DNA of 61,738 nucleotides from assembly GCA_938017975.1 (NCBI GenBank), contig CALIKQ010000037.1:1-61738 (forward strand), read 5' to 3'. Under the pieces are notes generated by a model. It was not told the DNA's origin. It ran no database searches and was given only the letters and a program-made list of their open reading frames with translations. This stretch comes from an uncultured Pseudomonadales bacterium (GTDB lineage Bacteria > Pseudomonadota > Gammaproteobacteria > Pseudomonadales > Azotimanducaceae). Shown here piece after piece: positions 1 through 61,738 of this stretch. Each line of letters opens with the position of its first letter. Within the stretch, counting starts at the first letter, position 1. The position numbers and the translations under genes were made by a program.

Positions 1-1
1 T

Positions 2-85
2 GCAGGTGCGCTGCGCGGCCCCCAAGGACCGTCGCACAGACGCTGGACTCAAGCCCACATGAATGAAATTGGAGATCAAGTATGA
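2..85 (+). CDS. C-terminal end of an upstream gene (partial)
   Basis: An open frame enters from the left edge and runs 27 codons to a TGA that overlaps the next start codon as ATGA. That 4-base overlap is typical of operon neighbours and is the main reason to call it. The visible residues end with MNEIGDQV and match no family I recognise. The frame could be fortuitous, since only 84 bases are seen. Confidence 0.35.
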   Translation, partial: AGALRGPQGPSHRRWTQAHMNEIGDQV

Positions 86-429
86 TTATTGTTGTTGCCG
101 CATTAGGCTTTGAAACTGAGGCAGACCGCGATCATGCGGTGGCGATCACCCGGGACGTCCAAGCGGCGACTCGAGAGGAAGAAGCAGGGTGTCATGCTTA
201 CTGCTTCGCGCCTGACCCTGTAGTGCCCACGCGCATTCAAGTCTATGAACTCTGGGAAGATAGCGATGCCCTCGCTGCGCATTTTGAACATCATACCTAT
301 CATCAGATGGTGGCATTGCTTGGCTCCGCCAATATTAAAGAAAGTATCAATCGAGCCTATTTGACCGAACGCAGCGAGCCGGTTTACGGGCCAAACGGTG
401 AGAAGAAAAAAGCTTACTTCGTCAACTAA
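82..429 (+). CDS. ABM-fold (antibiotic biosynthesis monooxygenase-like) protein
   Basis: A 115-residue protein with the pattern of the dimeric alpha+beta barrel ABM/quinol monooxygenase family: an N-terminal strand (MIIVVAALGF), a helix rich in acidic and basic residues, the EEAGCHAYCFA strand, then YELWEDSDALAAHFEHHTYHQ, which matches the usual YE-W-D-AL-AH motif near residues 56-75. Family members are cofactor-free oxygenases or stress proteins acting on quinols or polyketides; the substrate cannot be read from sequence. GGAG lies 8 bases before the ATG. It follows a possible upstream gene by ATGA overlap and precedes an amidohydrolase by 14 bases, so it is probably in an operon with that enzyme. 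A second ABM protein occurs at 49226. Confidence 0.85.
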   Translation: MIIVVAALGFETEADRDHAVAITRDVQAATREEEAGCHAYCFAPDPVVPTRIQVYELWEDSDALAAHFEHHTYHQMVALLGSANIKESINRAYLTERSEPVYGPNGEKKKAYFVN

Positions 430-443
430 AGAGATTAGACGCT

Positions 444-1679
444 ATGGAAAGTACGATTTATACCGGAGCTGTCTTGTTTGCGGGGGTCGACGAGTCCGTG
501 ACTTCCAACAGCGCAGTTTGGGTTCGCGATGGCTTGATTGCTTATGCGGGGACTGCTGAAGGGCTACCGGAGACACCCAATGATAGCCAAGTCATCGATG
601 CCAGTGGTCAATTCATTATGCCCGGAATGACTCAAACACATGCCCATTTGTCATTTGCTGATGCCAGTCCATTTGCGATCGGTGATACTGCCGTTGAGGA
701 TGCGACAATTATTGCGGTTGGAAACGCAGAAAAAATGCTGTCCTCTGGATTCACCGCGGCCATTAGTTTTGGTTCAACCTACAAGATCGATGTGGCGTTG
801 CGCGGTGCGATTGAATCCGGACGCATATCGGGTCCACGATTGCTTGCGGCGGGTCGAGATCTAGGTGCAACAGCGAGTAATGTCGATTCTAAGGGAGGAC
901 TCAGCCAGATCGCAGATGGACCCTGGGCGCTGCGTCAGGCCGTTCGTGAACAGCGCAGAGATCGAGTCGACGTGGTCAAAATTTTTATTGACGGAGAAGC
1001 GATTAATCCAACCAACCCTCCAGGAGAGTTATCTTTCTGTGATGAGGAGGTTGAGGCGGTGGTCAGCGAAGCGCACCGACGCAAGATGCGGGTGGCCTGC
1101 CACTCCCGCTCCGCAGCTGCCGTCAAGCAGGCGGTGCGGGCAGGGGTTGATTTCATTGGTCACGCCAATTACCTCGACCAAGAGGCGATAGCCTTGCTCG
1201 CTGCCCGAGACCAAGTGTGCGTCGGTCCGTCGATCGCTTGGGAGGTGCAATATGTTGCCCAGTGCGAATCATTAGGCGTCAGCAAGGCAACCGTAAGGGC
1301 TCAGGGGTACGAGCGAGAGATTGAAGCGACCATTGCCTCCGTCGAAAAAATGCGGGCAGCTGGGATTAAAATGGTCGTAGGCGGTGATTACGGTATCAGT
1401 ATCGCGCCTCATGGGACCTATGCCAAAGACCTAGAATACTTTGTTGATCTTTTCGGAATGCGCCCTGCCGAGGCCATGCTCTGCGCCACACGTAATGGAG
1501 GGTCCGCTTTTGACCCGAAAGGCAGAGTAGGCATTTTAGCGCCTGGCTCAGTTGCGGATATGGTGCTAGTCGACGGGGATCCGCTCAGAGACATCACCGT
1601 TCTGCAAGATCATCAGAAGCTGACCGTTCTTAAAAGCAAGGTTTCTTTGGTTTCCGATTTCGGTGACGAGGAACTTTAA
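444..1679 (+). CDS. Metal-dependent amidohydrolase, imidazolonepropionase-like
   Basis: A 411-residue amidohydrolase-superfamily TIM-barrel enzyme with the small N-terminal beta domain. The metal-binding set is visible: H66 and H68 in THAHL, a likely carbamylated K179 in VVKIF, H220 in ACHSRS, H240 in FIGHAN, and D315 in VVGGDYG. The C-terminal GSVADMVLVDGDPL segment is the usual return strand of the beta domain. The closest style is the Xaa-Pro dipeptidase or imidazolonepropionase-like branch, so it should hydrolyse a cyclic amide, lactone or dipeptide in the cytoplasm, but the substrate is unknown. There is no signal peptide. It starts 14 bases after the ABM protein, suggesting co-transcription. 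Confidence 0.85.
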   Translation: MESTIYTGAVLFAGVDESVTSNSAVWVRDGLIAYAGTAEGLPETPNDSQVIDASGQFIMPGMTQTHAHLSFADASPFAIGDTAVEDATIIAVGNAEKMLSSGFTAAISFGSTYKIDVALRGAIESGRISGPRLLAAGRDLGATASNVDSKGGLSQIADGPWALRQAVREQRRDRVDVVKIFIDGEAINPTNPPGELSFCDEEVEAVVSEAHRRKMRVACHSRSAAAVKQAVRAGVDFIGHANYLDQEAIALLAARDQVCVGPSIAWEVQYVAQCESLGVSKATVRAQGYEREIEATIASVEKMRAAGIKMVVGGDYGISIAPHGTYAKDLEYFVDLFGMRPAEAMLCATRNGGSAFDPKGRVGILAPGSVADMVLVDGDPLRDITVLQDHQKLTVLKSKVSLVSDFGDEEL

Positions 1680-1767
1680 GCGCTTTAACGGTTTGTTGAA
1701 AGGCTAACCACGACCTAGGAGGTTACTTTTGCATTGGCGAATTGATGATTAAAGGGCACATTGACTG

Positions 1768-2322
1768 ATGAACCAAAAAACGGTCTTTTTATTGTTTGTG
1801 ATTGCGTTTGGTCTGGCGTGGTACTTCAATACTGAATCCTCCAATGGCAATGACTCGACCGAGACTGGCTCCTCGGCCTCAGAATTCATATCCAAATTCT
1901 CGATAATGAGGCTTTTCTCCGAATATCAGGGAGATTGGGATTTTCCCCGAAACCTTCCGCCTTTCAACAATAAAGATTTTTTGCTGAGTCAATGCGAGAT
2001 ATCCGATAGTTTGTGCGGTCGATACAACTATCGGACAGAGTGGGAAACCGGTGAGGTCACGCTGTTTAAAGCTGGTGATGTTTATTACTTAGAGTACCAA
2101 CCAGAAGATAACCCGCCGTATATCGGTATGGGGATTTTGAGTGGTTCTTCGCTCGCTGTGACCTTTGCTTTTGCGGGTAATCAAGATATCGGTATAACGC
2201 TCTACACCATTGAAGACGACACACTCTCTGGCGCTTGGACCTGCTTTGAGGAAGATTGTGTGGGCAAGTTGAACTTTGAAAATTTAACAAAGCGGCCTGA
2301 CCCTTTTGGTCATGATGGCTGA
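1768..2322 (+). CDS. Exported or membrane-anchored protein of unknown function
   Basis: A 184-residue protein I do not recognise. Residues 4-20 (KTVFLLFVIAFGLAWYF) form a signal peptide or single anchor, followed by a Ser/Thr/Asn/Asp-rich linker (about 21-40) and a globular part with four cysteines (CEISDSLC and CFEEDC) likely to form disulfides outside the cytoplasm. Alternating strands such as GEVTLFKAGDVYYLEYQ suggest a beta-rich, lipocalin-like fold, but this is only a pattern. No clear ribosome site precedes the ATG. A strong AGGAGG (1717-1722) lies 45 bases upstream, before a short leader frame whose TGA overlaps this ATG, so translational coupling is possible. Confidence 0.6.
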   Translation: MNQKTVFLLFVIAFGLAWYFNTESSNGNDSTETGSSASEFISKFSIMRLFSEYQGDWDFPRNLPPFNNKDFLLSQCEISDSLCGRYNYRTEWETGEVTLFKAGDVYYLEYQPEDNPPYIGMGILSGSSLAVTFAFAGNQDIGITLYTIEDDTLSGAWTCFEEDCVGKLNFENLTKRPDPFGHDG

Positions 2323-2470
2323 CCGAGTTGCATTTCAAGCGAGCAGAGGTAGCATCTGAGAGGCGAGAGGGTATCTAAGAGCATTCACGTCAGTGGTCTT
2401 TGAGCTTGCTAGAACGAAAGTTGAGATGAGAGAACGCAGTAATTGCCTCAGTTGTATTTGGGGGCTTTCC

Positions 2471-3376
2471 CTAAAAAGGTTTTCCTTTGCTTGAAAGCTT
2501 AGAAACAGAGAGCCTAGGCAGCCTGGCTTTGGCTGCGTCGATCTCCCCAGTCGATCTCTGAGCAGGGCCTTTGTAGTCTGGCTCAAATATTCGATGTGGA
2601 TCATCGCCGTTGACGAAGCCGAGATAGCTGCCGCCATAGTGATAACCGATGAGGCGGCGTAGTGGCTCTGGAAAGGACTTGGCTACATGCGGTGGGTTTG
2701 CGAGATATTGATTTTCTTCTTGGCGTAACCAGCCCAGGCTGTATTGCAGCGCAAGGCCGGTGCGCGGCGCTTGCGTGATGTTAGCGCCCCCGCCGTGAAG
2801 CGTGCCGCCCAAGTATATGAGCACCGAGCCTTGCCGCATAGAAGCGGTGATCATTTCCGAGGAAGTCGCTTGCCGATCATCTTGCCAGCGGTGGCTTCCT
2901 GGTACGACTCGAGTGCCGCCATTGTCCGCGTTAAAATCGGTCAACGCCCACATGGTCGGCATGAGGGTGGTGATGCCGAGATGCGAGAGCGGATAGATAT
3001 CGCCATCACGGTGCAAGACTTGCGCTTTAGCACCGTGTTCTAAATGCATCACACCCGAAAAATTCAACTGATAATTAGTCGCGTACTCCAGCAAAATCAG
3101 TTTGGCCAAGGCGAGTACCGTTGGGTGCATTGCAAGTGCTTGAGCTGCAGTTGAACGCTGAAAAATGGCGCCAAGTCTTTTGGTTTTTGCACCGAGGAAT
3201 TCGTCGTGCCCGAATGGCGCTTGTTCAATGTCCGGGAGAAGCTCAGCTCTGGCCTGCCGCGCCAGATCAACGGCTAAATCCTCGATAATCAGATAACCGT
3301 CGGTGAGCAACGCATCTTTTAATGGCTCGATCGATGGATCAATCACTGTATTCATCCGCGGCTCAAAGGTGGTCAT
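2471..3376 (-). CDS. Phytanoyl-CoA dioxygenase (PhyH) family oxygenase
   Basis: A 301-residue Fe(II)/2-oxoglutarate oxygenase of the PhyH family. The facial triad is visible as H122-x-D124 in VLHRDGD and H194 in GTLHGGG; R205 in PRTGLAL is the expected 2-oxoglutarate anchor. The VPGSHRW segment before the distal histidine is a PhyH hallmark. Members hydroxylate CoA esters or free small molecules; the substrate is not deducible. The upstream ATG has no obvious ribosome site and a second ATG seven codons in (3355) is an alternative start. It is transcribed divergently from the hydrolase at 3585, with a palindrome between. A larger PhyH protein is encoded at 12596. Confidence 0.88.
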   Translation of the reverse strand: MTTFEPRMNTVIDPSIEPLKDALLTDGYLIIEDLAVDLARQARAELLPDIEQAPFGHDEFLGAKTKRLGAIFQRSTAAQALAMHPTVLALAKLILLEYATNYQLNFSGVMHLEHGAKAQVLHRDGDIYPLSHLGITTLMPTMWALTDFNADNGGTRVVPGSHRWQDDRQATSSEMITASMRQGSVLIYLGGTLHGGGANITQAPRTGLALQYSLGWLRQEENQYLANPPHVAKSFPEPLRRLIGYHYGGSYLGFVNGDDPHRIFEPDYKGPAQRSTGEIDAAKARLPRLSVSKLSSKGKPF

Positions 3377-3456
3377 TGATGATGTCCATGGTTAATGGAT
3401 TCTAGTCTGCTTCTTTCGATCAGACTTCGCAATCATCTGGCTATCCGTCGAGTCTA

Positions 3457-3473
3457 GACCACTCATCGTGGTC
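3457..3473. promoter_or_regulatory. Palindrome in a divergent intergenic region
   Basis: GACCAC-TCATC-GTGGTC, a perfect 6-bp inverted repeat with a 5-base centre, lies between the divergent PhyH gene and the alpha/beta hydrolase gene. It could be an operator for either; no regulator is encoded next to it. Function is inferred from position only. Confidence 0.3.
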
Positions 3474-3584
3474 AGATGTTTGATGTTGCCAGATTTCATG
3501 GTCGCGGTGTTTAATAGTGCGGCATCAAGCGCTTAGTTCAGGCGTGTAATTCGCCTTTAAAGGGGTTTTCAGCAGGTTTTGATT

Positions 3585-4550
3585 ATGAACGTTCGACCCA
3601 TCTTAAGACGGATTCTTTTATTGTTGTTAGCGAGCTGCTGCTCTGGCCTGATGGCTGAGTCTTCTCGTCGTCTCATCGACGCGCAACCCATGGCCACTGT
3701 TACGACTGAGGGCGTCAAGATCGCCTACCAGTTGCTGGGGCCTGAAGACGCTGATACCGCAGTGTTAGTCATGGGCCTTGGGGCGTCGCATCGAGTTTGG
3801 GGTGACGATTTCGTTCTTGGAATCATCGATGCAGGTTATCGCGTCCTACTGATTGATAATCGAGATACAGGAGATTCGATCCGGTATAGCGAGGCTGAGA
3901 ACCCGGTGCTTTGGTGGCAATTACTTAAATATGAACTGGGTTTCGGTGTGACAGCCTTGTATGAGCTCAGTGATATGGGTAGCGATGTGATCGACGTGAT
4001 GGATGCGCTTTCAATTGGCAAAGCGCATCTGATTGGCGCCTCGATGGGCGGCATGATTGCTCAGGTGATTGCCGTTGAGCATCCCGAGCGCGTCCAAACC
4101 TTGGTCTCGATCATGTCCAGCACTTGGGCGGATCATCTTCCCGAGCCCGGGCGTCAATCAACGGCTGCTATTCGTGACATTGCTGATGATGGTGCGAAAG
4201 ATACTGAGCGCGCAGCTAAAATGAAAAACATGGGTTTTCATGCTGAGGCGATTCCTCGTCAGGTGATGGCAATCCTTGCTGCTGGCGATCGCTCTGAGGC
4301 CGTGCGAATGATCAAAGCGCCAACGTTGGTGATTCATGGCCAGGATGACACTCTGCTATCGGTTGAGCACGGAGAACACACAGCGGAGATGATTGCTAAT
4401 TCAAAGTTGGTTGTGTTCGAGGGTATGGGCCACAATATGCCGGATACTGTGCGCCCGGCAATCCTCAAAGAAATTGGAGCACACCTTGATGCTCACCCTG
4501 CAGAAGCCAGCGCAAATGACGCGAAGCTTGAATCGGGATTGGGCGTGTAA
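3585..4550 (+). CDS. Exported alpha/beta hydrolase
   Basis: A 321-residue alpha/beta hydrolase. The ATG at 3585 is preferred over a TTG two codons earlier because AGCAGG sits 8 bases before it. Residues 8-25 form a signal sequence (ILLLLLASCCSG) that also contains a lipobox-like LASC, so the mature protein may be a lipoprotein. Catalytic features: oxyanion strand VMGLGASH, nucleophile S153 in GASMGG, acid Asp in HGQDD near 254, and His in EGMGHNMP near 283. The family hydrolyses esters, lactones or C-C bonds; the natural substrate is unknown. Export from the cytoplasm is unusual for this branch and suggests a scavenging role. It is monocistronic by spacing. Confidence 0.85.
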   Translation: MNVRPILRRILLLLLASCCSGLMAESSRRLIDAQPMATVTTEGVKIAYQLLGPEDADTAVLVMGLGASHRVWGDDFVLGIIDAGYRVLLIDNRDTGDSIRYSEAENPVLWWQLLKYELGFGVTALYELSDMGSDVIDVMDALSIGKAHLIGASMGGMIAQVIAVEHPERVQTLVSIMSSTWADHLPEPGRQSTAAIRDIADDGAKDTERAAKMKNMGFHAEAIPRQVMAILAAGDRSEAVRMIKAPTLVIHGQDDTLLSVEHGEHTAEMIANSKLVVFEGMGHNMPDTVRPAILKEIGAHLDAHPAEASANDAKLESGLGV

Positions 4551-4609
4551 GTCGTGATGTCCTCGATCGACCAGTTACAGTCAAAGGTCAGCGGCTGCAA
4601 AATCGTCAG

Positions 4610-5359
4610 TTATTGCAGGCGTGACTCAAAGTAATTCAGTACTTTATCCAAAGCTGCTCGCGCCGGCGCGCCGCCTTTGATGAGGTCCAAAGTCAACACC
4701 GAGTGGCCTTTGCCTGGCAATTCGATCATCTCTACTCTTCGCGTTTCATCGTTAAAGGCGTGATCAATCGCTTCAAATTTGGGCGCCCTGCACAGCGGAT
4801 CCCCTTCAAAGCGCAATGCTAGAACATTGCCTTTTTGATCAATGCTGGCTCTCGCTGCCGCGATCTCATCGGTCGACATATGCAAAGCCTCCTGATCGTT
4901 AAAGGGCAATGAGGGCTGGCTGGCAACTGCGGCTAGCACAGCGTCATCGGCGATGAGGGACAGCGCGAAATTACCTGTCAGGCACATGCCCACAACGCCG
5001 ATTCGACGTGTGTTGTTGGACCCTTGCTCATCGCGGCAAAGTGCTTTGAGCCAATCGACAATCGGGCTGCTCTGATTTTTCTCAAACAATTTAAATTGAC
5101 GACGCATACAAAATACACGAATAAGATTTCCGACCAAGGAAACCTTGCCCAACGGGCCGAGCAGGTGTGGCATCACCACCCGAAAACCTCGGGTGAAGAA
5201 GGCATCAGCGAGGCTTAAGGTCTCCGGTCCAATTCCAGGCAGTTCTTGAATGATAATGATAGTTGCCGGGCCATCACCCCGGCTGTAAACATCATGGCTG
5301 ACCTGGTGGCCGTCTGAGAGTGCAGCCGAGAATTGTCGTTTGGTATATCCCTCTAACAT
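4610..5359 (-). CDS. Dienelactone hydrolase family protein
   Basis: A 249-residue cytoplasmic hydrolase of the dienelactone hydrolase family. The nucleophile is a cysteine, C126 in VVGMCLTGN (family motif GxCxG), with E39 in IIIQELPG, the Glu that modulates that Cys in dienelactone hydrolases, and H219 in LPGKGHS. Dienelactone hydrolases open 4-carboxymethylenebutenolide in chlorocatechol or modified ortho-cleavage pathways; many paralogues act on other lactones or esters. No ring-cleavage genes are adjacent, so the true substrate is open. It converges on the hydrolase that ends at 4550. Confidence 0.85.
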   Translation of the reverse strand: MLEGYTKRQFSAALSDGHQVSHDVYSRGDGPATIIIIQELPGIGPETLSLADAFFTRGFRVVMPHLLGPLGKVSLVGNLIRVFCMRRQFKLFEKNQSSPIVDWLKALCRDEQGSNNTRRIGVVGMCLTGNFALSLIADDAVLAAVASQPSLPFNDQEALHMSTDEIAAARASIDQKGNVLALRFEGDPLCRAPKFEAIDHAFNDETRRVEMIELPGKGHSVLTLDLIKGGAPARAALDKVLNYFESRLQ

Positions 5360-5471
5360 ATCGGCTCCAATAAGATGTGCCCGTGAATGATTGCTCTGTG
5401 ACCGCTGATAGCATGCTGATATGGATGCGCTGGCTCAAACCGGCGTGCGTGTCACCGGATTGTCGAAGCGA

Positions 5472-6179
5472 TCAGTATGCCACTAGCATCACAATTATCC
5501 CCAAAGCAGCAATTGTAAGGATGTGCGGCACATAGTTGAGCGCTTTAAGGATTTTAACCACACGCTGCAATTGAGCCGATTCGTTTGAGCGCGGGTAGGG
5601 GATGCTGGGGATCTCAACCTTTAAGAATGTACACAAAGGAGCCCAGCCTTCAGTGGCGGCATGGACCAGTAATTGATCTGGTGGTACCACCCGTCGTACT
5701 TCCGCCAATCGATCATTAAAAAACTCAATAGCATGAGCCTGATCCTCAAAGCGATCAGAGAGTTCATTTTTCCAAATGGTCAGGTGAACCATTTTGGCCC
5801 ATCGGTCGAGGTGGGGGACAAGCTTCCTGAGCCAAAGCGGCAGGCTTGGAACGACCTGGTAAATCGTCTTGGCAACGCTGTGATACCAGGCTTCGGGAGG
5901 GCGATCGCTGAAAATAACAAGCGCATCGGGAAAAGTATCCAATAAGGTTCGATAGTAAGCCGATGCCGGCCAGTCAACTGCAGCCTGATAGTCCTGGAAT
6001 ACCTCGTGCCAATCTACTGGCAATCCATTGGCGGCGTCTAAAAACCATTGGGTCTGCTGGGGATTTTCAATGCAGGCCTTCATGTGATGGCAGGGGCCGA
6101 ATCCAAGGTGCTCGAGCGCGGTCATAAGAGAGACAGTGCCCGTCCGGCCGGGTGCGGCGCCTATAATCTTTAATGGCAT
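5472..6179 (-). CDS. Sulfotransferase family protein with C-terminal membrane segment
   Basis: A 235-residue protein beginning MPLKIIGAAPGRTGT. The first strand and GxxRTGTxSL loop (residues 5-19) match the 5'-phosphosulfate loop of sulfotransferases of the Sulfotransfer_4 type, and LVIFSDRPPEAWYHS (about 110-124) matches the 3'-phosphate-binding region containing R and S. The ATG at 6179 is chosen because GGGAG lies just upstream; a reading from 6242 adds 21 residues with no ribosome site. Residues 214-235 (ILTIAALGIIVMLVAY) form a hydrophobic tail, unusual for the family and suggestive of tail anchoring to the inner membrane. It would transfer sulfate from PAPS to a carbohydrate or lipid; the acceptor is unknown. 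Confidence 0.8.
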   Translation of the reverse strand: MPLKIIGAAPGRTGTVSLMTALEHLGFGPCHHMKACIENPQQTQWFLDAANGLPVDWHEVFQDYQAAVDWPASAYYRTLLDTFPDALVIFSDRPPEAWYHSVAKTIYQVVPSLPLWLRKLVPHLDRWAKMVHLTIWKNELSDRFEDQAHAIEFFNDRLAEVRRVVPPDQLLVHAATEGWAPLCTFLKVEIPSIPYPRSNESAQLQRVVKILKALNYVPHILTIAALGIIVMLVAY

Positions 6180-6380
6180 ACTTAAAACTCCCTTGCTTGA
6201 ATGTCCAGACATTAGCAAGCGCGACCTGCTGTGAACAGGCATTTAACGATTGTGCCAAGGTTTACATTGGGCGGGCATCGCGATTTGAGCCTTTATCCAA
6301 TCCGTGCACGGTTCGGGCGTCTTTTTGCAGGCGGCGGTGAGGGCTTATCGCCTCGCAAAAAAGGCTGAGCCCAGATCTCA

Positions 6381-8249
6381 TCAATCCCGTGCAAGCCATG
6401 CGGGAATTGCCGCGATCATATATTCGCCGTGTGGAATATAAAGCGCTGAGGCCGCCGCTCGGTCATCGGATACAATGATTTCGCCGAAGTGTTTGAACGC
6501 TTTGATGACAGGCCTGAGGTCCTTTGGCCAGGTACTGGTGTCTTGACGTTGCAAAATGCCCGCGAGCTCGAGCCATTTTGCTCGCGGCGCGTCTCTCATT
6601 GCCACCGCACTGCGACTCTCAGGCGAAATCATATCGACAACTCGGTTAAGCGGGGTATCCATTCGATAGGGCCTCGCTTTAGGCATCTCTCGTCCCGAGA
6701 TTCTCGCCTCCAATGCTTGCTGTCCAAGCAGCCTCGCGTACCATTTAACCGGCTCAAGCAGTAATGCGATTTTAACCTGCGTTGCATCTAGGCCGAGTCC
6801 ATCAAGCGCTGTTTTTTGTTTGGCCTCGAGTGAAAAAAATGTGCTGCACAGCAGGGCGTCCAATCTGGTTTGAAAATCTGAGTGGGGTTCATCGCTCCAG
6901 AGGCGTTCTGCCACTGCGGGTAATCTTGACCATAACCTGGTTTCAAGTGTGTGCTCGTCCACGAGCTCGGACCAGAGACAGGCTTCACCACCCAAGACGT
7001 GGGTTGCCCGCTCGATTTCGACTGCCTGCTCTCGCCAGTGGTGTCTCCATAGAAGGCCTTCTTTGACATGCTGCAGGCGTTCATCTTCCTGCTGGGCATC
7101 CTCTAGGGCCATCGCATCGGACTGATCTGCTTCTATATCAAAGGCGTAGTGGAGGTCAGCAGGAAAGTGGAGGTCTAAGTAGTACGGCGCGGAAACGATA
7201 CTCTTGAGGCCTTTTCGTCCAATTCTGTCCCGAGTGGTCATGCCGCGCCAGTTCTGCACGATCATTTCGGGCATGTCATCGTGTAGGACTTCGTCCCATC
7301 CGATCGCCGTTCTCCCGAGAGAGGAGACGAGCTTAACAACCCGTCGAGTAAAGTAATTTTGTAGAGATGATAGGTCAGTAAAGCCCAGTCTGACCATTTC
7401 CGAGGAAATTGTTGGATCTTTACTCCACCAAGCGGGATGAACCTCGTCGCCTCCAATGTGAATGTGCTCACCAGGAAATACCGATGCCACTTCACTGAAG
7501 ATTGTCTCTAACGCGCTAAAGACGCGTTCGTCAGTAGGGTTGAGACAAGCCTTGTGGACACCGAAACGATGGGTGGGCTCAACCGGTAAGCAGCCCCATT
7601 CCGGATAAGCCTGGAGCCAACTGGTCACATGGCCCGGTACATCGAGTTCTGGCACGATTTCGACGCCCCGTGCTTGACCATACGCTACCAGATGTCGCAA
7701 TTCGGTTTGGGTGTAGTGTTGATGCGACTGCAGTTTTGGGTAGGCCTCGCACTCAAAGCGGAAGGCTTGGTCGTCGGTCAAGTGAAGATGCAAGACATTC
7801 ATCTTGAGAAGCGTCATGCCGTCGATCACTTTTTTCAGTAAACCGATCGATAAAAAATGTCGTGCCGGGTCGATTAAAAGTCCTCTCCAAGCGAATCGAG
7901 GTTGATCTATGATGCGCTCGAATGAATCTAGAGCCTCGTTTTGATGGAGTTGCAAGATGGTTACTGCGCCATAGATTGCGCCGGTTGTCGAGCTCGCTAA
8001 AAGCTCTATGCCCTGAGGACTGGCACTCAGCGTGTATCGCTCCTTGCTTTTGTCCGAGAGACCCCTGGGCATTATGGCAATGATGAGGTTGCCGCCAGGG
8101 ATTTTTTTAATCGGGGCCAATAAGGTCTCGACGAACGAAATAGCCTCACAATTGCGCCATTGGATCGAGAGCGGAAGGTGGGCTACGCGCTCAACCGGTT
8201 GAGTCAGGTGATTTGGATGAGGAACGCAGTGTGTTCGGTGTTGTGCCAT
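6381..8249 (-). CDS. Beta-N-acetylhexosaminidase, GH20
   Basis: A 622-residue glycoside hydrolase family 20 enzyme. The N-terminal GH20b-type domain (residues about 20-115) is followed by the catalytic barrel starting RFAWRGLLIDPARHF. The catalytic Asp-Glu pair is D268-E269 in IHIGGDEVHP, and the conserved NVLHLHLTDDQ and VPELDVPGH strands are present. It should remove terminal GlcNAc or GalNAc from chitooligosaccharides or glycoconjugates by substrate-assisted catalysis. No signal peptide is visible, so it probably works on imported oligosaccharides. The ATG at 8249 is preferred over a TTG at 8276. No chitinase or transporter gene lies beside it. Confidence 0.92.
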   Translation of the reverse strand: MAQHRTHCVPHPNHLTQPVERVAHLPLSIQWRNCEAISFVETLLAPIKKIPGGNLIIAIMPRGLSDKSKERYTLSASPQGIELLASSTTGAIYGAVTILQLHQNEALDSFERIIDQPRFAWRGLLIDPARHFLSIGLLKKVIDGMTLLKMNVLHLHLTDDQAFRFECEAYPKLQSHQHYTQTELRHLVAYGQARGVEIVPELDVPGHVTSWLQAYPEWGCLPVEPTHRFGVHKACLNPTDERVFSALETIFSEVASVFPGEHIHIGGDEVHPAWWSKDPTISSEMVRLGFTDLSSLQNYFTRRVVKLVSSLGRTAIGWDEVLHDDMPEMIVQNWRGMTTRDRIGRKGLKSIVSAPYYLDLHFPADLHYAFDIEADQSDAMALEDAQQEDERLQHVKEGLLWRHHWREQAVEIERATHVLGGEACLWSELVDEHTLETRLWSRLPAVAERLWSDEPHSDFQTRLDALLCSTFFSLEAKQKTALDGLGLDATQVKIALLLEPVKWYARLLGQQALEARISGREMPKARPYRMDTPLNRVVDMISPESRSAVAMRDAPRAKWLELAGILQRQDTSTWPKDLRPVIKAFKHFGEIIVSDDRAAASALYIPHGEYMIAAIPAWLARD

Positions 8250-8550
8250 GGCTACTCGTGACTGGTGGGGTCGCAAACTCTGCAGAAGATGCTAGGGGAT
8301 AAGAAAGGTCCTGCGCAAGTCCGCCGTTAACGCTTCCACGCAACCATATAGGTCAGTAGACGTTTCGATGGTTTGTCGATGCGTCGAGCAGCTCGGAGGC
8401 ATCAACCTTTTAATGACCGCCGGTTGTGCTACAGGCCCGAGCCGTCATGGTGACAACGCTAGGGAACTCCGCTCAAACGCCGTGCGCCCTATCAGGTACA
8501 TTGACGCATGGCCAACGGACCCTTCGAAACATAGGCACGGCGGACTCTGG

Positions 8551-8889
8551 TTATCGAACGGCAATGAGCTCAACTTCGAAGACCAGTGTTGTGTTGCCAG
8601 GGATCGGCCCCACGCCGTTGGCGCCATAGCCGAGTTCAGGCGGCACGGTGAGCTTCCACTTATCGCCTTCCTTCATCATTTGAAGCGCCTCAGTCCATCC
8701 CGCAATGACACCGTTGACAGGCAAGTCGATGGGCTCGCCGCGTTCGACGGAGCTGTCAAAGACTCTGCCGTCTTCAAACGTGCCGTGATAATGCGCGCTG
8801 ACAGTGTCGGTTGGGCCGGGCGTGGCGCCTTCCCCCGACTCTAGAATCTCATATTGCAGGCCTGATGCCGTGGTAATGGTGTCACCCAT
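8551..8889 (-). CDS. FKBP-type peptidyl-prolyl cis-trans isomerase
   Basis: A 112-residue single-domain FKBP. The start at 8889 (MGDTITTASGLQYEI) has AGGAG seven bases upstream, so a longer reading from 8916 is rejected. Conserved features are VSAHYHGTFEDGRVFDSS, GVIAGWTEALQMMKEGDK, the ELGYG...GPIPGNTTLVFEVEL core and the aromatic pocket residues within them. It catalyses prolyl isomerisation during folding. Lacking a signal peptide, it acts in the cytoplasm. It is divergently placed from nothing recognisable and appears monocistronic. Confidence 0.95.
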   Translation of the reverse strand: MGDTITTASGLQYEILESGEGATPGPTDTVSAHYHGTFEDGRVFDSSVERGEPIDLPVNGVIAGWTEALQMMKEGDKWKLTVPPELGYGANGVGPIPGNTTLVFEVELIAVR

Positions 8890-9044
8890 GGTGTCGCTCC
8901 TTTTAAAAAAAGGCACGGTATCACACCAGAAGTTGCTTTGTGGAGCGAATATTGCTCAGCGACGGTATCGCTTCGCGAACAAGTCGCTGGATGACTCCGA
9001 GAGAAAGCTACGACGTTGGGTCAAGGCGTTGGTCCCGAGTCCGG

Positions 9045-9143
9045 CTATCCGATGAAAAACGGCAGAGCCACGAGTGTGGATGACGCGACCAGCGTAAATT
9101 CAAGAGAAAGAGAGGTGATTGTAACTAAGCGTCTTTTGGACAC
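9045..9143 (-). CDS. Possible small membrane peptide (32 residues)
   Basis: A GTG-initiated frame of 32 codons with AGGAG placed seven bases upstream (CTCCT at 9151-9155 on the plus strand). The peptide has a basic start (SKRR) followed by hydrophobic residues to the end (LVALPFFIG), as expected for a single-span membrane peptide. I recognise no family. Evidence is limited to the ribosome site and the amphipathic layout; it lies in an otherwise gene-free 760-base interval. Comparison with related genomes would settle it. Confidence 0.4.
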   Translation of the reverse strand: MSKRRLVTITSLSLEFTLVASSTLVALPFFIG

Positions 9144-9652
9144 GATGTGCTCCTGTTGCAGTGTGGGTTAAGTCCTTTTGAGACTCGACCAAAATGTGTG
9201 GGCAGGCCAAGATGATTTCAAGGCCTGCTGCTCGCAAAAGGTAAAAAAATAGCGGATGTGCTTTTGTTTAATTTCGCGAACGCAGTTGATACGCAGGTGG
9301 GGGAGGATCAGATGGGCGAGATGACCCCAAAATAAAAAAATTTACCAGCTCGATCTCAGATCCTGTGGCTGTGTTGGATTCAGTGCCGAAAATTTTGAAA
9401 ATAGATGACGTAGTCCAGCGCCGTCGATTTATCCTGGTAGCGTTTTCTCAGATCTGTTGCCGTCTATGTGTACAGGGCGTGTATTCACACAGGTGTGGGG
9501 TTTCGAGGATGCCCAGGTGTACGATTGATTCAGGCCCTCGGTCATTAAACGTTTATTGGTGAGCGGACAGCAGGCATACTTTGCGCTTCGATCCGTGAAT
9601 GCTTTGAAACAATCGCGCCGAAGTCACTTCTAAACTTGCTTGAGGTTGGCCT
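9144..9652. other. Intergenic region without a convincing gene
   Basis: About 500 bases upstream of the Nudix gene. A 65-codon frame at 9365-9562 lacks a ribosome site and has unnatural composition (many Cys and Arg), so I do not call it. I see no clear hairpin terminator or operator. Confidence 0.4.
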
Positions 9653-10153
9653 GTGAAAAAATTTAAGTTTTGTCCGATGTGTGCGTCGCCGTTAACCGAG
9701 ACGAGACCGGAACGCTTTGAATGCTCCGACGGATGTGGATACGTGAATTATGATAATCCGACACCGGTCGCTGCAGTGGTGGTTGAGTATGAAGGTCAGA
9801 TCGTGATGGCTCATAATCGCTCATGGCCGGGAACTTTTAATGGATTAATTACCGGTTTTGTAGATCATCGAGAGGGTGCTGCAGAGTGTGCTGTGAGAGA
9901 AGTAAAAGAGGAGCTAGATCTCGATGCTTCCACGCCCACTTTAATCGGCGTCTATCCCTTTGCGCGAATGAATCAAATTATTATTGGTTACCACGTGACG
10001 GCCAGTGGATTGATCACGCTGAATGAAGAGCTCGACAGTTATATTCTAGTTGCCCCTCAAGATTGCTTGGTCTGGTCAAGCGGAACCGGGCTTGCGCTGA
10101 GAGACTTCCTTCGCGGCAGAGGCATTGAACCGGAAATGATCAAAATATCCTGA
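9653..10153 (+). CDS. Nudix hydrolase with N-terminal zinc ribbon
   Basis: A 166-residue protein. Residues 7-28 carry a zinc ribbon (C7-x2-C10 and C24-x3-C28). The Nudix box spans residues 68-88 with the order G-x5-E-x7-REVKEE-L, giving the Mg-binding glutamates E83, E86 and E87. It should hydrolyse a nucleoside diphosphate linked to another group. The NADH pyrophosphatase signature SQPWPFPxS is absent, so it is not a standard NudC and the substrate is open. Start is GTG with GAGG upstream. It appears monocistronic. Confidence 0.88.
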   Translation: MKKFKFCPMCASPLTETRPERFECSDGCGYVNYDNPTPVAAVVVEYEGQIVMAHNRSWPGTFNGLITGFVDHREGAAECAVREVKEELDLDASTPTLIGVYPFARMNQIIIGYHVTASGLITLNEELDSYILVAPQDCLVWSSGTGLALRDFLRGRGIEPEMIKIS

Positions 10154-10346
10154 GCCCAATCGGCAATTTCGTGAAATAAAGAGACACGCCTGCGGCCAAG
10201 GCACTTGCCTTTTGGGTCTAGCGGCTAGGGTGAATGCCTGCTGGCTCAATGAGTAAAACGTTGACGGTTTCAGCGCGATCTGACGCTTGAATGTCGCCGC
10301 GATGGCGAATCGTGATGGGCGATATCATCATTGATTGCGCCGCGTA

Positions 10347-10928
10347 TTACCGATCCAGCAGAGTTAATGAGACTTTTATATATCGTTCGATGTCTTGATT
10401 TGGAGTCGCCGTTCGCGCCATTGTCCCAAGAGAGCGTTGCAGGCCCACTAAAAACTCGACCAGGTCTTCCTTTGGGACATCACGCATCTCGCCACGTGCG
10501 ATACCAATCTCTACTGCCTGACCAAAAGTCGTGCGCAAGTCCTCCATGATGTCATCAACAATTTTGGCAACCTGTGGATCCTCTTGACCTCTGTCGACGG
10601 CTGCTTGGCAAGCCATACAGCCCCGTAAGTCTCCGCGTTCGCGCTTTGTCGACAAACCCATGAAATAGTTTTTGATCTCGGCAAGTCCGCCGTTTGGGGT
10701 TTTGAGCTGGATTTTAAGGTTGGCGGCAACGCGTTCGTGGTAGCGCTTGAGCGTGGCTCGGTAAAGCGCATCTTTATCGCCAAATGCTTGGTAGACACCA
10801 TAGCGGGCTACCCCAGACGCCTCGACAACATCCGCGATCGAACAGTGGCTGTAGCCGCGCTCCCAAAAGAGTTCCATCGCGATATCTAAGGTTGTCGTTG
10901 GGTCAAACGTTCGTTTTCGGGGCGCCAC
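10347..10928 (-). CDS. TetR/AcrR family regulator
   Basis: A 193-residue TetR-type repressor. The N-terminal helix-turn-helix is at about residues 24-47 (SIADVVEASGV...GVYQAFGDKDALY). The ligand-binding half has the CMACQAAVDRG pattern of the AcrR/FabR-like group. Start is GTG with AGGAG six bases upstream. It is transcribed divergently from the P450 gene at 11247, so it probably controls that gene and itself; a perfect palindrome lies 30 bases before its start codon. Confidence 0.9.
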   Translation of the reverse strand: MAPRKRTFDPTTTLDIAMELFWERGYSHCSIADVVEASGVARYGVYQAFGDKDALYRATLKRYHERVAANLKIQLKTPNGGLAEIKNYFMGLSTKRERGDLRGCMACQAAVDRGQEDPQVAKIVDDIMEDLRTTFGQAVEIGIARGEMRDVPKEDLVEFLVGLQRSLGTMARTATPNQDIERYIKVSLTLLDR

Positions 10929-10957
10929 AGTCGCTCCTGCGTAGCTGGTCTAGATTG

Positions 10958-10973
10958 CAGAATATGAATTCTG
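10958..10973. promoter_or_regulatory. Putative TetR operator
   Basis: CAGAAT-ATGA-ATTCTG, a perfect 6-bp inverted repeat 29 bases upstream of the GTG of the TetR gene and facing the P450 gene. The size and position fit an autoregulatory TetR operator. Binding is inferred. Confidence 0.5.
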
Positions 10974-11092
10974 AAAAACAGAGTCAACTCAGGAGTCGCC
11001 AAATCAAGGCCTAGCAGCGCTTGAAGCAAATTCAGAACCTCGTATTGATTGCTCGGCCAAAGCACATGGCGACATGGTTGATGAGTTATTTT

Positions 11093-11120
11093 GGTAGGTC
11101 AATACAGGTAGGTCATTGTA
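11093..11120. repeat. Tandem 14-bp direct repeat upstream of the P450 gene
   Basis: Two adjacent copies, GGTAGGTCAATACA and GGTAGGTCATTGTA, sharing the first nine bases plus two of the last five. They end about 125 bases before the P450 start codon. This is a plausible binding site for an activator working with direct repeats, distinct from the TetR-type palindrome nearby. Function is inferred. Confidence 0.45.
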
Positions 11121-11246
11121 GGAAGTCGCTTCCAGAGCCTCAAATGGCTTGAATCAAAAAAGCCGAAAAGCAGGGAGAAGCATTGCCGGAGGCTGCATTT
11201 TCTTGGATAGTGGCCCCTCGATTTACATCCCTCGTAGGAGAAAGCA

Positions 11247-12575
11247 ATGAAACTTATCAGCGAAGAAATCTTGATTGATTCTGGGGCGCAGGCGCCTGCT
11301 TTTGATGCGGTTTACACAACCTTTGATGACTTTCGGTTTTGGGACCCTGCGGCATGGACGAATGGACATCCTTTTGAAACCTACAAAAAGATGCGAGAAG
11401 TCTCACCCATTATGTGGACAAAGACCAACAAGACGCTTTCTGGATTTTGGTCGGTTACAAAATACGACGATATAAAAGCAGCAGAACTCGCCCATCGTGT
11501 CTTTTCTTCCCAGCGCGGTAGCATCAATATGGGTGTGCCAGAGCGTAAAAATTGGCGTCCCGAAAAGCTCGTACCTGCGGCTTACAATTCACTGATTAAC
11601 TTGGACGAGCCGCTGCATCGAGAGATGCGTATGCAGCAAAGCCAGTTTTTCTTTCCAGCCTATGTGGATTCTATTCGTGGCAAAGTGGAGCAAAAAATTG
11701 AGTCGTTGCTGGACGAGATGGCTCGTCAGGGCCCAGTTGTCGATTTTGTAAAACTGTTCTCTGAAGAGCTTCCGCTTTTCACCTTATGCGAAATGCTTGG
11801 CATTGATGAGGCGGAACGCCCCAAAGTGAAGGTCTGGATGCATTATCTCGAGCTTGCCGCACAGTTTCTAAGCAACCCTTGGCAAACATTTTTCTCGGAG
11901 CCAATGTTTCCGTTTCGTTTCAATTCGATGGTCAATGAGATGTTTCTCTATGGTGAGCGCGTCATGGCAGATCGTCGAGCAAATCCAAGAGAGGACTTGC
12001 TCACCGTTATTGCACAGTCGAAGCTAGATGGAGAAATGCTACCTCAAGAGTTTCTCGATGGTTCGTGGCTACTGATTATATTTGCAGGTAACGATACATC
12101 GAGAAATTCGCTCTCTGGCACGATCCGCTTGATGACTGAATTTTCAGATCAGCGTGCGATGGTGTTGGATGACCCGTCGCTGATACCGCAGATGTCGGAG
12201 GAAGCACTCCGTATGGTTTCGCCTGTGATGCATATGCGTCGAACGGCGACCGAGGATACAGAACTCAATGGTCAGCGGATCGCGAAGGACGAAAAGGTCG
12301 TGCTCTGGTATGGTGCCGCCAATCGGGACCCCGATATTTTTCCGGATCCCGATACGTTTAACATGCATCGGGACAATGTCGAGAAGCACATCGCTTTTGG
12401 GCACGGTGTACACAAATGCCTTGGCGCTCGTATTGCAAAGATGCAGTTGCGCATGGCCTTTGAGCAAATTTTTGACCGTTTCCCTCAAATTACTTGGACT
12501 GGAAAACAATCCATCGCGCCAAATCCGCTGGTTCACGCGATATCGAGTCTGCAGGTCAACCTCTACGGCCGTTGA
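11247..12575 (+). CDS. Cytochrome P450
   Basis: A 442-residue soluble bacterial P450. Key motifs are the I-helix AGNDTSRNS (about residues 280-288, with the D/T proton-relay pair), the ExxR motif in EEALR, and the heme loop FGHGVHKCLGAR with thiolate ligand C391. AGGAG precedes the ATG by eight bases. It resembles the group that hydroxylates steroids, terpenoids or branched lipids, but the substrate cannot be assigned. Ferredoxin partners are not encoded nearby. It is divergent from a TetR gene and converges with the PhyH gene that ends 20 bases away. Confidence 0.92.
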   Translation: MKLISEEILIDSGAQAPAFDAVYTTFDDFRFWDPAAWTNGHPFETYKKMREVSPIMWTKTNKTLSGFWSVTKYDDIKAAELAHRVFSSQRGSINMGVPERKNWRPEKLVPAAYNSLINLDEPLHREMRMQQSQFFFPAYVDSIRGKVEQKIESLLDEMARQGPVVDFVKLFSEELPLFTLCEMLGIDEAERPKVKVWMHYLELAAQFLSNPWQTFFSEPMFPFRFNSMVNEMFLYGERVMADRRANPREDLLTVIAQSKLDGEMLPQEFLDGSWLLIIFAGNDTSRNSLSGTIRLMTEFSDQRAMVLDDPSLIPQMSEEALRMVSPVMHMRRTATEDTELNGQRIAKDEKVVLWYGAANRDPDIFPDPDTFNMHRDNVEKHIAFGHGVHKCLGARIAKMQLRMAFEQIFDRFPQITWTGKQSIAPNPLVHAISSLQVNLYGR

Positions 12576-12595
12576 CGGACTACTGGGATCTTGCC

Positions 12596-13831
12596 CTAAC
12601 CATTCGAATCAACTTGTTGCATCAGTGCTCGTGCCTGCTCGCGATGGGTTTCGAATTGATCTTGCAGCTTGGCGAGGGTGCTACCCGAGCTTAATCCAGA
12701 CGCGACGTCTTGCATTGAAAGTGGGCCGAGCCATTCATAACGGTTTTCGTCCATTGCAATTCTGGCATTCACCGTGGCGCCATTCGGATCCCCCGCTTTT
12801 CCGTTTCCAAAATACCCGTAGCCTTCGACCATGCTTCTTGCGGCTGTGGCCTGAAAGCCGCAGCGCCAAAGGAACTTATCAGAGGCAGTCTTTAAAATAT
12901 CAGGCCGTATTGTGAGATGAAATAATTCTTGTTGACGGATAAAGGGACGAACCACCGAGTTTGTCAAAATATAGCGTAGATCTGTTGAGCGATTGACAGC
13001 GCCTCCATGCAGGACTCGTCCATCCATTAGCATGATTGTGCCAGCGGGTGCTTTGAGGTTAACCGCTGGTGGGACCTTGCCGAATCTTCCGCCCCCCTCA
13101 CAGTAAAGCTGATGAGAACCCGGGATAATCAGGGTGCCACCGTTGACTTCGTTCACATCCTGCAAAATATAAACAGTGTTTACTAGAATAGGCGCATCAA
13201 GAACCCGCAGGGATCCGATCAAGGATTGATCTTGGTGCATCCCTTGGGGATGACAGCCTGGGTATGAGATGTTTGAGATGAAGCTTAGATGGTGCCAGCT
13301 GTTTCCCAATGCTTCGTTTAGCAATTGTTCGATGAGCGGTCCTGCTTGCACAGACGATGGCTCGTGGGTCATACATTCAACGAACATCGCACCTTTATTA
13401 ACCAATGACCATACTTGCTGCTGGGCTGTCTGAAGGTAGGCGATGCCAAGAGCGCGCTCTGCTGCCGCCTGCTCGCTAACCCGCTGATGCATCGCACGGG
13501 TTTGTTCAGAGGAAGTTCCGTCTTCGATTAGGCAATACCCCCATCGCACAAAGTCAGAACGGAGCTGCACAATATCTTTGGTGGGTGCAGGCAGGTTTTT
13601 GTCTTTCCAGTATTCATGGTCTTCTGCAACGGTCGTATCAAAATAGCGTCCTACCCCGTAATCGAGGGTTTCGTCAGGCCGAGGCGGCCTTAACCAGGGG
13701 TTGTGATGCATCAGCGATGTGTAGGGCTCACCGGACCGGTAGAAATCACGATAGGGCGCCACCGCATGTTTCGATGCCTCAGCAACGGCGGTTTGAGTAA
13801 ATTCCTGTGGAACAGTCTGAGAGCGATCCAT
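12596..13831 (-). CDS. Phytanoyl-CoA dioxygenase (PhyH) family oxygenase, long form
   Basis: A 411-residue Fe(II)/2-oxoglutarate oxygenase. The triad is H-x-D in GMHQDQS and the distal His in RVLHGGAV, preceded by LIIPGSHQLY; the 2-oxoglutarate Arg is likely in LRYILTNSVV. The first 100 residues form an extra N-terminal region rich in aromatic and acidic residues. The ATG at 13831 with AAAGG upstream is preferred over a non-conserved 43-residue extension. It converges with the P450 gene. The substrate is unknown; the long form is seen in lipid and polyketide tailoring as well as catabolism. Confidence 0.85.
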   Translation of the reverse strand: MDRSQTVPQEFTQTAVAEASKHAVAPYRDFYRSGEPYTSLMHHNPWLRPPRPDETLDYGVGRYFDTTVAEDHEYWKDKNLPAPTKDIVQLRSDFVRWGYCLIEDGTSSEQTRAMHQRVSEQAAAERALGIAYLQTAQQQVWSLVNKGAMFVECMTHEPSSVQAGPLIEQLLNEALGNSWHHLSFISNISYPGCHPQGMHQDQSLIGSLRVLDAPILVNTVYILQDVNEVNGGTLIIPGSHQLYCEGGGRFGKVPPAVNLKAPAGTIMLMDGRVLHGGAVNRSTDLRYILTNSVVRPFIRQQELFHLTIRPDILKTASDKFLWRCGFQATAARSMVEGYGYFGNGKAGDPNGATVNARIAMDENRYEWLGPLSMQDVASGLSSGSTLAKLQDQFETHREQARALMQQVDSNG

Positions 13832-14199
13832 CCTGGGCCTTTTTTTCGATGATTCAATTTCGACCTTACGCCTTAATTGATAGAGCGTAAACTGCTGGCT
13901 CGCAGGGATTGCTTGCTGTCGAAAGATAGGAATTGGTGTTCTTAGACCTTGGTTGCCCAAGTGCTACTGAGCCTTGTGTTTGAGCAGTCAGCGCCACTGA
14001 GCGGTCCGGCGACGGGCTGGTTTCAGGTAGGACCACGCGATCAAAGCGCGCCTCCAGGACTGCGAACAGTTTTCTGTGAACAATAGAGGCGCCACAAAGC
14101 ATCAGTGGTTATCTTGGGGCGAAGTCGAGGTTGGGCGGTGATCAATCTCAGAGAAACGCGGTAATATGGGGGTGTCTGAACCGAATAAGAGGGTGGGCG
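13832..14199. other. Divergent intergenic region
   Basis: About 370 bases between the PhyH gene and the DUF805 gene. A minus-strand frame of 78 codons (13866-14102) has no ribosome site and no recognisable motif, so it is not called. I see no strong palindrome. Confidence 0.4.
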
Positions 14200-14610
14200 A
14201 TGTCGGTGATTCTGTCTGTACTGCGAGACTGGAAAAATTTCAGTGGCCGCTCAGGGCGCAATGAATATTGGTGGTTCACGCTTTGGTATGGTTTGGCCAC
14301 TCTCGTTCTCATGATGCTTGATACCTACCTCTTCGGCGATGCTGCAGGTTATGGCGGCTACCATTTGCAGATAGGTCCGAGTGCAACGGCCACGGTGCAT
14401 CCTTTGAACCTGGCGAACGCGTTCGGTCTGGTGACCTTGATTCCGATCATGGCACTGAGTGTAAGGCGGCTCCATGATATTGGTCGATCTGGATTTTGGT
14501 TGCTGCTTTTGCTGACAATTTTCGGTCTTTTTGTATTGGCTTATTGGGCTGTAAAACCTGGTGATCCCAAGCGAAATGCATTTGGTGAAGTTCCTGATCA
14601 GGCTGAGTGA
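14200..14610 (+). CDS. DUF805 inner-membrane protein
   Basis: A 136-residue membrane protein with the DUF805 (YhaH-like) layout: an N-terminal FSGRSGRNEYWWF motif, a first transmembrane helix (about 28-45), a periplasmic loop, a second helix around LANAFGLVTLIPIMALSV, the conserved RRLHDIGRSGFW motif, a third helix (LLLLLTIFGLFVLAYW), and the KPGDPKRNAFG tail. The ATG at 14200 has GAGGGTGG upstream. The function of the family is not established. Confidence 0.93.
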   Translation: MSVILSVLRDWKNFSGRSGRNEYWWFTLWYGLATLVLMMLDTYLFGDAAGYGGYHLQIGPSATATVHPLNLANAFGLVTLIPIMALSVRRLHDIGRSGFWLLLLLTIFGLFVLAYWAVKPGDPKRNAFGEVPDQAE

Positions 14611-14674
14611 GTGTTTTAGGATTTCATGGACCGAGCTCGGCTGATCAATGCGTTTAAAGGTAAGAGAGGTTTGT

Positions 14675-15757
14675 ATGACCGCTGTATCATGGTCTCAGTC
14701 GATGGTGAGCCGTCTCACGGGCGGTTTTTTTCTGGGAGGCATTCTGTTGCTGGGCTTGGTGCTTAGCCCCGAGAGTTCTGCTGTTTGTCAAAAGCCGCCC
14801 ATGGCTGAAAAGCAGCGTCATCTCGCCATCGGATCGATGGAGCGTGTTTATCGCGTGCATGTTCCTCCGGGTTACTCGGAGGTGGCTAATCATCCTTTGG
14901 TGCTGATGCTCCACGGCTGGGGTGGTGATGAGAATACGTTTTTGGAAGATCGGCTCATTCTAGACCCTTCTGATGCTCGTGGGTTTGTTTTGGTTGCCCC
15001 AAGAGGCCTTGGCAGCGGTCCGCCGGATAACAGTTACGGCTCTTGGACCTTTAACGGCTCGGCGACCGGGTTAACTCGAGATGGCGGGCCGATCTGCGAT
15101 ACGGGGGTGACGCCGGATTATCGCTATGCCTCCTGTAAAGCTGCCGGCATTGCGAAAAACGCCTGTGCTTGGACGCATTGCCAAAATCTTTCATCATCTG
15201 ACGCTGAGTTTATCGAAGCACTTCTGAAAGAAGTTGAAGCGCTGCTTTGTATTGATCCTGCCCGGATTTTTGTCTTTGGAGGCTCGAACGGGGGTAATGC
15301 GATCTGGGATTTCGCAGACCGGCCAGGACTCTCTGAAAAGCTCGCGGCCATATCGTCACTGATCGGTTTGCCGCATAAATCTTACATCGATGGGGATTTA
15401 AACAACCCCGCACCGCCAGCCCTTTTGATCACTGGGACCGAAGATCCAACCGATCCACCTGGCCAATGGGAAAGTTTTGTTCCAACAACGACCAGCAATG
15501 AGGCGGATCGTTTTTATTATGAGTCAGCGAGCGCAACGATGAGGGCATGGTCGCAGCGACATGGTTGTGAGATTGACAAGGCCGCAGCACGGGTTGCCGC
15601 GCCTGAGCCCTTCGACTGTAGATCATACTGCCCCGGTGGTATCGATGCTTCGCCGGCGCTCGATTGCCGCATTGAAATGGGGCATGTCTATCAGCTAGAG
15701 AATAGCTGGCCTCTTACTTTAGATTTCTTTTTAAATCGAGCCAGGGTTAACCCGTAG
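14675..15757 (+). CDS. Secreted esterase of the PHB depolymerase/feruloyl esterase type
   Basis: A 360-residue secreted alpha/beta hydrolase. Residues 10-40 are a signal sequence (GGFFLGGILLLGLVLS). The fold begins LVLMLHGWGGDENTF with an oxyanion HGW, and the nucleophile is S204 in FVFGGSNGGN; the catalytic His is likely in EMGHVYQ near the C-terminus, and the acid Asp in ITGTEDPTDPP. Numerous cysteines suggest disulfides. The family includes LpqC and extracellular PHB depolymerases and feruloyl esterases. AGAGAGG precedes the ATG at 14675. It ends 40 bases before the start chosen for the large metallopeptidase and may share its transcript. Confidence 0.85.
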   Translation: MTAVSWSQSMVSRLTGGFFLGGILLLGLVLSPESSAVCQKPPMAEKQRHLAIGSMERVYRVHVPPGYSEVANHPLVLMLHGWGGDENTFLEDRLILDPSDARGFVLVAPRGLGSGPPDNSYGSWTFNGSATGLTRDGGPICDTGVTPDYRYASCKAAGIAKNACAWTHCQNLSSSDAEFIEALLKEVEALLCIDPARIFVFGGSNGGNAIWDFADRPGLSEKLAAISSLIGLPHKSYIDGDLNNPAPPALLITGTEDPTDPPGQWESFVPTTTSNEADRFYYESASATMRAWSQRHGCEIDKAAARVAAPEPFDCRSYCPGGIDASPALDCRIEMGHVYQLENSWPLTLDFFLNRARVNP

Positions 15758-15797
15758 GCAGGATTGCGTGCACCGAGTTGTTGTAAAGGAGATGGAT

Positions 15798-18700
15798 GTG
15801 TTGAGGATGTTTTGGATCGTTTTTTTTGTCTTAGTTATAAGCACGCCCAGTGTTGCAGCTAAGACCTATGTGTTTAATTTTGAAAATGACGTAGATGACC
15901 TTGGGGGCGAGGTATCGCTTGAAGCGTATATGTTCGACCCCAATTTAGATGATTTTAGAGAAAAACCTACAACGGTAACCTTAAAAGATGGTTCTGCTGC
16001 GCTCTCTAATCTGCAGTATTTGGCGGTGCCTACGTCAGTGTCCACCGCGCTTGATTTTTCCCAGCCTGTTCAGCTTGATTTAAGGTTTCGGTTTGAAGAG
16101 TTCATTGAGATCGATTCGACAAGAGAATTCCAACGATCGCTACTGACCACAACTACTACTGATCAGAGAGATGAGGGGTTTACACTTTTTTTAGACAAAT
16201 CCGAGGATGAATTTGCGCTTTATTTTCAGATTGGCGAGGGCTCTGAGCTTTTGCCGCCTTTTCCCAGCAGGGAGGGTTATGTTAAGAGGATGTCTAGTCT
16301 GCAGCCTTACGATTGGCACGCTGTAAGCATGATTTTTAGGCTGTTTGACCCCTTGCCGCGGATCGATTTCATTATTAACGGAGGCACCCAGAGTTTAATA
16401 CTTGGGGAGGAAAGACGAGCAGATATCGAGAAGCTGATTAAACTTTTGTCAGGAGGGGAGTACGAGAATCAGTACGCTGGTTTAGAGGTTGTTCAACTAT
16501 TCTTAGGCGGTTTCCCAGTGGCAAATATTGGTTGTTGCGATCCGCGAGTTCACGAATCGACGCTGCTGATTGATTCTCTAAAAATTCAAACGCCGAAAGT
16601 GGCGGACCCAAACACGGATCTCAACGAAATACTCATAGCTTTCTCTTCTCACCTGTCAGGTGAGGCTGAATTGACGATGTCAGTGCAGCAGCAATACGCG
16701 CAGGATTTTTTGTCCGCTTTTAATTATGAATGGGAAAGCATATCCACGGACGCACGGGCTTTTCTTTCGATATATTTTGAGCAGAAAGGAGCGCTGTTTA
16801 CAGGAAGTCAGCATCGGCCTAGCGAGTTTTCACCTCCGGCAACCATTGCTTATTTTTTGAAGCAATGGGCCTTTGATAATCTGACGACAGCTGAGTCTTT
16901 TGATCAGGTTGAGGGTTGGGTTTTCGAGGAGTCAGAATATTATCCTGGCTCGGTTGCCGATGCAGCAGCTCGTATTGACGCGGATATTGAAATCGACGCC
17001 AGCTACCAGACAGACCCGGGGTTTTTCCTAAACGGCCAAGAGAAGGTCATTCGCCCAACCGGTCTTTACGTGCCTCCCGGTGAAATTGTTGAAGTGAGCA
17101 CCACGAGCGCTGTAGAGGGGCAGGGGATCAAGGTCATTGTTGGTTTGCAGATTGCTGACCTTGAGTCGAGCTGGTCATCTTTTGCTCGCTTTCCTCGGAT
17201 TTCAAAAACCTATGAACTTAAGCAGGCAAAAATTGAAGTGCTCAATCCCTTCGGCGGTGGCTTGTATATTGAAGTGCCTGACGGCATCTCCCTTGGGACG
17301 ATCGCGTTCTCGGTCAAAGGGGCTGTAAAGATGCCGCAATACTCGACCCTTACATTGAAGGGTCACTCCGACAACGTTGCAGACTTTCTGTCAGCTTTAC
17401 AATTAGCGCATGTTCCTTGGTTCGAAGTTGTTAGTGATAAATTTATAACAACACAGCCGATCAATGCTCGGAACCTGATTGATGACCCCAAAGCTTTGGT
17501 CGATAAGTTTGGGGCGATGTTTGATGCCGTTAACGTGATGGCGGGCCGCCCTGAGAATCGCTTTAGAGCCGAATGGTTGACAATAGATGCGCAAGTCACG
17601 GTAGCTGGAACGGCCATGGCAGCATCGTATCCGACTTATGGGGACAGGGGGTTGGATCCTAAGGAGATTGCTTGGGAAAGCGATCATTCCTGGTTTGCGC
17701 CCTATCAATATCTTTTAGAGGACTATTTTTCTGAAGATGTGAGTGATTCAAGGAAGTACCAGAGAAATTCGGCAGATACTTTGTGGCATGAATGGGGTCA
17801 CTTGCATAATCTGCCAACGCTAGGCTGCCAAGAGCAAGAGTCTAATGTCCATCTCTTGGCGGCAGTTGCCTATAATCGAGTCTTGGGAGCAACCTTTGAT
17901 CAGGCCCTTAGGTTTTCGGGTTTTCAAAAATATGATCGTCAGGACTCTGCGCTTGATACGATGTTATCCCCGAGTTGGCAGCGCGGGCGACGCCTGTGTT
18001 TAGATCAGTGGGACAATGAAGTTCGATACCAGTCCAGAAGCTGGGCAAGAATCGTTGAAATAGGTGAAATGCTTGGTTGGGAACAAGTGGGTGCAATCCA
18101 CAAAGCATTTTATGATCGAAGTGTAACCCTGGGAGAAGTTGTCAATTATGGCATTGAGGACGACGACTTCGTTGAAACGGCGTCTGAAGCGGTTCAGCTG
18201 AACCTTACGCCTGTCTTTGAATTTTGGGGCGTTCCAGTGTCTGAGGCTGTTGGTCAGAGGCTGGCGGCGCTTCCCGCGCCGACGCTTTTTGAAGCCCGGT
18301 TGCAACTCTATAAGTCTCTAATACCTCAGACAAAAAGCGCTTTTCTTGTTGTCTCTGATCGTCTCTCGGCGACGACCGGCAGTATTGGTCGCTGGGATTT
18401 CTTGAATGAAAACTATAGCGAGAGTATGGCGACAAAAATGGCGGCGCGCGTGAATGATTTGCTGTGTCGATATTACGGTCATGAGGCCTTGTGTTTAGAT
18501 GAAGTGGGTGATGCAGACGGGGACGGTATTGTTAATCAGAGCGACAGCTATCCTTTTGATTCCTTCAACGAGTCACTGGAGGCAAGTCAGACTCGGACAA
18601 CTTTTGATCTGAGTTTTCCCGCAATCGCGCTAGATTCCGATGGAGATGGTACTCCGGATATTGAAGATGCCTTCTTAAACGATCCAACGGAGACCTCTGA

Positions 18701-19181
18701 TTTTGATGGCGATGGTATTGGTGACAATGCCGACCTCGATGACGATGATGACGGCTACTCCGATGAGCAGGAAACATTGGACGGAACGAATCCATTCAAC
18801 CGGTTCTCGTGCAAATCCGGATGCTTTAGTTTTGATGTTGATCAGAGTCGAAAGGCAGCACCCCTTACCGACGGCCTTTTGGTGATCCGCTACTTGTTTG
18901 GCTTTGATGGTCAGTCCTTGATCGCAGGGGCATTGGACAATACTTCAGCTGAGAGAAATACCTCGTCGCTCATTTTAGATTTTCTAGATGAGGCCAATTC
19001 CGAACTCGATATTGACGGGGACGGCAAATCGATGCCGCTGACAGATGGGCTTTTGCTGATTCGGTATTTGTTTGGGTTTTCTGGATCCTCCTTAATCTCG
19101 GGTGCGATTGGCGAGAATGCTCAGCGCAATAATGCTGAGAAGGTTGAGGCCTATATCGGCGAACGAATTCCAAGCGAATAG
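15798..19181 (+). CDS. Large secreted M60-type metallopeptidase with calcium repeats and dockerin-like tail
   Basis: A 1127-residue secreted protein. AAAGGAG at 15785-15791 favours a GTG start at 15798; ATG at 15792 or GTG at 15768 are alternatives. Layout: signal peptide (1-23), a jelly-roll-like region (about 25-260), an M60-type accessory strand region with PTGLYVPPGE near 419 and NPFGGGLYIEVP near 485, and a zinc site H664-E-W-G-H668 followed by a downstream E...NVH segment, as in peptidase M60 (enhancin-like, mucin-degrading). Residues 905-1000 carry thrombospondin type 3-like DxDGDG repeats. From about 1012 to the end are two dockerin-like units each ending in LTDGLL-IRYLFGF. The same tail ends the protein at 38992. 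Likely role: cleavage of extracellular glycoproteins. Confidence 0.85.
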   Translation: MLRMFWIVFFVLVISTPSVAAKTYVFNFENDVDDLGGEVSLEAYMFDPNLDDFREKPTTVTLKDGSAALSNLQYLAVPTSVSTALDFSQPVQLDLRFRFEEFIEIDSTREFQRSLLTTTTTDQRDEGFTLFLDKSEDEFALYFQIGEGSELLPPFPSREGYVKRMSSLQPYDWHAVSMIFRLFDPLPRIDFIINGGTQSLILGEERRADIEKLIKLLSGGEYENQYAGLEVVQLFLGGFPVANIGCCDPRVHESTLLIDSLKIQTPKVADPNTDLNEILIAFSSHLSGEAELTMSVQQQYAQDFLSAFNYEWESISTDARAFLSIYFEQKGALFTGSQHRPSEFSPPATIAYFLKQWAFDNLTTAESFDQVEGWVFEESEYYPGSVADAAARIDADIEIDASYQTDPGFFLNGQEKVIRPTGLYVPPGEIVEVSTTSAVEGQGIKVIVGLQIADLESSWSSFARFPRISKTYELKQAKIEVLNPFGGGLYIEVPDGISLGTIAFSVKGAVKMPQYSTLTLKGHSDNVADFLSALQLAHVPWFEVVSDKFITTQPINARNLIDDPKALVDKFGAMFDAVNVMAGRPENRFRAEWLTIDAQVTVAGTAMAASYPTYGDRGLDPKEIAWESDHSWFAPYQYLLEDYFSEDVSDSRKYQRNSADTLWHEWGHLHNLPTLGCQEQESNVHLLAAVAYNRVLGATFDQALRFSGFQKYDRQDSALDTMLSPSWQRGRRLCLDQWDNEVRYQSRSWARIVEIGEMLGWEQVGAIHKAFYDRSVTLGEVVNYGIEDDDFVETASEAVQLNLTPVFEFWGVPVSEAVGQRLAALPAPTLFEARLQLYKSLIPQTKSAFLVVSDRLSATTGSIGRWDFLNENYSESMATKMAARVNDLLCRYYGHEALCLDEVGDADGDGIVNQSDSYPFDSFNESLEASQTRTTFDLSFPAIALDSDGDGTPDIEDAFLNDPTETSDFDGDGIGDNADLDDDDDGYSDEQETLDGTNPFNRFSCKSGCFSFDVDQSRKAAPLTDGLLVIRYLFGFDGQSLIAGALDNTSAERNTSSLILDFLDEANSELDIDGDGKSMPLTDGLLLIRYLFGFSGSSLISGAIGENAQRNNAEKVEAYIGERIPSE

Positions 19182-19448
19182 TTTTGCAGAGATGCTTTTG
19201 AGGGGCTTGCTGTTAAGACTCGCTGAGTTTTGAGAGGCATGAGACCAGGGCGTGGTCGGTTCAAATTTCGCTTCGTCGTCAACGTGTAAGCGGTTCAAAA
19301 TAGCATCAGCATCGCGTCGCAATTGTAATGACCAATAGCTGAAGGCCCTTAAAGACATGATTGATTGTGGCGGGCTGTCCGTTGCTCCTTGGGTTCGATA
19401 TAGTCTTGGATACAATACTTTCAGAACGTTTGAGACTAAGGATTGAAT

Positions 19449-20852
19449 ATGGCCACGCCCTTTCCAAATCACCCTCAACTCAGAGGCAATTATGCGCCGA
19501 TTAATTTTGAGGCTCAGATACAGGATTTGGTTGTTGAGGGCTCGATTCCTCAAGGGCTCTCTGGTTCCCTGTACCGAAATGGTCCAAACCCCAAATATGC
19601 CCCGACCGGACCTTATCATTGGTTTGCAGGGGACGGCATGGTGCATGCGTTTCACTTCAATAACGGCCGTGTCGATTACTTAAACCGTTGGATTAAAACG
19701 CCAAAACATCTCAGTGAGTTGGCTGAAGGACGAAGCCTCCCAAGGGTCAGAAGACCCGATCCGGACACCGGACGGGTGGCAGCCGATCATCAGAACGGAC
19801 TCGCCAATACACACATTATTTGGCACGGTGAGCAGCTATTGGCACTGGATGAAGGTAGCTACCCTTTTGAGCTGGATTCGGTGACGCTGGACTCAAAAGG
19901 ATATTCGGCACAGGGGGGAGCGCTCTCAGGTGCGATGACAGCGCATCCAAAAATTGACCCGATGACTGGAGAACTGCACGGATTCGGTTATATGACGGGG
20001 TATGCGGGTAGTTCCATGATCTCTTATCACGTGGTTAATAAAGCCGGAACGGTCATCCGCTCTGATGTGTTTGAAGCGCCTTATCCCGCGATGGTCCATG
20101 ATTTCGTGATGACGGCGGATTACGTGTTGTTTCCAATCTTTCCACTGACCTTTGATGCGGCTAGAGCCACTAAAATTGGTTCGCCTTTCGCGTTTGATGC
20201 GGCGCAAGGCACGCACATCGGCGTGCTCAAACGGGGTGCCCCAGTTTCAGAGATGCGCTGGATCGAGGGTCCATTGTGTTTTGTCTTCCATTATCAAAAC
20301 GCTTGGAATGAAGGCGATCAGATCACTGTGGATACTGTTGAGTTTGCTGTCGCACCGAATTTTCCTCTGGTGGATGGCTCCTTGCCGTCCTATGAGGATG
20401 CCCAGGGCAAAGTGGTCCGGTGGCACATAAATATGAAAAATGGAGAGGTCAGGCAGGAATCTATACTCGATGTTGCCTCGGAGTTTCCGCGTATGGATGA
20501 ACGCTATACAGCTGCTCGATATCGTCATGGCTATATTGCAGCAGCCTCGCAGAGGCAAAAGGGTGATGGTGGACTTTTTCATGAAATTACCCACATCGAT
20601 ATGGATTCAGGAACGATCAGAACCTGGGATGCGGGGTTGGGTAATGGCGTTTCAGAGCCGGTTTTTGTGCCTGAGGACGAGGTTTCTGGTGAGGGCGAGG
20701 GATGGCTATTGGCGACGGTTTATCGGGAGGAGACCCGGAGCTCTGAATTGGTTGTTTTAAATGCAGCGGCCGTTGACGATGGGCCTGTTGCCTCGATTCG
20801 GCTTGATCACCGCATTCCTTTTGGCTTTCATGGCAGCTGGCGAAGTGCTTAA
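19449..20852 (+). CDS. Carotenoid oxygenase (RPE65/CCD family)
   Basis: A 467-residue beta-propeller iron oxygenase. The four Fe(II) histidines are H166 (AHPKID), H217 (MVHDF), H281 (FHYQNAW) and H461 (GFHGSW). N-terminal GSLYRNGPNP and WFAGDGMVHAF are family signatures. The ATG at 19449 has AAGGA six bases upstream. The enzyme should cleave a conjugated double bond in a carotenoid, apocarotenoid or stilbene. Retinal formation for a rhodopsin or lignostilbene cleavage are the usual bacterial roles; neither a rhodopsin nor carotenoid genes lie in this window, so the role is open. It is followed by an amidohydrolase 303 bases downstream. Confidence 0.93.
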   Translation: MATPFPNHPQLRGNYAPINFEAQIQDLVVEGSIPQGLSGSLYRNGPNPKYAPTGPYHWFAGDGMVHAFHFNNGRVDYLNRWIKTPKHLSELAEGRSLPRVRRPDPDTGRVAADHQNGLANTHIIWHGEQLLALDEGSYPFELDSVTLDSKGYSAQGGALSGAMTAHPKIDPMTGELHGFGYMTGYAGSSMISYHVVNKAGTVIRSDVFEAPYPAMVHDFVMTADYVLFPIFPLTFDAARATKIGSPFAFDAAQGTHIGVLKRGAPVSEMRWIEGPLCFVFHYQNAWNEGDQITVDTVEFAVAPNFPLVDGSLPSYEDAQGKVVRWHINMKNGEVRQESILDVASEFPRMDERYTAARYRHGYIAAASQRQKGDGGLFHEITHIDMDSGTIRTWDAGLGNGVSEPVFVPEDEVSGEGEGWLLATVYREETRSSELVVLNAAAVDDGPVASIRLDHRIPFGFHGSWRSA

Positions 20853-21155
20853 AAGGGGTTGTTCGCCGCGGCACTCATCGGCTCGGGAGGTTAGCGGTGA
20901 GAGAAAGGGCGTGATATCGATACCTGCTTACGGCCTGTTGTTCGATGGGTGAAACCCAACCTCGACATGGGCGCAACGGTCTAGCTTCGGGGCTGCAGAT
21001 CGGAGCGAGGGACTGAACGGGCACAGATTTTAGTGCGGCTTCATATGGGCCTGCACGAGCAATGTTCGGTGCGCCAACCTGCTTTGTCTTAGTTTTGCCA
21101 TGGAGCCTCTGTAGCCTCCGTTCTCGGATGAAGGAGCACCATAAAGGAGAGGAAC
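20853..21155. other. Intergenic region without a gene
   Basis: About 300 bases between the carotenoid oxygenase and the next amidohydrolase. I see no gene, operator or clear terminator. The last 20 bases carry the AGGAG of the downstream gene. Confidence 0.4.
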
Positions 21156-22181
21156 ATGGCGGCAAATACAGGTCAGAAAGGACCGGACGATCACTGGCTC
21201 TCAATGCGACAAGAGGATGTGCTCGAACCCGAACTGCCTATCATCGATGCGCATCATCATTTGTGGGTACGTGGTGGCTACACCTATTTGATGCCGGAGT
21301 TTGCCGATGACCTAGCCAGTGGTCACAACATTCTGGCGACGGTGTATGCAGAGTGTCACTCAATGTACCGCAAAGATGGCCCGGCGGAGCAGCGCTCAAT
21401 TGGTGAGACCGAGTTTGTTCGAGGGCAGGCGGCGATGAGTGCCAGTGGTGGATTTGGTCCCGCTCGAGCCTGCGATGTAATGTTCGGCAATGTTGACTTG
21501 ACGTTGGGTCAGGCAGTGGGCCCAATCCTCGCGGATCACGTGGAAGCGTCGGGGGGGCGTTTTCGGGGAGTGAGAATTTCAACGGGTTGGCACGAGGATA
21601 GCAGGGTCGGCAATGTGGCTCAGGAACCTCGGTCATTGCTTGATCCACGGGTCAACGACGCCGTGAGCGTTCTCAAGAATTTGGGAATATCGCTCGACTG
21701 TTGGTTATATCACACACAACTCGATGAAGTCGCTCAGCTCGCAGACAGGCACCCCGAGCTTACAATCATCCTTAATCACGTTGGGTCACCAATCCTTGGT
21801 GGACCTTACCGAGGCAAATCCGATCAGGTCTTTAGAGCCTGGAAGGCCGCGGTTCAAAGCGTTAGTGAACGGCAAAACGTTTTTGTAAAGCTCGGTGCAA
21901 TGCCGATCAGATTGTCAGACTATCAGGGCGACAGGACACTGCCACCGTGCTCGGAGGAAGTCGCGGCAGCATGGAGACCTTGGATGGACACCTGCATCGA
22001 GGCCTTCGGTCCTTCGCGAGCAATGTATGAATCAAATTTTCCGGTTCAGAAACGTTGGTGTAGCTATCAGGTGTGCTGGAACGCATTCAAGCGGATTTCT
22101 GCGGGCGCTTCGCCCTCTGAAAAGACAGACTTATTTTCGGGCGCAGCGGCGCGCGCATATCGTATGACAATTGATCAGTAA
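21156..22181 (+). CDS. Amidohydrolase 2 family protein
   Basis: A 341-residue TIM-barrel hydrolase. The metal motif is at residues 30-36 (IDAHHHLW), followed by a mid-barrel ILNHVGSP histidine and a C-terminal YESNFP segment, the pattern of the amidohydrolase 2 branch that includes lactonases such as fuconolactonase and pyrone-dicarboxylate lactonase. It likely hydrolyses a lactone or decarboxylates a small acid in the cytoplasm. AGGAG precedes the start. Related by fold, but not closely, to the amidohydrolase at 34546. Confidence 0.85.
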   Translation: MAANTGQKGPDDHWLSMRQEDVLEPELPIIDAHHHLWVRGGYTYLMPEFADDLASGHNILATVYAECHSMYRKDGPAEQRSIGETEFVRGQAAMSASGGFGPARACDVMFGNVDLTLGQAVGPILADHVEASGGRFRGVRISTGWHEDSRVGNVAQEPRSLLDPRVNDAVSVLKNLGISLDCWLYHTQLDEVAQLADRHPELTIILNHVGSPILGGPYRGKSDQVFRAWKAAVQSVSERQNVFVKLGAMPIRLSDYQGDRTLPPCSEEVAAAWRPWMDTCIEAFGPSRAMYESNFPVQKRWCSYQVCWNAFKRISAGASPSEKTDLFSGAAARAYRMTIDQ

Positions 22182-22420
22182 ACACCTTTGGAAAGGTCTG
22201 TTCTGCAACCGCTTTGGCGACTCTTTCGACGAACAATATTTTAACAACTGTCCGCGGTTTGCTAAGTACTCGTTGATCACTTGGATCACTTTTTTCTCGA
22301 GATTTACATTGGTTTAGAATGCTCCAGAGAGGGCAGCGCAACAGTCGGGATCACCTTTACACAAGCGGATAGAGCCGTGCATGCATTGGGGCCCTCAATG
22401 GGTTGCGCCGCATGAAGGGC

Positions 22421-22924
22421 TTAGTCCGCAGGCAATGCCTGGACTGTTGCTTTTGCAAGGTAATCAACTTCCGTCTCCAATTGCGATGACTGATCAACGT
22501 AGCGCACGTAGGTTGGTGGAAAACCAGGTTTAATGAGCTGCCAGGCATCTACGATGCCGGGATGTTGAAAATAGGAGGCGATATCACCTTCAAAAGTGTT
22601 GAAGAATTCATCGGGAATGAGTTTCCGCTGATGCTGAAGGTGGGCATTGAACCAGACCAAAAAAATGGCTGTGACTCTTTGAACGAAGATCAATCTCTCC
22701 TCATTCTTTAACGTCTCCATGCTTTGAAGGCCATTGTGGAAAAGACGGCCAGACTCTTTATCAACAATGGTCACTGACATGATTTGTTCGGTAAGCGAGT
22801 TGATGGCGGCACTTTGATTCGAGAGTGTGTTGTCGCTGATCTGTCGGGCTAAGTAAAGCAATGACAAGACAACACCCAGACCGCCAATGATCTCTCCCAG
22901 CGCGCCCATTATTTCCCAGTTCAT
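22421..22924 (-). CDS. Membrane-anchored protein of unknown function
   Basis: A 167-residue protein with one N-terminal transmembrane helix (about residues 8-26, GALGEIIGGLGVVLSLLYLA) followed by a helical cytoplasmic or periplasmic part containing ARQISDNTLSNQSAAINSL and RYVDQSSQLE. GGGG lies seven bases before the ATG. I recognise the layout as common among uncharacterised proteobacterial proteins but cannot name a function. It is flanked by an amidohydrolase that converges on it and by an AT-rich upstream stretch. Confidence 0.7.
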   Translation of the reverse strand: MNWEIMGALGEIIGGLGVVLSLLYLARQISDNTLSNQSAAINSLTEQIMSVTIVDKESGRLFHNGLQSMETLKNEERLIFVQRVTAIFLVWFNAHLQHQRKLIPDEFFNTFEGDIASYFQHPGIVDAWQLIKPGFPPTYVRYVDQSSQLETEVDYLAKATVQALPAD

Positions 22925-23146
22925 AGTATCCCCTTACGTTCTATTGAATCGATGTCCCTGTGACTAGCACAGTCTGTTAAAAGCTTACAAATAATATCGC
23001 TTATACTATGTAAATTATTGTTTTAATTGATTTTAAAAAAAATACCAATGTGCTGCTGCGATTGGGCATTTGGCTTAAAGGGCCGGATTGAGTCTGCACA
23101 TTTTTGACGGATGATACCCAATTGGATCAGCATTTTGAGGGTCGGC

Positions 23147-23932
23147 TCAGTCCCGGTTAAAAATGGGCTCACGCTTTTCGAGGAAGGCCATCATGCCCTC
23201 CTGAGAATCTGGCGTACCGCGGTTTGCGTTTACAGCGGAGCGTTCAGCAGCCAATAATTCGTCCAAGGATCGATTTTCTGATCCCACAATGACGCTCATC
23301 ATGCTGCGAACAGCGCCAGCAGGCTGTTTTGCTAATTCGTGAGCGAGCGAGATCGCCCGATCTTTCAGTTGGTTCAATGGCCATGTCTCATGGACCAAAC
23401 CAATTCGGTATGCCTCTGGACCCGATATCTTTTTAGCACGCAGAATCAGATCGAGAGCATGATGGCTTCCAACACATTTGGATAGACGGGCACTGCCACC
23501 CCAGGCAGGGACCGCTCCCAAGTCCATTTCAGGGAGCCCAATCTGGGCGCCTTCCTCGGCTGCCAATCTGAAGTGGCATCCTAAAGGCAATTCGAGGCCG
23601 CCGCCCAGACAGTAACCAAATAAGGTGGCGATCCATGGTTTATTCATGTTTTCGATTTTGGAGATCACTGCAAGTCGTTGATCGAATACGGCTTCTGCAC
23701 TGCCTTTAACTTTGATGCCTTCAGGCAGCTGTTTTAAGTTCATCCCGACAGAAAAATTGTCAATGCCCTCACCGGTTACCACGACCGCTCGAATGGTCTT
23801 GTCCATTGCGATCGTGTCGACTAAAACTTCTAACGCGTCCATGAATTCAAGGGTCATGCGGTTGTAAGGTGCATCGTTGATCGAAATGATGGCGATGGCA
23901 TCTTCACGGGTAAATATTAAGGGTCCTGTCAT
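23147..23932 (-). CDS. Enoyl-CoA hydratase/isomerase (crotonase) family
   Basis: A 261-residue crotonase-fold enzyme. The CoA/oxyanion segment is NFSVGMNLKQL, and the second oxyanion loop is FGYCLGGGLELPLGC. Two catalytic-position glutamates are present: E114 (in GGGLEL) and E135 (in GLPEMDLG), matching the pair used by true hydratases. The ATG at 23932 gives the usual family length; an ATG at 23983 would add an unlikely N-terminus. It probably acts in beta-oxidation of fatty, sterol side-chain or aromatic acyl-CoAs. A heptanucleotide repeat lies 260 bases upstream. Confidence 0.9.
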   Translation of the reverse strand: MTGPLIFTREDAIAIISINDAPYNRMTLEFMDALEVLVDTIAMDKTIRAVVVTGEGIDNFSVGMNLKQLPEGIKVKGSAEAVFDQRLAVISKIENMNKPWIATLFGYCLGGGLELPLGCHFRLAAEEGAQIGLPEMDLGAVPAWGGSARLSKCVGSHHALDLILRAKKISGPEAYRIGLVHETWPLNQLKDRAISLAHELAKQPAGAVRSMMSVIVGSENRSLDELLAAERSAVNANRGTPDSQEGMMAFLEKREPIFNRD

Positions 23933-24354
23933 AGGGCGCGCTCGTTTGGGTTTAGATGGTGTCGAGTTACAGATTATCACCATAATCCGTTAAAGGCTGG
24001 AAAGGGAAATCTTTGATAGTGCGGGTTAATTTGCGATAAAGGTGCTCAAATTTTTGGTGAGATAATGCTTCAGGTCAGTCATAAAAGGTCGAAGTGTCAT
24101 CCTGGCTTTAAAAATTAAAGCCTTTTAGGGATTTCCAACTTTAAAACCCAAGTAGCGTTGACGTGTGCTTTGAGCCGCCGACAGAAAAATAAGAGAAGAG
24201 AGAAGAGAGAAGAGAGAAGAGAGAAGAGAGAACAGGGGCACTCTCGCGCGTACCGTTCATGCTCCAGGATCAAACCTCATTGATCACTGAAACCCCAGTC
24301 AATGGATACTGTTTACCCCAGATGGTCTCGTTGCTCGCGCGCCAGCCACTTCGT
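23933..24354. other. Intergenic region containing a simple repeat
   Basis: About 420 bases upstream of the crotonase gene and downstream of the exonuclease gene. It holds an AT-rich stretch and the AGAGAAG heptamer array; no gene is visible. Confidence 0.5.
24192..24233. repeat. Heptanucleotide tandem repeat (AGAGAAG) x6
   Basis: Five exact copies of AGAGAAG and a sixth with one mismatch (AGAGAAC), 42 bases. The unit is seven bases, so length changes would alter spacing or purine-strand structure. It is about 260 bases upstream of the crotonase start and 120 bases past the end of the exonuclease gene. Copy number may vary by slippage. Confidence 0.9.
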
Positions 24355-25029
24355 TTAGCGTGGCATCAGCGGTAATTCAGGAAATTCTGAAAGCAAGGCT
24401 TGGTAGACCCTAAGGTTGTACTGTGCCCCTGAGAGGCCGGTGTGCTGCAACGGGTCATTCGTTTCTGCAGCGATACCAAGGCTGTCGGAAAGTGCGGAAC
24501 CCGTTAAAGTTCGATGCTTCTGACCCCAGGCCATTGAGGGTAGGTCTAAAACGAAGTAATGGAATAGCTTTCGCCATGTCTCGTTTTGAGATCGGAACAG
24601 GTGATCGATAAAGGATATATCAAACCAGGCGTTATAACCGACCATCAATAATCTTTTCTCTCCAGATACTGCTTTTGTGAAGGCCAGTAGCTCACGCACT
24701 GCAGCCGCCTCACTTACGAAGCCGCGTTCTTGCCATAGGGCGACAGAAAAGCCGTTGACAGCTCGAGCACCTGGTTCAGTGCGTTCCGGGTGCGCGGGCA
24801 TAATGCGCAAAAATAGCTGGTCGATCGGTAGCCCGTTGAGGTCGGTTACAATCATGCCAATATCAATCATTTCATGATATCCAGGTTGCAATCCCGTGGT
24901 CTCTACATCTACGAAAGCGAGCAACCAGTCTTCAGTCGTGATTTCCGATGGTAACCGAATTTCCGACGCGCCTTCGTTTGGCAAGATGAGGATGAGTGTT
25001 GAAATGAGGAGAAGCATCTTTTTGGTCAT
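24355..25029 (-). CDS. Exported DnaQ/RNase T-type 3'-5' exonuclease, Exo III Asp missing
   Basis: A 224-residue protein of the DEDDh exonuclease fold. ExoI is FVDVETTGL (D41, E43), ExoII is GYNAWFDISF (D137). The expected ExoIII motif HxxxxD aligns as H196-T-G-L-S-G201, so the last metal-binding Asp is replaced by Gly while the rest of the helix (AQYNLRVYQAL) matches DnaQ. Residues 1-21 (MTKKMLLLISTLILILPNEG) form a signal sequence, unusual for this fold. It may be a periplasmic binding or regulatory protein, or an exonuclease with altered metal use. The DEDDh assignment is firm; activity is uncertain. Confidence 0.75.
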   Translation of the reverse strand: MTKKMLLLISTLILILPNEGASEIRLPSEITTEDWLLAFVDVETTGLQPGYHEMIDIGMIVTDLNGLPIDQLFLRIMPAHPERTEPGARAVNGFSVALWQERGFVSEAAAVRELLAFTKAVSGEKRLLMVGYNAWFDISFIDHLFRSQNETWRKLFHYFVLDLPSMAWGQKHRTLTGSALSDSLGIAAETNDPLQHTGLSGAQYNLRVYQALLSEFPELPLMPR

Positions 25030-25271
25030 AAAGGCTTTGCCTGCAGGTATACAAAGATGAGGTTATGACGGCATTTAGCCGTGAGTATTCTCTAGAACTT
25101 TGGGTCTCGGGTATTGATTTTGTTCGGGCCTTTCAGAGATACCCCCTTAGGCCTAATATTTTAAAAGAGAGGCCCATGCGCAATCCCTTTCTTTTAATTG
25201 ACCATCCTTTCCGCTTGATCTCTCAGTGCGCATTTATCAAGCATGATCTCATTTTTGGGCTAAATTACCGG

Positions 25272-27104
25272 CTAATCGAGTTCGCCCACCGCCCGGTGAC
25301 CCATCATCATAGCCTCTAGGGCATCGGCGGCTGGTGCAGAATCAGCATTCGCAATCACAACGCGGCCAAAGGGTTGTCGACCGATTTCGGCGGTGCCCGC
25401 CGGCCCAGCAACCGTGTACCCGTGAGCCCAGCGATTTACAGTAATGCCGGCAACGTCTCGATCAAATTGAAAGTGCCTAGAAGGTAGCATGCCGCTTAAA
25501 TGGGTTCGAATGTCGCTTTCGTAATCAGAAAATTGACGGGCCAACATTTGGTACCGTGCCTCGCGATATTGCTCCTCTCTCGGTTTACCGGGTACTTCGC
25601 TATATGGACAGCTGATCATCTGCAAAATACACGGGGAATCAGCTGACTGGGTATGACGATAGTCTCCCAGACTGACTGGAAAATCCATAAAGACCGCCTG
25701 ATGAGTGTTTCCGGGGCACATTGCAAAGCCAATCTCTTCGGCTTCTAATGCGCGCCAATGACGCAGCCCAACCGTGGTGTAGATCAGCGGGCTTTTCTGT
25801 TGCTGGCGCAGGGCATCGACTTGTTGTTCAGGCAATCCCTGAACAATGTGCGGAATCATCATATTGTAGCAGGCCATAATCACATGTCGTGCGGCGATGG
25901 TATGTGCGTTTTGGCCGTGGACGTAATGAACATTGACCTGTTCTGAGCGACCTGGGTCGCCTTCATGCTCCACTTTGACAACGGTGCTATTTAAACGAAT
26001 CCGGACATTTGAGCCTGGTCTGTCGAGTTGCTGATAATCGAACCTTGATGCTACCAGCGCTTCCGCGTCCGCGCCTCGTGCAACGCCAGGAATCAAACGC
26101 TTAACCAGTGCTCGCGCAACGCCGGCATTTCCATCTGGGAAATGGTGGATGTAGGGATTCTCGGGGTCATAGACCGAAACAGGAGCAAAACCAAGCGCAC
26201 CACATTCCTTCGCTTCAGCAATGGTTAAAATTTCGGTGCTGGCATTGGACCAATCTAGACCAGAGTGCCTGGCCATGCGTAGTACACCTTCATCATCGAC
26301 CCCCAAGGTCTTCGTGAGGTAACCAAAGTATGAGTTTTTCTCCATATAATCTGCGCGCTGATCTGGCGAGACGGGGAGACTATGCAATCCGCTTTTGAGC
26401 ACTTTTAAAAGTTGCGCTCTGCCTTTAGGGCTGAGCGGGGCTGCTGCGGCAGCGGCTTCATCCGAGAGTTTCGCGCCCTGAAGGCCCTCGATATAGTTGT
26501 AATAGTTGCAAAATGGATGTTTAACCACCCGATCTTGACCAAAGTGTTCGGCATTAAAATAAGTCACGGCGCCGAGATTGTGGCGTTTAAAAAAACCGCG
26601 GTCGAAAGCAGTGTTAAAACGATTAAGGTTGATTCCAATGTCCTCGAACAAATCGAGAAGAATAGCGTTGGCATTGAGAGGCTCTACCAAAGTTTGTGAG
26701 CCGCCGTAGCTGATCAATCGTTGACCGTCGATGATATGCTCGTTGCGTTTAGCATGGCCTCCAAAATCATCGTGGTTGTCAATGATCAGTATCTTTTTGT
26801 TTGCTCCGTGTTGCTGTTGATAGAACCGAGCCGCAGCAAGGCCGCTCAGTCCTGCGCCAACAATCACAAGATCATAGGGTTCATCCGTAAAAGTGGGCTT
26901 GCCCCAATTCGGGGGTTGCCCAAAGGCGAGACGATGCGCTGCGGCATTCGAGCCTGGGTGACTGCCGCGAAGACCGGACAAGCCCGGGGGATAGTAAGGC
27001 TGATCTAAGGCGGCCATCGCTTGCTGGTTGAACCGGGGTAGCAGAGTGCTCCCGAGGGCCATTAGCGATCCATTGACAAAGTCACGGCGGGTTATTTTAG
27101 GCAT
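25272..27104 (-). CDS. Tat-exported FAD-dependent oxidoreductase, spermidine dehydrogenase-like
   Basis: A 610-residue flavoprotein. The N-terminus has a twin-arginine signal (TRRDFVNGSLMALG) followed by the FAD/NAD(P) dinucleotide fold VIVGAGLSGLAAARF (about 80-94) and an FGGHAKRNEH motif typical of the amine-oxidase-like branch. The YYPPGLSGLRGSHPGS segment before the dinucleotide fold resembles the periplasmic SpdH group, which dehydrogenates polyamines. It therefore probably oxidises an amine in the periplasm, but the substrate is inferred. It is not in an operon: the upstream gap is 434 bases and the downstream gene faces the same way 242 bases away. Confidence 0.8.
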   Translation of the reverse strand: MPKITRRDFVNGSLMALGSTLLPRFNQQAMAALDQPYYPPGLSGLRGSHPGSNAAAHRLAFGQPPNWGKPTFTDEPYDLVIVGAGLSGLAAARFYQQQHGANKKILIIDNHDDFGGHAKRNEHIIDGQRLISYGGSQTLVEPLNANAILLDLFEDIGINLNRFNTAFDRGFFKRHNLGAVTYFNAEHFGQDRVVKHPFCNYYNYIEGLQGAKLSDEAAAAAAPLSPKGRAQLLKVLKSGLHSLPVSPDQRADYMEKNSYFGYLTKTLGVDDEGVLRMARHSGLDWSNASTEILTIAEAKECGALGFAPVSVYDPENPYIHHFPDGNAGVARALVKRLIPGVARGADAEALVASRFDYQQLDRPGSNVRIRLNSTVVKVEHEGDPGRSEQVNVHYVHGQNAHTIAARHVIMACYNMMIPHIVQGLPEQQVDALRQQQKSPLIYTTVGLRHWRALEAEEIGFAMCPGNTHQAVFMDFPVSLGDYRHTQSADSPCILQMISCPYSEVPGKPREEQYREARYQMLARQFSDYESDIRTHLSGMLPSRHFQFDRDVAGITVNRWAHGYTVAGPAGTAEIGRQPFGRVVIANADSAPAADALEAMMMGHRAVGELD

Positions 27105-27538
27105 TAAGGTCGTTTAGATTGATCGAAAGTCTGGTTATTATCCGATGCGAAAGTAGAAAGGTCGATAGGCTCAGCGTGGTTGCAGCTGCTCCATATTTTT
27201 TATGGTCACGATGACGCTTTTGTTCAAAATTAAGTAGATTGGCTTGCGCGAGTCTTGTCTAAATATGGAAAGCAAGGTGCCGTCGACGAGTTCGCAAACT
27301 CGTATCAGAAAGCAGAAGACAGATCTAAAAACCCGATCACTGAACCAGATGATCAGAAAATTGAATACCGAAAGCATGAAATGAGGTGACGTTTTGTTGA
27401 TCTACAGTCACAATGCTTGAGCGTTAAAATGAAGATTAATCGGGTTGAAACGTCCTTACAGATCTGGCGGTCGGCCTTCACTGAATCTAATCGTGCGGCC
27501 GTAAGCAGCAGTTAACAACCTAAGAGGAAGACAATATC
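27105..27538. other. Intergenic region without a convincing gene
   Basis: About 430 bases between the divergent flavoprotein and GST-like genes. A 68-codon minus-strand frame at 27171-27377 has no ribosome site and is rejected. The right end carries the AGAGGAAG used by the next gene. Confidence 0.4.
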
Positions 27539-28354
27539 TTGGATAACGAAAAAGTATCGACCAGCCCAAAGTTTGTATCGCTAGATGAAGCCGCGGCCAT
27601 GACCGAGGGCACACGCATCACATTTATTCCTGGTGTGCAGGCGCTCTACGCAGAGGCGCTGAAAAACATCTGCTTCGCAAAGGGTATTCCCATAATCAGA
27701 GCGGTGCATCCCCTGATGGGTGTGGACAAGGAAACAGGTAAAGATCGACAGGCTCGGCTTTATGAACTCACAAGTCAGACCGGCTTGCCGACCATGTTTT
27801 TTAATGCCGAGCGGCCAAGAAATGTATGGACCGAGCAACTTGCGCTTGCTGAAAGGATCGGAAGCAGCAGCAGTCCTACCCTGATTCCGGATAATTTCCA
27901 ACACAGGGCAGAGATGTATGGCTTGTGTGCCGTTGTTCTATCGGAAGATGGCATGGTTTGGAATATGAGAATCTTGAATGATGGCCCCTTGGGGCGTAAA
28001 TATGGATACAGTGAAGAGGCAAGCACACTAGCGCCAGGTAAAATCGCTGAGGTCATCCGCTTGATCGATGCATGCCTTGAACAACAAGCTTCGCGGGGCT
28101 CGCGCTATCTTGTTGGAGACTCGGTAACTGCGGCCGATATCTATTGGGCCACAATGAGCATGAGCCTTATGCCAACGCCTCCAGAAATTATGCCTGTAAC
28201 AAAGCAGAATCAAGGCATGCTCAAGCACTTCGCGTCTAATGCCCAGAGGCCAGAAATTGCAGCAGTACTTTCGCAGCGAATCGAAGATCATCAAAGGTAC
28301 ATTTTAACCACCTACTGCGAAACACCGGCCGTTTTGGGCGGCGATCCGCTCTAA
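27539..28354 (+). CDS. Glutathione S-transferase-like protein
   Basis: A 271-residue protein with a thioredoxin-fold N-terminal region (ITFIPGVQALYAEALKNICFAKGIPIIR) and a helical GST C-terminal region containing YLVGDSVTAADIYWATMSM, the usual conserved Asp-containing N-capping box of GST domain 2. The start TTG at 27539 is supported by AGAGGAAG about nine bases upstream; the next ATG (27599) is an alternative. The N-terminal catalytic Ser/Cys of typical GSTs is not obvious, so it may be a redox or binding protein rather than a transferase. Convergent on a CYP153 gene. Confidence 0.75.
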   Translation: MDNEKVSTSPKFVSLDEAAAMTEGTRITFIPGVQALYAEALKNICFAKGIPIIRAVHPLMGVDKETGKDRQARLYELTSQTGLPTMFFNAERPRNVWTEQLALAERIGSSSSPTLIPDNFQHRAEMYGLCAVVLSEDGMVWNMRILNDGPLGRKYGYSEEASTLAPGKIAEVIRLIDACLEQQASRGSRYLVGDSVTAADIYWATMSMSLMPTPPEIMPVTKQNQGMLKHFASNAQRPEIAAVLSQRIEDHQRYILTTYCETPAVLGGDPL

Positions 28355-28487
28355 AGCAATGCGAGCACTGGGCTCGCTGGCGGCGGTTTGACCGTAGCCC
28401 AGGCGGGAAGGGCTTTTCTTGAACGCTCAGCTTGCGCAGTGCTTTATTTTAGGATGATCGATTGTCTTAGCTTTACCAGAGCCTGGG

Positions 28488-29747
28488 TTAGTGACGAGGA
28501 TGTAACTGTACCGGCACGTTTCTGATGCCGCGGATAAAATTATTGGGCAATCGTTCGATGTCTCCGACCACTTCAACTCGGTCAAAGCGCTTCATGATCT
28601 CCTCCCAAAGTACGCGTAGCTGCAGCTCAGCTAATCGGTTACCCATGCATCGATGCACGCCAAACCCAAATGCTACATGCGCTCGAGCATTTGAACGGTC
28701 GATCACGAATTTTTCGGGATCTTTAAAGACAGATTCATCACGGTTGCCCGAGAGATACCACATGATCACTTTATCTCCTGCTTTGATCTGCTTGCCGCCG
28801 AGTTCAAAGTCGGACAGCGCCGTTCTGCGCATGTGAATGACGGGAGTCTGCCAGCGGACCATTTCAGCAACCATATTGGGTATCAATTCGGGATGACCGC
28901 GTAATTTTTCATATTGATCCGGATACTTGTTCAGCGCTAACACGCCGCCACTGATGCTGTTCCGCGTCGTGTCATTGCCGCCCACAATCAGCAACAGCAA
29001 GTTGCCCAAGAATAGTTCAGGATCCTCGTTCATGCGGGCAGTTGTTTCGTTGTGCTGGAGCATTGAAATGAGATCGAAGGAAGGTGGTTGCCCTTGCTTG
29101 GCCATCCATAATTGATAAAACGCTGCAGCAGCGCCCATCAACTCATCATAACGCGCCTTCATATCGATGCTGTCATCGCCAGTCACTTCTGGTACGTTCG
29201 TTGCCAGATCTGACCAACGAACCAGCTTGAGCCGATCCTCATAGGGAAAATCAAAGAGTGTGGCGAGCATCCCTGCAGTTAGTTCGATTGAGACTCGGTC
29301 GACCCAATTAAAGGTCTCACCCACAGGAAGACCGTCGAGAATCTCGATCGCGCGCGCTCTGATGAGCGGTTCGAAGCCAGCTAAGTTTTTTGGGGCAACG
29401 GTAGGTGCGACCGCCATTCTCTGCTTGATATGTTCAGCGCCGTCCATCGCAATAAAATTTTTACCCTGGATAGCGCCTTCCTCAGGCACGTAGGGGTCCA
29501 CGATCGCTATGCCCTTGGCTTCGGATGAGAATATTTCGTTGTTGGTATCCACCGCCTTAATCATGTCGTGACTGCTCACAGACCAGAAGGCGCCGTTGAC
29601 GCTGTCTGCCAAGTAATGCACCGGAGCTTCTTTGCGAAGGCGTTCGAACCAAGGCTGCCAGTTATCGTTGAGGAAGATCTCAGGACGACTAACGTCGATT
29701 TCTTCAAGTGGGACATCTGCAACATCTACGTTTTGGTTGATGTTCAT
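28488..29747 (-). CDS. Cytochrome P450, CYP153 (alkane/fatty-acid terminal hydroxylase) type
   Basis: A 419-residue P450. I-helix LIVGGNDTTRNSISGGVLA, the PVIHMRRTALSDFELGG and VIMWYLSGNRDE segments and the heme loop FGFGVHRCMGNRLAELQLR (C367) match the CYP153 pattern well. CYP153 enzymes place a hydroxyl at the terminal carbon of n-alkanes or fatty acids using ferredoxin and ferredoxin reductase, which are not in this window. The ATG at 29747 is chosen over 29810 because AGAG lies eight bases upstream and the 21-residue extension is non-conserved. Divergent from the TetR gene at 29852, which is its likely regulator. Confidence 0.85.
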   Translation of the reverse strand: MNINQNVDVADVPLEEIDVSRPEIFLNDNWQPWFERLRKEAPVHYLADSVNGAFWSVSSHDMIKAVDTNNEIFSSEAKGIAIVDPYVPEEGAIQGKNFIAMDGAEHIKQRMAVAPTVAPKNLAGFEPLIRARAIEILDGLPVGETFNWVDRVSIELTAGMLATLFDFPYEDRLKLVRWSDLATNVPEVTGDDSIDMKARYDELMGAAAAFYQLWMAKQGQPPSFDLISMLQHNETTARMNEDPELFLGNLLLLIVGGNDTTRNSISGGVLALNKYPDQYEKLRGHPELIPNMVAEMVRWQTPVIHMRRTALSDFELGGKQIKAGDKVIMWYLSGNRDESVFKDPEKFVIDRSNARAHVAFGFGVHRCMGNRLAELQLRVLWEEIMKRFDRVEVVGDIERLPNNFIRGIRNVPVQLHPRH

Positions 29748-29800
29748 ATAGGTGCTCTTTGCTCCGCTAAGGATCCGTGTAACATAGTGGAAGATTAAAT

Positions 29801-29820
29801 AAGTAGTCAAGTGTTTACTT
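29801..29820. promoter_or_regulatory. Imperfect palindrome between CYP153 and TetR genes
   Basis: AAGTA-N10-TACTT, with seven of ten base pairs matching across the full 20 bases. It sits in the 104-base divergent gap between the CYP153 gene and the TetR gene, where a shared operator would be expected. Binding is inferred. Confidence 0.4.
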
Positions 29821-29851
29821 TCTTTTTGAATCCCTCTAACGTTTCGCTCCC

Positions 29852-30469
29852 ATGCAGTATCAAATCCCTCAACAATCCGACGCCGGGCTGGATCCTAGAA
29901 TCGCTCGGTCTCAGGGCGCCATCCGTGGCGCGCTATTGGCCGAGCTTCGAGCCGGCAGAGCTTTCACATCACTGACAATTTCAGAAATCGCAGAACAGGC
30001 GGGCGTAACTCGAAAGACTTTCTATGCTCGGGCGGGCTCGCTTGAGCAGTTGGTTGAGGGGCTCGTTTACGATCTCTTCAAAGAGATCTCGTCGCGGATT
30101 GATGATCAACAATTGTTGATGCCAATCATGGGGAATACGTTGTCGGTTGCGGTTCTGCAACACTGTCAAGCGCAAAAAGCTGTTTTGGGGCCCCTGGTTC
30201 GGCAGTGCTCAGCAAGTCTCTTCATGAAGCCTCTCAGCGAAGTTCTGGCGGAGATGCTTGACCGAGTCACGAACGTTAATCAGACGTCAGCATTGGGCTC
30301 TGTCGAGCAGTCTTATCTGATTGCGACGATGGCGAGTGTGCTTCACGGCGTGCTCTGGGTATGGGTCGAGCGGGGATTTAGTGATGCACCCAGTCGCATT
30401 GCCAATTTTACCGATACGCTTTTAGTTGAAGGGCTGCAGAAAATCTTGCGGGCTGATGGCCCGGCATGA
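29852..30469 (+). CDS. TetR family regulator
   Basis: A 205-residue TetR-type protein with the helix-turn-helix at about residues 41-66 (LTISEIAEQAGVTRKTFYARAGSLEQL). The C-terminal half is helical and contains no metal-binding cluster. It is divergent from the CYP153 gene (104-base gap), so it probably represses that gene. Its 3' end converges on a small membrane-protein gene 36 bases away. Confidence 0.88.
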   Translation: MQYQIPQQSDAGLDPRIARSQGAIRGALLAELRAGRAFTSLTISEIAEQAGVTRKTFYARAGSLEQLVEGLVYDLFKEISSRIDDQQLLMPIMGNTLSVAVLQHCQAQKAVLGPLVRQCSASLFMKPLSEVLAEMLDRVTNVNQTSALGSVEQSYLIATMASVLHGVLWVWVERGFSDAPSRIANFTDTLLVEGLQKILRADGPA

Positions 30470-30505
30470 AAATTGAACGTGAGACGTTCTCGGATTGTTT
30501 GGCAG

Positions 30506-30706
30506 CTAATTGAAAACCGCATAAATCACTAATTGGAGGACAATCAGCAGCGATGCCCAAAGTCGAATGTCTCTCCAACGGGATTGATCCGGCGCATCCT
30601 CAAAAACCGCATGCCTGGGGATAAACCAAACCAGGGCAAAAAGGCATAAGAAACCAAAGATCGATAGGTAATTTGCCCACTCCAAGGGAAGGTTCGCTAG
30701 ATCCAT
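30506..30706 (-). CDS. Small two-helix membrane protein coupled to the symporter gene
   Basis: A 66-residue protein with two predicted transmembrane helices (about 13-30, YLSIFGFLCLFALVWFIP, and 49-65, LWASLLIVLQLVIYAVF). Its ATG shares one base with the TGA of the upstream symporter gene (TGATG), so translation is almost certainly coupled. Small partner proteins are known for other Na+/solute symporters (DUF485 and DUF4212 types), but I do not recognise this as one of those. The position suggests a subunit or accessory protein of the symporter. Longer readings into the symporter region are rejected. Confidence 0.7.
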   Translation of the reverse strand: MDLANLPLEWANYLSIFGFLCLFALVWFIPRHAVFEDAPDQSRWRDIRLWASLLIVLQLVIYAVFN

Positions 30707-32205
30707 CAGCTGCGACTCCAAGGTGAATAGGTCAGGTGAGATAAATCTTTGTCTGGGTGAGGAGGCGTCACGCCACTGAGTACCCATAACGCGATGAGCG
30801 CATAGATAAAACTTGAAAAAGCAACATAGAGCATGTTGACACCGGCATAGGAGGTCGCGCTGGCAACAATTACGCCACTGATCAATGTCCAAAGCCCCGC
30901 CTGGGGCGTCGCTCTGCGGGTGAATGCGCCTAGTATCAACAGGGCCAGCATCGGGCCTTGAAACAACGACAGTATTGTCTGCAAAAAAGTAAAGATGCCG
31001 CCCATTTCAGCGACAAGCGGCGCCGTACACATCGACAAGAGAAGTAAAAAAAGGGTCAACAAGCGGCCGATCTTTAGATCATTGGCGGGATCAGCGTTTT
31101 TAATCAGCACGTGTCGTACATCGCGAGTCAGCATTAATGATGTGGAATTTACACTGGAATCGATAGTGGATTGCAGTGCAGCTATGATCGCAATGAACAT
31201 CAGCCCGGAAATACCCGGTGGTAGTACATTTTTAATGATCCAGGGTAGCGCCATATCGGGATATTCAATCTGTGCATGCATCACCAGAGCCAGTAAGCCT
31301 GGAAAGACAATCAGCAGGGGTACAAATATTTTTCCAAAAGCTGCGAACATCATGCCGGCGCTGGCATCCCACTGGGTTCTGGCGCCAAGGGAGCGCTGAA
31401 GGATCGCTTGACCTGCCCACCAATAAGCCGGTGATAGCACCAAACCCAAGCCAAAAATAACACCGGGCCAAGGATAGGATTCATGGTCAGCTGGTAAATA
31501 GGCTTGAAGATGATTGGGATTTTCGCTGATGAGCGTTTCGACAAAGCCACTGAAGCCGCCTGTCTGCGAGATGCCCAGACCTACGATGACAAGCCCGCCG
31601 AGAAACATAATGCACACTTGGAACATGTCTGTGAATGCCACAGCTGCAAGTCCGCCAGCGATGCTGTAAGCGCCGACGATCGTGCCGGTGACCGTGATGC
31701 CCACCCAAATCGGCCAGCCTAGATAGGTTTGCAGCGTCAGAGCGATTGCCCAAAGCGCGACGCCAATGGCAAAAACAGCGACGACGCTGGTGATGAGGGC
31801 AGCGACAACCCGAACGGTCTGGTTATATCGCAGGCCGAGATACTCCGGTATTGAGTATACGCCCGCTTTCCAGTAAAGCGGTATGAAAACCAGTGCAGCA
31901 ATGATCATGGCGGGGATGGCGCCGATCCATTCAAAGTTGGCTTGCGCAATACCGATGGTAAATGCGTTGCCAGCGGCGCCAACGTAGCTGTTTGCTCCGA
32001 TGTTGGTTCCGATGATTGAGAGGCCGATGACCCACCAAGAGAGCGTTCGACCTGCGAGGAAGAAATCCCGAGCAGACCTGACACGGCCGGCTAGCCGCAG
32101 TCCGACAAAAGTAATCAGGGCGAGGTAGCCAACAATGATCAAAAGGTCTAGTGGGTGCAACGGTGACTCATCAGCGGTTTTTTGTTGTTCGGGATATAGT
32201 TGCAC
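30706..32205 (-). CDS. Sodium/solute symporter (SSS family)
   Basis: A 499-residue integral membrane protein with 13 or so hydrophobic helices. The N-terminal region has the SSS signature (DFFLAGRTLSWWVIGLSIIGTNIGANSYVG), with GxYS near IVGAYSIAGGLAAVAFTD, the usual Na+-binding core of the LeuT fold. It should import an organic solute such as a sugar, amino acid or short acid with Na+. GTG is the start; no strong ribosome site is visible. The next gene overlaps its stop codon, forming a two-gene unit. It is divergent from nothing close; a phosphoesterase gene is upstream on the same strand. Confidence 0.92.
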   Translation of the reverse strand: MQLYPEQQKTADESPLHPLDLLIIVGYLALITFVGLRLAGRVRSARDFFLAGRTLSWWVIGLSIIGTNIGANSYVGAAGNAFTIGIAQANFEWIGAIPAMIIAALVFIPLYWKAGVYSIPEYLGLRYNQTVRVVAALITSVVAVFAIGVALWAIALTLQTYLGWPIWVGITVTGTIVGAYSIAGGLAAVAFTDMFQVCIMFLGGLVIVGLGISQTGGFSGFVETLISENPNHLQAYLPADHESYPWPGVIFGLGLVLSPAYWWAGQAILQRSLGARTQWDASAGMMFAAFGKIFVPLLIVFPGLLALVMHAQIEYPDMALPWIIKNVLPPGISGLMFIAIIAALQSTIDSSVNSTSLMLTRDVRHVLIKNADPANDLKIGRLLTLFLLLLSMCTAPLVAEMGGIFTFLQTILSLFQGPMLALLILGAFTRRATPQAGLWTLISGVIVASATSYAGVNMLYVAFSSFIYALIALWVLSGVTPPHPDKDLSHLTYSPWSRS

Positions 32206-32368
32206 ATCATGGAGTGATTCGCACGATTGTCATTGCCGCTAAGGGTCAGTGCCTCGCAGATAAATGGTGGTCAGCGAGCTACTCTACGATCAAAAGCGCG
32301 GCAGTGGAAATCCTGGGCTGTTGCAGCATGATTGTCTTTTGAGCGGGTTGCTTAATGCTGAAATGTTG

Positions 32369-33556
32369 TTACCTCAGCCATTGACGATGGAGTAATTTTC
32401 CGTCGGATGAAATCACCTCGACCGTTGTGCCTTCAGAGTAGATCGACAATTTCATCAATCCCTCCGTCGCGACCGCAAACAGGGTGTTGTCGTTATGACC
32501 GACTCCGCTCACTTTATTGCGATGAGCCGCGCCACTGACCAATTGATAGTCAGCACCTATTTTCAACGTGCCTCTCGAAGAGGACTCCTTCGCTGGGGGA
32601 GCTGCTGATAGGGCTTCAAAAACTTGTAGGCTGTGTTCGTGCCCAGCTGCGTAGACGACCTTGGCGTCGACGGTAAACGCCTCGTTAAGACCTGCAATCA
32701 ATCGTCGATAGGGCGGGTTGTGAGTATCCTGATCGGATTCGGTGAATAGACCGACAAGCTCCATAAAAAACGCATAGCCTCGACTGGTGTAATACTGCGC
32801 GTGCGGTCCCATGGTTTGAATCGGGTGATGGCCGGTCGCGAGAATAAGGTTGTTAGGATGCTCTGCCTGAGTCCTGGCCAATAACTGCTCAAGCCGATGC
32901 ATTGCCTGGTCAAAACCGGCTTGGTCAGCGGTGATTAGCCACTGGGTGTCAATAAAAATAATACTGATTCCTGCTCGATGAATGACTTCTGGTAAGGGTT
33001 GACCACCTTTTACCCATGGTAGAAAAGAGACGGAAGCGCCGTGGCGCTGCGCGTACGACAAAACGTGCTCGGCCTGGGTGTCCACTTGTTCGGCATACCA
33101 ATCGTGATTACCCGGTACGAGGAATAATTCAGCCCGACTGTGCTTTGAAACTTGAAGTTGTGCGTCGAGCCGATCAATCAACTCGAGCTGGTCTTGATCG
33201 TACTCTGTTTGACCTTCGTCTAAGTTGGGATAACCAAAAAAATAAATATTGTCTCCCAGCATGACGACGGACGTTTGATCGGGTTTCTGCGCGGCCATTT
33301 CAGCTGCCATCTCCAGAGTTTTATGCCACGGCACAAGCGTCGCATCGCCAGCATCACCCATCAATAACACTTCCCAGACAGGTGCGCTCTGAGGTGCGTC
33401 AATAGAGATGACATCATCTCGAAGGTAAGGTGTGCTGTGACTTTCATGAATGTCATGTTTAAAAGTAAGTGTCCAGGCGGTGCCAGCAATTAGCAGCACA
33501 GCTGCGATCAAGACCAAGAACAAATACAGAATACTTTTCAACACTTTAATGACCAT
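32369..33556 (-). CDS. Membrane-anchored calcineurin-like phosphoesterase
   Basis: A 395-residue metallophosphoesterase. An N-terminal anchor (about residues 8-30, ILYLFLVLIAAVLLIAGTAW) places the catalytic domain in the periplasm. Metal motifs in order are GDAGD, LGDNIY, PGNHDW, TGHHPI and AGHEHS, all intact. The family includes phosphatases and nucleotidases; the tartrate-resistant or acid-phosphatase-like subgroup is the closest in style. The substrate is unknown. It is 163 bases upstream of the symporter gene in transcription order. Confidence 0.88.
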   Translation of the reverse strand: MVIKVLKSILYLFLVLIAAVLLIAGTAWTLTFKHDIHESHSTPYLRDDVISIDAPQSAPVWEVLLMGDAGDATLVPWHKTLEMAAEMAAQKPDQTSVVMLGDNIYFFGYPNLDEGQTEYDQDQLELIDRLDAQLQVSKHSRAELFLVPGNHDWYAEQVDTQAEHVLSYAQRHGASVSFLPWVKGGQPLPEVIHRAGISIIFIDTQWLITADQAGFDQAMHRLEQLLARTQAEHPNNLILATGHHPIQTMGPHAQYYTSRGYAFFMELVGLFTESDQDTHNPPYRRLIAGLNEAFTVDAKVVYAAGHEHSLQVFEALSAAPPAKESSSRGTLKIGADYQLVSGAAHRNKVSGVGHNDNTLFAVATEGLMKLSIYSEGTTVEVISSDGKLLHRQWLR

Positions 33557-33607
33557 GGCTTGTCTTTGTCCTTCTAATGCTTTTTAAAACAGCGCTGAAT
33601 GAAGATG

Positions 33608-33952
33608 CTATTTCCCAATGTGCGCCCACTTTGCCATCCGTCGTCCCATTTTTATGAGACTAAAACGCGAGGGCAATCTGCTGCCTTGCCATTCATCCCG
33701 GGTCTCTGGTGGGATGCCGAGCCGGGGGAGGCAATGCATGGTCTGCTGTTTAGACAATAACGAATAAGTGGGTGCATGATCTATCCTTGGTTTTAAATCG
33801 ACCTTAACTGCCCGGTGGGTGATGCGTTTGTTGTCGATTTTTAATGAAGCAATTGTGCTCGCCGCCAGCGTTCAGCCGTGATCGATCGTCTCCCCCCCGC
33901 TGTCAAAGAGTCCGCGTTGCTTAAAGGATCGCGCTACGGCTCCTCGAGAACA
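33608..33952 (-). pseudogene. Possible decayed coding remnant
   Basis: On the minus strand a natural-looking reading frame of 87 codons ends at 33608 (last residues KMGRRMAKWAHIGK) but has no start codon near its beginning. The same frame continues upstream past a single internal TGA at 33872-33874 to about 33952. Composition suggests a degraded gene, or a small gene with a non-canonical start. I recognise no family. Evidence is weak, and chance is possible; the rest of this 407-base gap holds nothing I can name. Confidence 0.22.
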
Positions 33953-33963
33953 TCAAGGCCCAG

Positions 33964-34329
33964 TCAAAGGTAGATATAAGGAATAAAAACAAATGCACCA
34001 ATTGTTGCGGCACCGATGGCCGCTAACAATACTGCGCCCGCGGCGATGTCTTTGGCCTTTTTTATCTGAGTGTTTTGATCTTGGGTCACGGCATCTGCTA
34101 GCGCCTCAAGGGCGGTATTCATGCCTTCTGCTAGCCAAACGATACTGATGGCAAAGATTAACGCGATCCACTCCATCTGCGAGACGGAGTAAAAATGGCC
34201 AAGGCTGACGACTGAAAGAGTGGCAATGACATGAATCCAGGCATTGTGCTCATCGCGAATTAGGTGGCCAATGCCTGTTAGGGCATCTGCTATGCTTTTT
34301 AGCCGCGCTGTGATGCTGAAATGAGCCAA
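33964..34329 (-). CDS. dgkA: Diacylglycerol kinase (DgkA family)
   Basis: A 121-residue integral membrane kinase with three helices. The conserved active-site segment reads AEGMNTALEALAD, followed by KKAKDIAAGAVLLAA; E85 and N-terminal RDEHNAWIHV also fit. It phosphorylates diacylglycerol (or undecaprenol in some members) and recycles lipid by-products in the inner membrane. A TTG start at 34329 is preferred because AGAGAGG is exactly six bases upstream and it gives the standard family length; an ATG at 34380 would add 17 residues without a ribosome site. Confidence 0.92.
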   Translation of the reverse strand: MAHFSITARLKSIADALTGIGHLIRDEHNAWIHVIATLSVVSLGHFYSVSQMEWIALIFAISIVWLAEGMNTALEALADAVTQDQNTQIKKAKDIAAGAVLLAAIGAATIGAFVFIPYIYL

Positions 34330-34545
34330 TGCAGACCTCTCTTTGAAAAGGTGGTGAATCTGGTGGGAACGTCCCATCATCTGTCAAAACCAGTTTGCTT
34401 ATCAATACGCTTTTTAAATATCACTGACGGGAAAGAGTTGCTTGTCTGTGAAACTTGTCTAATAGTGTCGGATAGACGTCAGTCGGATGCGATGCCTTAA
34501 ATGTCAAAAAACCGTGAGCTTCAAACAGCAAAGGACGAATGACCC

Positions 34546-35685
34546 ATGGCCTACGAGATAAAACGTTTTCCCTACGACGGCACAGTAGATGCAGATGGCC
34601 ATATTCTCGAGCCGCCTGATCTCTGGGAAACCTATTTAGAAGCGAAATATCGTGCGCGGGCTCTTCGGATCCAAGTGGACGATGCCGGCTACGAATACCT
34701 TGAAATCGATGGCCAGCCTAGTAAACGGTCTCGGAAGGGTTCGCTTGGATTGCTTGGTGCAATGGGTGAGGAGAACATGCGCCCGAGCCCGGACCGCCGC
34801 TATGCAGATAATTTTCCATTTGGCGCTAGTAATGCTGTAGAGAGGCTCTCCTTGATGGAGCAAGAGAACCTAGAATACAGCCTCCTGTACCCAACCATTG
34901 GGTTACTGTGGGAGGTCGAATTAACCGATCCAGAACTGAGTCTGGCCTACTGTCGGGCTTACAATCGCTGGATTGCAGATTTCTGTCGTGACTCTGGCGG
35001 CAAGCTTGTGCCGATTGCTCAGCTAACCTTGCTGGATGTTGAGGGATCCGTGCTGGAGCTTGAGCGCGCAGTAAAAGATGGATGCCGCGGCGCCTGGGTC
35101 AATCCTTTTAATCACAATCGGGTGATCCATGGCGATCGCGCCCATGATGCTTTGTTTGCGAAATGTGTAGAGCTGGATGTGCCATTTGCGATTCATCCTA
35201 CGTTCACGCCGCACGCGGCCGCGGCGGGAATTTTTGATTGGCCTCGAGAGGGGCGTGCTTGGGGTGAGGCAATTTGGCTGCGCTCGATCGTGCAGCAAGC
35301 TTTAATATCGTTCTTTTCCCTTGGCACGCTTGAGCGGTTTCCAACGCTTCGTCTTGGCATACTCGAAGCAGGTTCCGGCTGGATTGGTGCGATGATCGAT
35401 CGACTGGATGCCTACAGTGACTCCTTGAACATCAACCGCACCAGCGCAGCAGATATATTCCGGAGGCAATGTTTTATCTCGGGCGATCCTGACGAAACTG
35501 CAGCGCCTCATATTATTGCTCACGTGGGTGATGAATGCTTCATGTGGGCGACCGATTATCCCCACCCAGATCATCCCCACACTTGGGTGGATGACTTAAC
35601 GCGGTATGCACAAACGCTTTCCCCAGGGACCCGCGAAAAAGTATTGGGCGGAAATGTAAAGCGGATTTACAACCTAGAAAAATAG
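34546..35685 (+). CDS. Amidohydrolase 2 family protein (ACMSD-like)
   Basis: A 379-residue TIM-barrel hydrolase. The metal motif is VDADGH (D15-A-D17-G-H19) near the N-terminus, a histidine in FAIHPTF mid-barrel, and the C-terminal FMWATDYPHPDHPH containing the final Asp. This pattern is that of ACMSD-like decarboxylases and hydrolases common in catabolic loci. Many members act on aromatic ring-cleavage products or small lactones; here the substrate is unknown. AAGGACG precedes the ATG. A thiolase gene follows on the same strand after 181 bases. Confidence 0.85.
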   Translation: MAYEIKRFPYDGTVDADGHILEPPDLWETYLEAKYRARALRIQVDDAGYEYLEIDGQPSKRSRKGSLGLLGAMGEENMRPSPDRRYADNFPFGASNAVERLSLMEQENLEYSLLYPTIGLLWEVELTDPELSLAYCRAYNRWIADFCRDSGGKLVPIAQLTLLDVEGSVLELERAVKDGCRGAWVNPFNHNRVIHGDRAHDALFAKCVELDVPFAIHPTFTPHAAAAGIFDWPREGRAWGEAIWLRSIVQQALISFFSLGTLERFPTLRLGILEAGSGWIGAMIDRLDAYSDSLNINRTSAADIFRRQCFISGDPDETAAPHIIAHVGDECFMWATDYPHPDHPHTWVDDLTRYAQTLSPGTREKVLGGNVKRIYNLEK

Positions 35686-35866
35686 TCTGAGGAAAGGCAG
35701 TAGTGGCAACAAAAACGGTAGGTTGTCCTTTGAGATGCTGCCATCAGGCTGAGCAATAAACCAACAAACTCAGGGGCCTCTACAGGTTTCAATTGTCCTA
35801 TTAAGCTGCGTACAATGGTTTCGCGTTCGAACTACTACAATCATGTCAAATTAGAGGAACTACATC

Positions 35867-37105
35867 ATGGCTGATGCATATATTATTGATGCCGCTCGTA
35901 CCCCGCGGGGGATCGGCAAGCAGGGCAAAGGTGCGCTGACAGAGTTTCACCCTGGTCGGCTGCTCGCGAAGGTCTTTGAACAAATTGGTGAACGTAACAA
36001 TCTTAAGACCGAAGAAATTGATGATGTCGTCGTTGCTTGCTCCTCACAGATTGGTAAGCAGGGCTCGTGTGTTGGCCGTATGGCGGCGTTGGATGCAGGA
36101 TGGAGTGATAAAGCGTGTGGGATGACGTTGGATCGCTTCTGCGGTTCCGGCATAACCTCCGTTAATATTGCGGCAGCAAATCTAATGAGTGGTATGGATG
36201 ATCTTTGTGTTGCTGGCGGTGTAGAAATGATGTCCTACACACCCACTGTGCCACGCGCTGACAAAAACCGTACGGTTGATGGCAGCAATCTGCATCTGCG
36301 CAATCTTCATGCCCAGCCCCATCAAGGGATCTGTGCTGATATGATCGCCACCCTTGAGGGCTTTAGTCGCGAAGAAGTAGATGCGCTGGCAGTAGAGAGC
36401 CAGAAGCGCGCAGACTATGCGATCAAAAATGGCCATTTCGACAAGAGCCTGATTACAGTGACCAATGATGATGGTTCCGTGGCGCTGGACCGGGAGGAGT
36501 TTCCTCGTCCGGGTACGACGCTTGAGTCGCTGGCGGGTCTCGACACGGTTTTCGATAAGTTTATGGGCGTCCCCATTGACGAAACCGGCGAAACTTTTGA
36601 TCAACTGGTTAAGCGGGCTTATCCAGATTTAAACATCAATCACGTGCATCATGCGGGTAACTCCTCGGGGGTGGTAGACGGCGCTGCGGCATTGATCATG
36701 TCCTCTAAAGATTATGCTTCTGCCCAAGGTTGGAAGCCTCGAGCCAGAGTCAGGGCCATTGCGACTGTCGGCGGGAGTCCGACGCTCATGCTGAACGAAC
36801 CTGTGCCTGCTGCACGAAAGGTGCTGGAGCGCGCGGGCATGACGACGAACGACATCGATCTCTTTGAAGTGAACGAGGCTTTCAGTGTCGTGGCCGCGAA
36901 GTTTATTCGGGACTTAGCTCTCGACCCTGCCATTGTCAACGTCAATGGCGGCGCCATGGCCCTCGGTCACCCGATTGGGGCAACAGGATCAATTTTGATA
37001 GGTACAGCGCTCGATGAGCTGGAACGTCGCGATTTGAACACGGCCTTGATTACGATGTGTACAGGTGGCGGGATGGCTCCAGCAATCATCATTGAGCGTG
37101 TCTAA
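35867..37105 (+). CDS. Acetyl-CoA acetyltransferase family thiolase
   Basis: A 412-residue thiolase. The nucleophilic C92 (DRFCGSGI), H368 (ALGHPIGATG) and proton-shuttle C398 (CTGGGMAP) plus the NEAF motif are all present, so the enzyme should be active. It cleaves 3-oxoacyl-CoA to acetyl-CoA, or condenses acyl-CoA in the reverse direction. Chain-length preference is not visible. AGAGGA lies about eight bases before the start. It converges with the MFS gene (193 bases). Confidence 0.94.
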   Translation: MADAYIIDAARTPRGIGKQGKGALTEFHPGRLLAKVFEQIGERNNLKTEEIDDVVVACSSQIGKQGSCVGRMAALDAGWSDKACGMTLDRFCGSGITSVNIAAANLMSGMDDLCVAGGVEMMSYTPTVPRADKNRTVDGSNLHLRNLHAQPHQGICADMIATLEGFSREEVDALAVESQKRADYAIKNGHFDKSLITVTNDDGSVALDREEFPRPGTTLESLAGLDTVFDKFMGVPIDETGETFDQLVKRAYPDLNINHVHHAGNSSGVVDGAAALIMSSKDYASAQGWKPRARVRAIATVGGSPTLMLNEPVPAARKVLERAGMTTNDIDLFEVNEAFSVVAAKFIRDLALDPAIVNVNGGAMALGHPIGATGSILIGTALDELERRDLNTALITMCTGGGMAPAIIIERV

Positions 37106-37298
37106 AAGAGCGTCTGAAAGTCTTGAGTCAGTGGGGTGGTCGCTTGGCCATTCCACCCTCAAACCTGAATTAATTCGGTTTAGAGGAGGTCGCTGGTGAA
37201 GGCCTTGTTGCGAGCAAACCTGTGCGGAGCGCTCTGAACCTCTAACTGCCTGGCGATCGAATAAATTTTTTTTGATTACGCCTCTGCCTTTTGAATTT

Positions 37299-38747
37299 TT
37301 AATTTCGGTCGACCATGTCCTTGTCGAGTCGGCGCCAAGTAAGCAGGAAAAATAGCGAGCTTGCAGCGTACATGACGGCCATGATCACCATTGCTGATTG
37401 CAGGCTCTGTGCGTAGACTGCGCCGCAAACCGTTTGCAAGTTTTCACTCAAGGCGCCGATAGCCTGCGGGTGGCACTGGTTTCGAACCAACTCTTCCGCG
37501 GCAACCCCGAGTTCGGCAGCACCGCTGACAAAGAAAATGTCAGAAATATACCCAATAAATAAAGGACCACATCCGTAGCCGATCAAGTTGGCGACGAACA
37601 ACAACACCGCGGTTGCCATTGCGCGGACACGCATACTGACCACACCCTGACCGATGGTGTATTGCGCCGCAATATACCCGTACTTTACAAATCCCCCGAT
37701 GATTAAGCCGATAGCAGCAAACATGAGGTTATCGGTTGTAAAGGCAAACACATAAAATGGAATCGATAGGGCCAAACCCAGGGCTGGCACCCAGGCAATT
37801 GCGCCAGGATGCTTTTGGTAAAGTTTGGTTGCAAGCCAGCCTGTTGCGAAGGTGCCGATGGCCGACGACAACGACACGGGTGTGTTGATCCAAATGGCGG
37901 CTTCACCGGTTGTGATTTCGTGGGCGCGAACCAAGAAGATCGATTGGAACGAAGAAATGCCGTAACCGCAGAATGCGGCAACGGTAGCGCCAGCTGTCAT
38001 CAGCCAAAACGCAGGTTTCGTTGTCAACTCCTGGATCGCTTCTCGTAGCCCCACTTGCTCCTGAGATTGCGTTCCTATCGGATCAGTAAAACCCCGCGGT
38101 GGTTCTTTCACCGTTAATTTGAACACCAAGGCAATCAATAATCCTGGCAGACCCACAACGAAAAAAGCGGTTCGCCAGTCGAAGACGTCCGTCACCCAAC
38201 CGCCGATCAGATTGGCAAACATTGTGCCTAGGGTGACGCCCATGGCGTAGACTCCCAGGGCCTGTGATCTGTCCCGCGGCGCATAATAATCCGCGATTAA
38301 TGAGTTAGCCGGTGGTGTGCAACCAGCTTCACCAATGCCGACACCGACGCGACACATCAACAATACCCAAAAGGCGCCGATGGTGACCGAGCCGATGGTA
38401 ATTTCGGTTGCGAGCCCACAAAGCACGGTCATGAGAGACCAAAGGGCAATACAAACGGTCATGATCCAAACGCGATGAGCGGCATCTGCATAGCGCGCTA
38501 AAGGAATGCCCACAATGGTGTAGAGCAGGGCAAACCCGAAACCTGTGAGCAGACCAAACTGGGTATCCGATAGACCCAGCTCTGGTACAAGATCAGGGCC
38601 AACCACGGCCAGGAGGCCGCGATCAACGAAATTCATAATGTAGACCAGCGTGAGGGCTGAGAGCACGTAGGTTCGGTAACGCTTCGTGCCAAAACCTGTG
38701 TTCTGGTCGGTCGTGTCACCTCCTTGGGGAGCGATTGCTGTTGTCAT
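37299..38747 (-). CDS. MFS transporter, spinster type
   Basis: A 482-residue transporter with 12 predicted helices. The first half contains MNFVDRGLLAVVGPDL, the RYADAAHR loop characteristic of MFS, and the RVGVGIGEAGCTPPANSLIADY motif that marks spinster-like porters. These export or import lipids, organic acids or drugs; the substrate is unknown. It is divergent from the metallopeptidase at 38992 with a 244-base gap. An extended hydrophilic insert follows helix 6 (KEPPRGFTD). Confidence 0.9.
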   Translation of the reverse strand: MTTAIAPQGGDTTDQNTGFGTKRYRTYVLSALTLVYIMNFVDRGLLAVVGPDLVPELGLSDTQFGLLTGFGFALLYTIVGIPLARYADAAHRVWIMTVCIALWSLMTVLCGLATEITIGSVTIGAFWVLLMCRVGVGIGEAGCTPPANSLIADYYAPRDRSQALGVYAMGVTLGTMFANLIGGWVTDVFDWRTAFFVVGLPGLLIALVFKLTVKEPPRGFTDPIGTQSQEQVGLREAIQELTTKPAFWLMTAGATVAAFCGYGISSFQSIFLVRAHEITTGEAAIWINTPVSLSSAIGTFATGWLATKLYQKHPGAIAWVPALGLALSIPFYVFAFTTDNLMFAAIGLIIGGFVKYGYIAAQYTIGQGVVSMRVRAMATAVLLFVANLIGYGCGPLFIGYISDIFFVSGAAELGVAAEELVRNQCHPQAIGALSENLQTVCGAVYAQSLQSAMVIMAVMYAASSLFFLLTWRRLDKDMVDRN

Positions 38748-38991
38748 AACGCGTTCTCTCTAAATGGCGTTCGCTGGTGCGGTGGGCTCTACTGTAAAGG
38801 TTTCAATCAGAGTTGTCTGGGATTTGTAGAAATAATGCGGCGCAGGACATTGCTATCGATTTCAAAACTAAACCGACACATTCGCGCAATAAATCGCCAT
38901 GTTTGACTAAAATGGAGGTGTCAAAAATTACTCCGTAAGAGAGTCGGGTATGCTCTGGAGCACAGTTACCGGTTTTTAGGGCTGATGCAGC

Positions 38992-40671
38992 ATGCTCCGA
39001 TTGTTCGTATTTTTGACCATCGTTATTAATCTATTCAACGTTGTGATCGCTGAGGCTGCAAACAACCCAAAAGGTCTGTGCGAAGTACCTTATTACCTTA
39101 CCAAGCCAGCTGCGGTCGCTTCAGATAGTACTCACAGATACTACGAGTACTATTGGCAGGGCGCAGAAAAACTCTGCATCAATTTTTATGAAGAGCCGCC
39201 GCTAGGTGATCTATGGAAAAATCGGATCACGGAAATTCTTGGATTCTCAGAGCAGAAACTTGGTCTCATAGTGCCCGTCAATGCCTTTATCCTTGATCAA
39301 GAAAAGGCCTCTGAGCAGACGCTTGAAGATGTCGCGCGAACCGTTTGTGATCTATTTTCAATTCTAGATTACGACGATATCCAAACTTGCTACGACGGCT
39401 ACGAGGGATGGGGGATGCGAAGCGCTGCCGCTGGTGTGGGCGTCACTAGTATCGCAAACGGTGGCGATTTATTTTTCTTTGCAAATAACTGGAACGAGTT
39501 CGAATCGGTGGCCGTTCCAACAAAGGTTTTGTTCCATGAATTCTTCCATATCTATCAAAACTCTATGAAGTTCTATTTTGAAGATGCCCGCCGATTCGGG
39601 ATTCCAAAACGCTGGGAAGATGACCCGGAAAACACGCTCTTCAGTCGCTCTGGATTTGTCCCTGTTTTCCCTAATTGGATCGAAGAAGGTGGTGCTGAGT
39701 TCGCGGGTATCGTTCTTGCTGCAGCGTATGATGACAGCATTGTTGCTTCCGATTTGTTCATCGAAGCGCTCGATGAGGCCCGAGCTGTCATCAGTACTGC
39801 CGCTGAACAAGATGATATTGTTTCTCTGAAAGACTATGAGTCCGATGGTGGGCTCTACGAGTCTAGCGACAATCCTAATAACGGCATTGCCCGAAATTTT
39901 GCTTTTCAATATACGGGCGGTGCAATGGCGTTTGCTTATCTTTGGTCGAAAGACGACAAAAACTTTGAAAAAATCTTGGTTGATTACTATCAAAGTTATG
40001 CTGAAAGCGATGCGATGAACCCAGGATTGGGCTGGAAGGATGCGTTTGAATCGGTGTTCGAAACCACCCTCGATGACTTTTATCTTGAATTCGATGCGTT
40101 CATGCGCCTTGATAGAGTAACGCAAATTGCGATCTTAAAACCTAACGATGAGATCCGAAAAGCTTTCCCAGTAAAGCTTGCGGGCGATTTCGATGCGGAT
40201 GGCGATGGTTTATTGAATTCGATTGATCTAGATGACGATGGAGATAATGTCAGCGACGCGCAAGAACTACTCGATGAGACAGATCCTCTGAATCGGTTCT
40301 CATGCAAAACAGGCTGCTTCAGTTTTGATGTCGATGAAAGTCTGAAAGCTGAACCATTGACCGATGGGCTTCTAGTGATTCGGCACTTGTTTGGTTTTAA
40401 CGGTGCCTCGTTAACCTCAGGTGCAGTTTCTGGCGCCGCAAGCAGAGAGACTTCTGATTCGATTACGAACTACCTGAGAGGGGCTGATTCCGAGCTGGAC
40501 ATAGATGGAGATGGTAGATCTGAGCCGTTAACAGATGGCTTGCTGTTAATACGTTACTTGTTTGGATTCAGTGGCGCCTCGCTCATTTCTGGTGCACTCG
40601 GCAGTGATGCTGAACGGAATACTGCTGAGGCAGTGGAAACTTATATTCGCGCGCGGATACCAGTTCAGTAG
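38992..40671 (+). CDS. Secreted gluzincin-type metallopeptidase with dockerin-like tail
   Basis: A 559-residue secreted protein. Residues 1-22 form a signal peptide. The zinc motif is H182-E183-F-F-H186, followed about 45 residues later by W229-I-E-E232-G-G-A-E, the gluzincin third-ligand pattern. A DxDGDG (thrombospondin type 3-like) stretch is at about 400-435, then two dockerin-like units begin near residue 440 with the cysteine-flanked NRFSCKTGCFSFDVD and end at 559. The tail is strikingly similar to that of the M60-type protein at 15798, including LTDGLL-IRYLFGF. The catalytic domains of the two proteins differ. No family name is certain. Confidence 0.78.
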   Translation: MLRLFVFLTIVINLFNVVIAEAANNPKGLCEVPYYLTKPAAVASDSTHRYYEYYWQGAEKLCINFYEEPPLGDLWKNRITEILGFSEQKLGLIVPVNAFILDQEKASEQTLEDVARTVCDLFSILDYDDIQTCYDGYEGWGMRSAAAGVGVTSIANGGDLFFFANNWNEFESVAVPTKVLFHEFFHIYQNSMKFYFEDARRFGIPKRWEDDPENTLFSRSGFVPVFPNWIEEGGAEFAGIVLAAAYDDSIVASDLFIEALDEARAVISTAAEQDDIVSLKDYESDGGLYESSDNPNNGIARNFAFQYTGGAMAFAYLWSKDDKNFEKILVDYYQSYAESDAMNPGLGWKDAFESVFETTLDDFYLEFDAFMRLDRVTQIAILKPNDEIRKAFPVKLAGDFDADGDGLLNSIDLDDDGDNVSDAQELLDETDPLNRFSCKTGCFSFDVDESLKAEPLTDGLLVIRHLFGFNGASLTSGAVSGAASRETSDSITNYLRGADSELDIDGDGRSEPLTDGLLLIRYLFGFSGASLISGALGSDAERNTAEAVETYIRARIPVQ

Positions 40672-40769
40672 ATCGGGTTGTTGGCGGGTCGATGAAGCTC
40701 AATCCGTGTCAATAAAAGCGTTGCTGTAGCGTCCAACAATCTGGTCAAAGTTGGCCGCCGTCCTACTTA

Positions 40770-41366
40770 TCAGCTCAGTCCAGCAATGAAGATTTTGGTG
40801 AAGTTTTTAAGGCGTTTTTTAAAAGTTGCCTGATCGGGTGCGCCATGCTTGAGGCCTGCAGCACCCAGGTTTAAGCTTTCAGCTGCGGCTTTGCCAGTGA
40901 TGCCGGCTGTCTTGAGGTTGATTTCTCCATGTTTTGAGGCTGTGGTCAGCGACCTTGCCAGTAAGGTTTGGAAGCGTGCATGAGATTCTTGGACAACATC
41001 ACCACAAAGGCGACTATATTCGTCGAACAGTTCTTCGCCATGGGGAGACTCAGTTACTGCTTTTTGAAACGGGCCGTGTCGAGCAAGCAGTGCCCGCTCG
41101 ACCCTGATTTCTAAAGCAGGGAAACTCCCTGTGGTGCTGGATCCAACCTCCAGGTGCTGCTTTGCTCTGGCCAGTGCCCGTTGATGGATGGCCAGCGATA
41201 CATTGCGGTATATTTCATCCTTGTTGTCAAAATACGAGTACAACGACGCTCTCGAAATACCCATTCGCTTTGAGATGTCGTCCATGGAGGTTTTTCGGTA
41301 GCCATACCGTTTAAATTGCTCGCTGGCAGCAGAAATAATGGCGTCGCGCTTGGTGTCATTGGTCAT
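40770..41366 (-). CDS. TetR family regulator
   Basis: A 198-residue TetR-type protein. The helix-turn-helix is at residues 27-52 (SMDDISKRMGISRASLYSYFDNKDEIY). The ATG at 41366 is preferred over a TTG at 41393. It is divergent from the SDR/TfdA-like/GST cluster that begins at 41527, with a 40-bp palindrome in the 160-base gap, so it very probably represses that cluster and itself. Confidence 0.9.
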   Translation of the reverse strand: MTNDTKRDAIISAASEQFKRYGYRKTSMDDISKRMGISRASLYSYFDNKDEIYRNVSLAIHQRALARAKQHLEVGSSTTGSFPALEIRVERALLARHGPFQKAVTESPHGEELFDEYSRLCGDVVQESHARFQTLLARSLTTASKHGEINLKTAGITGKAAAESLNLGAAGLKHGAPDQATFKKRLKNFTKIFIAGLS

Positions 41367-41463
41367 GCGGCACAGTGTGGCAAAAAAGATCAAGATCGTC
41401 TAACAGGTCCGCTAAATGCATCGTTGCAGGTAGATCAATGATGAAAAGCATATAGTCTGCCTT

Positions 41464-41503
41464 CGACAAATTGACAATATTAATATTATTTGTCAATTTG
41501 TCG
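41464..41503. promoter_or_regulatory. 40-bp near-perfect inverted repeat (putative TetR operator)
   Basis: Arms CGACAAATTGACAA and TTGTCAATTTGTCG (14 bp, perfect) around an AT-rich 12-base centre. It lies between the divergent TetR gene and the SDR gene, 23 bases before the SDR start. Such length and symmetry are typical of a TetR operator, possibly with two dimers binding. The inner TTGACA also resembles a -35 element, so binding could block RNA polymerase. Confidence 0.65.
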
Positions 41504-41526
41504 TAATTCTTGGAAAAGTTAGATAA

Positions 41527-42282
41527 ATGACTGATCGGAATATCCTAGAAGGAAAGGTAGCCATCGTCACAGGAGCTTCTAGCGGAATTGGGCGGGCCAT
41601 CGCCGAGTATTTGGCCAGGGGTGGTGCACACGTTTTCCTGGTTGGTAGAACAACGGCACCGATGGCCGATTGTAAGGCTTTGATTGAGGCGCAAGGTGGC
41701 ATGGCTGACATCGTCACAGCAGACGTTCGGGATATCAATCAGGTACAGGCGTTCATCAATCAGGCCGTCGCATCAAAAGGTCGTCTCGATATCATGGTCA
41801 ATAATGCTGGTTTAGAATTTCCAGCGAAGATCATGGATGCTGACCCCGAGAACTGGCGGACCATGCTTGAGACCAATGTGCTTGGATTGCTGGTGGGTTG
41901 CAAGGCAGCTGTTCAGGCAATGCGCGCTTGCCAGGCGCATGGCCATATCGTGAACATCTCCTCTGTCTCAGCGCAAAGGAACAACTCAGGTGTTTACGGC
42001 GCTACTAAACATGCAGTTAACGTTATCTCTTCGAGTCTGAGGGAGGAGCTTGAAGAGGATACCATCCGCCTGACTAATGTGATGCCCGGTGCGATCGCGA
42101 CAAACTTCGCGAGAAATTTTGATCGCGAATTTGTTCAACAGATTTTGAATATGGCCGATATGGATGTCGAGGTGCAAGCCGGTGAGCATTTACCGCCCGG
42201 GTTTTGGAGACCTTACAACAGAAAACGAGACAACTTTTGGGAAATCCCAACGATGTGGCCAAAGCGGTATTCTACGCGGTAA
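41527..42282 (+). CDS. Short-chain dehydrogenase/reductase, frameshifted near the C-terminus
   Basis: A 251-residue SDR as written. The Rossmann motif TGASSGIGRAIA, the NNAG motif and catalytic S...Y-G-A-T-K (VYGATKHAV) are intact. After residue 224 (LPPG) the frame reads nonsense (FWRPYNRKRD...), while the next frame from 42201 gives a normal SDR ending. One missing G in the CCCGGG run at 42196-42201 would restore LPPGVLETL and a roughly 275-residue protein ending at 42353. It may be a true frameshift or a sequence error. Catalytic residues lie before the break. It is first in a likely operon with the oxygenase and GST genes. Confidence 0.85.
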   Translation: MTDRNILEGKVAIVTGASSGIGRAIAEYLARGGAHVFLVGRTTAPMADCKALIEAQGGMADIVTADVRDINQVQAFINQAVASKGRLDIMVNNAGLEFPAKIMDADPENWRTMLETNVLGLLVGCKAAVQAMRACQAHGHIVNISSVSAQRNNSGVYGATKHAVNVISSSLREELEEDTIRLTNVMPGAIATNFARNFDREFVQQILNMADMDVEVQAGEHLPPGFWRPYNRKRDNFWEIPTMWPKRYSTR

Positions 42283-42353
42283 CCCAGCCCATTGAGGTCA
42301 ATATTGCTGAAATTGTGGTACGTCCGCCGAGAGCGATGTCTCTGCTTCATTAA
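42201..42353 (+). pseudogene. Displaced C-terminal tail of the upstream SDR
   Basis: Read in the +1 frame, these codons give VLETLQQKTRQLLGNP...VTQPIEVNIAEIVVRP and stop at TAA 42351-42353. TQPIEVNIAEIVVRP is a standard SDR C-terminus, so this is the missing end of the gene that starts at 41527. The join is a one-base loss in a G run at 42199-42201. Confidence 0.8.
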
Positions 42354-42417
42354 TCACTGTAAATCAATTGTTATCGTAAAGAGACCATCACCAACCGACT
42401 AATAGGGAGGCTAGTTT

Positions 42418-43611
42418 ATGCACCTAACAACAGCTGAGATTGAAGAAAGCCTGCGGCGTTTGTTCGGCGAGTCGGCATCGACTGTAGCACTGAGTTCGAA
42501 TGATCGTCTGGGACGAAGAATTTTTGGTGTTGATTTGACCCAGCCCTTGACCCCAGAACAAGCCGAACTGATGGTAAGCCTGCTTGACCGATACAAGCTC
42601 ATTTCTTTCCCAAATCAGGGTGAGGGTCAATTTCGGATCCGTCATTTGGAAAGGCTGGCCAACCATTTTGGCGCGCCGATCCCTCATCCGAAAAACTACG
42701 CGAACTATGCCGACTACAAAAAAAAGAAGGTTCCTCTTGCGCTGCTTCCTGTTGAGCAGCAAACCAGTACCAAGTGTGATCAAGCCTTTCCAAATGCCCT
42801 GCAATGCCGTGAAGATGCCAGTAGTCCCGCAGTCTATATTGTCACCAACTTGGTTGGCAGCGGTCCTGATAAACAAGAGGCGGTGGTCGGTGGTTTGCAT
42901 TGGCACACCGATATAGAGTTTGAGCCGACGCCATTGTCGACCAGTATGTTTTACGTCCAGGCTGCACCGTCAACCCGTAACAGCGCCGGCGGGCAGTGGG
43001 TTGACCACGTGCCTCGCGAGGCAGGTTTTTATCACCCGGATTCCCCTGCAGATTTGACTGAACGGCGCAACGCGCTACCGCTGAATGGCGAGACGGCCTA
43101 TGCCGATACGGCTTCGGCCTACGCCGATCTGCCTGATGATCAAAAGCGCGAACTCGACGTCATCAGCGTTAGACGGAGATTGCGTAAAGGAGACCCTGGT
43201 TGGTTGATTCCATTGGTCTATGTCAATCCAAGAACAGGCGAGAAGTCCCTTCATAGTCCGATTTGGGCATCGCGAGGCAAGAATATAGCGCCTGTTGAGG
43301 TCGATGGTCTGTCAGACGATGAATCAAGGCGATTTCTAGATCAATTGGAAGCGCACATTCTTAAACCTCAGTACCGTTATGATCATGTTCACGCTGCTGG
43401 CGACGTTACGATCTGGAGTAATTTTGCAACCGTGCACAATGCGCCACCGGCCAAAAGCGTGATCAACACACCCGAAGATGCGCGTTTAATGTATCGCATC
43501 AGCTGCAAGGGTGAACCGAGCTATCGTCTGCCGCGACACGATACGGATGCCTGGATCGAAGCCAATATATTGCCGCCGTATCGTTCGCCGGCTGAATATG
43601 TTGCGTCCTAA
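42418..43611 (+). CDS. TfdA/TauD-type Fe(II)/2-oxoglutarate dioxygenase
   Basis: A 397-residue oxygenase of the TauD/TfdA superfamily. The iron triad is H163-T-D165 in LHWHTDIEF and H340 in ATVHNAPP, with the 2-oxoglutarate Arg in RLMYRISC downstream. The length is 100 residues more than TauD; extra material lies between 195 and 300. TfdA-type enzymes cleave ether or sulfonate side chains by hydroxylation. The substrate is not deducible, but a TetR-controlled cluster with an SDR and a GST suggests catabolism of a hydrophobic or aromatic ether. GGGAGG precedes the ATG. Confidence 0.88.
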   Translation: MHLTTAEIEESLRRLFGESASTVALSSNDRLGRRIFGVDLTQPLTPEQAELMVSLLDRYKLISFPNQGEGQFRIRHLERLANHFGAPIPHPKNYANYADYKKKKVPLALLPVEQQTSTKCDQAFPNALQCREDASSPAVYIVTNLVGSGPDKQEAVVGGLHWHTDIEFEPTPLSTSMFYVQAAPSTRNSAGGQWVDHVPREAGFYHPDSPADLTERRNALPLNGETAYADTASAYADLPDDQKRELDVISVRRRLRKGDPGWLIPLVYVNPRTGEKSLHSPIWASRGKNIAPVEVDGLSDDESRRFLDQLEAHILKPQYRYDHVHAAGDVTIWSNFATVHNAPPAKSVINTPEDARLMYRISCKGEPSYRLPRHDTDAWIEANILPPYRSPAEYVAS

Positions 43612-43613
43612 TC

Positions 43614-44945
43614 GTGTCTCAGTCAGGGTATCGATTATTCGGCGTAGAGCACAGCATCTTCTCAGCAAAGGTCAGAGCGTATCTGCGGTTCAAAGCATCC
43701 CAGGCGGACTTGGGTTCAGGTTTTGAGGATATTCTTGCAACTCCGAATTTAATTAATGAGTTGCTCGTCAAGCGTTCGGGAAGTCCCTCTTTGCCCCAAT
43801 TGCAGACCCCGGAGGATGGCTGGGTTCAGGATAGCAGCGAAATCATCGATCATCTTGAGCGGTCCCATCCTCAGACGAGCATTATTCCTAGGTTGGATGC
43901 TCGACCGAAGCAGCGGCTGCTGTGCTATCTCATTGAGCTTTTGGCCGATGAGTGGATGATCGTGCCGGCTTGTTGGGAACGCTGGCATTATTCTCGCGCA
44001 ACTGTTGAGCCAAATCACCGAGCTTTTAATGAGCAACAGTGGGGCGCCTTTCTGCAACCGGATGGCAACGGCCTTGCTCGGCGCGCTGCGGGCGCCCGGT
44101 TTTTCGATCGCGTGTTTGGTATTGATAGAGAAGATAATTTGAAAGGACCCTATCGCGGTCTCGTCGAGCTTGGTTGTACCCCAGAGACACAAGATGCCTG
44201 GCAAAGCACTCAGCGGAAAATACTTCAGGCCCTGGAGATTCACCTCGAACAACATGACTATGTGCTCGGTGGACGTCCTTCGCTTGCGGATTACAGCTTG
44301 CTCGGGCCAATTTACGTTCACTTCTTCCGTGATCCTGTTGCAGGTTTCGAGTTGCGCACGTCATATCCTTTGGTCAGTGAATGGGTGGAACGTACCAACG
44401 CTGAAAACTGCACGAATGCCCGCCGCTATGGCCAGAAGTTGTACAGGATTGACGGTGAGGGTGATCTTGTTGGTTATGAATCAATGAGCGATGACGGTGC
44501 TTGGCTGGAAGACGACGAGGTGTCTGATACTCTTTTGCCTATACTCGCTATTTTCTTCGAAGAAATGTGGCCCTACCTGTGTGATTCGATGCGCGCTTTA
44601 ACCGAGTTTGTTGCCAGTGAAATGCATGTGCTGGGGGACGCGCTGCCCCGGAAAACGTTTACGGCCACACCCGGATTCGAGAATCTGCAGTGCAACGAAG
44701 GCCCGCTCACGGTTCCCTTTTTAATTGGCGGTATTCGTTCAAGGCGTATGGTCGTGCCCTATCAAATGTGGATGTTGCAGCGAATTGTGGTGGCGATGGA
44801 TGGCTTTGATGACCCGTTGCTGGCGATTTGGCTCACAGGGCTGCCTAAAGGCGAGAGTTTTTTGACTGTTGCCAGTCGATTAACAGGCTGTCAAGTCAAA
44901 AAAGAAGGCGGCTTGCTCTATTCATCGAAGGATCTCAGTGAATAA
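43614..44945 (+). CDS. GST-like protein with unusual C-terminal extension
   Basis: A 443-residue protein. Residues 6-80 form a GST-type thioredoxin domain (YRLFGVEHSIFSAKVRAYLRF) with S15 or S18 where the catalytic Ser/Cys would lie, and residues 85-260 form the GST helical domain, with a LGGRPSLADYSLLGPI N-capping box. Residues 270-443 add a helical region of unknown type, making it twice the usual GST length. It starts two bases after the stop of the dioxygenase (GTG), so translation is coupled. Likely partner of the dioxygenase, conjugating or isomerising its product. Confidence 0.72.
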   Translation: MSQSGYRLFGVEHSIFSAKVRAYLRFKASQADLGSGFEDILATPNLINELLVKRSGSPSLPQLQTPEDGWVQDSSEIIDHLERSHPQTSIIPRLDARPKQRLLCYLIELLADEWMIVPACWERWHYSRATVEPNHRAFNEQQWGAFLQPDGNGLARRAAGARFFDRVFGIDREDNLKGPYRGLVELGCTPETQDAWQSTQRKILQALEIHLEQHDYVLGGRPSLADYSLLGPIYVHFFRDPVAGFELRTSYPLVSEWVERTNAENCTNARRYGQKLYRIDGEGDLVGYESMSDDGAWLEDDEVSDTLLPILAIFFEEMWPYLCDSMRALTEFVASEMHVLGDALPRKTFTATPGFENLQCNEGPLTVPFLIGGIRSRRMVVPYQMWMLQRIVVAMDGFDDPLLAIWLTGLPKGESFLTVASRLTGCQVKKEGGLLYSSKDLSE

Positions 44946-44994
44946 GCGGATGGATCTTGAGCGATAGCGTTTGCGTCACTAAGAACCTCCCGTG

Positions 44995-45020
44995 CTGGCG
45001 CTCCATCGAACGAGCGCCAG
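44995..45020. terminator. Stem-loop after the GST gene
   Basis: A perfect 9-bp stem CTGGCGCTC/GAGCGCCAG with an 8-base loop, 50 bases past the stop of the gene at 43614. No T-run follows directly, so it may be a Rho-influenced end or an mRNA-protecting hairpin. A second hairpin (GCGTCAA-GTT-TTGACGC, 45085-45101) with a T-run starting at 45115 lies downstream. Confidence 0.45.
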
Positions 45021-45289
45021 GGATTTGGTTTCCGATGAGGCAAGGTTGGAGGAGAATACAGGGACCTTGTGTCGGGTGGTAAGCGCGTCAAGTTTTGACG
45101 CTCTTCGGCCGAAATTTTTTGCCTTAATCTGCTAAAGCGAGTCAGAGAAAACTGCGTTAAATGTTAGGTCAATACTGGGTTAATCTTTGAAAAAATTAAT
45201 CTATACGACACAATTAAAGGCCACAAGTTCGTTGCTTTCAATGAGTGTGGGTTAACATCACGTGGAATAAAAACTATCAAGGAAAGAAA
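45021..45289. other. Intergenic region, two hairpins and an AT-rich promoter region
   Basis: Between the GST gene and the exported protein at 45290 there is a 344-base gap. It contains the two hairpins mentioned and an AT-rich stretch with repeated TTAATC just before the next gene. No gene is visible. Confidence 0.4.
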
Positions 45290-45694
45290 ATGCTAAGAAA
45301 AATAGGAACGTTTATTTTTGCAATGATCCTACCGGGCCTTGTGTCTGCAGGACATCACGAGGAAGGTGAGGCGTTAAGGCCGGCCGCCAAAAGTGGCCAA
45401 GTGATTGTGGCCTATTCGGTGCCTTGCGTCGATCCCGCCGCGGGTGTCGCAATACTCAAAGAATTGATCGCTTATGAGTCCGATGCTGCTCCGGTCGATT
45501 ATAGTTCTGTTGCAACAATTATAGATGATGAGACGGTCGGCGCCGTCGATGTGCATACCTCTAATGAGGCAATGCAGAAAGCGTTTGCTTGGCAAGAGCA
45601 GGACGAGAAATGGCTAGGGATTCAAGCCAGAGCGCTGGGCATCTGCGAAGCTGATGTCAATGCCATCGCGACCGCGATTCATGTTGCCCAGTAG
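45290..45694 (+). CDS. Small exported protein of unknown function
   Basis: A 134-residue protein with a signal peptide (residues 2-20, LRKIGTFIFAMILPGLVSA) and a mature N-terminus GHHEEGE. The remainder has two cysteines and an SVPCVDPAAGVAILKEL start, which I do not recognise. AAGGAAAG precedes the ATG at 45290 and a longer reading from 45245 lacks support. The next gene is an SGNH hydrolase 173 bases downstream by my start. Confidence 0.65.
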   Translation: MLRKIGTFIFAMILPGLVSAGHHEEGEALRPAAKSGQVIVAYSVPCVDPAAGVAILKELIAYESDAAPVDYSSVATIIDDETVGAVDVHTSNEAMQKAFAWQEQDEKWLGIQARALGICEADVNAIATAIHVAQ

Positions 45695-45866
45695 CGTGGT
45701 CTCTCTAATTGCGTGTTCCTGTCTGCGGGACTAAAAAATGTCGTTGAGGGCGAGGGCAAGTCAACGGCTGAAAAGAGAAGGCCGTTCGCATCAGAGCAAT
45801 TGGGGCCAGTATTCTGGCCCTTCTCTCAGGCTCCCCGTAGATCAGCGGAAGGGGCACCAGCGGCTT

Positions 45867-46643
45867 GTGTTCAGGGGGCTATCTTTGTCGTTGATGGCTG
45901 TGGCCAGCCTTTTACTTGGGGTGAGTGCGCTGGCTCAAGAAACGGGCTTGACCCGAGTTTTGTTCGTTGGCAATAGTTATCTTTATTACAACGATAGTCT
46001 TCACAACCACGTAGAGCGCATGGCCCAGGAACGATTTCCTGACACGCCAAGCGGTGATTTTCAGTTCAAGTCTGCAACCATCGGTGGAGCGCGTCTGAAG
46101 CATCACAACCTCGATTGGTTATTAAGGCCGGGTCAAATTGGGGTTGATTTGCCGTTTCAGGCAGTGATTATGCAGGGTGGCAGTTTCGAGCCGCTCACCG
46201 ATGAGACCCGCGCAGAGTTTATTGATACAGCAGTGGCTAACGCCAATAAAGTCAGAGAGGCCGGTGCTAAACCGATGTTGTACATGACGCATGCTTATGT
46301 TCCACCACACCGAAGGGCTGACAAAGCAATGATCAGCGTCATCAGCGAAACCTACATTGATGCAGGCCAAGCGGCCAGCGCTGCGGTGATTCCAGTTGGA
46401 CTCGCTTTTGAGCGATCCTATAAAGAATCACCTGACTTTTCGTTACATGCTGATTTTGACGGTACCCACCCAAATTTGAGAGGAACTTATCTTGGCGCTT
46501 GTGTGGTTTTCCTTTCCCTCTACGATGATGACCTCACGAATCTCTCCTATGATTATTTCGGACGTCTCCCGCAAAGCGAGGTCCATTTTCTTCAGCGCAT
46601 CGCAAAAGAAACGGTGGCTGCGTTTATCAATAGATCCCAATAG
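45867..46643 (+). CDS. Secreted SGNH-type hydrolase (GDSL-like)
   Basis: A protein of 258 residues by the GTG start at 45867, which gives a proper signal peptide (FRGLSLSLMAVASLLLGVSALA). An ATG at 45738 would give 301 residues but with an Arg-rich, non-signal N-terminus. Motifs of the SGNH fold are FVGNSYLYYND (block I, Ser), IMQGGS, and FDGTHPNLRGT (block V with the His). It should be a periplasmic or secreted esterase, perhaps acting on acetylated sugars. It is followed by a Coq4-like gene after 48 bases. Confidence 0.8.
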   Translation: MFRGLSLSLMAVASLLLGVSALAQETGLTRVLFVGNSYLYYNDSLHNHVERMAQERFPDTPSGDFQFKSATIGGARLKHHNLDWLLRPGQIGVDLPFQAVIMQGGSFEPLTDETRAEFIDTAVANANKVREAGAKPMLYMTHAYVPPHRRADKAMISVISETYIDAGQAASAAVIPVGLAFERSYKESPDFSLHADFDGTHPNLRGTYLGACVVFLSLYDDDLTNLSYDYFGRLPQSEVHFLQRIAKETVAAFINRSQ

Positions 46644-46691
46644 ACAGCCTCTGTTATCCTTACGAGATATGCTTACAAGTGGATAAACAGC

Positions 46692-47447
46692 GTGTTTAAG
46701 GCCGTCAAGCAGTGGTACAACAGAAATCGGATCCAGCCTGTCAAGGCTGCAATTGCGGTATCCCGTCTGATTAAGGATCCAGACGACACGGGGCAGGTGT
46801 TTAAAGTTTTGGAGGCCCTGCGGGGAGACTCGCTGAGCCGAGCGGCCAGACGGTTGCGCGCCGACGCTCAAGGTTCAAAGCTGCTGCATGACCAGCCCAA
46901 TATCGTCAGCGCTTTGAATGATCGCGAAGCTTTAGCGCGTCTTCCTAAGGGTAGTATTGGCCGCGCCTACTATGATTTTGTGCATTTAGAAGGGCTCTCG
47001 GCAGACGGTCTGATTGCCTCCAGTGATGAAGCGCCGCGCATCGACGATATCGGGCGGAGCGAGCGTTGGTTGGGCGATCGTCTGAGGGACATTCATGATC
47101 TTCAGCACGTCATGACGGGATATGGTCGCGATCCGCTCGGGGAACTTTGTCTGCTTTCTTTCATGACCACACAAACGCCATCACGGGGCATCGACTTTAT
47201 TGTGTTCTTTGGTCGAAAAAAGGCACAAAAAGACAACCCATCGCTTGATATTCATGGCGCCATAGATGAGGGACGCAAGATCGGAGCGCAGGCACAATGG
47301 ATGCTGCTCACGCGATGGGAGGACAGACTCCATGAGCCGTTGTCAGCGGTCCGTGAAGAGCTGGGATTCCAGGCGCCGACTAAATATCGAGAAACCATCC
47401 GTGAATATCAGGCAACGCTGACTACCGAGCGTTCTCTCCCTGCCTAA
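46692..47447 (+). CDS. coq4: Coq4-family ubiquinone biosynthesis protein
   Basis: A 251-residue protein whose zinc motif is H135-D136-L-Q-H139 then E151, the HDxxHx11E signature of Coq4. Coq4 helps ubiquinone synthesis; eukaryotic members act in C1 processing of the benzoquinone ring and organise the CoQ complex. In bacteria related genes are known mainly in alphaproteobacteria and some gammaproteobacteria. It may therefore serve quinone synthesis here. Start is GTG with no strong ribosome site. It begins 48 bases after the SGNH hydrolase and is followed by an SDR gene 94 bases later. Confidence 0.82.
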   Translation: MFKAVKQWYNRNRIQPVKAAIAVSRLIKDPDDTGQVFKVLEALRGDSLSRAARRLRADAQGSKLLHDQPNIVSALNDREALARLPKGSIGRAYYDFVHLEGLSADGLIASSDEAPRIDDIGRSERWLGDRLRDIHDLQHVMTGYGRDPLGELCLLSFMTTQTPSRGIDFIVFFGRKKAQKDNPSLDIHGAIDEGRKIGAQAQWMLLTRWEDRLHEPLSAVREELGFQAPTKYRETIREYQATLTTERSLPA

Positions 47448-47541
47448 TCGTTTTGGGGCAATGCGCGCTTACGAGCGCTGCAATTGACCCATTACGAAAA
47501 CCTGTAGCCTAATGGCATAAAACGAGATCAGGAGAAAACAG

Positions 47542-48543
47542 ATGAGCGTTCAGCAGGGTGCTTTCGATACAGCGCAATTGGCAGACCAGGTGGCTGTGGT
47601 TACCGGTGCAGGTAACAATGGAATCGGCTGGGGCATCTGCCGACATGCCGCAGGTCAGCTCAAGATGCATGTATTGATCATCGATTTGCACGAAAACCTT
47701 GTGCAATCAGCGGTCGAGCGATTGCGTGCAGAATTTCCAGCGATCTTGGTGAGTGGTATGCGCTGCGACGTCACGAGACCTGAGGATTTGCAGTGGGCTG
47801 CCAAGCAGGTTTCAGCAAGATTCCCGGGTAAAGACATTGGCGCGGTGTTTGCGAATGCAGGAGTCATATTTAACAAGACGATCATGAAGAGCTCAATTGA
47901 GCATTGGCGCACGACGCTGGATGTCAACATCATGGGGGTGCTTCACACAATTCAGGCTTTTGTGCCATTGCTGCAAGCACAGTCATGCGAATCGATATTC
48001 AGTACGACCGCATCGGTGGGAGGTTTGGTACGGGGAGATGCCGGCGCTGCATCTTATCAAGCGAGTAAACATGCTGTTGTCGCAATGACCGAATCTTTAT
48101 CGTATGAATTGGCTGTAAAGTCGCCGCAGATCCGATTTCATGTTTTGTGCCCTTGTATCGTGGGGACAGCGTTGGGGGAGACTAGCCGAATCAACCGAAT
48201 GGTCAAAACCGGCGATCTAGATGAAGCACAAGTGCATGTGCCACAAACACAAAGTATTGGAGATCTAGCCCAGACCCCGGATGCGCATGCCCGGCAGGTT
48301 TTCGATCATATCGCTGCCGGTAATTTTTATATGATCACTGAGAATAAGCGTCCTTATGTAGACCATGATTTCCCGTTTGATGCAGAGGCGATTATTCAGG
48401 AGCGGATGGAAGGGGTGCTGAAAATGCAATTGGATAATTCGGATGCGCTGAACCGAAATCAAGGCAGGCAGACGTCTTCAATCTTGAAAGGTCCGTTGTT
48501 TCAGGAGGTCGCTCGCAGAGCCGCTAATCACTCAGAGTCGTGA
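47542..48543 (+). CDS. Short-chain dehydrogenase/reductase
   Basis: A 333-residue SDR. The NAD(P)-binding motif is VVTGAGNNGIGWGIC, NAG is present (FANAG), and the catalytic Tyr-Lys are in SYQASKHAV. The tail beyond residue 240 is long and contains YMITENKRPYVDHDF, a pattern of SDRs acting on lipids or sterols. AGGAGA is seven bases before the ATG. The substrate is unknown. Confidence 0.88.
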   Translation: MSVQQGAFDTAQLADQVAVVTGAGNNGIGWGICRHAAGQLKMHVLIIDLHENLVQSAVERLRAEFPAILVSGMRCDVTRPEDLQWAAKQVSARFPGKDIGAVFANAGVIFNKTIMKSSIEHWRTTLDVNIMGVLHTIQAFVPLLQAQSCESIFSTTASVGGLVRGDAGAASYQASKHAVVAMTESLSYELAVKSPQIRFHVLCPCIVGTALGETSRINRMVKTGDLDEAQVHVPQTQSIGDLAQTPDAHARQVFDHIAAGNFYMITENKRPYVDHDFPFDAEAIIQERMEGVLKMQLDNSDALNRNQGRQTSSILKGPLFQEVARRAANHSES

Positions 48544-48724
48544 GTTTGGGTACCCAGTGCGTAGCCACACAGAGCAGAAATGCCCAGGTCCAGCAATTGC
48601 TGTTTCAAGCCGACCTTCCTGGCCAAGCTTTGGAAGTCGTCAGCTTGCTAGGTTGTACTGCTGCAGGATCGTAGAGTGAGTCTTTGACAGCGTTGTAGAA
48701 ATTTATGTTAGTGAAGGAGCATCA

Positions 48725-49156
48725 ATGATGAAGGGCGTTGTGTCTTGGCAGGGTGAAGTGCAATTTAAAGGCGTCTCTGAATCAGGGCACGTTGTTGATA
48801 TGGATGGTCCTGCAGACAGTGGCGGTAGAGAAGCTGGCTTTAGACCGATGGAGCTTTTGCTTTTAGGGTTGGGTGGTTGTGCGAGTTTTGACACCGTGAC
48901 CATTTTAAAAAAAGCACGACAACAGGTCCTCAATTGCGAAGTAGAACTAGAAGCAGATCGGGCCGATGCTGTCCCGTCTGTTTTTACCCGGATACATCTT
49001 CATTTTGTGGTGACGGGTATTTCGCTGGTCGAAAGCCATGTTGCCCGTGCGATTCGCCTTTCAGCGGAAAAATATTGCTCAGCGTCGATGATGCTTGAGG
49101 CAGGTGGGGTAAAGATTTCTCACAGTTATGAAGTCAAGGAAGGGAAAGCGGTTTGA
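48725..49156 (+). CDS. OsmC family peroxiredoxin-like protein
   Basis: A 143-residue OsmC/YhfA-like protein with the two reactive cysteines C52 (LGGCASFD) and C118 (KYCSASMM), and the family helix RPMELLLLGLGGC. OsmC proteins reduce organic hydroperoxides, using the cysteine pair as peroxidatic and resolving residues. AAGGAG precedes the first ATG; a second ATG follows at once. It lies 69 bases before an ABM protein gene. Confidence 0.92.
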   Translation: MMKGVVSWQGEVQFKGVSESGHVVDMDGPADSGGREAGFRPMELLLLGLGGCASFDTVTILKKARQQVLNCEVELEADRADAVPSVFTRIHLHFVVTGISLVESHVARAIRLSAEKYCSASMMLEAGGVKISHSYEVKEGKAV

Positions 49157-49225
49157 AACGATGGCGGCTGTAGATTTGCTTGAAAGACTCAACATCCACT
49201 CATTCATTTCAGGAAATCCGCTCAG

Positions 49226-49525
49226 ATGATTTTGATTACAGCGAGAGCCACCGTCTCCGATGAGAATCGTGCTGCCTATTTAAAACTGTGTACTGAACAA
49301 GTAGAAAACTCTCGAAGGGAGGAGGGTTGTCTTGATTATGGCTTCTATGAGGACGCCATGACCTACGGTAGTTTCATTTTTGTTGAACGCTGGAGAGACC
49401 AGGCCGCATTAGATTTTCATTTCAGGCAAGCCTACTGCCTTGATTTTATCCGTGCAGTGAGAAAGCTTTCTGTGGCAGCCTCACCCATAGAGATTCATCA
49501 CATTGCCAAAACCGCGCAGCCCTAA
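49226..49525 (+). CDS. ABM-fold protein (quinol monooxygenase YgiN-like)
   Basis: A 99-residue ABM-domain protein. It has ILITARATV strand, SRREEGCLDYGFYED, FIFVERWRDQAALDFHF, and the conserved His-containing helix. This matches the YgiN/quinol monooxygenase group, which oxidises semiquinone or related small aromatics and dimerises. It sits just after OsmC, a common pairing in oxidative stress loci. A second ABM protein is encoded at 82. Confidence 0.88.
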   Translation: MILITARATVSDENRAAYLKLCTEQVENSRREEGCLDYGFYEDAMTYGSFIFVERWRDQAALDFHFRQAYCLDFIRAVRKLSVAASPIEIHHIAKTAQP

Positions 49526-49807
49526 CGGTCGTCTGAGGTTCGTCGAATCGGGTTTTGTATTACTCCCGGGCACAAGCCTTTTAATTGGGTGACAATTTCG
49601 GCACGGGGATCGATATCACCGTGAAATCGTCAAAACCAGATGCTGCTGCCCATAAAGTGGGTACGCCGGCGAAAGTGAACTGCGCAAAAATTAAATTGAA
49701 CCATGCTGCAGGGTGAGATTGTCTGTGACCCCAGCGAGGATCCTGGGGCCTGGCGACCTAAGCTGAGGTCCCTCGTCCGATGTTTTCGGTGAGATTGATG
49801 TTTTGCG

Positions 49808-50458
49808 CTATTCTCTGGTTCCCAAAGTCATCCCCTCCGGTATTGGTCCTTCGGGCGTGGTGGCTAGAAACGGTGCGGTTTGCTCCATTTCATCGCTTAA
49901 AGCTTGTAATTGGGTACAGTCCATTCGTTCGCAAAACCGCGTTCTTTTTTCAACGGCAAATTGCCAGAACACGGCGGCAGTGATTTCAGCTTGGGTAATC
50001 TGACTCCCAAAAAAACGCCCGTTGACGAGCTGAGCATCTAGCCAGCGAAATCCGTCTGCTGTCTGCTCATCGCACATCTTTGTCCATGGTTTATACACCT
50101 TGTCTTTGGGACGAAAGTGAAATTCGTACAACACAGTCACCAGTTTATCCACGGCGGCTGAGGCGATCCCGCAGAGGTTTTGTATTTTTCGCCGCTCCGG
50201 TCCAGATGACGGCGTGAGACGTTGATGCTCAGGTACGAGCATGTCCAGATAATCGAGGATGACTTGGCTCTCGGTCACAAATTCACCATCATCTAGCGCC
50301 AAGATAGGAATTCTTGCCACAGGATTGATCTGCCTCAATCGTGCTTTGGTGCGACCAAATGGGGTTACTTTTTTGATGTCGTGCGCAATTCCGTAGTGAC
50401 GGAGGGTGATGGCCACGCGCCGGGTGTAGGGAGAGGAGTAGGCGCCAATTAATTTCAC
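49808..50458 (-). CDS. Glutathione S-transferase
   Basis: A 216-residue GST. The N-terminal motif KLIGAYSSPYTRRVAITLRH has S8 or S9 as catalytic candidate, and the cis-Pro is in NPVARIPILAL. ESQVILDYLD binds the gamma-glutamyl part of glutathione. The C-terminal helical domain contains DAQLVNGRFFGSQITQAE, the N-capping box. Start is GTG with AGGAA six bases upstream. Conjugates or isomerises electrophiles; the substrate is not readable. Confidence 0.9.
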   Translation of the reverse strand: MKLIGAYSSPYTRRVAITLRHYGIAHDIKKVTPFGRTKARLRQINPVARIPILALDDGEFVTESQVILDYLDMLVPEHQRLTPSSGPERRKIQNLCGIASAAVDKLVTVLYEFHFRPKDKVYKPWTKMCDEQTADGFRWLDAQLVNGRFFGSQITQAEITAAVFWQFAVEKRTRFCERMDCTQLQALSDEMEQTAPFLATTPEGPIPEGMTLGTRE

Positions 50459-50657
50459 GTGTATTTCCTCAAGCTTGTAAGCGTTGTGGTCATGAACCCT
50501 ATCATAGCCCCACTGGTCAATGACCCGTTATTGTTGGTCAGGACAATCTGAAAAAATGAGCGATCACTTTCTTTAAAGCTAGGCTTACATTTCACGGAGA
50601 TATCGCGGCTTCTCCGGCCCTCATCGGATAATGATTCAACCGAGCGACTGTTTTTGA

Positions 50658-51575
50658 TCAGAGCATTTTTAACTCAGGCTCCTCGCCCGTGCTCCCCTTG
50701 GTCACACCAGCGACTTTAGAGTTGCGTCCAGACGTTCGGGGCATCTTGCGCGAGAGCTCTGGACCTGCGGCGGTTAGCCCTCCGTCAACCACCAGTGCAT
50801 CTCCAGTTACAAAAATAGAGTCGTCACTGGCGAAAAATAGGGCTGCTCCAGCGATATGATCTCCCTTTCCGTATTCGGGCCATGGTTGCGAGCGACTAAA
50901 TATTTCTCTGGTTTTTTCTGGTTTGCCCCCATCGGCGAGCGGTGTCGCGATAAATCCAGGACATATGGCGTTGACCCGAATCCGGTCTTGAGCCAGCTCT
51001 ACCGCCGCAGATTTTGTCATGCTCACAACCGCAGCTTTGGCCGCAGAGTAAACCAATGGCCCGGCATCGCCACTCAATGCCGCAATGGAGGCAGTATTGA
51101 TGATGGAGCCGCCACTTCCCTGGCGACGCATAATCCGTGCTGCATGTTTGATTCCAAGAAAAACGCCCTTCGCCAACACATCCATGGTGTAATCCCAAGA
51201 CTCAGTGGTGGTCTCCACCAACGGGCCAATCGCGCCCCCTACGCCGGCATTATTAAAAACAATATCTAACTGGCCAAACGTGTCTGAGGCTAAAACGAGT
51301 GCGGCCTCAACATCCTGTTCTCGCGCCACATCAGTGGCAATAAAGATGAGGCGCTCAATGAACCCAAGTCCTTCGGCTTCCTCCATCAGTGTCGCGCCAG
51401 TCGCTTGATTAAAATCAGCAACCACAACATTGGCCCCTTCAGCGAGAAAACGTAACGCCGTCGAACGCCCCATCCCACTGGCGCCACCTGTAATTACTGC
51501 AGTTTTCCCCGCTAAGCGCTTTGATTGTTGCTCGGATGCTGGCGTCGGCTTTTGCCTCGTGTTTTCACTTGTCAT
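50658..51575 (-). CDS. Short-chain dehydrogenase/reductase
   Basis: A 305-residue SDR. Motifs are VITGGASGMGRSTA (dinucleotide binding), NNAG (FNNAGVG), and YSAAKAAV (Tyr-Lys pair). Long hydrophilic extensions flank the domain at both ends: about 20 residues at the start and about 35 at the end, ending EEPELKML. The N-terminal start ATG at 51575 has GGAC upstream. Substrate unknown. Confidence 0.9.
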   Translation of the reverse strand: MTSENTRQKPTPASEQQSKRLAGKTAVITGGASGMGRSTALRFLAEGANVVVADFNQATGATLMEEAEGLGFIERLIFIATDVAREQDVEAALVLASDTFGQLDIVFNNAGVGGAIGPLVETTTESWDYTMDVLAKGVFLGIKHAARIMRRQGSGGSIINTASIAALSGDAGPLVYSAAKAAVVSMTKSAAVELAQDRIRVNAICPGFIATPLADGGKPEKTREIFSRSQPWPEYGKGDHIAGAALFFASDDSIFVTGDALVVDGGLTAAGPELSRKMPRTSGRNSKVAGVTKGSTGEEPELKML

Positions 51576-51910
51576 ACATGTCCTTTCTTCTGATCAAAAC
51601 AGTATTATGCGAATAGCCAGGCTGTAAAAGCAGTGTTCGCATAGCTCCCTCTCTATTGTGCACCGTCCCTCTAAGCCTAAGAATTCTTTTTTTAGACGAA
51701 GGGCTGCTTTAATGCAGCGAACTTTTCAAAGCGACCGGTGGTTCACTTGAACGCCAATGATTGATGCAACTACGCCGAGTGAGGCTAATCTGTGGGTCGA
51801 GTAAGGGTCGCTTGAGAACCTATGTCTGGGTAGCACCAAAGGTGTCATGGCTTGGTCAACCTAAACGATGGTGGTTGCTGTTGCACCTGCGAACACTGGA
51901 TTTTCCTGTC
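51576..51910. other. Intergenic region without a gene
   Basis: About 335 bases between the SDR gene and the membrane-protein gene. I see no convincing gene, palindrome or terminator; open frames there are antisense shadows or lack ribosome sites. Confidence 0.4.
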
Positions 51911-52255
51911 TTAGGGTATGCGATGGACATTCTCATCTTTTGGTTCCATCTCGTAGGACTTTTTGATCTTGGTATATTGCTGCTGTCGCCATTCGGCCTC
52001 TAGACCACGTCCAGCTATCCACAAGTACAGCCCTATCAAAACAATTAGAAAAGCGATAAAGCAACCGGCCCAGAGAAACAGCGCTTCAAAAGAGAGAGAC
52101 GTTATCCAATCGGGGAGGTCTTTTGGCGGTATGAACTGATCAGACGGATCCCGGCCCATATAGTGATCCAGCGCGAGCATTGAAATGCACCCAAGCAGCC
52201 AGGGAAGGGACGAACGCCAACTCGGCTTCTGTTTAGATGAGGTTGTACTTTTCAT
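51911..52255 (-). CDS. Two-helix membrane protein of unknown function
   Basis: A 114-residue protein with two hydrophobic helices: SLPWLLGCISMLALDHYMG (about 16-34) and FEALFLWAGCFIAFLIVLIGLYLWIAG (about 57-83), then a basic, Gln-rich cytoplasmic tail (EWRQQQYTKIKKSYE). I do not recognise it. ATG at 52255 is preferred over a TTG 30 bases earlier; no clear ribosome site. It is 44 bases downstream of the aldo/keto reductase stop on the same strand and may be co-transcribed. Confidence 0.6.
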   Translation of the reverse strand: MKSTTSSKQKPSWRSSLPWLLGCISMLALDHYMGRDPSDQFIPPKDLPDWITSLSFEALFLWAGCFIAFLIVLIGLYLWIAGRGLEAEWRQQQYTKIKKSYEMEPKDENVHRIP

Positions 52256-52299
52256 TGGTGCGTTACAATCAAGGGCGCTTTCCAATCTAGATCGAGGAT

Positions 52300-53307
52300 C
52301 TAGGTCTCTTCAAATTCAAATTGCTCTGTTGTTACCGTTGCCTGCGCTAAATCTGAGTACCGGGGCCCGGATACACGATGAGGGGCAAAATCTTCGTTCA
52401 TTTGCGTCAGCACATCTATCGGAAGCTGGATGTCAGCAGCATCGAAGTTGTCTTGCAGGTGCTGAAGGTTTGTTGTGCCAGGAATTGGCACGGACCCAGC
52501 ATCCTGTGCAAGGGTCCATGATAGAGCGAGCTGCGCGATTGAGCACCCAATATCGCTTGCGTATTGTCGAGCCTTCTCTAAGAGGCCTAGGTTGGCTGAG
52601 AAGTGCGGGTCGGTGAAGCGCGGAAAGGTTCGTCGCAAATCGGTTTTGTGGTACTGATCTGGATCAAGCGGTTGGTCAGCGAGATAGCCTCGGCCAACGG
52701 GAGAAAAAGGCACAAAAGTAACGCCCAGATCCCTGCAGGCGTCGAGCACCGCGATTTCTGGATTTCTCGTCATCAACGAGTACTCAGACTGCATGGCTGA
52801 AATTGGGTGAACAGCATGGGCTTTACGCAGCGTGTCTGCCGACATTTCTGATAGACCAATCATGCGAATCTTGCCCTCGCCAACCAAATCGGCCAGCGCA
52901 CCAACGGAATCTTCAATGGGGATGTTGGGGTCAGGGCGATGCATATAGTAGAGGTCAATGACGTCAGTCTGGAGTCGCTCTAAACTCGCTTCACAGGCTA
53001 GTTTAATCGTCTCTGGCCGAGCATCCAGGAAACGTTTGCCATCTCTGAAACCCATCACACATTTGCTGGCTAATACAAAGTCATTGCGTCGTTCCTTGAG
53101 CGCTTCACCAATTAGTTTTTCGTTGTTACCCATACCATAAATGGTGGCGGTATCAAGAAAGTCATAGCCAATATCAATGGCCCGCAGCAGGAAATCAATT
53201 GCATCTTTATGATCCATGGCTGGCCCATAAGCATGACTCAAATTCATGCATCCAAGTCCGACAGGGTGCACATCTAAAGAGCCGATTTTTCTTTTGACGG
53301 TGGTCAT
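52300..53307 (-). CDS. Aldo/keto reductase
   Basis: A 335-residue member of the AKR family. Catalytic residues follow the AKR pattern: D in DFLDTATIYGMGNNE (Asp and Tyr), K in VLASKCV, H in YYMHRPD. The VPIPGTTNLQHL motif binds the NADP. It reduces aldehydes and ketones such as methylglyoxal. AGGAA precedes the ATG. A 12-bp palindrome TACTCTAGAGTA (53337-53348) lies 30 bases upstream and may be an operator. Confidence 0.92.
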   Translation of the reverse strand: MTTVKRKIGSLDVHPVGLGCMNLSHAYGPAMDHKDAIDFLLRAIDIGYDFLDTATIYGMGNNEKLIGEALKERRNDFVLASKCVMGFRDGKRFLDARPETIKLACEASLERLQTDVIDLYYMHRPDPNIPIEDSVGALADLVGEGKIRMIGLSEMSADTLRKAHAVHPISAMQSEYSLMTRNPEIAVLDACRDLGVTFVPFSPVGRGYLADQPLDPDQYHKTDLRRTFPRFTDPHFSANLGLLEKARQYASDIGCSIAQLALSWTLAQDAGSVPIPGTTNLQHLQDNFDAADIQLPIDVLTQMNEDFAPHRVSGPRYSDLAQATVTTEQFEFEET

Positions 53308-53700
53308 TGTATTCCTTTTTGTCTGCGTGATGACTGTACTCTAGAGTAGCTTAAAGGCATCCCAACTGTCAGCAGAACGGAGTGTTTAGTCTCAATATAG
53401 CGTAAATTAAAGAATGGAGCGCCCAGCCATCAGCGTTGCCGACAAGCAGCAACTGGCATCATCATCGGATTAATCCTGAGCCATATCTTGAGCTGTAGTT
53501 GAGGATGTAAGTTCGAGGAAATTCTTATGCTAAAGCCGCGTTTGAAGGTTAGGGGCTTAATGCAAGCCAGCGCGTGTGAGTTTCCCCGCTTGTTTGAAAT
53601 CCGGTTTGGTTATTCCGTAGGCGCTTTCGTTGCGAAGCCTGCCCGTGTCGCGTTCTCGAGAGACTTGACCGGTCTTCGAATTATCAGTTAGCGTGTCGGA
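53308..53700. other. Intergenic region with a 12-bp palindrome
   Basis: About 390 bases between divergent genes. TACTCTAGAGTA (53337-53348) is a perfect palindrome close to the aldo/keto reductase start. No gene is visible; the minus-strand frame at 53557-53739 has no ribosome site. Confidence 0.4.
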
Positions 53701-54816
53701 ATGTCTGATGTGCTCGAAACGATTCCCGAAGACCTGCAAGACGATGTGAGTGCTGCGTTAGCTTGGTTCAACGCGCATGAAAATGGTTCGTTTGAAGTGA
53801 CCGGCATTGTTGATCCTCCAGCGGCGTCTGCCGATGTCAAGGATCTTCGTTTGGTACTCTGTGGTGACGGTGTTTGTCGTCAAGAAACCTTCCAAGTGAG
53901 CGCCTCAACTGATCTGCCCACAGTGCGTTGGTTAGGTATAGATCACGCGCAAGACAGTGTTGGCGTTGCTGAACTTGATCCACCTCCTGGCGCAAGAAAA
54001 TCATGGTTAGCCGATGTGGCGGCGGCGCATCCCTTTACTGTGTTGCTGTTTTATCGTGGGTTTTGGTGACCTCCTTGCCGCCTCGAGTTACGAGGCTACG
54101 TTTTCAGCGGAGTGGTCGATGCGATTCGGGCTGCAGGTGGCGAAGTCTATGCGGTCACCAGTGAGCCTCAAGCCCTCGCTTCTCGAGCCCAGGATGAATG
54201 GGAGCTCTCGATTGAGTGTGTAGGCGACCCGCATCAGGAAATCGCCGAGGCTGCACGCCAGCAGGGAATGTTGGATTTGCGAACGAGTGAGGTTGGCGAG
54301 TTTATTACTCGCGATACAACTTGGGGGGTATCCCATCCGAAGGGGTTTTATCAGCCCGGAGTTCTTGCGCTGACCTCTGAGCGTCTCCTGTATCGTTGGC
54401 AGTCTATTCCAAACCGAAAGAATATGGGCGGCGCTGGGGGCAGGCCGACGGAAGATTATGTTTGGCAGAAAGTCCAGGACGCCCTGGCCGATACGTCTGC
54501 AACCGACGCTGGTTTAGACGAGGCACCTATTACAGCGGGGAAGGCGCCACCGTTTTTCTTATTTTCATTGATGCTCATGGCGCACGGTTGGTTTATCCGT
54601 CCTAAAGCATTTACGTATCAGGCAGACGGCGTGAACCCAATGCAGCGATTCCCGTGGGTGCTCATGCGCCTTGTTGCCTTTTTAGGGTGCTGGATGATGG
54701 CTTTCGTGCTGTTGCCTACTGCCTGGGTCGGTTTTGTATTAGCCCTTTATATGCCCATCGCGATTCTGGGTGTTCGAAAGGTTTATCTTACTTTTGCCGT
54801 GGAAGTCCCAGAGTAA
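53701..54816 (+). CDS. Candidate selenoprotein: peroxiredoxin-like protein with UxxC motif
   Basis: A 371-codon frame interrupted only by an in-frame TGA at codon 123 (54067-54069). Before it reads LLFYRGFW, after it PPCRLELRGY, so the codon sits exactly where the first Cys of CxxC (RGxWCPxC) stands in AhpC/TSA-like proteins, giving W-U-P-P-C with C126. The downstream part keeps family features (GGEVYAVTSEPQ, VSHPKGFYQPGVLALT) and the frame is unbroken to 54816, so this is not decay. A SECIS-like hairpin follows the TGA. If read without Sec, the gene would stop at residue 122 and the second half would start at 54112. Residues 1-75 form an unrecognised N-terminal domain, and residues 285-360 contain two or more transmembrane helices. 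Sec-specific machinery is not in this window. Confidence 0.85.
54070..54096 (+). promoter_or_regulatory. SECIS-like hairpin after the in-frame TGA
   Basis: Ten bases after the TGA comes a 17-base hairpin, GCCTCG-AGTTA-CGAGGC (54080-54096): six perfect pairs and a five-base loop with G at position 2. The apical loop begins 17 bases after the UGA. This matches the bacterial SECIS rules (short stem, G among the first two loop bases, spacing 16-37) and the E. coli fdhF element, where a 17-base upper hairpin is 11 bases from UGA. Folding was done by eye. Confidence 0.8.
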
Positions 54817-54871
54817 CGGCTTTTCCCTGAACCATTGTTGCCTGAAACTTTCGGTGATGCGCCGCAACAGG

Positions 54872-55573
54872 CTACTCGCTCGGACGAGCCCGGGCGCGAG
54901 CGATGGCTTCTTCCGCCATCTTGCGCTCAGTGCCGTCAAGCCTGGCCTGCATGCCCTTGTTCATTTCATCGAGAATTTTGGCTGCAAACTCATTGCCTTG
55001 GATTTTGTTCCAATACGCCGACACACGAGATCCATCCAAGATGGGGCTATCAAAACCAAGACGAGGCACCGTGCTGCTACACATCCACAAGGCGGGTACC
55101 AAGGTGCAGTCAGCGCGTGTTAGCGAGTTGCCCACGGCAAATTCGCCGTCGCCAATATGTTTTTCCAGCGCCCCGATTCCGCGCTTTACTTGTCCGATCA
55201 GTAGATCGAGTACAGCTTGCACGCGTGTTTCCGGATTGGCTTGGCTAAGCGACATAAAAATATTATTCATCAGATAAATGTCAGCAATCCTTGAAATAAC
55301 TCTGACATCCGCGCGATCCTTAAGTGAGGCTCCAGTGAGCGCCTTGCCGGGAAATCGCTCGTCAAGATATTCGGAAATGACCTCTGATTCGGGGATGAGG
55401 CCCTCATCGACTTCCAAGACGGGGATTCGACCAATCGGAGAAATCTCATACATTTTTCCCATCATGAACTGTACGGGCAGGTCGAAACTTAACTCGTCCT
55501 GAATGCCCATTGCATAAATTTGCATGCGTACTTTTGCACTGTAGGGGCTGAGATTACCGGTATATAACTTCAT
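54872..55573 (-). CDS. Glutathione S-transferase
   Basis: A 233-residue GST. N-terminal KLYTGNLSPYSAKVRMQIY has a Ser at the catalytic position (S9 or S12), and ISPIGRIPVLEV has the cis-Pro. PESEVISEYLDERFPG binds glutathione. The C-terminal box is GEFAVGNSLTRADCTLVPAL. AAAAGG precedes the ATG. It converges on the UxxC gene, with 55 bases between, an arrangement that links two thiol enzymes. Confidence 0.9.
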   Translation of the reverse strand: MKLYTGNLSPYSAKVRMQIYAMGIQDELSFDLPVQFMMGKMYEISPIGRIPVLEVDEGLIPESEVISEYLDERFPGKALTGASLKDRADVRVISRIADIYLMNNIFMSLSQANPETRVQAVLDLLIGQVKRGIGALEKHIGDGEFAVGNSLTRADCTLVPALWMCSSTVPRLGFDSPILDGSRVSAYWNKIQGNEFAAKILDEMNKGMQARLDGTERKMAEEAIARARARPSE

Positions 55574-56010
55574 AAATCACCTTTTATAACGTGTTAGCTG
55601 TTTTCGCGTTGAGCGATTCCTAGGATGCCTGAGATTGACAGTCCGTCAGCGCTCTGACAATCGACATGTTTTGTGACGAGCAAGCGACAAAGCTATCTTA
55701 CCGATTCACTGTGATGGTTTCGCGAAGGATTCAATCTTAACCAAGCATGGTCTGAATCCTTGGTGAACGTCAAGGAGGCGGTGAGCGCTATTGCGGCTTG
55801 CGCCTTGAGTGCCGACATGGATCACCCATCGCGAAAGGCGGGGTGTGGCTGATTGTGAGAATCGGTCCATGCAAGGATGAATGCGTCTTGATGATCGCAC
55901 AGTGAGGCAACTCATTTCTTGCCCATGACCCTGAAACGGTTCGTGACAAGGAGGTGGGTGATTGAGTCATCAATGCCGCAGATGATTACTTTTGGCAACT
56001 GGGGCAGTGA
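55574..56010. other. Intergenic region without a convincing gene
   Basis: About 440 bases between two minus-strand genes. Short frames there (for example 55706-55915, 55788-55973) lack ribosome sites or recognisable motifs. Nothing else is visible. Confidence 0.4.
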
Positions 56011-57051
56011 CTAATTGTCGGCAATGAAAGCAACAAGTCGGGTCGCCAACACCTCGCCCTGAGTCTCCTGAATGAAGTGACCGGCCGGGATTCTGTCGTG
56101 GGGTAAGCCTTGAGCGCCCGGAATGTTGTCGATTAGCGTATTTTGAATTTTCTCTGAACCCACCAGCATGTCGAACGCACCAAAAACGGTTAAGAAAGGT
56201 TTCGTAAACTGTTGTAACGCTTCCCACGCTGCAAGGCTTGCGTCTACGTCGATCATAGAGGCCATACTGGGTAGGGTGCGAATGCCGGTCATATAAATTT
56301 CAGAAGGAAACGGCGCGTCGTACGCCCGAATCTCATCCGGGGTTAATTTGATGCCGCCGAAGTCCCGTCTGATGTTGTCGCTTGCCCGTAGCTCTGGCCC
56401 TGTTAAAGCGTATGTCATCCATCCTTGAAAAAAATCCGACATGTCTTCTTTGATGTAGCCCTTGTCCTGACAGACCTTGAGGAAATCATCAAAGGTGCGA
56501 ATTGGCGAGTCTGGATCGACTGGGTAGTCTTCTCGTCTGATGCCGAGCGGAATGTTCAAGACAGGTTCAGGCATGAGATTAAGTGCCGTGTTTGAAACCA
56601 TCACTCGCTGAAAGTATTCGGGATGGTGAGCAACTGTGATCAAGCTGGTGAAACCGCCCCAATCTTGGCCAAACAAGGTGATGTCTTTGAGGCCTAATGC
56701 CTGAATCAGCTTTAGCCACCAGGCTGCATGCGCATAGATGGTGTGCGTGTGAAGATCTGTAGGTTTGTCCGATCGTCCCATCCCGATCATATCGGGCGCA
56801 ATGACCCGGCAGCCCGCCGCCGCGATGATAGGAATCATTTTTCGGTAAAGATAAGACCAATCGGGTTGACCGTGAAGCAATAGTACTGTCGGTCCGTCTT
56901 TTGGGCCTTCATCGATGTAATGCATGCGCAGGCCGTCAATTGCTATGTAATGGGGTTGGTATGAAAAGTCGGACAAATTTTCGAACTGCGCCTCGGGGGT
57001 GCGAACGAAGACTCTGCCATCTGCGGTGTGCCGGAGCGGTGAATCCATCAT
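56011..57051 (-). CDS. Haloalkane dehalogenase-like alpha/beta hydrolase (HLD-I type)
   Basis: A 346-residue protein. It has the HLD-I pattern: RTPEAQFENL at the start, oxyanion HGQPDWSYLYRKM (H60-W65), nucleophile D130 with the adjacent halide-binding W131 in FGQDWGG, and catalytic His (PAGHF, about 325). A Trp in the cap (FFQGWMTY) may be the second halide ligand. Note HGQPDW in place of the more usual HGEPTW. HLD-I enzymes hydrolyse haloalkanes to alcohols; many relatives act on natural substrates. The second of three possible start codons (ATG at 57051) has AAGGA six bases upstream. Confidence 0.85.
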   Translation of the reverse strand: MMDSPLRHTADGRVFVRTPEAQFENLSDFSYQPHYIAIDGLRMHYIDEGPKDGPTVLLLHGQPDWSYLYRKMIPIIAAAGCRVIAPDMIGMGRSDKPTDLHTHTIYAHAAWWLKLIQALGLKDITLFGQDWGGFTSLITVAHHPEYFQRVMVSNTALNLMPEPVLNIPLGIRREDYPVDPDSPIRTFDDFLKVCQDKGYIKEDMSDFFQGWMTYALTGPELRASDNIRRDFGGIKLTPDEIRAYDAPFPSEIYMTGIRTLPSMASMIDVDASLAAWEALQQFTKPFLTVFGAFDMLVGSEKIQNTLIDNIPGAQGLPHDRIPAGHFIQETQGEVLATRLVAFIADN

Positions 57052-57578
57052 CAATGTTCCTTTTTCGAAATGGGTCGATCTAGGTAAAACTGGTCAGTTG
57101 CGGTGTTTCGGTTTGACAAAGATCATTCGTAGTCCAATCCACGCAGGTCATATAATAATGGTTGGCATTAATAAAAGGTAGGTGAAATCAATCTAGGCAT
57201 CAAGAAATTCAGGGTAAGGGTTACCAGACGCTGCGCTGGGATATCGGCTAAAAATGTACTCTAGATGTGTGGCTTAACAAGTTGTGCCTTGGTGCCGCTT
57301 CGCGCTTTGGTTCTTTTAAGGTTGATGTTCCTTTTGTCTGTCTGAAGCCGCGATCTAGCCGGACTGATATAAATTAAAATAAATAAAAACAGTAGTTTAT
57401 AAAAATTATCTAATCGTATTTACAGATCTTGAGAGGTGAAATCAATCGACTAGCAATGTTAGGCTTCAAAAGTTTGCATGAGTCTGCGATGGGTATTTAG
57501 GGGGTCTTCTTGGTGTCTGCCGGTGCTAAAAAGACTGCTTCAAGCACCGATTGAGGATCAGCCGTTTACAAGCGTCTC
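57052..57578. other. AT-rich intergenic region
   Basis: Part of a 638-base gap upstream of the TetR gene at 57690. It contains an AT-rich centre around 57370-57420 and no convincing gene. The promoter and palindrome are at its right end. Confidence 0.5.
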
Positions 57579-57623
57579 TTGAAATGACCGGCGATCAGTT
57601 ATATAAATAACTATCGGTCATTT
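57579..57623 (+). promoter_or_regulatory. Promoter overlapped by inverted repeat (TetR autoregulation)
   Basis: A -35 TTGAAA (57579-57584) and a -10 TATAAA (57602-57607) with a 17-base spacer precede the TetR gene. The arms AAATGACCG (57582-57590) and CGGTCATTT (57615-57623) form a perfect outer inverted repeat, with an inner AGTTAT-ATAA-ATAACT palindrome. The repeat covers the whole promoter, as in autorepressed TetR genes, and likely controls the aldehyde dehydrogenase as well. Confidence 0.6.
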
Positions 57624-57689
57624 AAATATGTCTAGGTAGTTCATTTGTAAAAAGACGGTAAAGGCCTGAACCCTAGCAATCAGATCATC

Positions 57690-58382
57690 ATGGGTGATAA
57701 AGCAGTCGTGAGTGGCATTGTTGCAATTAATCAAAGAGCAAGAAGTGCCGAACAAAAGGCGCTGCGGCGCCAAGTGGTCCTAGAAGTTGCTGAGACGTAC
57801 TTTCGCGAGGTTGGCTATGAGGCATTTTCGATGGCCCAACTCGCCAAGAAAGCGGGCTTGGTCAAGGGCACGTTGTATCTTTACTTCACAACGAGGGAAG
57901 AACTTTTTCTGACCTTGTATGAGCAAAGCCTGATGCGATGGGGCCAGGTTTTTATTGGTTCTCTGTCGGAACCCATGACGAGTCGAGCTTACGCCGAGCG
58001 TCTCTATAGCACCGCTCTGATGGATGGCGCTTTCTTACCCTTACTGATAAGGCTTGAACATGTTATCGAGCATAACGTTTCGATTTCCAGACTGATCCAG
58101 TCGAAACGTGTCTTCATACGCCAGGTCGAGGCTTTCGCAGAGGCCACCTCAACTGTCCTGCAATTAAGTGAAGCGCAAGCCAGAGAAGTGGTAAAAACCA
58201 TGGGCGTTTTGTTAATTGGTGCGACGCGATCTGACCAGGGACCATCCCTCGATAACGAGGCACTGCCTCAGGACGTGCAAGCGTTGATTGCCAGCTTTGC
58301 GTCCGAACCGCTCTTTATTAAGAACGCAGTTCGGATTATAGAGGGCATACGCGCTGAAGCTGCCCCACCATCTAATCAATAA
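57690..58382 (+). CDS. TetR family regulator
   Basis: A 230-residue TetR-type regulator. The helix-turn-helix is at about 46-71 (FSMAQLAKKAGLVKGTLYLYFTTREELF). It begins about 67 bases after a promoter-operator palindrome and is 36 bases upstream of the aldehyde dehydrogenase gene on the same strand, so the pair forms an operon regulated by its own product. Confidence 0.9.
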   Translation: MGDKAVVSGIVAINQRARSAEQKALRRQVVLEVAETYFREVGYEAFSMAQLAKKAGLVKGTLYLYFTTREELFLTLYEQSLMRWGQVFIGSLSEPMTSRAYAERLYSTALMDGAFLPLLIRLEHVIEHNVSISRLIQSKRVFIRQVEAFAEATSTVLQLSEAQAREVVKTMGVLLIGATRSDQGPSLDNEALPQDVQALIASFASEPLFIKNAVRIIEGIRAEAAPPSNQ

Positions 58383-58418
58383 CCACAAGTAATCCCATAG
58401 CAGTTTAGGAGAATAGGC

Positions 58419-59879
58419 ATGAGCATCGCAGAGCATGACAACGTTACAGAATTGGGGGTTCAAAACCTTAAGGCATTGGTCGAGCTGCAAAGGCGTCAAT
58501 TTCGAGCTGAGGGTGAGGTCACCTACGCAACCAGAATTGATCGTTTAAAGCGGCTCAAGGCTCTGATCGTTGAAAATAAGACGGCGTTTGCAAACACCAC
58601 CAAGCGCGAGTTTAACGGTGCACGATCTTATGAGTTCAGCTTGTTCTCAGAGTTTGCGTCGAAGGTGGAGGCCATTGACTATTCCATAAAGCACCTAAAA
58701 GCTTGGATGCAACCTGAAAAACGAAAAACCAATAAGCCGATGAATTTTTTAGGAGGAAAGAGCCAGGTCAGGTACTTTCCGAAGGGTGTGGTGGGTATTA
58801 TTTCCCCATGGAATCTACCGTTTGGCTTGACCGTCGCGCCCCTGACCAGTGCGCTGGCCGCAGGCAACCGAGCACTCCTGAAGCCTTCAGAATATGTCCC
58901 CGAAACGGCGGCATTATTTGCTGAAGTGATGCCCCAATACTTTTCTGAGGATGAAGTTGCGGTGGTGACGGGTGGCGCAGATATCAGTCAACGATTTGCT
59001 GAGCTGCCGTTCGACCATCTTCTATTTACAGGATCGACTCGCGTCGGTGCGCAAGTGATGCAGTCGGCATCAAAAAACCTCGTGCCAGTCACATTAGAAC
59101 TCGGCGGCAAGTCACCTGTTATCATCGGTCGTACTGCAAAACTCGATCTCGCTGGAACACGTCTGACCTTTGGTAAGCTATTAAATGGTGGTCAGTTATG
59201 CCTTTCCCCAGATTATGTCTTGGTCCCCAGGGAGCTGGAAAAGGCGCTCATTGCTCGGGTCATTGACGAGGCGCAGGCAATGTACCCCAACATCACTGAA
59301 AACACCGATTACGCTGGTGTTTTTAATGAAAGACACTTCGACCGGTTGCAGCACTATATAGATGATGCTGTTTCCAAAGGTGCGAAACTCACCATTGTTG
59401 GTGCTGATCGGACTCGCGCTTCGGCAGAAAATCGTCGCATGCCACTGCATATACTCCAGAACGTCAGCGAAGACATGCAGGTTATGCAGGAGGAGATTTT
59501 TGGTCCTATCCTGCCGATCATGACCTATTCTGATATTACCGAGGTGCCAGATATGATCGAGCCTCGTCGAACACCGCTTGCGATGTACTATTTTGGCAAA
59601 GATAAAAGTGAAGAGGCGTATTTGCTCAATCACGTGCAAAGTGGCGGGGTGTGTATCAACGATATTACACTGCATTACGTTCAGGAAGATTTGCCGTTTG
59701 GGGGCTTTGGTGCGTCTGGCATGGGGGCCTATCACGGTCCAGAAGGCTTTAAAAATATGAGTCACGCACGCGCCATTTATAGCCAAACCATGATCGATGT
59801 TTTGCCGATCATCGGCGCACGACCGCCTTTTGGCGATAAATTCCGCAAGCGAATTAGCAAAACCCTGGGATTAATTTGA
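58419..59879 (+). CDS. Coniferyl-aldehyde dehydrogenase-type aldehyde dehydrogenase
   Basis: A 486-residue aldehyde dehydrogenase. Catalytic C261 is in NGGQLCLSPDYV and E227 in TLELGGKSP, with the PWNLPFGLTVAPLT and FTGSTRVG nucleotide-binding segments. The LCLSPDYVLVP form and the tail around PFGGFGASGMGAYHGPEGF resemble the coniferyl-aldehyde group rather than the betaine-aldehyde group. It would oxidise aromatic or fatty aldehydes to acids using NAD(P). AGGAGA precedes the ATG. Regulated with the upstream TetR gene. Confidence 0.9.
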   Translation: MSIAEHDNVTELGVQNLKALVELQRRQFRAEGEVTYATRIDRLKRLKALIVENKTAFANTTKREFNGARSYEFSLFSEFASKVEAIDYSIKHLKAWMQPEKRKTNKPMNFLGGKSQVRYFPKGVVGIISPWNLPFGLTVAPLTSALAAGNRALLKPSEYVPETAALFAEVMPQYFSEDEVAVVTGGADISQRFAELPFDHLLFTGSTRVGAQVMQSASKNLVPVTLELGGKSPVIIGRTAKLDLAGTRLTFGKLLNGGQLCLSPDYVLVPRELEKALIARVIDEAQAMYPNITENTDYAGVFNERHFDRLQHYIDDAVSKGAKLTIVGADRTRASAENRRMPLHILQNVSEDMQVMQEEIFGPILPIMTYSDITEVPDMIEPRRTPLAMYYFGKDKSEEAYLLNHVQSGGVCINDITLHYVQEDLPFGGFGASGMGAYHGPEGFKNMSHARAIYSQTMIDVLPIIGARPPFGDKFRKRISKTLGLI

Positions 59880-60097
59880 GTCATCGCTCGAGACGGTTTA
59901 TTGCCTGTTGTTTCGATCCAATTCGGTGACGAGTCAACAGGTGCCGGCTTCCGTGGTGCAGGTGCTTAGACGTCGAGCCCACCCAGGAAGGTCGCGCAGC
60001 CGCGATAGAGGTGGATGGCACCTCCAGCAACAGGAGGCCCTGGCTTTATGCGCCTGATCTAGGTGCGGGCCTTTGCCAAGCGTGCGAAGCTCATGTT
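59880..60097. other. Short convergent intergenic region
   Basis: A 218-base gap between two converging genes. On the minus strand a short natural-looking frame contains an internal TAG, so I do not call a gene. No terminator is clear. Confidence 0.35.
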
Positions 60098-61039
60098 TCA
60101 AGTACCGGTCGGGGAAACGGCTGCAAGCGCGGCCTCGTAGGCGGCGTTATTGTTTTGGCGATGCCACTCGAGCAGTAACATCTTCATGGCCATAGCGACT
60201 GCAACAGGTTGATCGAACATGAGGTGATGAAAGGTGCCCGGCACCGTGACAGTTGGGAGCAGGCCACCAGTTATTGCAAGCATGTGGTCTGCATAAAAAG
60301 CGCCTTCATCTTCTGATTTTTCACCCAGCATGAGCGCGCGCTTCGTTGTGAGTTGGGCGAAGGTGTCCCTTTGGGCGGACCCCATTTCCATGTGGTCAAA
60401 CAAGGCTGGATCAAACTTCCAGGTCCACCCACCGTCCACCGCTTTAAGTCCGTACTCTGCTAAGTGAGCCAAAACAGCAGGGTGTACGCCGGGTTGCTCG
60501 GGTATGAACCGAAAGCGTTTAAGGGCCGCTTCTTTTTCTTCATAAACCCGCAGTTTGCGACCGGGGTCGACGCCTTCTCGCTCTGCTCGAAGCCCCCACT
60601 CCAAGTACTGTTCTGGCGGAGCAGTCGTGAAATCCATGAATAAGATGCCGCCCAATTCGGTATCGTGGTATTTGCCGGTCTCTAGCGCCACCCAACCGCC
60701 AAAGCTGTGTCCCACCACGAAAGGCTTGTCTCCAAGCTCAGCTGCCTGACAGACTTGCCAAACTTCCTCTGCAAGCAGTTCGCCAGTGTAACGCTCGCGC
60801 CAGTCACTGTTGCCGTTACCCGACAAGTCTAAAGCAGCTACACGAAAGTTGTCTGCGAGGAAGGGTGCGGTGAATCGCCACCACTCTAAATGAGCATTGC
60901 TGCCATGGATCAGAACGATCCCAGGGTTACCAATTTTGCCCCACGTTTCAAAGACAATATTGGCACCGGCAACTTCAACGTTGCCTGTTTGTGATGGCAC
61001 AGCGAGTGCTCTTTCTAACCAGAATGGTAAATTCGACAT
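60098..61039 (-). CDS. Alpha/beta hydrolase
   Basis: A 313-residue cytoplasmic alpha/beta hydrolase. The oxyanion strand is VLIHGSNAH, the nucleophile S112 is in VVGHSFGGW, and the catalytic His is in GTFHHLMFDQP near 275. Its Asp acid is not certain. The family includes esterases, epoxide hydrolases and C-C hydrolases; the substrate is unknown. It converges with the aldehyde dehydrogenase and is upstream of a methyltransferase gene in the same orientation. Confidence 0.85.
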   Translation of the reverse strand: MSNLPFWLERALAVPSQTGNVEVAGANIVFETWGKIGNPGIVLIHGSNAHLEWWRFTAPFLADNFRVAALDLSGNGNSDWRERYTGELLAEEVWQVCQAAELGDKPFVVGHSFGGWVALETGKYHDTELGGILFMDFTTAPPEQYLEWGLRAEREGVDPGRKLRVYEEKEAALKRFRFIPEQPGVHPAVLAHLAEYGLKAVDGGWTWKFDPALFDHMEMGSAQRDTFAQLTTKRALMLGEKSEDEGAFYADHMLAITGGLLPTVTVPGTFHHLMFDQPVAVAMAMKMLLLEWHRQNNNAAYEAALAAVSPTGT

Positions 61040-61231
61040 AAGATCTCTTTTGATGCGGTTAAGCTTCTATTTTAGGGAAGTCAGGTGCAGTTAGAAATAC
61101 TTAGGTTAACATCGAGCACTTCTCGGTCGGTCGCTGAAAGCTATGAGCAAGGACTGGTCAGCGTATTTCTTGGTCAGGGTAACGAATCACACTGAGTCTG
61201 TCGTTTGGATCTGTGCGGCTTCTACTGTTTT

Positions 61232-61738
61232 TTAATCGCAATAACCTCTCACGATCCAAAGTGGGTCTCCCGCAGCGGGGGACTGATCCAGGGCCTCGAT
61301 GCCCATCATACCGCTGTTTTCCATATAGGTTGCGACAACCCGGCAACGATCTGAGGGTGGCAGCACATGAAATGCTTGAATGGCTTTTGTGGGAAAGAGT
61401 CTGTGTGACATGGCAACGATGCACTGTCCACCGGGGGTCAGGCAACGGTTTATCTCAGTCATGACTTCCACAGGCTTTACCAGATACTGAATAGAAACTG
61501 CGATTAAAATCGCGTCAAAAGAATCGTCGGCAAAAGGCAGGGTCGGCGTGATGTTCAGATCTTGTACACAATAATGATCAAGCCGTGGATTTGCCCCAAG
61601 TTCAGCTGCGTTCATACCTAGGCCAGAAACATGCGGGTAATCTACATCCTCAGGAAGGTGGGAAATCCATGATGACATCAGATCCAGTACACGACTTTCA
61701 GGCGCAATCTGCGCATGATAAAACGCCGTTAGATTACT
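61232..61738 (-). CDS. Class I SAM methyltransferase, 5' end outside the window
   Basis: A partial gene whose reading frame is open to the right edge; an internal ATG at 61678 is not the start. The visible 168 residues contain RVLDLMSSWISHLP (motif I variant), DLNITPTLPFADDSFDAILI (motif II), and LTPGGQCIVAMSHRLFPTKA (motif III), with a C-terminal part of the fold. SAM-binding is thus expected. The substrate and true length are unknown. The end TAA is at 61232-61234. Confidence 0.8.
   Translation of the reverse strand, partial: SNLTAFYHAQIAPESRVLDLMSSWISHLPEDVDYPHVSGLGMNAAELGANPRLDHYCVQDLNITPTLPFADDSFDAILIAVSIQYLVKPVEVMTEINRCLTPGGQCIVAMSHRLFPTKAIQAFHVLPPSDRCRVVATYMENSGMMGIEALDQSPAAGDPLWIVRGYCD

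Follow-up and report, generated by a model that had tools for sequence, protein, structure and literature searches.

The window, a stretch of DNA of 61,738 nucleotides, carries a gene whose TGA at codon 123 is almost certainly read as selenocysteine (Sec), which gives a predicted selenoprotein of 371 residues (Table 1). As a whole, the data are best explained by a membrane-tethered peroxiredoxin-like (Prx-like) Sec enzyme with SECIS-directed decoding of UGA, and we hold this explanation with good confidence. The original prediction of a frame split by a single TGA was borne out. Its call of a selenoprotein is strongly supported by the conserved TGA, the fixed codons of a SECIS hairpin, the presence of tRNA-Sec and SelD, and a Cys at the equivalent column of distant relatives.

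Table 1. Position of the gene, its predicted elements and two neighbouring genes in the window.
Feature	Position	Strand	Basis
Predicted selenoprotein gene	53701..54816	+	371 residues incl. U123, TAA stop; layout common to 17/17 homologues
TGA, predicted to be read as selenocysteine 123	54067..54069	+	TGA in 18/18 family members
Predicted bacterial SECIS hairpin GCCTCG-AGTTA-CGAGGC	54080..54096	+	Fold, conservation, published model criteria
N-terminal domain and linker, residues 1-98	53701..53994	+	Predicted helix and four strands; C54/C59 invariant (CGxxxC)
AhpC/TSA thioredoxin-fold core, residues 111-184	54031..54252	+	PF00578 32.9 bits, cut-off 26; active site RGFWUPPCR
C-terminal hydrophobic hairpin, residues about 317-364	54649..54792	+	Kyte-Doolittle; low-confidence predicted helices 313-336, 340-367
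Two glutathione S-transferase genes	49808-50458; 54872-55573	-; -	Pfam

The frame contains no second in-frame TGA. Downstream of codon 123, in the context RGFW-U-PPCR, 248 codons remain open up to the TAA, and the other two frames have 8 and 6 stops over this part. At the base composition of the window, 248 open codons are expected by chance with a probability of about 6e-6. A scan of the window for TGA-split frames, which kept solely those with a redox-like motif close to the TGA, found 122 codons before the TGA in this gene; the downstream lengths of the runners-up were 181, 147 and 102 codons. Both before and after the TGA, the frame shows purifying selection. Against homologue L013, dN/dS is 0.175/0.973 before the TGA and 0.100/1.752 after it, and pN/pS against L009, L013 and L016 is 0.20–0.29 before and 0.14–0.17 after. 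Residues 281-371 alone give 0.20–0.22 against the same three. In the comparisons with L017 to L020, saturation of dS affects at least a part of each, and pN/pS is 0.24–0.63. These values come from 7 of the 17 homologue pairs.

The 17 homologues were retrieved from a genome collection by a scan with six peptide patterns, which returned 40 candidate stretches. The UxxC motif was not among the patterns, and therefore Sec was not favoured over Cys among the relatives. Protein identity to the window protein is 48–81%. All 17 loci carry TGA at the equivalent codon with frames open on either side, and none carries Cys. As each of these loci lies on a separate contig, a sequencing error is practically excluded, and the correction to TGC, TGT or TGG considered in the original prediction is not what the homologues show. 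According to the record titles, the hosts are uncultured Gammaproteobacteria and Pseudomonadales, the K189A clade, HTCC2089, which falls within this clade, a Pseudohongiella and one 'Myxococcales' bin. The family member from this last bin (L019, 63% identity) may reflect misbinning or transfer.

In a search of 38 genomes including the window's own, 13 match at E 0.001. The gene is present in six of them at E 5.5e-80 or better (own genome, four at 79–80% and G004 at 43%); every copy has a single TGA, located at the same motif. The other seven give core-only matches with E from 1e-5 to 1e-3. The four genomes at 79–80% overlap with the 17 homologues and are not independent of them: L036 equals L016 in DNA over the gene, and L035, L037 and L038 match L009, L012 and L014 around the motif. 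A profile search across 369 genomes of the class yielded 27 matches at E 1e-6. The full-length match is that of the own genome, and the other 26 cover parts of residues 78-265 with no inner stop. Together with eight loci from the 38-genome search, these 26 form a set of 34 distant or weak loci. Column 123 is U in six of them, including the family member of G004, and Cys in 28, and the second Cys of the motif is retained in all 34. Homologues lacking a Cys at this position, which had been named as evidence against the prediction, did not turn up, since CPxC aligns to UPPC in 28/28 non-TGA relatives examined. A Cys ortholog of the full architecture was not found among the homologues retrieved. 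Viral contigs gave 222 pattern stretches and no relative of the gene, the phages searched gave no match, and the plasmids searched gave one record, a 'peroxiredoxin-like family protein' that is 31% identical over 37% of the query.

These comparisons bear on the reading of the TGA as an ordinary stop, by which the product would be a 122-residue protein and the frame beyond it a separate or a decayed one (pseudogene). In favour of this reading, 5 of 12 neighbouring frames examined end at TGA, and selA and selB are missing from the own assembly. Against it stand the purifying selection 3' of the TGA, the Cys at column 123 of distant relatives and the frozen codons of the hairpin. The same TGA with an open downstream frame in 17/17 homologues also speaks against it. 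This reading is strongly disfavoured, and we regard it as highly improbable.

The Sec reading is further supported by the RNA downstream of the codon. The sequence GCCUCG-AGUUA-CGAGGC forms a hairpin that starts 10 nt after the UGA. It agrees on all four counts with the bacterial SECIS (bSECIS) model, as laid out in parts of PMC13188914: the loop has 5 nt (model 3–9 nt) with G then U at positions 2 and 3 (model G at position 1 or 2), the stem has 6 bp (model 4–16 bp), the spacing from UGA to loop is 16 nt (model 16–37 nt) and the minimum free energy over the 41 nt from the UGA is −10.4 kcal/mol (model −7.5 or lower). Codons 127, 128, 129, 131 and 132 are identical in 18/18 sequences, as is that of U123, and codon 130, which contributes its third base to the loop, is TTA or TTG. 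Among 106 amino-acid-invariant columns of the 18 sequences, with Met and Trp excluded, none of the other 99 has a fully identical codon, including none of 63 that are four- or sixfold degenerate. Random sets of six columns never reached the observed mean identity (0/100000). In L039, the most distant member (43%), the third pair is changed from C-G to U-A and the hairpin is retained, with L128 replaced by F and G132 by S. This double change preserves the helix at the cost of the protein. It is a single event in one sequence, affects 1/6 pairs and is equalled by 33/500 shuffles.

The folding energy of the window hairpin is not exceptional, with z of −0.67 for 44 nt and −1.71 for 41 nt; five relatives range from −1.82 to −2.73. 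An Rfam scan of the window found no family at gathering score. Because the energy alone is unremarkable and no Rfam family reaches this score, the case for a SECIS element rests on conservation. In addition to the 6-bp hairpin, RNAalifold suggested 12 pairs, two of which have changes in both partners. Six of the 12, including both of these, are broken in some sequences, and for this reason we do not accept the extra pairs as structure.

A hairpin of this kind might instead be an intrinsic terminator or attenuator. It is indeed among four terminator-like matches in 53300-54900, where 2.1 are expected from shuffles. What is conserved is the stem and loop, however, and the T-rich tail varies (GAAAAAGG in L017, GAAGAAGG in L023). 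The hairpin also sits within a conserved coding frame and at SECIS spacing, which leaves a terminator with hardly any probability in our judgement.

Decoding of the UGA as Sec requires a dedicated machinery, and the original prediction had named absence of sel genes as evidence against it. For the own genome this is half the case: tRNA-Sec and selD are present, but selA and selB were not found in the assembly, which is 96.5% complete. The tRNA-Sec with anticodon tca is located at C24:7251-7341 (ARAGORN) and scores 45.8 bits in Rfam, just below the gathering score of 47. selD (C24:8928-9833) scores 272 bits with an NCBIfam cut-off of 125. It makes up the C-terminal portion of a frame of 745 aa on the minus strand (1387-3624 of L063, from the same C24), which has Pyr_redox_2 in its N-terminal and AIRS/AIRS_C in its C-terminal part; selD and the tRNA-Sec gene are about 1.6 kb apart. 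The frame matches the Ndh-SelD fusion type described in part of PMC2398784. For selB, the best match to TIGR00475 in the own genome reaches 190 bits and the cut-off is 242. Of the six gene-carrying genomes, three (G002, G008, G010) have selA and also selB, in G008 on two contig pieces; neither was found in G004 (73% complete) or G014 (80% complete). Among seven genomes checked, ARAGORN finds tRNA-Sec in six (own, G002, G003, G004, G008 and G010, not G014), and selD is above cut-off in five, with G008 and G014 as exceptions. In G003 (8 contigs, 93% complete) tRNA-Sec and selD are present, selA gives no match, selB gives none over cut-off, and the window gene has no homologue there; this points either to a gap or to ongoing loss of Sec in the lineage. 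In 11 of 21 genomes searched selA occurs without the window gene, as is expected if other selenoproteins use it.

The surroundings of selA and selB bear on their absence. In G002, G005 and G012 selA adjoins a large gene, for which a Pfam match is absent (tested for G005); a SPOR identity of this gene is not supported by Pfam. In G002 and G005 selB is near an MlaE-type permease gene. In the own genome, a search with the protein of the gene beside selA gave no match and a DNA-level search with the 16-kb selAB region found no part of it, both run without positive control. The MlaE permease search was likewise negative there, and G002 and G014 were positive in the same search. Genomes of the same genus that carry the window gene have selA, selB and those neighbour genes found missing in the own assembly. 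That the neighbour genes and the 16-kb region are missing along with selA and selB suggests, without proving it, a gap in the assembly. In G010 selAB is at the contig start and the permease is likewise absent. In G014 the distance from the permease to the start of the contig is 1 kb, and with the spacing of G002 selB would be placed past the edge.

With selA and selB missing, synthesis of Sec is not demonstrable from the own assembly alone, and this gives some room for a non-Sec residue at codon 123, by near-cognate Trp or Arg readthrough or by a reassigned code. A reassigned code is unlikely because 5/12 neighbouring frames end in TGA; these frames were defined mechanically and 8/12 were checked by Pfam. 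Insertion of another residue is also at variance with the presence of tRNA-Sec and SelD, with a hairpin that fits the bSECIS model and with Cys, the usual counterpart of Sec, in 28/28 non-TGA relatives examined. We consider it to have almost no likelihood.

Given Sec at codon 123, the question arises what the protein does. The PF00578 core is matched in 18/18 family members at E 0.1 or better. Redoxin (PF08534) covers the same region below cut-off, with E 0.0011 in the window protein and likewise in 18/18 members, and FA_desaturase is matched weakly in three members (best E 0.017). PDB sequence matches place U123 at the first Cys of a WCPPC of thioredoxin/tryparedoxin type; they are short and non-significant (E 0.6 or worse), and a profile search of the PDB gave no match at E 0.01. 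The AlphaFold model of the full-length protein is poor, with a mean pLDDT of 59 and values under 50 for the active-site segment 120-133. Foldseek with this model returns thioredoxin-fold proteins as best matches, all weak (E 1.3e-3 or worse). Because of the poor model, the enzymology rests on motif and family. We take the protein to be very probably a thiol/selenol redox enzyme.

According to parts of PMC13188914, Sec-peroxiredoxins of PF00578 have the motif TxxU, in line with the Thr-x-x-Cys/Sec of peroxiredoxins, and Prx-like thiol:disulfide oxidoreductases have UxxC or UxxU. The window protein has UPPC together with PF00578 above cut-off, which is the combination of the latter, and the Thr-x-x-Cys/Sec of the former does not describe its site. 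On this classification a peroxidatic Cys does not follow. The claim that Sec replaces such a residue is unsupported, as U123 corresponds to the first Cys of the WCPPC type, and it was probably wrong. From its sequence we would class the window protein as a UxxC Prx-like selenoprotein, and from this we infer its enzymatic function.

The membrane-linked peroxidase or reductase of the original prediction can be kept in part: hydropathy supports the hydrophobic C-terminal helices, and a peroxidase is one option among several. In a true peroxidase, Sec would attack H2O2 or alkyl or lipid hydroperoxides at the inner membrane instead of acting as a disulfide oxidoreductase. The AhpC/TSA domain is consistent with this, and the hydrophobic tail would put the enzyme near lipid peroxides. 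The weak fold matches (best E 1.3e-3) include AhpC, PrxQ, tryparedoxin and human prostamide/prostaglandin F synthase, which stand there among thiol-disulfide oxidoreductases. The UxxC motif speaks against it, as Sec-peroxiredoxins are TxxU in the same parts of PMC13188914. The short PDB sequence matches are mostly of the thioredoxin/tryparedoxin WCPPC type, with none named peroxiredoxin and none significant. A peroxidase is therefore a possibility that we take seriously, with the balance somewhat against it.

The core is flanked by two further elements. The N-terminal domain had been predicted at 75 residues; it is present, but nearer to 80 residues with a linker to about residue 98. Modelled alone by AlphaFold it reaches a mean pLDDT of 78. 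C54 and C59 are invariant in 18/18 members and retained in L039, too. In the model they flank a tight turn between predicted strands 46-55 and 58-67 and should therefore face each other. The domain has no Pfam match at E 0.01 and no PHROGs match at E 0.1, and a fold search returned designed, cystatin- and monellin-like chains at a best E of 0.07, which is not significant. At the C-terminus, Kyte-Doolittle values for 19-residue windows from 317 to 364 exceed 1.5 almost throughout. Hydropathy thus makes it probable that this hairpin tethers the protein at the membrane.

For the favoured Prx-like Sec enzyme we propose the following mechanism. SelB and tRNA-Sec(UCA) would decode UGA 123 as Sec, directed by the downstream hairpin. 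The product would face the cytosol as a membrane-tethered Prx-like thiol:disulfide oxidoreductase or reductase, anchored at the inner membrane by the C-terminal hydrophobic hairpin, as hydropathy and basic residues on both sides suggest. By analogy with the fold family, Sec123 of UxxC would act as nucleophile on the thioredoxin fold, with a disulfide or a (lipid) peroxide as its target, and resolution of the intermediate as a selenenylsulfide would fall to Cys126. The N-terminal pair C54/C59 on adjacent strands might pass electrons to the U123-C126 bond, a relay that is conjectural and that we think rather doubtful.

The genomic surroundings give no pointer to the substrate in the operon comparison of 18 loci. 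We compared stop-to-stop frames of at least 90 codons in the flanks of the 17 loci and in 49700-59900 of the window. No conserved operon was found: besides the two halves of the gene, any one frame occurs in 4 of the 18 loci at most. Genes for glutathione S-transferases are found nearby repeatedly, at differing positions (Pfam matches in the window, L010 and L022). Other neighbours in the window are, by Pfam, genes for an SDR, an aldo/keto reductase, an alpha/beta-hydrolase, OsmC and an aldehyde dehydrogenase. The neighbourhood is detoxification-like and mostly unconserved in the homologues.

Marine surveys have already recorded Prx-like selenoproteins with a UxxC motif (parts of PMC2398784, PMC9402790 and PMC9312934). 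With the 'Prx-like 1' thiol:disulfide oxidoreductases of GOS (parts of PMC2398784) the window family shares PF00578 above gathering, Sec in UxxC and occurrence in marine bacteria; it adds the N-terminal domain with invariant C54/C59 and the C-terminal hydrophobic hairpin. 'Prx-like 1' has 2,740 Cys homologues and 225 Sec forms in GOS, whereas no Cys ortholog of the full window architecture was found. 'Prx-like 3' (pfam08534 at E above 0.001, UxxC; 2,608 Cys homologues and 68 Sec forms; same source) shares the motif, and the window protein matches PF08534, but PF00578 is the better score here. Fusions of Prx-like Sec domains to other domains, usually with conserved Cys, are a further likeness (parts of PMC2398784; a Prx-like/DsbC fusion in part of PMC9402790). 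The Unknown_3 fusion has CxxC, in contrast to the CxxxxC of the window's N-terminal domain (PMC2398784, in part), and the window family may be identical with the GOS Unknown_2 fusion. For pfam04592 (Prx-like 2) and Pfam11412 (DsbC) we found no match in the window protein at E 1. Sec peroxiredoxins share the PF00578 superfamily with the window protein, but have Sec as the last residue of TxxU instead of the first of UxxC (PMC13188914, in part).

No NCBIfam model scores close to its cut-off with the window protein. The SelL-related NF040769 comes closest, with 14.5 bits and a cut-off of 120, over residues 111-183 of the same thioredoxin-fold region; it is a weak match in 18/18 members (best E 0.00092). 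In contrast to SelL, whose motif is UxxU, the window protein has a single Sec. Because no NCBIfam model reaches its cut-off, annotation pipelines probably truncate the protein at the TGA. Five loci of the same genus or family (L041, L043 to L046) encode AhpC/TSA proteins with RGHWUPxC, in which Sec aligns to U123 within a UPxC motif. They match the window protein over the core only, at E 1e-4 to 1e-3, and no similar N-terminal domain was seen in their frames. They are further candidates for AhpC/TSA selenoproteins; four have short frames (162–194 aa open) and that of L041 is longer.

We found no description of the three-part architecture, or of a full-length family without Cys member, in the open-access PMC literature searched. 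Apparently new are the combination of an N-terminal CxxxxC domain with a C-terminal hydrophobic hairpin, the lack of any Cys ortholog found and of an NCBIfam model. GOS Figure S1 includes Prx-like fusions to unknown domains, and earlier fragments of the family are therefore possible. For selenoprotein families, many Cys relatives are the rule with few exceptions, as stated in part of PMC13188914. A full-length family seen so far only in Sec form, with a frozen in-frame SECIS element, is a clean case for asking why Sec persists, and Prx-like selenoproteins gain an apparently membrane-attached architecture. In the most far-reaching reading, which we put forward as speculative and unlikely, the Sec-only family joins a membrane-tethered UxxC domain of thioredoxin fold and the C54/C59 dithiol, in a domain without known family, in one chain. 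The protein would then be an electron relay based on selenium and complete in itself, and its substrates for reduction would be lipid peroxides, endoperoxides or disulfides. If true, such a relay, with no Cys version so far, would act at the inner membrane of marine gammaproteobacteria.
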